Source: Chloroflexota bacterium (GTDB lineage: Bacteria; Chloroflexota; Dehalococcoidia; SZUA-161; SpSt-899). From it: a DNA stretch of 35,378 nucleotides. Position 1 is the stretch's first letter. Every line of letters starts with the position of its first letter. Shown here piece after piece: positions 1-35,378 of this stretch. The position numbers and the translations under genes are program-made. The notes under the pieces are model-generated. The model saw nothing but the letters and a program-made list of their open reading frames with translations. It was not told where the DNA came from and did no database searches. Where the stretch lies: contig JABMQN010000193.1 of NCBI GenBank assembly GCA_013203045.1, positions 1 to 35,378 of the forward strand. Reading direction: 5' to 3'.

Positions 1-1
1 C

Positions 2-83
2 GGGGGAGTGTCGGAATTGGCAGACGAGCATGATTTAGGATCATGTGGGGCAACCCGTGCGGGTTCGAGTCCCGCCTTCCCCA
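2..83 (+). tRNA. tRNA-Leu (anticodon TAG)
   Basis: Acceptor stem gggggag/cttcccc, anticodon loop tttagga giving TAG, T-loop ggttcgagtcc, long variable arm; CCA not encoded. Confidence 0.93.
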
Positions 84-421
84 TAATTTTTGCTTTTGCT
101 TAACAAACCCCATTTAAAGCCTCCTTTTGTAGAATAGAACCAAACTCACTATTCTCCGAGGAACCATCCTTCTTAGTCCCTCATGCCAGAGAGTCCACTG
201 TTTTTGGGGTGGACACTCCTCAGGATGGGGGTAGTCACTCTTCCTTGCCGCAATGCCCATCTGATACCATAGCTATTATAATGAGCCACAGGTATGTCAC
301 TCAGACTGGACTGTCCGTCATCATCACTCTGTCCGTAGCTGTCATAGGCAGGAACGCTGTTCTATGTCAGCGACTAATGGCGGGCATGGCATCTGAGTTT
401 GGCTGTTGCTGAGAAATAGCT

Positions 422-949
422 ATGCATGAGTTGACAATCAAAAACGAATTGTGGTCGTTTCAGCTTAAGAAGAGATATAGTGCTCTTAGTTGTGGCAAGG
501 TGGTTGCCAGCATTGTTAACTCTACTGGCAATGAGACATTCAGGTTCAGTAAAAGAGCATAAAAAGTCGAATTCCATGACGGCCAAACCATGGAATTTGT
601 ACAGAAATCAAAGTTGGGGATCGGTAGCGTTGAATACACCGTTTATCAGGACGAAGCACATGATGAAGAATACAGCATGTATCAGGATAAAGAACTTTTG
701 GGTAGTATCAGCAAAGAAACGCTGAAATCAAAATATCGATTGCAGATTAATGGAACGGGATCCAACATCGCCATGGGCAATTTCCTGGAAAGATCTTTTG
801 GCTATACGAATTTATTGGATAATACAATTACCATTCAGAAAGGGACTTCTCCGCTTTCCAGATGGAAAGTGACCAGCGAAAGCGAAATAACGCATATTGA
901 TGTAGCCATCATTCTTTTTCTGAGAGCAATGACTGAATTGATACAGTAA
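422..949 (+). pseudogene. Hypothetical protein interrupted by one in-frame TAA (560-562); possibly LURP-one/tubby-C2-like
   Basis: The same frame is open on both sides of the stop: MHELTIKNELWSFQLKKRYSALSCGKVVASIVNSTGNETFRFSKRA*KVEFHDGQTMEFVQKSKLGIGSVEYTVYQDEA... The ORF track lists only the downstream part (590..949). Confidence 0.55.
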
Positions 950-1319
950 CTTCTAATTTATTCGGATTTCGGACCTGTCCGACGCACATAGTACCATGGC
1001 AGGCGCGGCTCGATCTGGAATCCACCTCTCTCCACACTCTGAAAGATCAAGCCTTCACGATCCCACCGCCCGCCAATTATGAGTCATTGGGGACACCCCA
1101 AACCCCGGCAGGGAGGAATCCCTGCACCCTCTTTTCATCCTTTGTGGTGCCGGTGGTAACTGGCGTGGGGGATTGCTGGGAAAGCCCGGGCCTCTGTTCC
1201 TCCTGATGTATTTCGGAATGTATTGTTGATTGGTGGAACCGAGTGCTCATATTTCCAGCGAGGACATTTGCTATAATCGGGAAGAGTGTTAGCAAAAACT
1301 GCGTAATTTGGAGATTACC

Positions 1320-1874
1320 ATGATCGAATTAATAGATTACAGCGGAGGGTTCGATCCGGAGTTCAGCCATGAAAAATTGAGTAAAGAAACCTTACTAAAA
1401 CTTCGGGAAACATATGCTGACTACATCCGGGCCATTGATGGATTCTGGTATCTTGCGGTCAAGGAAAAGTGGGGCAATGATGTGGCATTGAAATGTGACA
1501 TCGAAGTCTGGGAAAAAGCTATGATGTTTGAACTCAAAGCGCTCAGTGAGGTCCTGAATATTCGGGGAGATGATGTTGCCACGGTACTTAAGTATCTCCA
1601 GTGTAATCCGTGGTGGGCATTCACCAAGTATCAAATAGAGATACTGGATAAAAACCATGCTATTGTTACCGAGTATACTTGCCGAACCCTTTTCGCACTG
1701 GAACGTGAGGGCAAGGGTCGAGAAGAACTGCAATGTCAGCAGGTTTGCCCTAGGATACAGGCGCTCAGGGCCACCTTTTTCAATCCTAAGATACAGTTCA
1801 ATTTGATAAAGGCACCCCCGCGAGAAAATGGCGATGATATCTGCTGCCAGTGGGAATTAAAACTCGAAAGTTGA
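1320..1874 (+). CDS. Hypothetical protein, DUF6125-like
   Basis: ORF with ggag about 6 nt upstream of ATG 1320 (ORF track start is 1308). The family call is from recalled resemblance (LRETYADYIRAIDGFWYLAVKEKWGND...). Confidence 0.65.
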   Translation: MIELIDYSGGFDPEFSHEKLSKETLLKLRETYADYIRAIDGFWYLAVKEKWGNDVALKCDIEVWEKAMMFELKALSEVLNIRGDDVATVLKYLQCNPWWAFTKYQIEILDKNHAIVTEYTCRTLFALEREGKGREELQCQQVCPRIQALRATFFNPKIQFNLIKAPPRENGDDICCQWELKLES

Positions 1875-1981
1875 ATACGAGAATTCATGCAAACGGACAG
1901 GTGTAAGGAACGTATTTCGTTGACGGTATTGAGTGGGATGCGATATAATAATCAGACGAAATATCCGGAGGTGGTGAACAC

Positions 1982-2098
1982 ATGGCGAATACTGCCGGAA
2001 AACGATACCAGTGCGGCAAATGTGGTGCCGAGGCAATGGTCACTCGTGGTGGTGATGGCACAGTCAAGTGCTGTGGACAAGAAATGCAACAGAAGTAA
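1982..2098 (+). CDS. Desulforedoxin-like small metal-binding protein (38 aa)
   Basis: MANTAGKRYQCGKCGAEAMVTRGGDGTVKCCGQEMQQK*; CxxC...CC spacing as in desulforedoxin; ggaggtg Shine-Dalgarno upstream; below the ORF-track length cutoff. Confidence 0.75.
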   Translation: MANTAGKRYQCGKCGAEAMVTRGGDGTVKCCGQEMQQK

Positions 2099-2114
2099 TA
2101 GGGGGTAAGTCTAG

Positions 2115-2258
2115 ATGCCAACTCAATTGGGCAAAAGGTTTGTGTGTGAGGTTTGCAATACAGAGGTCCTGGTTACCAAAGCCGGTGAAGGCGACCTTGA
2201 GTGTTGTGGGAAACCAATGGAGATGCAGCAACCAAGACCGTTGCCGTCATCTGACTAA
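2115..2258 (+). CDS. Desulforedoxin-like small metal-binding protein (47 aa), paralog of the preceding ORF
   Basis: MPTQLGKRFVCEVCNTEVLVTKAGEGDLECCGKPMEMQQPRPLPSSD*; same CxxC...CCGxxM pattern; starts 17 nt after the first stop. Confidence 0.78.
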   Translation: MPTQLGKRFVCEVCNTEVLVTKAGEGDLECCGKPMEMQQPRPLPSSD

Positions 2259-2290
2259 TAGAGATATCCGATCATATAAAATAGAATGGA

Positions 2291-2325
2291 AAAGGAGGGG
2301 GTTATTACAGCCCCTTCTTTTTGAT
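2291..2325 (+). terminator. Putative Rho-independent terminator after the desulforedoxin pair
   Basis: aaaggagggg-gttattacag-ccccttcttttt hairpin followed by a T-tract. Confidence 0.55.
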
Positions 2326-2337
2326 TAGGGGAGAAAT

Positions 2338-3213
2338 TTGCCGAAGCGATTCCACTATGGCGGTCAGGCAGTACTAGAAGGGGTCATGATGCGTGGTCCC
2401 AAGCAGGTCAAGATAGCTGTTCGCAGACCTGATGGGGAGATCGTCACTAAAACTGAGCCGTTGAGTCAGATCTATACGGGTCGACTCAGGAAAGTTCCCT
2501 TTATCCGAGGTTTTTTTGCACTCATTGAGACCATGGTGCTGGGCATCAAGTCTCTGATGTTCTCAGCGAATGTGGCCGTAGAAGCAGAGCTTGATGAAAA
2601 ACCCAAACCAGTAGTGATATGGATTCCGGTGGTTTTGGGAATAGTCTTTGGAGTAGCTCTATTTGTAGTTTTGCCGATGGTGATAACCCATTATGGAATT
2701 GATCGCCTGACTGACTCTTCGATAGTAAGTAATGCAGCCGATGGAGTTTTACGTGTCCTGATATTTCTGGCGTATCTTGGATTAATGTCCCTGCTACCTG
2801 ATATCCGCCGGGTTTTTGCCTATCATGGTGCTGAACACAAAACGGTCAATGCCTATGAAGCCGGTGCGCCGCTGAATGTTGAATCTGTGCAGCAATTCAG
2901 TACAGCCCATACCCGTTGTGGAACCGGATTTCTCCTCATCGTAATGGTAATTGCCATTTGCGTTTTCGTGTTCACCGGACAGCCTGCAATTTATTGGCGT
3001 TTGCTTTCGCGCCTCATCCTTCTTCCCGTTATTGCCGCGATCGGTTATGAACTGATCCACTTCGCTGCTGATCGCACTGAAAACATTGTCATAAAGGCTA
3101 TAATGCGCCCCAGTCTTGCATTGCAATCGCTTACTACTCGTCAGCCGGATTCTCAGCAAGTTGAAGTGGCTATTGAGGCGCTTCAAGGGGTGTTAGAGCC
3201 TGAAGAAAAGTAG
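2338..3213 (+). CDS. DUF1385 family membrane protein (YqhQ-like)
   Basis: YGGQAVLEGVMMRGP, RGFFALIETMVLGIKSL and YHGAEHKTVNAYE motifs; TTG start with ggggag upstream. Confidence 0.9.
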   Translation: MPKRFHYGGQAVLEGVMMRGPKQVKIAVRRPDGEIVTKTEPLSQIYTGRLRKVPFIRGFFALIETMVLGIKSLMFSANVAVEAELDEKPKPVVIWIPVVLGIVFGVALFVVLPMVITHYGIDRLTDSSIVSNAADGVLRVLIFLAYLGLMSLLPDIRRVFAYHGAEHKTVNAYEAGAPLNVESVQQFSTAHTRCGTGFLLIVMVIAICVFVFTGQPAIYWRLLSRLILLPVIAAIGYELIHFAADRTENIVIKAIMRPSLALQSLTTRQPDSQQVEVAIEALQGVLEPEEK

Positions 3214-3253
3214 TGCACTGTTCCTACACATACTTGATATGTGATGGGGGTAG

Positions 3254-3321
3254 AACTCCGTTCGTCCTGAGCCCGTCGAAGGGGAATGCGTTCATACCTC
3301 GATAAACTCAGCATGAACGGA
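3254..3321. repeat. REP/MITE-like imperfect inverted repeat
   Basis: ccgttcgtcctgagcccgtcgaagg ... cctcgataaactcagcatgaacgg; the arms are imperfect reverse complements. Confidence 0.7.
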
Positions 3322-3372
3322 CCTTAGAATGAAATGCAACGTTATCTACAGCACAATACTATTGTGCCCGCT

Positions 3373-3687
3373 CTATTCTTCTTCTCCCAACTTGCGATAG
3401 AAACAGGAAACTTCACCGGTGTGGCATACCGGCCCTACGGGTTCAGCTTTTATTAGAATCGTATCGACATCGCAATCGATGTAGATTTCTTTCACATTAA
3501 TAAAATTGCCTGATGTAGCTCCCTTGTGCCACAGTTCTTGCCTGCTGCGGCTCCAGAACCAGGCTTGACCGGTGGACTTGGTTTTCTCCAGCGATTCCTC
3601 ATTCATGTAACCTAGCATGAGCACCTGCCCGCTATTTGCATCCTGAATAATTGCAGGGATCAATCCTTTTTCATCGAATTTTGGCAT
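3373..3687 (-). CDS. hisI: Phosphoribosyl-AMP cyclohydrolase
   Basis: [36 protein letters not shown]...[20 protein letters not shown]...[27 protein letters not shown]. Confidence 0.95.
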
Positions 3688-3834
3688 GGTGTTTCGTTCC
3701 TTTCTATTGCTACGAAAATAGGTCCTTTGGAGTGCGGGAGCCGTGCTCTCGCAACCCTGCTCACCTGTTGTTCAGGCATTTGCGATCCCACCCTCGAACC
3801 GCCCAAATGCACCTCGGGGGCTGACGCCCCCGCA

Positions 3835-4055
3835 ACCCCTTCCACTATCCCTGACCCCTGACCCCTGATCCCCGATCCCTGCACACTCTTTATCGTTTTG
3901 AAAAGAGCTGTCAGTTGTCAGTCATCGGTCATCAGTTCTCCCATCCTCTCCCAGTTGTCAACCACGAAGGTCACGAAGGACACGGAGACCACTGTCAGCT
4001 ATCAGTCTCCCCAGATCCTCCGCCGCCTCCCGACCCCTGATCCCTGATCACAGCC
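3835..4055. repeat. Low-complexity dispersed intergenic repeat block
   Basis: Iterations of (c)ccctgaccc / tgatccc, tgtcagt/catcagt, and ccacgaaggtcacgaaggacacgg. Confidence 0.6.
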
Positions 4056-4753
4056 AAAGCTTCTTTCAAGTCGATATTTCCGGTGTAGATGGCTCGACCG
4101 GTGATGGCCCCTTCCACACCGATTTCAGAGAGCTTCTTTAAATGTTCAATTGAAGCGATACCCCCGGCTGCGATCACAGGAATCTTGGTCGAAGCTTTAA
4201 ACTTCTCGATCTCTTCGTAGTTTGGCTCTGTCAGGGTGCCGTCGCGAGAGATATCGGTATAGATGAACCTCATTACACCTCGTGATTCCATTTGCGAAAT
4301 AACTTCTTCTATGCGCAGACTGCCTTCCTCTTTCCAGCCCCTCCCCCTTACATAACCGTCTTTAGCATCAATGCTGACGATAATCTGTTCTCCAAATTGT
4401 TGACAAGCCTCTGTTACAAGGTCAGGTTCTTCGAGCGCCACAGTTCCCAAAATCATTCGGTCGATACCCAGATTCAGCAAATGCTCCATCGTTTCAATGA
4501 GCCTGATTCCTCCCCCGATCTGTACTGGAATCTGTACCTTTTTTGCTATCTCGCCGATAACGTCAGCGTTGCACAGTTTGCCTTCGGCTGCCCCATCGAG
4601 GTCCACGAGATGGATCCGCTTAGCCCCTGCGCTTTCCCATCGCAGAGCCATGGAGATAGGATCGTCAGAAAACACAGTCTCTTTGGAATAGTCACCTTGA
4701 TACAGGCGAACACATTTGCCGTCTCTCAAATCGATAGCAGGGATTACTTCCAT
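3995..4753 (-). CDS. hisA: 1-(5-phosphoribosyl)-5-[(5-phosphoribosylamino)methylideneamino]imidazole-4-carboxamide isomerase, with a repeat-derived C-terminal tail
   Basis: MEVIPAIDLRDGKCVRLYQGDY...GGGIRLIETMEHLLNLGIDRMILGT...PVIAAGGIASIEHL; start overlaps the argD 3' end by 10 bp. Confidence 0.95.
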   Translation of the reverse strand: MEVIPAIDLRDGKCVRLYQGDYSKETVFSDDPISMALRWESAGAKRIHLVDLDGAAEGKLCNADVIGEIAKKVQIPVQIGGGIRLIETMEHLLNLGIDRMILGTVALEEPDLVTEACQQFGEQIIVSIDAKDGYVRGRGWKEEGSLRIEEVISQMESRGVMRFIYTDISRDGTLTEPNYEEIEKFKASTKIPVIAAGGIASIEHLKKLSEIGVEGAITGRAIYTGNIDLKEALAVIRDQGSGGGGGSGETDS

Positions 4754-5928
4754 TGGTTAAAAACATCCTTTAAAATGCTGATAGCTTCATCGACATCGCT
4801 CTTTTGAGTAATCAATGCAGGCATCATTCTGATAGCATCAGGTTTTACCGGATTTAGGAGCAACCCTCTCTCATTGCATGCTGTTATCACATCGGCTGAA
4901 ATCTCACGATCGAATTGCACAGCACAGAGGAATCCCTTGCCTCGCACATCCGTGATGAAATCGAATTCGGACTTCAAGCCTTCGAGTGCCGCGATCAAGT
5001 ATGCACCGACTTCTCTGGTATTTTCCAATATGCCATTCTCAAGGATGAATTTCATCGTTGCGTATCCCACAGCACAGACCAGCGGGTTTCCGCCGAACGT
5101 CGAACCGTGCTCACCCGGCTCAAAAACCGATGCGTGTTCTTTGGCCAGTATAGCGCCTATCGGCACTCCGCCCCCTAGTCCTTTGGCGAGTGTCACAATG
5201 TCCGGTTCGATGCCCAGTTGCTCGTAAGCAAAAAGGGTGCCGGTTCTTCCGATTCCTGTCTGAATTTCATCCAATAATAGAAGTAGATTGTTCTCATCGC
5301 ACCATTCCCGGACCTGCTTGAAATAGTCATTGGTTGGAGTGTTGACGCCGCTTTCACCTTGAATCGGTTCCAATAGCACCGCGCAAGTCAGTTTGGTAGT
5401 AGCTGACTTTATAGCCTCAAAACTTGCATATTCCACATTGATGAAACCATCGGGAAGGGGCACGAACGGGTTTTGGAATTTATGTTGCCCGGTTGCCGCG
5501 ATGGCTGCCATGGTGCGACCGTGGAATGAACCAGTTACCGTGATGATCTCATAGGCCCCGTCGCGATGCATGCGCCCATATTTCCGCGCCAGTTTGAATG
5601 CGGCTTCGTTGGCTTCAGCCCCGCTGTTACCGAAGAAGACCCTGTCAAGGCAGCTATTCTCAACCAGAAGCTCCGCTAGCTGAAGTTGAGGGGTTGTGTA
5701 ATACTGATTTGAAACCTGGATAAGCGTTCGAGACTGTTGATTCAGTGCATCGACGATCGTTGGATGGCAGTGGCCGAGAGAGTTGACTGCCCATCCCCCG
5801 ACGAAGTCGAGATATTCTTTGCCGTTTTCATCCCATACGCGGCTTCCCTTGCCACGGACTATGACGATAGGCTGCCGCTTGAAGGTGCGCATGAAATATT
5901 TCTCTTCTAATTCTGTCCAGTTCGACAT
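4744..5928 (-). CDS. argD: Acetylornithine/succinyldiaminopimelate-type aminotransferase (class III, PLP-dependent)
   Basis: VWDENGKEYLDFVGGWAVNSLGHCHP, FFGNSGAEANEAAFKLARKY, LLLLDEIQTGIGRTGTLFAYE, TLAKGLGGGVPIGA. Confidence 0.92.
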   Translation of the reverse strand: MSNWTELEEKYFMRTFKRQPIVIVRGKGSRVWDENGKEYLDFVGGWAVNSLGHCHPTIVDALNQQSRTLIQVSNQYYTTPQLQLAELLVENSCLDRVFFGNSGAEANEAAFKLARKYGRMHRDGAYEIITVTGSFHGRTMAAIAATGQHKFQNPFVPLPDGFINVEYASFEAIKSATTKLTCAVLLEPIQGESGVNTPTNDYFKQVREWCDENNLLLLLDEIQTGIGRTGTLFAYEQLGIEPDIVTLAKGLGGGVPIGAILAKEHASVFEPGEHGSTFGGNPLVCAVGYATMKFILENGILENTREVGAYLIAALEGLKSEFDFITDVRGKGFLCAVQFDREISADVITACNERGLLLNPVKPDAIRMMPALITQKSDVDEAISILKDVFNQWK

Positions 5929-6059
5929 TTTTTTACCTACGATAGAGTATTTTGACAGATTCCTGCCGCAAGTATAGAGTATAATAAAATATTCGTTACA
6001 ATTGCAATCGAATTATGGTTTCCCTGAAAGATGTGAATACCACTTGGAGCTAAAACCAT

Positions 6060-6902
6060 ATGTTCCCCATTTCTGATGGTGACCTTCAGCGCCGCAGTTT
6101 TCCATATGTGAATGTCAGCATTATTGCTATTTGTACACTCGTATTCATTTATGAGTTGACGCTTGGAAACCAGGACGTATTTTTCTACCAGTTTGGGCTG
6201 GTGCCAGTCGAGTTAACCCAGGGGATTGATCTCGAATTCATTTGTGGCAACCAAATATTTTGGGACACACAACCCGGATTCTCTTCAATAGGCTGTGATG
6301 ATGTCAATACCGGTTTTAGCAATTGGACCACCATGTTCACCTCAATGTTCATGCATGGTGACATTATGCATTTTATGGGGAATATGTTGTTTCTGTGGGT
6401 GTTTGGAGACAATGTTGAGGATAAATTTGGTCATTTCCGTTATCTGCTTTTCTATTTGGCAGCTGGCGTTGCCGCCTCCTGGTTTCAGATTGCAACCGAT
6501 ACCGAATCCATAAGTCCCACAATCGGTGCCAGTGGAGCTATCGCGGGGGTTTTGGGGGCTTATCTACTGCTATTCCCGTTTAGTCGGGTAAGTACAGTGG
6601 TGATTTTCTTTTTCATCACTGTAGTCAAAATCCCTGCCTACGTTTTACTGGGATTCTGGTTTGTATTACAGTTCATTCCTGGAATGGCGGAGCTGGGATC
6701 GTCGTCTCATTCAGGCGGTATAGCTTACTGGGCTCATATAGGGGGATTCATAGTGGGCGTAGCGGTGGTCGTCATCTACAAGATGTTTAAAAAAGAGCCT
6801 ATTTGGCCCGGTGGACGTGGTGGACATGGAGGCCCTGGCGGATATGGGGGTGGTGGACCTCGAGAGGTCAAGTACTGGCGCGGCAGACCAATTGACTACT
6901 GA
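6060..6902 (+). CDS. Rhomboid family intramembrane serine protease
   Basis: FPYVNVSIIAICTLVFIYEL; HGDIMHFMGNMLFLWVFGDNVED; GASGAIAGVLGAYL (GxSG); YWAHIGGFIVG; Gly-rich cytosolic tail. Confidence 0.93.
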   Translation: MFPISDGDLQRRSFPYVNVSIIAICTLVFIYELTLGNQDVFFYQFGLVPVELTQGIDLEFICGNQIFWDTQPGFSSIGCDDVNTGFSNWTTMFTSMFMHGDIMHFMGNMLFLWVFGDNVEDKFGHFRYLLFYLAAGVAASWFQIATDTESISPTIGASGAIAGVLGAYLLLFPFSRVSTVVIFFFITVVKIPAYVLLGFWFVLQFIPGMAELGSSSHSGGIAYWAHIGGFIVGVAVVVIYKMFKKEPIWPGGRGGHGGPGGYGGGGPREVKYWRGRPIDY

Positions 6903-7031
6903 CGAATATCAAATATCAAACATTGTTTCGGTGCATGGCTTTTTGTCATTTGAACTTTAAACTTGATTTGGCATTTGGATTTTGGAATTTGTTATTTACT
7001 ACCCCGAGGAAAAGTTTAGCTGCTATCCCTC

Positions 7032-8063
7032 TCAACTCACAGCCGCTTGAGCACTGTTGACCCTCTCAAGTAGTGCATTCATCAATTTAGCAGTTGATAG
7101 TGCCAGGAAGTACCCACTGATCTTGCTACCATTAGTCTCAAACGTCATTTGCACCACGAAGACATTGGCATCCTTATTGGAAAGTGGCCTGAATGCGTTA
7201 TCCAGAATCCTTCCCGCCTTTCCCATGATCAGGTTGGGAGGGGTGGGCATCAACTTCATGTTGGCCGCGTCTGCAAGTGAATTGAGGAAAAAGCCGCCAG
7301 CTATATTCCCCATTTCCTTGAGGGCGGATTCCCCTATTTCATCAAAGCTGGTTGTGCTGCCAAGAATTTGGCCGGTAATCAGGTCTGCTAATCCATAAGC
7401 CACACGTGGTGGATAGAAAAGCAGCATATGTCCGGTAGCATCCCCCATAATGTCCATACTGATTCCAACCAGTTTACCTTCGGGATTTTTCAAAAGATCG
7501 GCTACATTGCTCGCTGCCACGTGTCTGGGCTCAGCTCCGTTGATTCTTACATCACGTCCTACCATGCCGGCAATCCCTGAGATCGCGTTTTGAGTGGCCT
7601 CGGTGATTAAATCAGCTAAAACACATGCTTCCCCTTCACTGAACTCGTCAAGTGAGAGAATTTCTTCACGATTCGACTCATGGTCGGCTAACCCATTTTC
7701 AATAGTATTTTTAAGATATTCCAATTTGCAAGGTTTGGAGAGGTATGCATAGACTCCGGCTGCCTGGGACAATCTTGTCAATTTAAGTTCTGGGTCTGGT
7801 ACCGCGGTCAGGAAAATTATGACCGTATCATCACAAAGCTTCTTCAGGACATACATAAGGTCGAACCCGGACATTCCGGGCATTCGCACATCCGAGACAA
7901 TCGCATCGAAATGCGCTTGTGTGATCTTGAAGAGCGCATCTTCTCCGCTACTGGATTCCTCCACATCGAAACCTTCTTCGGATAAATACTCGCATACCAT
8001 GGTGCGCAGAGCCTCTTCATCATCGATAACCAAAATAGACTTGCCTTGCCAGTTTGTGGACAT
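7032..8063 (-). CDS. Response regulator: receiver domain fused to a CheC-like phosphatase domain
   Basis: N-terminal SILVIDDEEALR...DAIVSDVRMPGMSG...SKPCKLEYL receiver; C-terminal ESALKEMGNIAGGFFLNSLADAANMKLMPTPP with the CheC-type ExxN...P pattern. Confidence 0.82.
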   Translation of the reverse strand: MSTNWQGKSILVIDDEEALRTMVCEYLSEEGFDVEESSSGEDALFKITQAHFDAIVSDVRMPGMSGFDLMYVLKKLCDDTVIIFLTAVPDPELKLTRLSQAAGVYAYLSKPCKLEYLKNTIENGLADHESNREEILSLDEFSEGEACVLADLITEATQNAISGIAGMVGRDVRINGAEPRHVAASNVADLLKNPEGKLVGISMDIMGDATGHMLLFYPPRVAYGLADLITGQILGSTTSFDEIGESALKEMGNIAGGFFLNSLADAANMKLMPTPPNLIMGKAGRILDNAFRPLSNKDANVFVVQMTFETNGSKISGYFLALSTAKLMNALLERVNSAQAAVS

Positions 8064-8096
8064 TTTCCCTCCTCTTTCGATAAAAACAAAAGTCCC

Positions 8097-10592
8097 TTAT
8101 GTCGTACAGGTCATCTTTTCATGGACAACTGGTAATTCTACAGTGAAAGTTGATCCTTCCTCTTCCTTACTCTCAACCTGTATTGTTCCTCCGTGCTGGT
8201 CAATAATGCCATAACAAATACTGAGTCCCAGTCCAGTTCCTTTGCCAACTCCTTTTGTAGTGAAGAAAGGTTCAAATATTCTTTCCTTTATTTTTTCAGG
8301 AATACCGGGTCCATCATCGGCGATCGTTATTTGGATTGTTTCATTGTTTTCCTGTGTTCGAACAATAAGGTTACCTTTGCCATGAGCTTCATGCATAGCT
8401 TGTCCTGCATTCCCTATCAGATTCAGGAATACATGTTGCATTTGATTGAAATCAACCATAGTGTTGGGTATGTTCGAATCGAGTTCTGTTACCACTTCGA
8501 TGTTGTCCCGCATCAATTCATAAGATAAAAGTTCTATTGTGCTATGAATAGCATTATTCATAGATACATAGCTTCTATTTGATTCATGCTTGCGGGCAAA
8601 GGAGAGGAGATTATCCACAATTGAAACAGCGCGCTGAGCATGATTGCTGACGATCTGAACATGCTTCTTTGATTTCTCATCATCGATTTTCGCATCGAGA
8701 ATTTCTGCGGCCATTGAAATCGCAGCGAGAGGATTCTTAAGCTCATGTGATATTCCGGATATAAGTTCACCAACTGCAGCTAGCTTGGCGGACTGCAATA
8801 GCTGTTCCTGGCTGGAATTCAGATCATCCAATGCTACTTGGAGTTTGTAATTTGATTCAATTATTTTCTCTTCTGCCAGTTTACGCTCGGAAATCTCAGT
8901 ACGAAGCAAATTGTTGACCTTCTTGAGTTCAGCGGTGCGCGCCTCAACTTTTTCCTCTAAATGCTGGTTAGCTTCTCGGAGTTCTTCCTCAGCCGCACGT
9001 AACTCTTCGTTCTTCTGGGATATCTCGGCCTCTGTCCGTTTGCGTTCGGTAATATCACGAATAATTCCCACTGCATGCCATTCGTTCTCTAGTTGTAGAG
9101 CAGACATGGAAAGCTCTACAGGGGATTCCTCCCCGTTTTTTTTGATTGCGGCTAACTCTATTGTTTTTCCGATCGCGTTTCCTTTGCCTGTTTTTTGGAA
9201 CGAGAGAAAGCCTGCTTGGGAATCTTCGTGAAATCTTTCCGGTGCTAAAAATCTATGTAACTTCTGTCCTATTGCCTCCGATTGTGTGTATCCAAAAATA
9301 CTAGTGGCCGCATGATTCCACAGAGAAATTCTTCCGTCATTATCAATCATGATGATTGCATCATTGGCTGACGATGCAATGACTCTGAATTTCTCCTCAC
9401 TTTCGCGTAGTTCTTCCTCTGCTTGTTTGCGTTCCGTGATGTTCAGGACTATTCCCCTCAATCCAATCGGTGTCCCATCATGTAGGATAGGGCTGGAATA
9501 CAACAGGGCAGGAAATGTAGTGCCGTCTTTGCGGAGAATGGTGTATTCATGATCGGTAAATTCAGTGCCTTCTAATCGCTTTGCTATATTCCCTACAGCA
9601 CGTTCTCTATCTTCAGGAACGAACATTTGAATGGCATTCATACCGCTCTCAAAATCATCATGAGTGTAACCAGTCGATTCGAAAGCATAGTTGTTGATGA
9701 ATGTTAAGTTTCCCGCTAAATCAAGCTCGAAAACCGATTGTGGTAGCAGATTGGCCATTTCTTTGAACCGTTCTTCGCTTTCGCGCAGATCCTGCACCAT
9801 GCTTTTGGCCTCGGTGATGTCATGGAACACTCTATAAAACTTTCCATTGTCCATACGTATTGTTCGTATAGTAACAGTCTTGGTGCTATTATCACCGCAA
9901 ACCACATCGAATTCTCTTTTTACTAACTCAATCGTGTCGTTGCCGATACTATTTTCATCACTTTTCCAAGAGGACATTACCTCCCTGCGATATTCGGTAT
10001 CAGGAAAAGCAAATTCAAACCATTCTTGAGCTGTTGGTATATCGTCGATGGTGTAACCAAAGAGTTTGCTGAATTGGGGATTAAGGTATTCGGTTTTCCC
10101 ATCTGGAGAAAGGATAAAAATTGGGAATGGGGAGAATTCCTCTATCTGTTGAAACTGTCTCTGGCTTTCATGCAGTGCAAGCTCTGTACACCGGAATTCT
10201 GCATGCATTTTTACTCTGGAAACCAGTTCATTGTTTTCAATTGGTTTCACCAGGTAGTCATTAGCGCCCGCTGAGAAAGCTGAGGCCTTATCTTCGATAT
10301 TGGCCATCGCAGTCAACATGATTACTTTCAAGGTGTCAGATGCCTGGTTCCGTCTGATACGGTGCAGGACCTCGAATCCGTTAATTCCGGGCATCATTAT
10401 ATCTAAGAGTATTACATCAAATTGTGATTCGTTGTTTTCCAGCATTATCAGCGCATCATCGCCAGACGCCGCTTCAAATACTTCGAAATCTTCCTTTTCG
10501 AGGATTCTTCTGGTTAGTTGTCGTATAGATACTTCGTCGTCTACTATTAAAACTTTGGTATTCTTATCCATTGGGTGACCTTCAAAAATCAA
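8097..10592 (-). CDS. Hybrid sensor histidine kinase (REC - PAS x3 - coiled coil - HisKA - HATPase_c)
   Basis: KVLIVDDEVSIRQL receiver; repeated PAS/PAC ending in ITERK; ELISGISHELKNPLAAI H-box; GTGLGLSICYGIIDQHGG G-box. Start probably 10571 (MDKNTKV). Confidence 0.93.
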   Translation of the reverse strand: MIFEGHPMDKNTKVLIVDDEVSIRQLTRRILEKEDFEVFEAASGDDALIMLENNESQFDVILLDIMMPGINGFEVLHRIRRNQASDTLKVIMLTAMANIEDKASAFSAGANDYLVKPIENNELVSRVKMHAEFRCTELALHESQRQFQQIEEFSPFPIFILSPDGKTEYLNPQFSKLFGYTIDDIPTAQEWFEFAFPDTEYRREVMSSWKSDENSIGNDTIELVKREFDVVCGDNSTKTVTIRTIRMDNGKFYRVFHDITEAKSMVQDLRESEERFKEMANLLPQSVFELDLAGNLTFINNYAFESTGYTHDDFESGMNAIQMFVPEDRERAVGNIAKRLEGTEFTDHEYTILRKDGTTFPALLYSSPILHDGTPIGLRGIVLNITERKQAEEELRESEEKFRVIASSANDAIIMIDNDGRISLWNHAATSIFGYTQSEAIGQKLHRFLAPERFHEDSQAGFLSFQKTGKGNAIGKTIELAAIKKNGEESPVELSMSALQLENEWHAVGIIRDITERKRTEAEISQKNEELRAAEEELREANQHLEEKVEARTAELKKVNNLLRTEISERKLAEEKIIESNYKLQVALDDLNSSQEQLLQSAKLAAVGELISGISHELKNPLAAISMAAEILDAKIDDEKSKKHVQIVSNHAQRAVSIVDNLLSFARKHESNRSYVSMNNAIHSTIELLSYELMRDNIEVVTELDSNIPNTMVDFNQMQHVFLNLIGNAGQAMHEAHGKGNLIVRTQENNETIQITIADDGPGIPEKIKERIFEPFFTTKGVGKGTGLGLSICYGIIDQHGGTIQVESKEEEGSTFTVELPVVHEKMTCTT

Positions 10593-10936
10593 AGCTATTC
10601 AGATTAGATCGACCTTCATAATGCTCGCTCTAATAGCAACCTTCCGAATTGGTATTGGTAGACACCATAAATCAGTGTCTGCCAGACAGACATAGCCCGC
10701 TAGTCTACCATAGCGTATCAATATTTATTTCCTGCTGAAAACATGGTTAACCCCCAACTTGTTTGGGAGCTATCACGCAATGATGATTAAAATCTGTTTT
10801 GACGATGAATAGAATGGTATGATAGATTGCGAAATATCTGTGAGTGGGTTGCCAGTGAGGTTTTGGAACTGATTTGAGACTTTAAAACTGTAGCTGGTTT
10901 TCAGTTATGCCAGCGCATGTGAAAGGATCACATACA

Positions 10937-12071
10937 ATGATTGCCAAACAGATAAGTGAAATCACCCCGTTCCTTGTTATGGACGTGCTCGAACGGGCGC
11001 GTGCCATGGAACGTGAAGGTGCTCATGTAATGCACCTGGAAGTAGGTGAACCTGATTTTGCCGTTCCGCAATGTGTAAAAGAAGCAGCCTGCAGAGCTAT
11101 TGAAGAGGGCCATACCAATTATACTCATAGCCTTGGCAATTTCGATTTGAGAGAATCTATCTGCAGGCACTACTTCGATGCGTACAATGTAAAGGTTTTC
11201 CCTGATCAAGTGGTGATTACTTCAGGTACTTCACCTGCCATGCTGCTTATTTTTGCAGCGCTCATTGACAAAGGTGATCAGGTGATTATCTCCAATCCTC
11301 ATTATGCATGCTATCCTAATTTCATCCGATTTATGCAGGGAACTCCGGTTATGGTGCCTGTTTATGAAGAAGACGGGTTTCAGTACCGGACCGAGGAAAT
11401 CGGGCGAAAGATTACCACTGGCACCAAAGCGATTATTATCAACTCACCATCAAACCCAACAGGCAACTTGCTATCCGAAAACAGGATGAGGGAGATTGCT
11501 GAATTGGCACCATATGTCATTTCAGATGAGATTTATCACGGGCTTGTCTATGAAGGAAAAGAGCACTCTATTTTGGAGTTCACTGACCATGCATTCGTGT
11601 TAAACGGTTTTTCAAAATTATATGCCATGACCGGACTTCGACTTGGGTACATTATTGCGCCGGAGCCGTTCATTAGACCAATTCAGATACTTCAGCAGAA
11701 CTTCCTCATTTCTGCTAATTCTGTGGTTCAAATTGCGGAAATAGCAGCACTTGAAGAAGCCGGTGAGGACGTGCGACGCATGAGAGGTGTCTATGATCAG
11801 CGAAGACGATACATGACGCCTCAGAGAAATTGGGTTTGGGATTACAGTTGAACCTACTGGAGCGTTTTACGTGTTCGCAAACGCAAGGCACCTGTCAAAC
11901 GATTCGTACAAACTTGCTTTTGATATTTTGGAGAAATGTCATGTAGGGGTGACTCCCGGCATTGACTTTGGGGCCAATGGAGAGGGGTACCTCAGGTTCT
12001 CATATGCAAACTCGATGGAGAATATCACCGAAGGCCTGAACAGGATAGAATCCTTTGTCAATAACCCGTGA
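10937..12071 (+). pseudogene. Class I/II PLP-dependent aminotransferase with a frameshift near 11816
   Basis: Frame 2 (10907/10937..~11816) gives SNPHYACYPNFI, SPSNPTGNLL and NGFSKLYAMTGLRLGY; homologous coding continues in frame 3 as RLREIGFGITVEPTGAFYVFANARHL...YLRFSYANSMENITEGLNRI. Genuine frameshift or assembly error. Confidence 0.85.
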
Positions 12072-12171
12072 AATAAACCATCTTCGTTTCTATTGTGTCA
12101 GTGTGGTGGGAACACGTTTAAGCCGCGATTAGCAACTATATGAGTCTCGCGGCATATGTTATACTGTCTGT

Positions 12172-12267
12172 GGGAGCGAATGTCCTGCGGTCAGGGTCGC
12201 GGTCTTCAAAACCGTTGGTGGGTATCCTTCGATGCTTATGGTGGTTCGACTCCCCTCGCTCCCGCCA
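12172..12267 (+). tRNA. selC: tRNA-Sec (anticodon TCA), CCA encoded
   Basis: Acceptor gggagcga/tcgctccc (8 bp); anticodon arm gcggt-cttcaaa-accgt; long variable arm gggtatc-cttc-gatgctt; T-loop ttcgact; discriminator G plus CCA. Confidence 0.88.
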
Positions 12268-12278
12268 TCATTCCACTT

Positions 12279-15200
12279 TCATCGGAATTCCTCAGGTATC
12301 AGGTCTCCTATCTTGGTAGTCGCTGCACTCATTACTGTATCGGCTGAGCCATAATATACGATTATTTCATCTTCGGCATTGAGGGAGAAAATGCGGTCTG
12401 TTAGCGGAAGGGCCCCGCATGTGAAAACGACGTTTGGCACCCAGGAAGTATCGTCTTTCCCAAGTTCCCATAAGGCCTCTGGTTCCAAGATGAAATTGGG
12501 TGAACGGTATTTCAATTTGGAAGGATCGGCCAGATCGAGCAACATGATCCCCAGTCGATAAACATGATCGTAATCAACGCCGTGGGTTATTAATAGCCAA
12601 CCGAATTTCGTTTTGATGGGTTGGGCTCCGGCCCCGATTTTTCTTCCATCCCACATCATTCCGGTAGTTGTTCCTGCCAGTATCTTATGCTCTCTGCGGG
12701 GCCACGGACAGCGAAGGTGGGGCGAGAAGGTTATCCACATGTGAGGATCGACCCTATGAAGCATGGCATGCTTTCCATTAAAAGTTTCAGGGAATAATGT
12801 AGCGTCTTTGTCATCGAATCCGGGAAAAACAAGGCCATGTCTGCGCCAGGCTCGCCAGCGATTTTGGAGGAACTCCTTTACACCGATAGAAGCCAACGCA
12901 ATCTGTGCGACGAGGCCATCGTATGCGGTGTAAGCCATATAAATACGATCGCCGATCAGTGTCAGGCGGGGATCTTCGCACCCCATTTTTTCGCTCGCAT
13001 GATTGGGTGAGAAAATCGGAGTATCCAGTCTTTCAGTGAAATTGAATCCGTCTTCACTGATTGCCATTCCCAGACGGGATACTTCGTCTTCGCCAAAAGC
13101 CCGATACACTAAATGCACTTTTCCATTCAGCCTTATACAAGCTGAGTTGAGAACATACTTTGATTCCCATGAGTGCTCTTTGATGGGTTCAAGAATGGGA
13201 TTGCCATCGAAGCGAATCAGGTTCTTTGCTGGTGGGTATTCGGGCGAGACGATCGTAGACTCCATTGAGACTACTTTCTCGGCGCCTTTCTCTTCTCCCA
13301 ACAGTATCGGGGCCAGGTTTTCAGATTCCCTGCCTTGCTCGATGAGCTCGATAACCTTCTCTTCGACCTCTTCTTCAGTTCCGCCTATTGCCTTGTAATA
13401 CTCGACAAGGAATTCCCTCGATGACCAGTCCCTCTCAACATGCAAAGAAAGCGGCGGAGGCGAAGCCCTGCCTCCTTTGAAGCTGTAGCTTGCCCAAGAC
13501 CAGGCGGAACAAGTTACGAATTTACCATCGGGGAGAGCCAGTGCCAAGTGATAACATTCGGACAGGTCTTTGAGATGTTTGAACCGGGTAAAGCGCTCTC
13601 GATCACCTGTAGCTTCTTCTTTATCGATTCTCTCGACCATCTCTCTGACTCGCTCAACCAGGATACGCTGATGACCATCTTCGAAGATAAAATGAGCTGA
13701 TAGTGGCTCTTTTCCCCAGTGTCCTCTAATCGAGTCCATCACCTTGCGGCCGAAGTCCTTTCTTTCGGCAGCGAATCTTTTCCATAAATTGCCGAATCTC
13801 TCCGCTTCAACGATGTTCTTCCCGATGGTTGTAAGGTATCTTAGTTTGGGAAACTCGCCTCCCATACCTTTGTGAATATTGCTTACAACAATCCTGGAAG
13901 TTAACCTGTCAAGAGCGGACGAATCCTTCAATTCCACCAATGATGGGAAGTCCTCGTGAGTTACTACTAATGGCTTTATTTTTGATGGTGTGAAATGTTC
14001 TGGACGGATATTGTCTGCCAGCAGGTCCCACAGTCCACGGGTGTATTCACGTTCTTCAGACCAGGTGGCCAATGCCATAATATCGAGAGGGTCATAGTCC
14101 TCTAATAGCTGATCAAGGTACGAGTATCCAAGTTTGGTCAAGAGGCTAATAGGGGTATGCTGCGCCAAAAACCTTGATGCCATCTCGGGTATCAAAGAGA
14201 ACCCGTCCCCGTGTGGAAAGTTCTCAATAATGATATTGACCATCTCTTGTGTGCCCTCGACTGTTGTTAAGTCGATGCCTGGTAGTATCTCGCTCTCTAC
14301 TGAATGTAAAAAGTCTTTTATGGCTAGAGAGACTTCCAAAGAGCTGGCGTCTTTTGGGACTTTCAGATGTTCGTATACAAAGTGCTCAAATTCCGCTTTT
14401 TGTTTCATGAAAACAGAATCGTATATGTCATTGGCACGGACTATCTTGCCATCTGGCGTTGTTATTTCTGAAGGAACTATCAGCGGTACACCAGGTATGA
14501 ACTCACGGTAGGTGATCTGTGGGATAGGTGGCATAAGAGCCTCTTCGGAGATTTCCCAACTTGCTACGAACCCCGGTTTTTGACGAAGAAATTCAGTGGT
14601 AATGTCTTCAATTCTACGATCAGCTTCCAGGGATACCAGGTGGTCTCTGTCTTCGGTTGGGAGGTGCTCCAATTTGTCCTTCATTCGTTGCATATCCAGG
14701 GTGAACCCTGCCACCAAGGCATTAAACAGAGGAATAAGGGAATCGAGTAAATCACCCTTGGCAAAGTCTTTGCCGAAAGCATAGGCCAGCAAAAGGTGGT
14801 AGATGATATGAGACCACAGCTCGGGGGAGACGGTAAAATGTTCAATCCTGGTAGAGGCTAGTTCTTCCAATTCCAGATAGGTTTCGTTTGGAAGAACCCT
14901 TTTATAAAGCAAATGGAATTTGTTGAAGCCTTGTACGTATCGTTCTATTGCTTGTTGGGGACTCCTCTCCACTTCGTCCGGTTGATCTATTCTTTTAGCT
15001 CCATAGGTAGGCAATGGACTCAAGAGTGGTAGATCACGGATTTTGTCTATTTCTTCCCACCATCCTCTGTCGTCTACAATTTGAGCAAACAGGGCACTGG
15101 CTGTTTGCCGTAGAACCAACTCACTTTTTGGTATTGATGGTTTGTGGATCTTTATCCCCAGGTTGACTTCGCAAATGGTGGCACTGTTAGTGATGGCTAC

Positions 15201-15956
15201 GTTTGCTAGCCAATTGTCAATTCCATATCCGCCAATATAGCTATTCCATAAATTTCTGGGATATCTGAACTGACTTCGGAGTATCTGGTGAGAGATTCCC
15301 CACTGTCCCCCTATAAGCCGGTGTATGGGACAGTTGTATATAGCTGTAAGCAAAGGATAGGCAACAAAGGTAGAGATAGGGGCCTCGAGGTAATGACGAT
15401 TGAATAGGGAAATGACCATATCCGCTTGACCTGTTCTAATTGGCTCAAGGAGGAGGTAAATCCAGTCTGGGGCTAGTCCTTCAATTCGACCATCTGATTT
15501 GCGGCTTTTCAAGTCAGCTTCCAGAATTACATGATCTGCACCAAGACTCTGAGCTATTTCGATAATGGCTCGTACACCCCAACCTTTCCCGTTAAGTAGT
15601 TCATCATCGAGTAAAAAAGCTATGTGGTCTATCTTCTTGTCGTGGGGGAGATTGTTGATTATCTCGAGTGCGTTACCTCCAGCTACGGATCCAGCAGTTA
15701 CGATGACGGATTTTTGATTTGGATAATACTTTTTCAAGCCTTTTCGTGCTGTGTTTATGACATGTGCTATGGTATCAGTTTCATTATAGAAGGGGATTCC
15801 GATAACGATATCTGCTTCTCTTATGTGTCGTGCTTGCTCTAGGGGCCCCTGCATGATTTGTATATAGCGCTCCTCTATCTTTTCAAAAGGATGTACTTGT
15901 GTTTTTGATTTGTGGTTAATGATGGAAGGCGCGCGATTAGCAGGGGAATTCTTCAT
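12279..15956 (-). CDS. Fusion protein: N-terminal glycosyltransferase (mannosyl/glucosylglycerate-synthase-like) and C-terminal GH130 glycoside phosphorylase-like domain
   Basis: N-terminal DIVIGIPFYNETDTIAHVINTARKGL...VILEADLKS...GGQWGIS; C-terminal NLIRFDGNPILEP...MGCEDPRLTLIGDRIYMAYTAYDG...ATLFPETFNGKHAMLHRVDP...KIGAGAQPIKTKFGWLLITHGV. Confidence 0.85.
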   Translation of the reverse strand: MKNSPANRAPSIINHKSKTQVHPFEKIEERYIQIMQGPLEQARHIREADIVIGIPFYNETDTIAHVINTARKGLKKYYPNQKSVIVTAGSVAGGNALEIINNLPHDKKIDHIAFLLDDELLNGKGWGVRAIIEIAQSLGADHVILEADLKSRKSDGRIEGLAPDWIYLLLEPIRTGQADMVISLFNRHYLEAPISTFVAYPLLTAIYNCPIHRLIGGQWGISHQILRSQFRYPRNLWNSYIGGYGIDNWLANVAITNSATICEVNLGIKIHKPSIPKSELVLRQTASALFAQIVDDRGWWEEIDKIRDLPLLSPLPTYGAKRIDQPDEVERSPQQAIERYVQGFNKFHLLYKRVLPNETYLELEELASTRIEHFTVSPELWSHIIYHLLLAYAFGKDFAKGDLLDSLIPLFNALVAGFTLDMQRMKDKLEHLPTEDRDHLVSLEADRRIEDITTEFLRQKPGFVASWEISEEALMPPIPQITYREFIPGVPLIVPSEITTPDGKIVRANDIYDSVFMKQKAEFEHFVYEHLKVPKDASSLEVSLAIKDFLHSVESEILPGIDLTTVEGTQEMVNIIIENFPHGDGFSLIPEMASRFLAQHTPISLLTKLGYSYLDQLLEDYDPLDIMALATWSEEREYTRGLWDLLADNIRPEHFTPSKIKPLVVTHEDFPSLVELKDSSALDRLTSRIVVSNIHKGMGGEFPKLRYLTTIGKNIVEAERFGNLWKRFAAERKDFGRKVMDSIRGHWGKEPLSAHFIFEDGHQRILVERVREMVERIDKEEATGDRERFTRFKHLKDLSECYHLALALPDGKFVTCSAWSWASYSFKGGRASPPPLSLHVERDWSSREFLVEYYKAIGGTEEEVEEKVIELIEQGRESENLAPILLGEEKGAEKVVSMESTIVSPEYPPAKNLIRFDGNPILEPIKEHSWESKYVLNSACIRLNGKVHLVYRAFGEDEVSRLGMAISEDGFNFTERLDTPIFSPNHASEKMGCEDPRLTLIGDRIYMAYTAYDGLVAQIALASIGVKEFLQNRWRAWRRHGLVFPGFDDKDATLFPETFNGKHAMLHRVDPHMWITFSPHLRCPWPRREHKILAGTTTGMMWDGRKIGAGAQPIKTKFGWLLITHGVDYDHVYRLGIMLLDLADPSKLKYRSPNFILEPEALWELGKDDTSWVPNVVFTCGALPLTDRIFSLNAEDEIIVYYGSADTVMSAATTKIGDLIPEEFR

Positions 15957-16013
15957 TAACGGTCTCCTTCAAACGGATGTTACGGAAAAAACAACGATGA
16001 AAAGTCAAGTATA

Positions 16014-17513
16014 TCACGGTGTATCATTGCGAGTATGCCCGCGTTTTCTGGGATGAGTCCTTTGAGAAAGGAGGTTTTTCCTTGGTTTAATTACAAAATT
16101 GTTTGGAGTATTACCAATCGAAAATTCACTAAGGGATTTTGGATTAAATCGTTGCTTAATCTTTCTGGTTGGTGACATGGTATCTTTGGGGAGTTGTTGG
16201 CTATGAACTGGCAGATCCTGGTTAGCCTGACGAGCTGTTAATGCAGCTATGGAATCAATCGCAGAAGGCATCCGGGACTTTTCCCATAGAAGTGCGGTAT
16301 GGACAATGGGTTCGATAAGCTCATAGTGTCTCAAGGCTTGCTTTTCCCAGGAGAACTCTTTGGCGTAGTTCAGTGCTTTCTCTTCCGACCTTTCCAGAAG
16401 GTTTGAATCGAGCACAAGATGTTTGATTTTCATGATCAAGTTATTCATGTCCGTATCTGCAACCTGCCCTGCTTCTCTGAGGGTTTCACCAACTCCCTCC
16501 AAGTCACGACCTGCAACGATTGCTCCTGCACCAAGAGCATGTGCCACAACACCGCTTTGAGTGCATTCTTCAGGCCAGTAGAAATTGATATCAAAGGCCC
16601 GCTGAGCTAGAGGAAGTATATCTGGAGGAAGCCAGGTTTCGAGGAGGAATGAGTCCGTATCATTGAACGCTGCTCGCAACTGATTAGTATAAGCTTTCTG
16701 CGATTCCTCCCTGGCGGTTCCAATGCGCATTGCTACGATTCTCTTGTTAGGGATAAGTCCCTGCAGGTTGTCTCTTGCGAAATAGAGTGATTCTGAGAAT
16801 TTCGAAGGACACAAAAAGCCGGTTTGTCCGACTATTATCGCATCAGGGTCGAGGAGAGTATGGTGCTCATGTAAAAACTTCTTTGTTGACTGATCGAGGT
16901 CTGATTCATAGAGTAGGAAATCGTGAAGCTTTTCTCTAGCTTCTTTTCGGCGCATTCGGCTGATTTCCGGGTATGAATGTATGCCGTGTTTAGTGACATA
17001 TATCTTGGCATAATATTCAGGAAATGCTGAAATAACTGCTCTGTAAACACCGTAGGTGAAGACGGTTATGGCATCAACGTAGGGTAACAAATCTCTGAGC
17101 AAATCATATTGGCACTGGCGCAATCCGCTGGGGGTTTCATCACTCTGGAAGTGAAGAGTGTGAAAGGAGACTACCTTTGGCATATTCAGTTGCTTAAGCA
17201 TTGCGATGAACTTCTGGGGAGGGTCCCAAATAGCTGTTTCATGTTGAAACCAAAGAACGGTCTCGGTGTTGGGTAGATTGAGTTGGTCTAATCCTTTCAG
17301 TATGTGTGATGCGGAAAAGTCACTTCGGCTTGGGATTCCATACCAGACGTGATCTCCTTTTGCATCGTCTGTCAGGGGTGCTCCATATGTAGTCAGATCA
17401 AAGGATAACACTCCCCACTTGCCATCAGGGCTGCCATTTGTCAGGTAGCTGGTGTAGGTGGCAATCCCACACATTATTGGCGGGTACGGTCCGACGAAGC
17501 AAATCGATGCCAT
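16014..17513 (-). CDS. GT4-like glycosyltransferase
   Basis: MASICFVGPYPPIMCGIATYTSYL N-terminus; VSFHTLHF; YVTKHGIHSYP; GVVAHALGAGAIVAGRDLEGVGETLREAG donor-site-like region. Confidence 0.78.
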   Translation of the reverse strand: MASICFVGPYPPIMCGIATYTSYLTNGSPDGKWGVLSFDLTTYGAPLTDDAKGDHVWYGIPSRSDFSASHILKGLDQLNLPNTETVLWFQHETAIWDPPQKFIAMLKQLNMPKVVSFHTLHFQSDETPSGLRQCQYDLLRDLLPYVDAITVFTYGVYRAVISAFPEYYAKIYVTKHGIHSYPEISRMRRKEAREKLHDFLLYESDLDQSTKKFLHEHHTLLDPDAIIVGQTGFLCPSKFSESLYFARDNLQGLIPNKRIVAMRIGTAREESQKAYTNQLRAAFNDTDSFLLETWLPPDILPLAQRAFDINFYWPEECTQSGVVAHALGAGAIVAGRDLEGVGETLREAGQVADTDMNNLIMKIKHLVLDSNLLERSEEKALNYAKEFSWEKQALRHYELIEPIVHTALLWEKSRMPSAIDSIAALTARQANQDLPVHSQQLPKDTMSPTRKIKQRFNPKSLSEFSIGNTPNNFVIKPRKNLLSQRTHPRKRGHTRNDTP

Positions 17514-17606
17514 TGTGATTCTCCTTCCGCAGTTCTACATTATACATAGTAAAGCTGCTCAGAACGTATTTCACTTCATACAGGCAAATCAAGCATCACG
17601 TGTTCA

Positions 17607-20600
17607 CTATTGTTTTATCTGTTCGGCAGATACCATCTCAGAGTCGTCCTCGATTGGCAGACTGAAACTGAACGTTGAACCCTTGTCAGGAGTACTCTTT
17701 ACCCAGATTTCACCATTATGGCTTTCCACAATTCCTTTGCAAATTGAGAGCCCGAGCCCGGTGCCTCCTCGCCTGCGAGACACACCACTCTCCAGTCGAT
17801 AGAATCGATCGAAAACCTTATCGACATGCTCAGGCGGTATACCGATGCCATGGTCCGTAAGACTAACAATTATCTGGCCATCTTTTTCATTGGCTACCAG
17901 AGTGATTGCTGTACCTTGCTCAGAATAGGAGGCAGCGTTGTGCACCAAGTTGGTTATAACTTCTCCAATACGTATCTCGTCAGCGTATATAGGTGCCATC
18001 TCGGTTGGTATATCTGTTTCAAACTCATGCGCCACCGTCAGATCACTGAGTTTATTGCCGAGCTGGTGTACAATAGAAGCGATATTACTTCGTGTTTTAT
18101 CCATGCTCATGATGCCGGCTTCCATTTGTGACATTTGCATTAAATCCTCGACGATGTGAGTCAATATGTCTGTTTCCTGATCGATGATATTGAGGAAATC
18201 TTGTTGGGTTTCGGTATCCCACTCGACATCCGGTTGCGTGAGTGTGCTGGCAAGACCCTTGATGGAAGTTAACGGTGTGCGCAATTCATGTGATACGCTG
18301 GCAAGAAGCGCAGTTCTTAACTTATCGAGTTCCTCCAATGCTTCGGCCCGAGATACTTCTTCGAGGAGTTGAGCATTCTCGATGGCAGTGCTTATTTGGT
18401 GCCCGATGGTAATCAAGAGGCCTCTCTCTTCCTGTGTGAATACTCGCCCGCTTTCAGTGAAAGCGCATATGACGCCAAGTATCTCCCCTTTCGATCTAAG
18501 AGGTACAAACATAGCTGATTCAATTGGCTGTTTGAGTGCCGATATCAAGGACTCTGAGGATATCCTCTCGATCCAGTCCGAAAGTGATTCAATAAACAAA
18601 GGTTCCCTCAACTGCTTCCAAATGGACTTGTCAACTTCCCCTAATTTGATTGGCGAAACTGTATTTACCAGATCATCGCTTGTTCCCCGAGCAGTTCTTA
18701 TCGTTAAAGACTCCGCCTCATCATCCATGAACGCGATGACGCCATATTTTGTATTCAATATTTCCAACGTCTTGTCCAGAGCATTATTTAAAATCTCATC
18801 CAAATCCAATGTTTGACTTATTTTCTGAGCAATCTCATTTAAAGCAGCGAGTTCCCTGTTACGTTGCACCACTTCTTCTTCAGAATTTTTTCTATCGGTG
18901 ATATCGGTGGTAATCAAGGTGAGGGCAACGATCTCCTGATCCTGCATAACAGGTCCAATTTGTGTTACATACCACGAAACACTGCCATCCGGACCGGTTC
19001 CTCTTATCTCATAGGTCCCGGGATTGCCGGTTTGAATTACACGTTTAGTGGTTTGGCGGACTGTATTGTGGAATTCTGGATCTATGAAATCGTATATTTT
19101 GCTACCAATAACTTGTTCCGAAGTAAGTCCCGGAACGATGCGATTGATGGACCAAATGATGCCATCGCTGTCTGTGGACATAATGATGTTAGGTGCATTC
19201 TCAACTAAGGAGCGCCAGTGGGCTTCTGATTTCTGGAGTGCTTCCTCGGCTCGTTTGCGCTCCGTGATATCTCTCTTGACGGCAATAAATCGTACTGGGT
19301 TTCCGAGGCTATCTCTCACTAAAGCGGTTTTTATTTCACTGGCAAACTCCCTTCCGAGTCTATCAACCAATGTGTATTCTCTAGCTTCACAAGTTTCGGT
19401 TTCAAGTTGTTCTTTGATATGATCCATCAATTTGGGATGGTCTTTCTCTGCTATGAACTCGGCAGCGTTTCGTCCGATAATCTCTCCTTTTTCAGTATGA
19501 CCAAACATACGGAAAAAGGCCTGATTTGTTTCTACGATAGTCCCTTCTAAATCACTGACACTTACTCCATCTCCGATAGCATCAAATATCATTCGTAGCT
19601 TTTCTTCACTATCACGTTGTGCCTCTTCTGCTCGCTTGCGTTCACTTATTTCCTCTTCCAGCACTACATTCGCTTCCATAAGCTGAGTGTTGAGTTTTTT
19701 GGTTTCTTCCTCGGCTTGCTTGCGTTCAGTGATGTCAAGGAAAGTTGCTTGCATAGCGAGATTCCCAAGGTAATTGATCCTATCTATATGTGTCTCAATC
19801 CAGCAGACTGAACTGTTTTTCCGAATAAGACGATACTCATATAGCGGGGGAACCGTCTTGCTTTTCATTCGATCGTTGAAACGTTCAAAAACCCATTTTC
19901 GATCGTCAGGGTGTACCAACTCCCGCACATATTGTGGGCTGAAGTCCATGAGTTCTTTTATCGGGTATCCCGTAATATTCGCAAAAGCCTGATTGGTAAA
20001 TACGATGCGATCATCTTGGAAGATCAAGTGACCCTGAAGTGATTGCTCTACGAGGGACCGGTACTTCTCTTCGCTGTCCCGGAGTGCATCTTCTGCGCGT
20101 TTACGCTCGGTGTGCTCATCAGCAAGTTCCATGGCTATGGTAACGTGATAGGCCAGATTTTTCACAGAAGTGATGAAGAGATCACCGAGTTCCGGTGCGC
20201 TCAGGGAAAGGATGCCGGTAATTTTTTCGTGTCTATACAAAGGAGTTAAAATAGAGGATTGGTTACCTAGGCCCATGAGCTTTACGAGTACGGTGACCAG
20301 TGGTCGTGGGAATAGTTCTCCGATAATATCTGGCCCGGTGGCCATGATAGTTTCACCATCTCTCACCACTCGGCTGAAAATACGGGATTTGCTAAGGTCG
20401 ATCTTATAGTGTTCTTTGAATACCCCGGCAGCCTTTTCCATGGTCTTCAGATTATGTGATGAAAGAGATGTATCTGAAAGTTTGATTGAGAGGCCATCAT
20501 CGGATAATAACAGAATCGTTGAAACAAAGCGGTCTGAATTTGAAAACTCATCTATCACGACTTTGAATATTTCGGCTTCATCCCGCAAACCGAGTATCTT

Positions 20601-20780
20601 TGCGGTGACGTTTTCAGCGAATTGAATGATGTCGATAAGATCGTGTAGTGGTTTGTCCATTTGCTGTTGTCCGGTTTTCTGTTCGTTCTTCATGTGTTTC
20701 ACTTTTACCTGGATAAAGGCTTCTTTGCGAACGTTTACCCAAAATATCGGTCTGCACTCAATCGCTTGCAAACTGATCAC
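17607..20780 (-). CDS. Multi-PAS/GAF sensor histidine kinase
   Basis: PAS/PAC repeats ending in ITERK/ITDRK; GAF-like region LNEIAQKISQTLDLDEILNNALDKTLEIL; LLASVSHELRTPLTSIKGLA H-box; RRGGTGLGLSICKGIVESHNG G-box. Start may be 20693 (MKNEQK). Confidence 0.92.
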   Translation of the reverse strand: MISLQAIECRPIFWVNVRKEAFIQVKVKHMKNEQKTGQQQMDKPLHDLIDIIQFAENVTAKILGLRDEAEIFKVVIDEFSNSDRFVSTILLLSDDGLSIKLSDTSLSSHNLKTMEKAAGVFKEHYKIDLSKSRIFSRVVRDGETIMATGPDIIGELFPRPLVTVLVKLMGLGNQSSILTPLYRHEKITGILSLSAPELGDLFITSVKNLAYHVTIAMELADEHTERKRAEDALRDSEEKYRSLVEQSLQGHLIFQDDRIVFTNQAFANITGYPIKELMDFSPQYVRELVHPDDRKWVFERFNDRMKSKTVPPLYEYRLIRKNSSVCWIETHIDRINYLGNLAMQATFLDITERKQAEEETKKLNTQLMEANVVLEEEISERKRAEEAQRDSEEKLRMIFDAIGDGVSVSDLEGTIVETNQAFFRMFGHTEKGEIIGRNAAEFIAEKDHPKLMDHIKEQLETETCEAREYTLVDRLGREFASEIKTALVRDSLGNPVRFIAVKRDITERKRAEEALQKSEAHWRSLVENAPNIIMSTDSDGIIWSINRIVPGLTSEQVIGSKIYDFIDPEFHNTVRQTTKRVIQTGNPGTYEIRGTGPDGSVSWYVTQIGPVMQDQEIVALTLITTDITDRKNSEEEVVQRNRELAALNEIAQKISQTLDLDEILNNALDKTLEILNTKYGVIAFMDDEAESLTIRTARGTSDDLVNTVSPIKLGEVDKSIWKQLREPLFIESLSDWIERISSESLISALKQPIESAMFVPLRSKGEILGVICAFTESGRVFTQEERGLLITIGHQISTAIENAQLLEEVSRAEALEELDKLRTALLASVSHELRTPLTSIKGLASTLTQPDVEWDTETQQDFLNIIDQETDILTHIVEDLMQMSQMEAGIMSMDKTRSNIASIVHQLGNKLSDLTVAHEFETDIPTEMAPIYADEIRIGEVITNLVHNAASYSEQGTAITLVANEKDGQIIVSLTDHGIGIPPEHVDKVFDRFYRLESGVSRRRGGTGLGLSICKGIVESHNGEIWVKSTPDKGSTFSFSLPIEDDSEMVSAEQIKQ

Positions 20781-20814
20781 CGTTGATAGATTCGCGCTAC
20801 GAATAGACTATCTA

Positions 20815-20850
20815 ATAAAAAACGCCTCTGGGCAAACAAGCCCAAAGGCG
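20815..20850 (-). terminator. Intrinsic terminator in the sensor-kinase leader (candidate riboswitch expression platform)
   Basis: Minus strand: cgcctttgggc-ttgttt-gcccagaggcg-tttttta. Confidence 0.8.
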
Positions 20851-20865
20851 AAACTGAGTCAAAAA

Positions 20866-20962
20866 CCGCACTCGGTAACCTGGATGTCTTGACCCGTGCA
20901 GCTTTTAACCTGTTAGCTGATATTGCGTCGTAGCCTTTCGGAGAATTTGCCTTACCGTGCAC
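20866..20962 (-). ncRNA. Candidate GEMM (cyclic di-GMP-I-like) riboswitch aptamer
   Basis: Minus strand gtgcacggtaaGGCAAAttctcCGAAAggctacgACGCAAtatcagctaacaggttaaaagctgcacgggtcaagacatccaGGTTACCGagtgcgg: closing stem gcac-ggtaa/ttaccg-agtgc, GCAAA, GAAA tetraloop and ACGCAA in GEMM order. The second helix fits less well. Confidence 0.6.
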
Positions 20963-21018
20963 ACCCGCTATTCGATTGTTTGGGAGTAGTACTCTGCCTC
21001 TAGCAGTAAAGGTGAGTC

Positions 21019-21047
21019 ATTCTAGCATGGGACTATAGTCCTGTCAA
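21019..21047 (-). promoter_or_regulatory. Sigma70-type promoter for the riboswitch/sensor-kinase transcript
   Basis: Minus strand TTGACA-17 nt-TAGAAT about 50 nt upstream of the aptamer. Confidence 0.7.
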
Positions 21048-21177
21048 CTATGGGTACTTATGAGTTATGCGGGAATGGTCAGTGCATATTGGAGTAGTTT
21101 TTGTTAAAATAGTAAGGTTGTGCGATTAATTTGACTGAGCAAACCATTATTAGTAATTACATACAGGAGGTAAACCT

Positions 21178-22335
21178 TTGAAAAAAGAAGTAGCTGTAAT
21201 TGCTGCTGGACAGACACCATTTATCCGAAGTTGCGGCATGTCTATCCGCGAACTCTGCTTCGAAGCGTACAAGGATGCGGCGAAAAGTATCAATATCGAT
21301 CCGAAGGATGTTGATGCGTCGATCATAGCTTCTGCTCCGGAATATGACAAGCAGCGAACTCCAGCGGCCCTCGTATCAGAGTATCTCGGCTTTCCGCCCA
21401 GCCCCACATTCTATTTGGAAACCGTATGTTCTTCCGGAACCACCGGGATTAGAGTAGGATACGCGTTGATCAAATCAGGCCTCCACGATATTGTGGTAAT
21501 GGTTGGGTTCCAGAAAATGTCCGAGTTGGATTCACGTACAGCAGCGCAGGTGATGGGCCGTGGCGACGATACCATATTCAGCTCGCCCTTCGGAACCACT
21601 ATGCCGGGCGGTCACGCGCTATATGCTCAGGCACATATGGATGCCTATGGCACAACTGAGGAACAACTGGCCAAGATACGAGTGAAGAATTCGTTTTATG
21701 GCTCACAGAATGAGCTGGCAAATTACAAGAAACGCCTGGACCTTGAGGCATGTCTGAATGCAGATATGGTTTGCACCCCACTAAAGAAGTTCGATTGTTG
21801 CGCTAACTGTGATGGCGCCTCCGCTGTTATTTTGGCGAGCGCTGATGTTGCCAAAAAATATACCGATAAACCCATATGGATTCAGGGCGTGGGTATGGCG
21901 ACTTCGGAACTCAACTGGAGCAGCCGTGCTTCACTTACCAATTTCGATAGTGTTCGCAATGCAGCAAAAGCGGCATATGAAATGGCGGGTGTAGGTCCTG
22001 AGGATATCAATGTAGCTGAAGTCCATGATTGTTTTACCGTTTCGGAAATTCTGGCTTACGAAGATCTGGGATTTGCCAAAACCGGCGAAGGTGGCAAGCT
22101 TATCGATGAAGAAGCTACGTATCATACCGGTCGCATTCCAGTGAACGTTGATGGCGGGTTACTTTCCAAGGGTCATCCCATTGGCGGCACCGGTGGATCA
22201 CAGGTTCGCACAATTGTGAAACAGCTTCGCGGTGAATGCGGTGAAACGCAGGTCGAAAACGCTAAGATCGGTCTGGTTCATAACGTCGGCGGCGTGGGTA
22301 CCTATGCCAACGTCATCATCTTCGGGAGGGAGTAG
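21178..22335 (+). CDS. Thiolase family protein (SCP2/acetyl-CoA acetyltransferase-like)
   Basis: aggaggtaaacct then TTG start; LETVCSSGTTGIRVGYALIKSG; VAEVHDCFTVSEILAYEDLGF; DGGLLSKGHPIGGTGGSQV; HNVGGVGTYANVIIF. Confidence 0.92.
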   Translation: MKKEVAVIAAGQTPFIRSCGMSIRELCFEAYKDAAKSINIDPKDVDASIIASAPEYDKQRTPAALVSEYLGFPPSPTFYLETVCSSGTTGIRVGYALIKSGLHDIVVMVGFQKMSELDSRTAAQVMGRGDDTIFSSPFGTTMPGGHALYAQAHMDAYGTTEEQLAKIRVKNSFYGSQNELANYKKRLDLEACLNADMVCTPLKKFDCCANCDGASAVILASADVAKKYTDKPIWIQGVGMATSELNWSSRASLTNFDSVRNAAKAAYEMAGVGPEDINVAEVHDCFTVSEILAYEDLGFAKTGEGGKLIDEEATYHTGRIPVNVDGGLLSKGHPIGGTGGSQVRTIVKQLRGECGETQVENAKIGLVHNVGGVGTYANVIIFGRE

Positions 22336-22338
22336 AAA

Positions 22339-22749
22339 ATGGATTTCGGGAATTTTGGAGTTGTAAATTTCACCAAGGAAGCCAAATCCGTTGCCTTTGT
22401 CGATTATTTGTCTGAAGGCAAACTTATGGGTACTGAGTGTAAGAAGTGTGGCAAGAAGTACTTTCCTCCACGGATGGACTGTGCCAAGTGCTTTGATAGT
22501 GAGGTTGAGTGGTTTGAAATCAAAGGCCCTGGCAAGCTCGTTACTTACACCACGGTAAACTTTGGACCTTCCGGTTTTGAAGAAGTTCAACCCTACACAC
22601 TGGGGATCGTAGATTTTCCTGAAGGTGTGAGGGTATTGGCAAAAATCAGCAAAAAGATCGATCCCACCAGTATTAAGGCTGGTATGGAACTCAGGCCGGT
22701 ACCCCAGCAGTTGAGTGAAGAGAAGCTTACCTATGAGTTTGAGAATTAA
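22339..22749 (+). CDS. DUF35-type OB-fold/Zn-ribbon acyl-CoA-associated protein
   Basis: GTECKKCGKKYFPPRMDCAKCFDSEVEWFEIKGPGKLVTYTTV; directly downstream of the thiolase. Confidence 0.9.
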   Translation: MDFGNFGVVNFTKEAKSVAFVDYLSEGKLMGTECKKCGKKYFPPRMDCAKCFDSEVEWFEIKGPGKLVTYTTVNFGPSGFEEVQPYTLGIVDFPEGVRVLAKISKKIDPTSIKAGMELRPVPQQLSEEKLTYEFEN

Positions 22750-22790
22750 GGCGTTGAATGTGCTTGGGGTTTGGTTGAAGTAGTTGAAGG

Positions 22791-22820
22791 AGGCGCCCTG
22801 CAGAAAGTTGCGGGGCGCCT
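22791..22820. terminator. Strong hairpin after the thiolase/DUF35 pair
   Basis: aggcgccctgca-gaaagt-tgcggggcgcct, about 12 bp stem, weak T-tract. Confidence 0.5.
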
Positions 22821-22920
22821 TATTGTGTAGCGGTATCCTTGGTGTCTGTATTGACTGTCGAGAACGGCTTATATTATAATGAGCATGGGAAATTGTATTT
22901 AGAAAAGAAGGTTGTGGCAC

Positions 22921-23781
22921 TTGGAAGCAAATAAGGTTTTTGTAGTCAGTTCTATTCAAACAATCGAAGTTGCCAGTGCCATTTCCCAAGTAGCAGCCTG
23001 TGCTGGTTGCTCTGTAGTGATAAAGTGTGATGATCAGGCGTCTTGCGAGAAGGCAATTTCGGAAGCAAAAAAACTGTTGGATGGCAGGGTTGCCACAGAC
23101 GAACTCACCGCAGGGCAAGTTGAAGCGGCAATAGGGCGCATCCAGACAACCATTGAGCTTGGTGACGCCAAGCATGCGGATATAATCATTGAAACTGTCT
23201 TTGAGGACGAAGGCCTGAAGAGAAAAACACTGAGTGCCCTCGATGAAATTTGTGCATCTGATGTCATTCTCGCTACTAATACTTCCACCATTACAGTTAC
23301 AAGCCTTGCCAATGCTACCAACCGTCCTGAACAGGTCATCGGTATGCATTTCATCTATTTTTCAACAGTCATGAAGGTGATGGAAATCGTTCGTGGGGTA
23401 CAGACTTCAGATGCAACGTTCAATGCAGTTGAGGCGCTAGCTGCAAAATTCAAAATGGAAGTATCTATTTCAGAAGATGTGCCTGGCCTCTTGAGCACGA
23501 GGATTTGGATGGTACATCTGAACGAAGCGTCTAACAATGTATTCAACAAACTGGTTGAACCGGAGGCTTTAAGGAAACTCAATCGAACCATTTCTCCGAA
23601 TGCCCTGAGTATCCTCGAGTCTGCTGATTTTATAGGGCTGGATAATTGCGTTGCCTTATTACAAAATTTAAATTCTGCCTATAATGATCCCAAATACTCC
23701 CCTTCACCGCTTCTGACTCGGATGGTTGATGCTGGACAACTGGGCGTAAGAACCGGTGGTGGGTTTTTTAAATATATATAA
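22921..23781 (+). CDS. 3-hydroxyacyl-CoA dehydrogenase-like protein with degenerate NAD-binding motif
   Basis: ADIIIETVFEDEGLKRKTLSALDEICASDVILATNTSTI...EQVIGMHFIYFSTVMKVMEIV...GVRTGGGFFKYI; TTG start (22912 or 22921). Confidence 0.85.
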   Translation: MEANKVFVVSSIQTIEVASAISQVAACAGCSVVIKCDDQASCEKAISEAKKLLDGRVATDELTAGQVEAAIGRIQTTIELGDAKHADIIIETVFEDEGLKRKTLSALDEICASDVILATNTSTITVTSLANATNRPEQVIGMHFIYFSTVMKVMEIVRGVQTSDATFNAVEALAAKFKMEVSISEDVPGLLSTRIWMVHLNEASNNVFNKLVEPEALRKLNRTISPNALSILESADFIGLDNCVALLQNLNSAYNDPKYSPSPLLTRMVDAGQLGVRTGGGFFKYI

Positions 23782-23802
23782 GTATTTCAGGAGGAAAGAC
23801 AC

Positions 23803-24612
23803 GTGGCTGTAAACAAGCAAATGACAGTGGACCAAGTGGTAAAACAGATAAAGAATGGTGACACTATTGTCATCGGGGGATGGGGACTGGTACGCAAACC
23901 CATGGGAATTGTCAGAGCAATTGCCCAGTCAAATCTGAAAGACCTGACCATTATAGCGCTCGCTGGTATGGATTTAGACATGCTGGTTGCAGCAGGGAAG
24001 GTCAAGAAGGCTATCACTGGCTTCGTTGCATTCGAAGGCGGGGAAGGTAGAGCGGTAGCGTACGATAATGCCAGAAAGAATGGGAAGATCGAGTACATGG
24101 AGCTTTCGGAGTATATGCTCATCGCAGGTCTTAAAGCTGCGTCAGAAAGAATTCCTTTCTATCCCACTCGCTCAGGATTGGGCACTGATATTCTCGCGGC
24201 AAATCCTGAAATCAAGACATTCAAGGCTCCATATACTGGTGAGAAGCTGGTAGCTATGCCGGCGCTTCGTGCCGATGTTGCTTTGATTCATGCCAATAAG
24301 GCCAGTCAGGAAGGGTATGCGACCATTGATGGTGATCGGCTTTGGGATCATATCATGATTAGAGCTGCTGACAAAGTATTTGTGAGTGCTGAGGAGATCG
24401 TTCCTCGATATGAGCTTCAGAAAGAAATGGACAAAATAAAAGTCCTTACACCATGGGTTACCGGTGTCGTGGAAATGCCCAACGGTGCGCGACCGGGTAC
24501 TCTTTTCCCGAACTATCTTGATGCGGGCAACAGAACAATCAAAGCATATATGGATGCAGCTCTTGATCCAAAGACTTTTAAGAAGTATTTAGCAGAGCAA
24601 ACCAGCAAATAA
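23803..24612 (+). CDS. CoA-transferase-like subunit A (glutaconate CoA-transferase / IpdA-like)
   Basis: VVKQIKNGDTIVIGGWGLVRKPMGIVRAIAQSNLKDLTIIA...ERIPFYPTRSGLGTDIL...ALRADVALIHANKASQEGYATIDG; GTG start. Confidence 0.85.
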   Translation: MAVNKQMTVDQVVKQIKNGDTIVIGGWGLVRKPMGIVRAIAQSNLKDLTIIALAGMDLDMLVAAGKVKKAITGFVAFEGGEGRAVAYDNARKNGKIEYMELSEYMLIAGLKAASERIPFYPTRSGLGTDILAANPEIKTFKAPYTGEKLVAMPALRADVALIHANKASQEGYATIDGDRLWDHIMIRAADKVFVSAEEIVPRYELQKEMDKIKVLTPWVTGVVEMPNGARPGTLFPNYLDAGNRTIKAYMDAALDPKTFKKYLAEQTSK

Positions 24613-24648
24613 GACGAGTTTTCGGATAATTTAATTATCGAGCTCGTC
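24613..24648. other. Intercistronic hairpin between CoA-transferase-like A and B genes
   Basis: gacgag...ggataat-tta-attatcg...ctcgtc nested inverted repeat. Confidence 0.5.
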
Positions 24649-24706
24649 GGGAGATAAGGAAAAAACGACAAGCACTCGTTATTAAAAACGAAACGGAGGA
24701 TGGATA

Positions 24707-25657
24707 GTGGCAAAAGCAACCAAAGGCAAAACGGCAACCAAAAAAACAACTAAAGCAGCAACGAAGGCAACTCCCAAGAAGTCGAGCAAGTCTGAGCTTG
24801 CGACTGGTTATACGATAGAAGAGCAGATGTGTGTTGCACTGGCGCGCGAATTTGGCCCTAATGACAGAATCGCGTTGTCTGGAGTCTTGAATTGGACATT
24901 TGTAGCTGAGGCATTAGCCCAGAAGATGAATGCACCACAGATTCCCTGTCACCATGATTACTCGCGGCTTGGTGGAAATGGGTGCTTGACTGAAGGCCCA
25001 CGGTTTCCCTTTCAAGTAGGTAATCCACCTGAGGAATATCCCTCTGCCCAAGTTACCAGTGAAGATATTTTTGCCCTAGTGCTTGGGGGTAAATGGAATA
25101 TCATGATGCAGCCCCTACAAGTAGACAAACAAGGGAACGCAAACCTTGCTCTTATAGGAAATCCGAAGAAGCCGGACAGATATTTTGTGGGTTCCCGAGG
25201 ATTGCCCGATAATTCGACAAATAGCGGTAAAACCTACTTTACTCTGCCTACCCACTTGAAGAGGAACTTCCCTGAGAAGGTAGATTTTAGATCTTCTGCC
25301 GGTTGGGGCCCTGAGAGGAAAGCCGGAGATATTCCATATGGTGCTATCGAAAAGGTGTTCACCCCATTGTGTATTTTCGATATTGATCCAAAGACCAAAC
25401 AGATGAGGCTGGCATCGGTTCATAAAGGTGTAACGGTTAATCAAGTGCTCAAAAACACTGGCTTTAAGCCGATCGTCCCTAAAAACGTTCCCCAGACATG
25501 CGTTCCGACCAAAGAAGAACTTCGCTTGCTTCGTGAAGTTATTGATGGTGCAGCAATCCGAAGGCTGGATCACGGTACCGCTGAAGAGAAGAAAGCGGTC
25601 TTTGATCAGATTAGCGACGGAACTAAATTCACGCAGATTTATCCTGACAGAAAGTAA
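24707..25657 (+). CDS. CoA-transferase-like subunit B (IpdB-like) with Lys/Ala/Thr-rich N-terminal extension
   Basis: YTIEEQMCVALAREFGPNDRIALSGVLNWTFVAEALAQK...ALVLGGKWNIMMQPLQVDKQGNANLALIGNPKKPDRYFVGSRGLPD; N-terminus MAKATKGKTATKKTTKAATKATPKKSSKS. Confidence 0.8.
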   Translation: MAKATKGKTATKKTTKAATKATPKKSSKSELATGYTIEEQMCVALAREFGPNDRIALSGVLNWTFVAEALAQKMNAPQIPCHHDYSRLGGNGCLTEGPRFPFQVGNPPEEYPSAQVTSEDIFALVLGGKWNIMMQPLQVDKQGNANLALIGNPKKPDRYFVGSRGLPDNSTNSGKTYFTLPTHLKRNFPEKVDFRSSAGWGPERKAGDIPYGAIEKVFTPLCIFDIDPKTKQMRLASVHKGVTVNQVLKNTGFKPIVPKNVPQTCVPTKEELRLLREVIDGAAIRRLDHGTAEEKKAVFDQISDGTKFTQIYPDRK

Positions 25658-25678
25658 TCAGCTAGTAAGTTATTAAGT

Positions 25679-25718
25679 GTGCCCCCTGTGTTTTGTGTGT
25701 GCACAAGGCAGGGGGCAT
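25679..25718. other. Strong hairpin downstream of the CoA-transferase-like B gene, possible terminator
   Basis: gccccctg...cagggggc with inner ttgtg/cacaa pairing; no clear T-tract. Confidence 0.45.
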
Positions 25719-25755
25719 AGCGTAAGTTCTATTTGGAATGATTGTTGGGAAATTT

Positions 25756-26610
25756 ATGGACGTCAAAAATATATTTGTAATCGGTGGCGGTGGATTGATG
25801 GGTAGTGGTATTGTGCAATGCTGCATTGAGTATGGGTTTAACACCACAGCTAACGATATAAAAGAAGAGTTCGTGCAACGGGGTGTCAACGGAATCACGC
25901 AACGGATGGAAGGAAAGGTTGCCAAAGGGAAAATCACGGAGGACAAGAAGAACGAAATCCTTGGTAATCTGAGAACGTCGACGGATTTAGCAGACGCCAA
26001 AGACGCTGATATAGTCATTGAAGTCATCTTTGAAGATCTCGGATTGAAAAAGGATGTCTTTTCCAGACTTGATGAAATTTGTCCTCAGCATACGATATTT
26101 GCTTCCAATTCATCTTCGCTTCCCATTACGGAAATGGCTGGATTCACCAAGCGCCCGGATAGGTTTATGGGCATGCATTTTCTCCAGCCGGTTCCAGTTA
26201 TGCCACTGGTCAATGGTATCATGGGGCTTTTAACTTCAGATGAGACATGTGCAGTTATTGAGAAGTTAGCAAAGGATATTGGTAAAGAGGTTGTTCATTG
26301 GAAAGATGGCCCTGGACATGGCCTGCAACTCTCGCCAATGGCTTACTACAACGAAGCTGCCAAGGTTTTATCGGAAGAGAGGGGTACCAGAGAGGATATC
26401 GACAAGTGTTTTAAAGTGGGACTAGGTATGCCCATGGGGCCTATAACTACACTTGATTTCATGGGAATGGATACTGTGCTGCATATTTTGCACATTTTAC
26501 ATGAAGCTTACGGTGGTTCGCAATACCATCCTTCCAATTTGATTGTTCAAATGGTCAAGGCCGGATTATATGGGAACAAGGCAGGCAGAGGCTTTTATAC
26601 CTATAAATAG
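25756..26610 (+). CDS. 3-hydroxyacyl-CoA dehydrogenase (3HCDH family)
   Basis: NIFVIGGGGLMGSGIVQCCIEYGF Rossmann motif; ADIVIEVIFEDLGLKKDVFSRLDEICPQHTIFASNSSSLPI; GMHFLQPVPVMPLV; GNKAGRGFYTYK. ORF-track start is 25738. Confidence 0.9.
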   Translation: MDVKNIFVIGGGGLMGSGIVQCCIEYGFNTTANDIKEEFVQRGVNGITQRMEGKVAKGKITEDKKNEILGNLRTSTDLADAKDADIVIEVIFEDLGLKKDVFSRLDEICPQHTIFASNSSSLPITEMAGFTKRPDRFMGMHFLQPVPVMPLVNGIMGLLTSDETCAVIEKLAKDIGKEVVHWKDGPGHGLQLSPMAYYNEAAKVLSEERGTREDIDKCFKVGLGMPMGPITTLDFMGMDTVLHILHILHEAYGGSQYHPSNLIVQMVKAGLYGNKAGRGFYTYK

Positions 26611-26674
26611 ACTTCTTTCGGGACTCTGGTATTATAACTGGATTCCGGTTTCCACTGGTAATTATCGAGGGTGA

Positions 26675-28588
<1,914 letters not shown>

Positions 28589-28600
28589 TCAATAATGCGG

Positions 28601-29413
28601 CTAACCCAGGCCGAGACCAACCCATCGCCTCTTTCGTTTATAGTGCTTTATTTCCCGGTAACTCTTTCTCTCTCCTGACGACCCAATTCCCAGGTAGAAT
28701 TCTTTTACATCGTCGTTGTTGACCAAGTCGGAAGATGGGCCTTCAAGAACGATTCTGCCAGTCTCCATTATATAGGCATAGTCGGAGATAGAAAGAGCGG
28801 CCCTTGCGTTCTGCTCCACCAGAAGTATGGATACTTTTTCCTCTTTGTTAATTCTGTTTATTATGCCGTATATTTCTTTTTGCAGGAGGGGGGCAAGACC
28901 CAGTGAAGCTTCATCGATCATAACAATTGTAGGGTGTGCCATGAGAGCACGTCCCACCACTAACATCTGTTGCTCACCACCAGAAAGGTATCCACTGGTC
29001 TGGTTACAAAGCGTTTCCAAGACGGGGAAATAACCGTAAACCATATCCAGGTCTTGTTTTGTATTTGAGTTGCGTCCTAGTACGTATGCTCCGGCTTTCA
29101 GGTTTTCTTCTACGGTAAGGTGCTCCAGGATTTTCCTTCCCTCCAGCACCTGGATTATTCCCTGTTTAGCGATTTCCTCAGGATCACCGTTATCTATCCT
29201 TTGCCCTTTATATTCAATACCACCCTCAGTTACTCTGCCGTCTTCTGCTTTGAGCAGTCCTGAAATCGCTTTGAGAGTGGTAGACTTGCCGGCTCCATTA
29301 CTTCCCAATAAAGAAATAATGCGACCCTCATCCAGTCTCAATGAGATACCTCTTAATACAAGGATAACACCCATGTATTTAACTTCTATGTTTTCCAAGC
29401 TCAGCAATGCCAT
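28601..29413 (-). CDS. livF: Branched-chain amino acid-type ABC transporter ATP-binding protein (LivF family)
   Basis: LLGSNGAGKSTTLKAISGL Walker A; QVLEGRKILEHLTVEENL; YLSGGEQQMLVVGRALMAHPTIVMIDEASLGLAP. Confidence 0.88.
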   Translation of the reverse strand: MALLSLENIEVKYMGVILVLRGISLRLDEGRIISLLGSNGAGKSTTLKAISGLLKAEDGRVTEGGIEYKGQRIDNGDPEEIAKQGIIQVLEGRKILEHLTVEENLKAGAYVLGRNSNTKQDLDMVYGYFPVLETLCNQTSGYLSGGEQQMLVVGRALMAHPTIVMIDEASLGLAPLLQKEIYGIINRINKEEKVSILLVEQNARAALSISDYAYIMETGRIVLEGPSSDLVNNDDVKEFYLGIGSSGERKSYREIKHYKRKRRWVGLGLG

Positions 29414-29445
29414 CCGTTAGCCTCCAAAGTTAGATGGTAATATAA

Positions 29446-30549
29446 CTACTCGCCTAAATAGGCCTTGATAACTGCCGGGTCACGTTTCACTTCATCGGGA
29501 ACACCCTCTGCGATCGTCCGCCCGAAGTCAAGTACCACAAGCCTATCGGTAATGTCCATAACCACACCCATATCATGCTCGATGAGCACGATAGCCATCC
29601 CGGTTTCTTCCTGTACGTCCAAAATGAATCTGGCCATGTCCTCTTTTTCGTCAACGTTCATCCCTGCCATCGGTTCATCAAGTAGTAGTAGTTTGGGCTT
29701 TTGAGTCAAGGCTCTTCCCAGGTCGATTCTCTTCCGCAATCCGTATGGTAAAGCTCCAACCGTTGTCTTTCTATAAGGCTGTATTTCCAGGAATTCTATT
29801 GTTTCCTCTACCGCTTGACGATGTTTGATCTCCTCGTGATGTGACCGGCCGAAGTAAAGTGCGTCTTCAACAAAGTTTGATTTGAAATGGAGATGCCTGG
29901 CAGCCATCAGGTTGTCAACGGTACTCAGTCCGGTATATAGCTGAATATTCTGGAATGTTCTGCCTATACCAAGCCGGGCAATTTGATCCGGAGGGATTGG
30001 TGACTCCAGGTGGCGTAAAACCAGCATGAAAATAATCAAGCCGGGAAGACATAGAGCTATGACGGCTAAGACAAAATAGATGCTGAAGGAACCACCAGTA
30101 AGTAAGTAAAAAATTCCAGAGATAAGACCGCTTGTTAGAATGGCTCCGAAGTACGAACTTGCCCGCGCCCAACCAGATAATTTCTTGGTAGGTGGAGTTC
30201 CGGGTATCCACGCCGATGTCTTAAAAACGGAGTGTAATAATCCAATAAGGAAGAGAACATAAAGAGGACCGCAAAATATAAAAGATAATGTTAAAACAAA
30301 CATCAAACCCTTAAGAGAGAGCTGCTTATCAGGTTTTCTAAGCCGTTGTCCCTCGAAAGTGATTTCTCCCATCTCAGGGTTGTAGAAACCGTTAATGCAG
30401 TTGAGCATGGATGTTTTACCTGCGCCGTTGGGTCCGATAATTGAAAGGATTTCCCCTTCTCTAACATCGAAGCTCACGCCAGCAAGAGCTGTAACACCGC
30501 CAAAGGTTAGGTTAATGTCCTTGACTTCTAATAGCTTGGGCCTTTCCAT
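29446..30549 (-). CDS. livG: LivG-family ABC transporter ATP-binding protein with a hydrophobic insertion
   Basis: NLTFGGVTALAGVSFDV, IIGPNGAGKTSMLNCINGFY Walker A; after the insert LGIGRTFQNIQLYTGLSTVDNLMAARH; LLLLDEPMAGMN; IVLIEHDMGVVMDITDRLVVLDFGRTIAEG. Confidence 0.88.
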   Translation of the reverse strand: MERPKLLEVKDINLTFGGVTALAGVSFDVREGEILSIIGPNGAGKTSMLNCINGFYNPEMGEITFEGQRLRKPDKQLSLKGLMFVLTLSFIFCGPLYVLFLIGLLHSVFKTSAWIPGTPPTKKLSGWARASSYFGAILTSGLISGIFYLLTGGSFSIYFVLAVIALCLPGLIIFMLVLRHLESPIPPDQIARLGIGRTFQNIQLYTGLSTVDNLMAARHLHFKSNFVEDALYFGRSHHEEIKHRQAVEETIEFLEIQPYRKTTVGALPYGLRKRIDLGRALTQKPKLLLLDEPMAGMNVDEKEDMARFILDVQEETGMAIVLIEHDMGVVMDITDRLVVLDFGRTIAEGVPDEVKRDPAVIKAYLGE

Positions 30550-30686
30550 ACCTTAATTACTCCCTCGAAAGCACGTTGATTTTATCCAAACATAATTCAA
30601 GCTTCATGTCAAGCAAAATAGGTGTTTGAAGATAAGTGCAAAATGATATTATCTGTATTGAAAGTAAATATGGACTAAATCGCATA

Positions 30687-31937
30687 TTAAGTTGTAGTGT
30701 GCAGCAATTCCCGAGCTAATGTTTTTTCTTCTTCTAAATTTGATATTTTTTTGTCAAGCCTGGCTGCGTGCAGCGCCCATAGTACTTGTCCTACTCTTTT
30801 CCCTTTAATTATACCCATATTTTGCAGGTCCTCGCCACTTAATACAGGCTTTACATAACGTAACTTCTTAAGGTAGATTTCAAGTCTTTCTTGAATAACG
30901 GGCGAATCAGAAGCAGTAGCAGTAGACATAACGGTCTCTGGGGCATGACATTGCAGGTTAAGGTATATATCGCTTGGATGAATATCTGCTTTATCTAAAT
31001 GGGAAATCGATTGTTTGATTCGAATAGTATCTCTCAATGCGCGTGCAGCCCACCCTGGCATCTTCAGTCGCGTGATGCAGCTTTCGGTTTCTTCATTGCT
31101 GAGTCGATAGCACAATAGCGAAAGATAGATCGAGGGGAGTGAGAGCGATTTATCATCGAGATCACGGGCCTGGTCAAATTTCTCTGCCAGCCATTCATCA
31201 CCCTTCACTGCAGGATGTAGTTGTTGAAGCACTCCGAGTTCGTCAGCGCGTTTTAGGGTTTTTTCAGGGTACTCTTCTTGCAGGATCATTTCCAGTTCGC
31301 GCCACAGACGCTCTCCCGTAACCGTATTGAGTTTACCCGGATGATTCCGAATTAACCTTTCTGTTTCTTGTTCCAACCGAAATCCGAGACGCTGTTCATA
31401 GCGCAGAGCACGAAGAATGCGGGTAGGGTCATCGCTAAAGCTACCTGGATGCAGTATCCGCACTAGTTTGTGTTGCAGATCGTTTTGTCCCCCATGTGGG
31501 TCGAGTAGTTCGCCGAACGAGTCTGGATTCAGGTGGACGGACATGGCATTGATGGTGAAGTCACGCCTGGCAAGATCGTCCCCAATAGTGCCTCTTTCAA
31601 CTGTAGGAAGTGCGCCTGGTCGTGAATAAGTTTCAAGGCGTGCCGTAACCAGATCGAGACTGAAATCTTCCCAGGAGAGCTTGGCTGTGCCAAAACGAGG
31701 ATGCTTTCTGATTTTCCAATCCTTGGTTTCAGCCAGTTGTTGAGCCAGCGAAATTGCCTTACCTTCGATAACAACATCAAGATCGTGATTGGGTCGTTTA
31801 AGAATGGCATCGCGTACCACACCACCCACAAGATATGAGTTTTCTCCCCTCGCTAAAGCTGTTTCACCGATTTCTCGTAGGAGGTCTACAAGTCCTTGAG
31901 GTAGCTGCGATGTAAGTTTTTCAGATATGTTAGCCAA
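30687..31937 (-). CDS. CCA tRNA nucleotidyltransferase / poly(A) polymerase family
   Basis: SYLVGGVVRDAILKRPNHDLDVVIEGKAISLAQQLA; RRDFTINAMSVHL; LLDPHGGQNDLQHKLVRILHPGSFSDDPTRILRALRYEQRLGF. Confidence 0.93.
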   Translation of the reverse strand: MANISEKLTSQLPQGLVDLLREIGETALARGENSYLVGGVVRDAILKRPNHDLDVVIEGKAISLAQQLAETKDWKIRKHPRFGTAKLSWEDFSLDLVTARLETYSRPGALPTVERGTIGDDLARRDFTINAMSVHLNPDSFGELLDPHGGQNDLQHKLVRILHPGSFSDDPTRILRALRYEQRLGFRLEQETERLIRNHPGKLNTVTGERLWRELEMILQEEYPEKTLKRADELGVLQQLHPAVKGDEWLAEKFDQARDLDDKSLSLPSIYLSLLCYRLSNEETESCITRLKMPGWAARALRDTIRIKQSISHLDKADIHPSDIYLNLQCHAPETVMSTATASDSPVIQERLEIYLKKLRYVKPVLSGEDLQNMGIIKGKRVGQVLWALHAARLDKKISNLEEEKTLARELLHTTT

Positions 31938-31978
31938 GCCAATATTCCTTTGAGTCTGTCGAATATCAAATTTGATAG

Positions 31979-32398
31979 CTAAGATGTTGGTGGCTGAGTC
32001 ATTGTTGCCATCATTCTATCGAGTTCCCAGAAAGCTCTGAGTGAGGTAATCTTCCCTTCATCATTGACCCGATACTTGAACACCCCTTCGCATAGGGCTG
32101 TAGCGCCATTAGGGAAAGACAGATGAATGGCACCAACATTAGCTGCTTCCTGCCCGCAGGCAAATGAATCGCGAATCTCGAATTTGAGCCCTGTATTCGC
32201 TATGTTGTTATCCCAGAATGCGGCAATAGCTGCTTTTCCGGCATGTCCATTGCCTTCAGGATCCATGGGGGATGGACCGACCGGGTCCTCGATCTTGGCA
32301 TCATCTGCGTACAAATCAAGCCATTCGTCTTTAGCTTTTCGCTCTGCTGCGCTCATGGATTTCTTACCTGCCGTTCGAGCCGGGTGTTCGGTTGTCAT
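31979..32398 (-). CDS. SnoaL/NTF2-like (ketosteroid-isomerase-fold) protein
   Basis: LDLYADDAKIEDPVGPSP...GKAAIAAFWDNNIAN...FKYRVNDEGKITSLRAFWELDRM. Confidence 0.82.
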   Translation of the reverse strand: MTTEHPARTAGKKSMSAAERKAKDEWLDLYADDAKIEDPVGPSPMDPEGNGHAGKAAIAAFWDNNIANTGLKFEIRDSFACGQEAANVGAIHLSFPNGATALCEGVFKYRVNDEGKITSLRAFWELDRMMATMTQPPTS

Positions 32399-32555
32399 GT
32401 GAGATGGTCCTCCCTTCCAAGTACTGATATTACCTTAAAGGTTCACTATAGCATACACGGTTAAATCAATGAAAGCAGAGCATGGTCTAATCCAGGGCAG
32501 TCGCATTTAATTTAACGTCCAGTTTTCTGCTTTGGGTGAAGGTATCCGAACATGT

Positions 32556-32627
32556 CATTCCCGCGAAAGCGGGAATCTAGAGGGGGGGCAGGGAAGTGGA
32601 TTCTGGCTGCGGGGACCGGAATGACAT
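32556..32627. repeat. REP/MITE-like palindromic repeat (tgtcattcccgcgaaagcgggaatct type)
   Basis: tgtcattcc...ggaatgaca terminal inverted repeats and internal cccgcgaaagcggg hairpin. Confidence 0.75.
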
Positions 32628-33051
32628 ATCCATCTACCAGCCTATACTCATTTAAGGTACGATTGCCCTGAGTCTAATCCCCAAACCACTTAGTTCAAAG
32701 TTTGAATCTTCGAGAGGGTATCCCTAACAGTACGATCCAAATATTCATGTTTTGTTTCATTTTTGAGGGACAGCCCCCTATCCGTGTCCGCCGTAAACTT
32801 ATAGCATTGATTTGTACATTAGGGAAATTATGCCCAGTGATGAACTTTTATATTAAAAAACACTAGCGATATTGGGGTATTACGTTCATCAGCAACTTTG
32901 AAAACTCCGAAAATGGCTGGTGTCAGCAAGGAAACCTGATTTTGTCTGATTAAGGTAGATGTGCCCCAATTGTCATAGGGGATGAGAGGTATATGGATTC
33001 AGAGTCAAGCCCGCAATAACATAACTCGTAGGGAATCGTCGAGTGTAACAT

Positions 33052-35378
33052 ATGATGAAAGACTATAACGAAAAAACGTTTGATATTGAAATGAGAGATT
33101 TAGAGCCAGACGTGGGTTCTTCTCACACGGTAGTAGAACGCACTGACGAGTTAGCATATATGAATGAGCAACTTCAGGAAGAAATCGCAGAGCGGAAACG
33201 TATCAAGGAAGCGTTAGAGAAGAGTAGGGCAAGCTTCCGCAGCATCGTTGAAAACAATGCTGATGGCATCATCATTGTAAATCATGAAGGCATCGTACGT
33301 TTCGTTAACACTACGGCGAAGCAGGTATTTGGTGGTGCGGCGGGTGAACTGGAAGGACGGCCCTTTGGTTTGGCTGAAGCAGAAGATGGAGTGGTTGAAA
33401 TCGACATTGTCTGTGAAAACGGGGAACCAGGCACAGGTGAAATACGGATTATGTCCACAGAATGGGAGGGGCAAGACGCTACCCTAGTACTGATTCGTGA
33501 TGTCACAGATCGCAAACAAGCTGAAGAACTACTTCGGTTGGCAGAAGAAAGATACAGAACCGTGTTCGAGAATTCCGCTGTCGGTATAACCGTAACTGAT
33601 GAGAATGAGAATATCGTTGCCTGGAACAAGTTCGCTGAGAACCTTCTGGGAATGGATAAGAATGAACTGTACATGAAACCTGTAAAGTCTCTCTATCCGG
33701 AAGAGGAGTGGAGAAATATAAGATCGCACGATATCAGGCAAAAGGGTATTCAGCATCAGTTAGAGACCAGGCTGATTAGAAAGAATCCCGATAGAATTTT
33801 AGATATTGCCCTCTCGGTAAGTATGATTAAAGGAACCGACGGACAAATAATTGGTTCGATCGGGATTATTGCGGATATTTCTGAACGCAAAAAGATAGAA
33901 AACGATTTGCAACAGTTTTATGCCGGACTGGAACTGACAGTATTAGAACGCACTGATGAGTTATCAAATGCCAACGAGCAACTCCGGGAGGAGATTGAGG
34001 AGCGGACGCGAACTGAGGAGGCGTTGGAGAAGAGTAGAGCAAGCTTCCGCAGCATCGTCGAAAACAATGCTGATGGCATCATCATTGTAAATCATGAAGG
34101 CATCGTACGTTTCATCAACACCACGGCAAAGCAGGTATTTGGGGGAGCGGCTGATGAGTTGGAAGGACGGCCGTTTGATCTGGCTGAGGCAGGAGATGAG
34201 GCAATAGAAATCGACATTGTCTGCAAAAACAGGGAGCCAGGTACAGGTGAAATACGGATTATGCCCACAGTATGGGAAGGGCAAAACGCTGGCCTGATAC
34301 TGATTTGTGATGTCACAGATCGCAAGCAGGCAGAAGAACTACGTCGGTTGGCTGAGGAAAGATACAGGACCGTGTTTGAGAATTCCGCTGTCGGTATAAC
34401 CGTAACTGATGAGAATGAGAATATAGTTACCTGGAACAAGTTTGCAGAGAATCTCCTGGGGATGGATGCGTATGACCTGCACATGAAACCGGTCAAATCT
34501 CTCTATCCGGAAGAGGAGTGGAGAAATATAAGATCGCACAACATTAGACAAAAGGGTATACAACATCAGATAGAAACCAAGATCATCAGAAAGAATCCTG
34601 ATGGCATTATGGATGTTGCCCTTTCGGTAAGTGTGATCAAGGGAACCGACGGACAAATAATTGGTTCGATTGGTGTAATGGCAGATATCACGGAGCGCAA
34701 ACGGGTAGAGGAGATACGTGAAAGACTCACCAGCGAGCTCGAAGAAAAGAACAAGGAAATGGAACAGATCATCTACGTAACCTCACATGACTTCAGGTCA
34801 CCTCTGGTGAACATAAAGGGCTTTAGCATGGAATTGGAACGTTCAATTGAAGATATGACTTCGATATTGCAGAATTCAGAGCTTTCATCAGAAGTGTGGG
34901 ATGGACTGTCACCAATCGTTGAAGAGGATATTCCGGAAGCGCTTCAATTTATACAGTCAAGCATACCAAAGATGGAAACCCTACTGAATGGACTTTTAGA
35001 AGTTTCCAGGGCTGGAAGAACAGAGCCCGAATTTGAAGAGTTAGATATGAATGGGCTGTTGCAAGAGGTCAAAACTCCGTTTGAACATGTGATAAGAGAA
35101 GGAGGCGTACAGGTAAAGATCGGCCATCTCCCCAGTTGCATGGGTGATAAGGGGCATATAAATCAGGTATTTTCTAATCTTTTAGGTAATGCGTTAAAGT
35201 ACCTTGATCCGTCGAGACCCGGAATTATCCAAATCACTGGCCAAAAGGATACGGACAAGGTGATTTACTGTGTTGAAGACAATGGGATTGGAATACCTGA
35301 TGAGCACAAAGAAAAGGTGTTTCAGATGTTCCATCGTATAGATACGGAGGTTACTACGGGCGAAGGATTGGGATTAAC
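33052..35378 (+). CDS. Sensor histidine kinase with four PAS-like modules (two PAS-PAS repeats) - HisKA - HATPase_c, truncated by the window end
   Basis: Manual translation from ATG 33052 stays open to the window end: MMKDYNEKTFDIEMRDLEPDVGSSHTVVERTDEL...YVTSHDFRSPLVNIKGFSMEL...QVFSNLLGNALKYLDPSRPG...VEDNGIGIPDEHKEKVFQMFHR. Absent from the ORF track, presumably because no stop lies inside the window. Confidence 0.93.
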   Translation, partial: MMKDYNEKTFDIEMRDLEPDVGSSHTVVERTDELAYMNEQLQEEIAERKRIKEALEKSRASFRSIVENNADGIIIVNHEGIVRFVNTTAKQVFGGAAGELEGRPFGLAEAEDGVVEIDIVCENGEPGTGEIRIMSTEWEGQDATLVLIRDVTDRKQAEELLRLAEERYRTVFENSAVGITVTDENENIVAWNKFAENLLGMDKNELYMKPVKSLYPEEEWRNIRSHDIRQKGIQHQLETRLIRKNPDRILDIALSVSMIKGTDGQIIGSIGIIADISERKKIENDLQQFYAGLELTVLERTDELSNANEQLREEIEERTRTEEALEKSRASFRSIVENNADGIIIVNHEGIVRFINTTAKQVFGGAADELEGRPFDLAEAGDEAIEIDIVCKNREPGTGEIRIMPTVWEGQNAGLILICDVTDRKQAEELRRLAEERYRTVFENSAVGITVTDENENIVTWNKFAENLLGMDAYDLHMKPVKSLYPEEEWRNIRSHNIRQKGIQHQIETKIIRKNPDGIMDVALSVSVIKGTDGQIIGSIGVMADITERKRVEEIRERLTSELEEKNKEMEQIIYVTSHDFRSPLVNIKGFSMELERSIEDMTSILQNSELSSEVWDGLSPIVEEDIPEALQFIQSSIPKMETLLNGLLEVSRAGRTEPEFEELDMNGLLQEVKTPFEHVIREGGVQVKIGHLPSCMGDKGHINQVFSNLLGNALKYLDPSRPGIIQITGQKDTDKVIYCVEDNGIGIPDEHKEKVFQMFHRIDTEVTTGEGLGL
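33131..34710 (+). repeat. Intragenic tandem duplication, period 810 nt (copy 1 ~33131-33900, copy 2 ~33941-34710)
   Basis: E.g. aagcttccgcagcatcgt at 33231 and 34041; gagaatgagaatat..gtt.cctggaacaag in both copies; constant 810-nt offset. Confidence 0.92.

Follow-up and report, generated by a model that had tools for sequence, protein, structure and literature searches.

ABC importer ATPases are regarded as soluble proteins that only the coupling helices of the permease hold in place. The locus described here raises the question of whether the nucleotide-binding domain (NBD) of such an ATPase may carry a hydrophobic element of its own and, if so, whether that element serves any purpose. It lies in a stretch of 35,378 nucleotides (the window) from an uncultured bacterium, presumably one of the Chloroflexota, that encodes a LivG-type ABC ATPase, in which the original prediction had placed an insertion of ~105 aa between Walker A and the Q-loop. 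This insertion is borne out in the assembly as an in-frame, hydrophobic segment of 112 aa, and the interval first proposed for it (30001-30321) agrees within a few codons with the one obtained by alignment (29998-30333). A literature search for transmembrane inserts in LivG or in NBDs returned nothing relevant. ABC ATPases with soluble or coiled-coil inserts inside the NBD are known, as in UvrA and Rad50. NBD1 of CFTR contains a regulatory insertion, a soluble element inside the NBD that leaves the fold intact (PMC3776845). All these NBDs, that of the window LivG included, are interrupted without loss of the fold, although the inserts of CFTR NBD1, UvrA and Rad50 are soluble or coiled coils, whereas that of the window LivG is hydrophobic.

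The LivG-type ATPase and its inserted loop

The gene, its motifs and its partner are arranged as follows:

29446..30549, minus strand: LivG-type ABC ATPase with insert, 367 aa, open frame with no internal stop
30409..30435, minus strand: Walker A, GPNGAGKTS, aa 39-47; residues 39-45 invariant in a 41-sequence alignment
29998..30333, minus strand: insert, aa 73-184, 112 aa (336 bp), extra relative to the aligned LivG relatives, stop-free and in frame
29947..29961, minus strand: Q-loop, RTFQN, aa 197-201; F199, Q200 and N201 invariant in the 41-sequence alignment
29707..29751, minus strand: ABC signature region, LPYGLRKRIDLGRAL, aa 267-281, conserved among relatives
29671..29691, minus strand: Walker B, LLLLDEP, aa 287-293; D291, E292 and P293 invariant
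29572..29583, minus strand: H-loop, IEHD, aa 323-326; H325 invariant
28601..29413, minus strand: LivF partner ATPase, 270 aa, no insert; PF00005 in one stretch, best families NF008626 LivF and UrtE (about 189 bits)

All NBD motifs of the 367-aa protein are kept in their order (Walker A, Q-loop, signature, Walker B, H-loop), and no catalytic motif is split by the insert. Pfam matched PF00005 (ABC_tran) in two stretches and PF12399 (BCA_ABC_TP_C) at the C-terminal tail, with 44.7 bits against a cut-off of 25.5. The best NCBIfam family is LivG (NF008449, 247 bits), below its curated cut-off of 362 bits, and for this reason the protein is named LivG-type rather than a LivG equivalog; insert-free LivG genes of the same genome also stay below that cut-off (261 bits at best), so the low score is not caused by the insert. 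An AlphaFold2 model built with 41 LivG sequences gives the NBD mostly pLDDT values >90, and the best Foldseek match of the modelled NBD is the archaeal LivG MJ1267 (1g6h, E 7.8e-20). With the LivG/MJ1267-type ATPases of HAAT importers (PF00005 plus PF12399; PDB 1g6h) the protein shares the fold, the NBD motifs, the BCA_ABC_TP_C tail and an adjoining LivF; it differs from them in the 112-aa hydrophobic insert before the Q-loop, in the lack of adjacent LivH, LivM and LivK, and in its score under the NF008449 cut-off.

The insert occupies a surface loop that leads from the GxIxFxG strand to a short PPDQIAR helix just before the Q-loop, and its C-terminal end reads RHLESP, followed by IPPDQ. It stretches the spacing between Walker A and RTFQ to 149 residues. 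Among 105 LivG-like genes surveyed, this spacing is 37 residues in 100, while values of 25, 38, 40, 80 and 149 occur once each; only the last two exceed 41 residues, and both genes belong to this genome. The coding strand of the insert is T-rich (38% T, 19% A). Between aa 76 and 181 there are six Lys or Arg and not a single acidic residue; the basic residues stand before the first hydrophobic helix, between the first and the second and after the third, with none between the second and the third. On the Wimley-White octanol scale three segments qualify as hydrophobic (aa 84-102, 133-151 and 158-176), and they coincide with three helices in the model:

30217..30315, minus strand: hydrophobic helix 1, aa 79-111, mean pLDDT mostly 72-75, octanol value -15.0 (aa 84-102); central Gly-Pro and Lys at both ends
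30100..30174, minus strand: hydrophobic helix 2, aa 126-150, pLDDT about 61-67, octanol value -7.8 (aa 133-151)
30007..30081, minus strand: hydrophobic helix 3, aa 157-181, pLDDT about 75-81, octanol value -13.1 (aa 158-176)

AlphaFold2 places these three long helices outside the NBD, with lower confidence than the NBD itself and with pLDDT <50 in the first linker, and draws helix 1 unbroken. Of the three to four transmembrane (TM) segments first counted, three are found by both hydropathy and modelling, but no fourth.

Relatives with and without an insert

The closest comparison comes from G001, a genome of the same genus, in which a syntenic LivG lies behind the same upstream genes and has no insert. 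The synteny is marked by the following neighbour, common to both genomes:

30687..31937, minus strand: CCA-adding tRNA nucleotidyltransferase-like gene, upstream of LivG, named from reading the sequence

The two flanks of the window LivG match the G001 orthologue with 79% and 88% identity. Since both match one orthologue, this is one gene, interrupted in this lineage, and the absence of the insert from the syntenic orthologue makes the insertion lineage-specific. An in-frame insertion as a real event is well supported in the assembly, short of reads. Four paralogues of the same genome (on C138, C117, C213 and C199) also have no insert. The sixth LivG gene of the genome does have one:

G000:C155:41477-42254 (L122) plus the end of G000:C58 (L118): second LivG with a 43-aa hydrophobic insert in the same loop; the gene starts on C58

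Two of the six LivG genes of this genome, compared with none of about 100 relatives, therefore carry a hydrophobic insert at the same loop. Absence of the insertion from all homologs, which the original prediction had named, together with read evidence of a chimera, as counting against it, is found among the orthologues, but within the genome a comparable insert is present in this second LivG. Its insert, ARTFHKGKQRRLEWGAVSAGLAGYVVLGPLIGLNLGIWLRDRW, widens the Walker A-to-RTFQ spacing to 80 residues. It resembles that of the window LivG in being hydrophobic, in its position, in its Gly-Pro centre and in the basic residues on both sides; it differs in its length of 43 aa, in having one hydrophobic segment, in belonging to a full operon and in a direct repeat at its left edge. 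This repeat is an imperfect copy of Q-loop DNA (14/18 positions, reached in about 0.3% of shuffles). At the window insert no target-site duplication was found, an apparent PDK/PDQ repeat being no better than chance. Homology between the two inserts is not supported, since block shuffles reach such a score in about 20% of cases. Loci retrieved from other genomes with the C155 LivG have normal spacing wherever they are readable; matches of its insert within the phylum, at first suspected to be further insert-bearing LivG proteins, turned out to be MFS-like membrane proteins or chance.

The operon of the second LivG is complete (LivK-LivH-LivM-LivG-LivF, split over C58 and C155). This gene content shows that a LivG with an insert can exist alongside both permeases of a full pair. 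The suggestion that the insertion replaces part of a permease interface is not upheld, because no permease family matches the insert and the second insert-bearing LivG sits beside full LivH and LivM. A LivM-LivG fusion was also discarded, PF02653 (BPD_transp_2) being absent from both the protein and the insert. The second gene lifts the finding in the window above a curiosity, and two independent-looking inserts in one loop of one genome, together with an insert-free orthologue in a sister species as a control, make the question testable.

Membrane tether or neutral insertion

The reading that we tentatively prefer, at a little short of an even chance, is that of a recent, lineage-specific in-frame insertion into a tolerant loop, which may tether the LivG ATPase to the membrane. 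The 336-bp insertion would have lengthened the loop between the GxIxFxG strand and the PPDQIAR helix of a working LivG ATPase, leaving the NBD intact and adding to it a three-helix extension that is hydrophobic and carries basic charges only. The extended loop would enter the membrane and hold the LivG/LivF pair beside whichever LivH/LivM permease this pair serves. The NBD can fold only if the insert begins and ends on the cytoplasmic side, which rules out three spanning helices in the folded protein. Both this requirement and the charges are satisfied if helices 2 and 3 form a spanning hairpin and helix 1 is re-entrant or in-plane: helix 1 would be kinked at its Gly-Pro, with basic residues on both sides, and the hairpin would leave both halves of the NBD in the cytoplasm. 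The charge distribution of the insert fits such an in/in topology. Translation, membrane insertion, topology and any benefit of the insert are all inferred.

The tether reading is supported by the continuous 367-aa frame with all NBD motifs, by the insert that a second LivG carries in this loop and by the state of the NBD, which looks constrained from its comparison with G001 (dN 0.08, with synonymous sites saturated). It is weakened by the missing codon periodicity, by a hydrophobicity driven by composition, by the odd number of helices and by a helix 1 that is unbroken in the model, and further by the lack of known homologues of the insert, by the orphan state of the LivGF pair and by the absence of significant similarity between the two inserts. 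The earlier idea that the insertion anchors the ATPase to the membrane is possible, although the same compositional findings weigh on it and three spanning helices would separate the NBD halves across the membrane unless helix 1 is re-entrant. If true, a motif-intact NBD with a hydrophobic element beside the Q-loop would show that the ATPase can be tethered or regulated through this loop. It is a doubtful further step that the LivG ATPases of this lineage have repeatedly acquired membrane-embedded elements before the Q-loop, which would make them membrane-tethered importer ATPases with TM helices interrupting the NBD itself.

The main alternative, quite conceivable if somewhat on the doubtful side, is a neutral or decaying insertion, in which T-rich DNA of non-coding character would have entered a spare, orphan LivG in frame, at a loop that tolerates it, being hydrophobic only by way of its T-rich codons and having no membrane function. 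It is supported by the coding character of the insert, which has no codon periodicity in any frame: a chi2 as low as its 7.4 occurs in 3% of coding windows of the same length and in none of 57 windows from membrane-protein genes, and the C155 insert likewise falls in the lowest 4%. So little periodicity is unlike a sequence that has long been coding and points to a recent origin from DNA that lacked coding character. Moreover, three TM-like segments appear in 43% of the stop-free dinucleotide shuffles of the insert DNA, so that a membrane function cannot be read from hydrophobicity alone; the hydrophobicity of the insert is a by-product of its T-rich base composition once the frame is open. 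The lack of homologues, the orphan LivGF locus and a slightly higher number of changes on the branch of the window gene (11 positions changed in the window gene only and 5 in G001 only, with 19 at which all three sequences differ) also favour neutrality. Against it, 112 codons have been kept open (only 0.9% of the shuffles are stop-free), every NBD motif has been kept and a comparable insert occupies the same loop of a second LivG, in a complete operon. Even if neutral, the insert pair would still mark an unusually tolerant site in an ABC NBD. Of the mechanisms compatible with the data, tethering is the most specific; it is our first choice, with a neutral or decaying insertion close behind.

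Assembly, other origins and surrounding genes

An assembly or binning artefact, with a foreign fragment wrongly joined into the LivG gene, is considered unlikely. The record is a 277-contig assembly, the second LivG is broken into two contigs whose ends share an exact overlap of 74 nt shortly before its 43-aa insert, and the window also contains an aminotransferase gene with a frameshift. However, the two flanks belong to one orthologue, the reading frame runs through both joints without a stop, and the insert DNA was found neither in G001 nor elsewhere in this genome, which leaves no repeat to explain a mis-join. What speaks most against a lone accident or an error of assembly is the second gene, with its insert at the corresponding structural position.

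Capture of a fragment from the gene of a polytopic membrane protein is very unlikely. It would account for two weak resemblances: that of the insert to a large membrane protein, read as DUF2298-like, which a single distant genus has in two genomes (E 2.5e-5 per genome, 36% over 58 aa), and that between the C155 insert and MFS-like proteins (E 3e-4 per genome, 47% over 43 aa). These E-values are per genome, over about 400 genomes, and together with the hydrophobic composition this puts the matches near chance; in addition, no Pfam family matches the insert and codon periodicity is lacking in every frame. No reliable relative of the insert protein was found in 393 genomes of the class or 399 of the phylum, in a pattern scan of GTDB genomes, in viral contigs, plasmids or phages, or in Pfam, NCBIfam, PHROGs or PDB sequences. 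Scarcely credible is a second product starting at Met82, which would join three TM segments to the C-terminal part of LivG. The sequence at the start of the insert (TTAAGGGTTTGATG, 30304-30318, minus strand, with a Shine-Dalgarno-like TAAGG five bases before the in-frame ATG of Met82) and a charge pattern suited to a three-TM N-out/C-in topology would speak for it, but such a product has no Walker A, the N-terminal part of the NBD is conserved and in frame with the remainder, and a five-base match of this kind is common by chance.

Rfam has no family above cut-off in the insert and its RNA fold is not unusually stable (z-scores 0.02 and 0.07), so it is no known intron; a group I or II intron or another structured RNA element is thereby not supported. 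Nor is an intein, given that no Hint family is present (Pfam, NCBIfam) and that the C-terminal His-Asn before Cys, Ser or Thr typical of inteins is missing.

LivG and LivF (28601-30549, minus strand) form an orphan pair between the CCA-adding-enzyme gene and gyrB, with no adjoining permease or binding protein. In the nearest named relative (L038) the order is AMP-synthetase-LivH-LivM-LivK-LivG-LivF, whereas the window locus holds only LivG-LivF. Two permease domains of the LivH/LivM type are encoded at G000:C191:35020-36977, and an ABC_tran search of that contig listed no convincing ATPase; these permeases are a possible partner for the orphan pair. Matches of the insert on the same contig were rejected, as they lie antisense to MttB-like genes.

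Two further genes of the window have unusual structures. The aminotransferase gene (10907-12075, plus strand) is frameshifted near 11815, its C-terminal part (RLREIGFGITVEPTGAFYVFANARH...) lying in another frame, which reflects either a sequence indel or a pseudogene. A sensor histidine kinase-like ORF (33052-35376, plus strand, 775 aa) that runs off the window contains a block of PAS-like repeats twice in nearly identical form, at about residues 60-170 and 330-450, which looks like the result of an internal duplication spanning about 800 bp.
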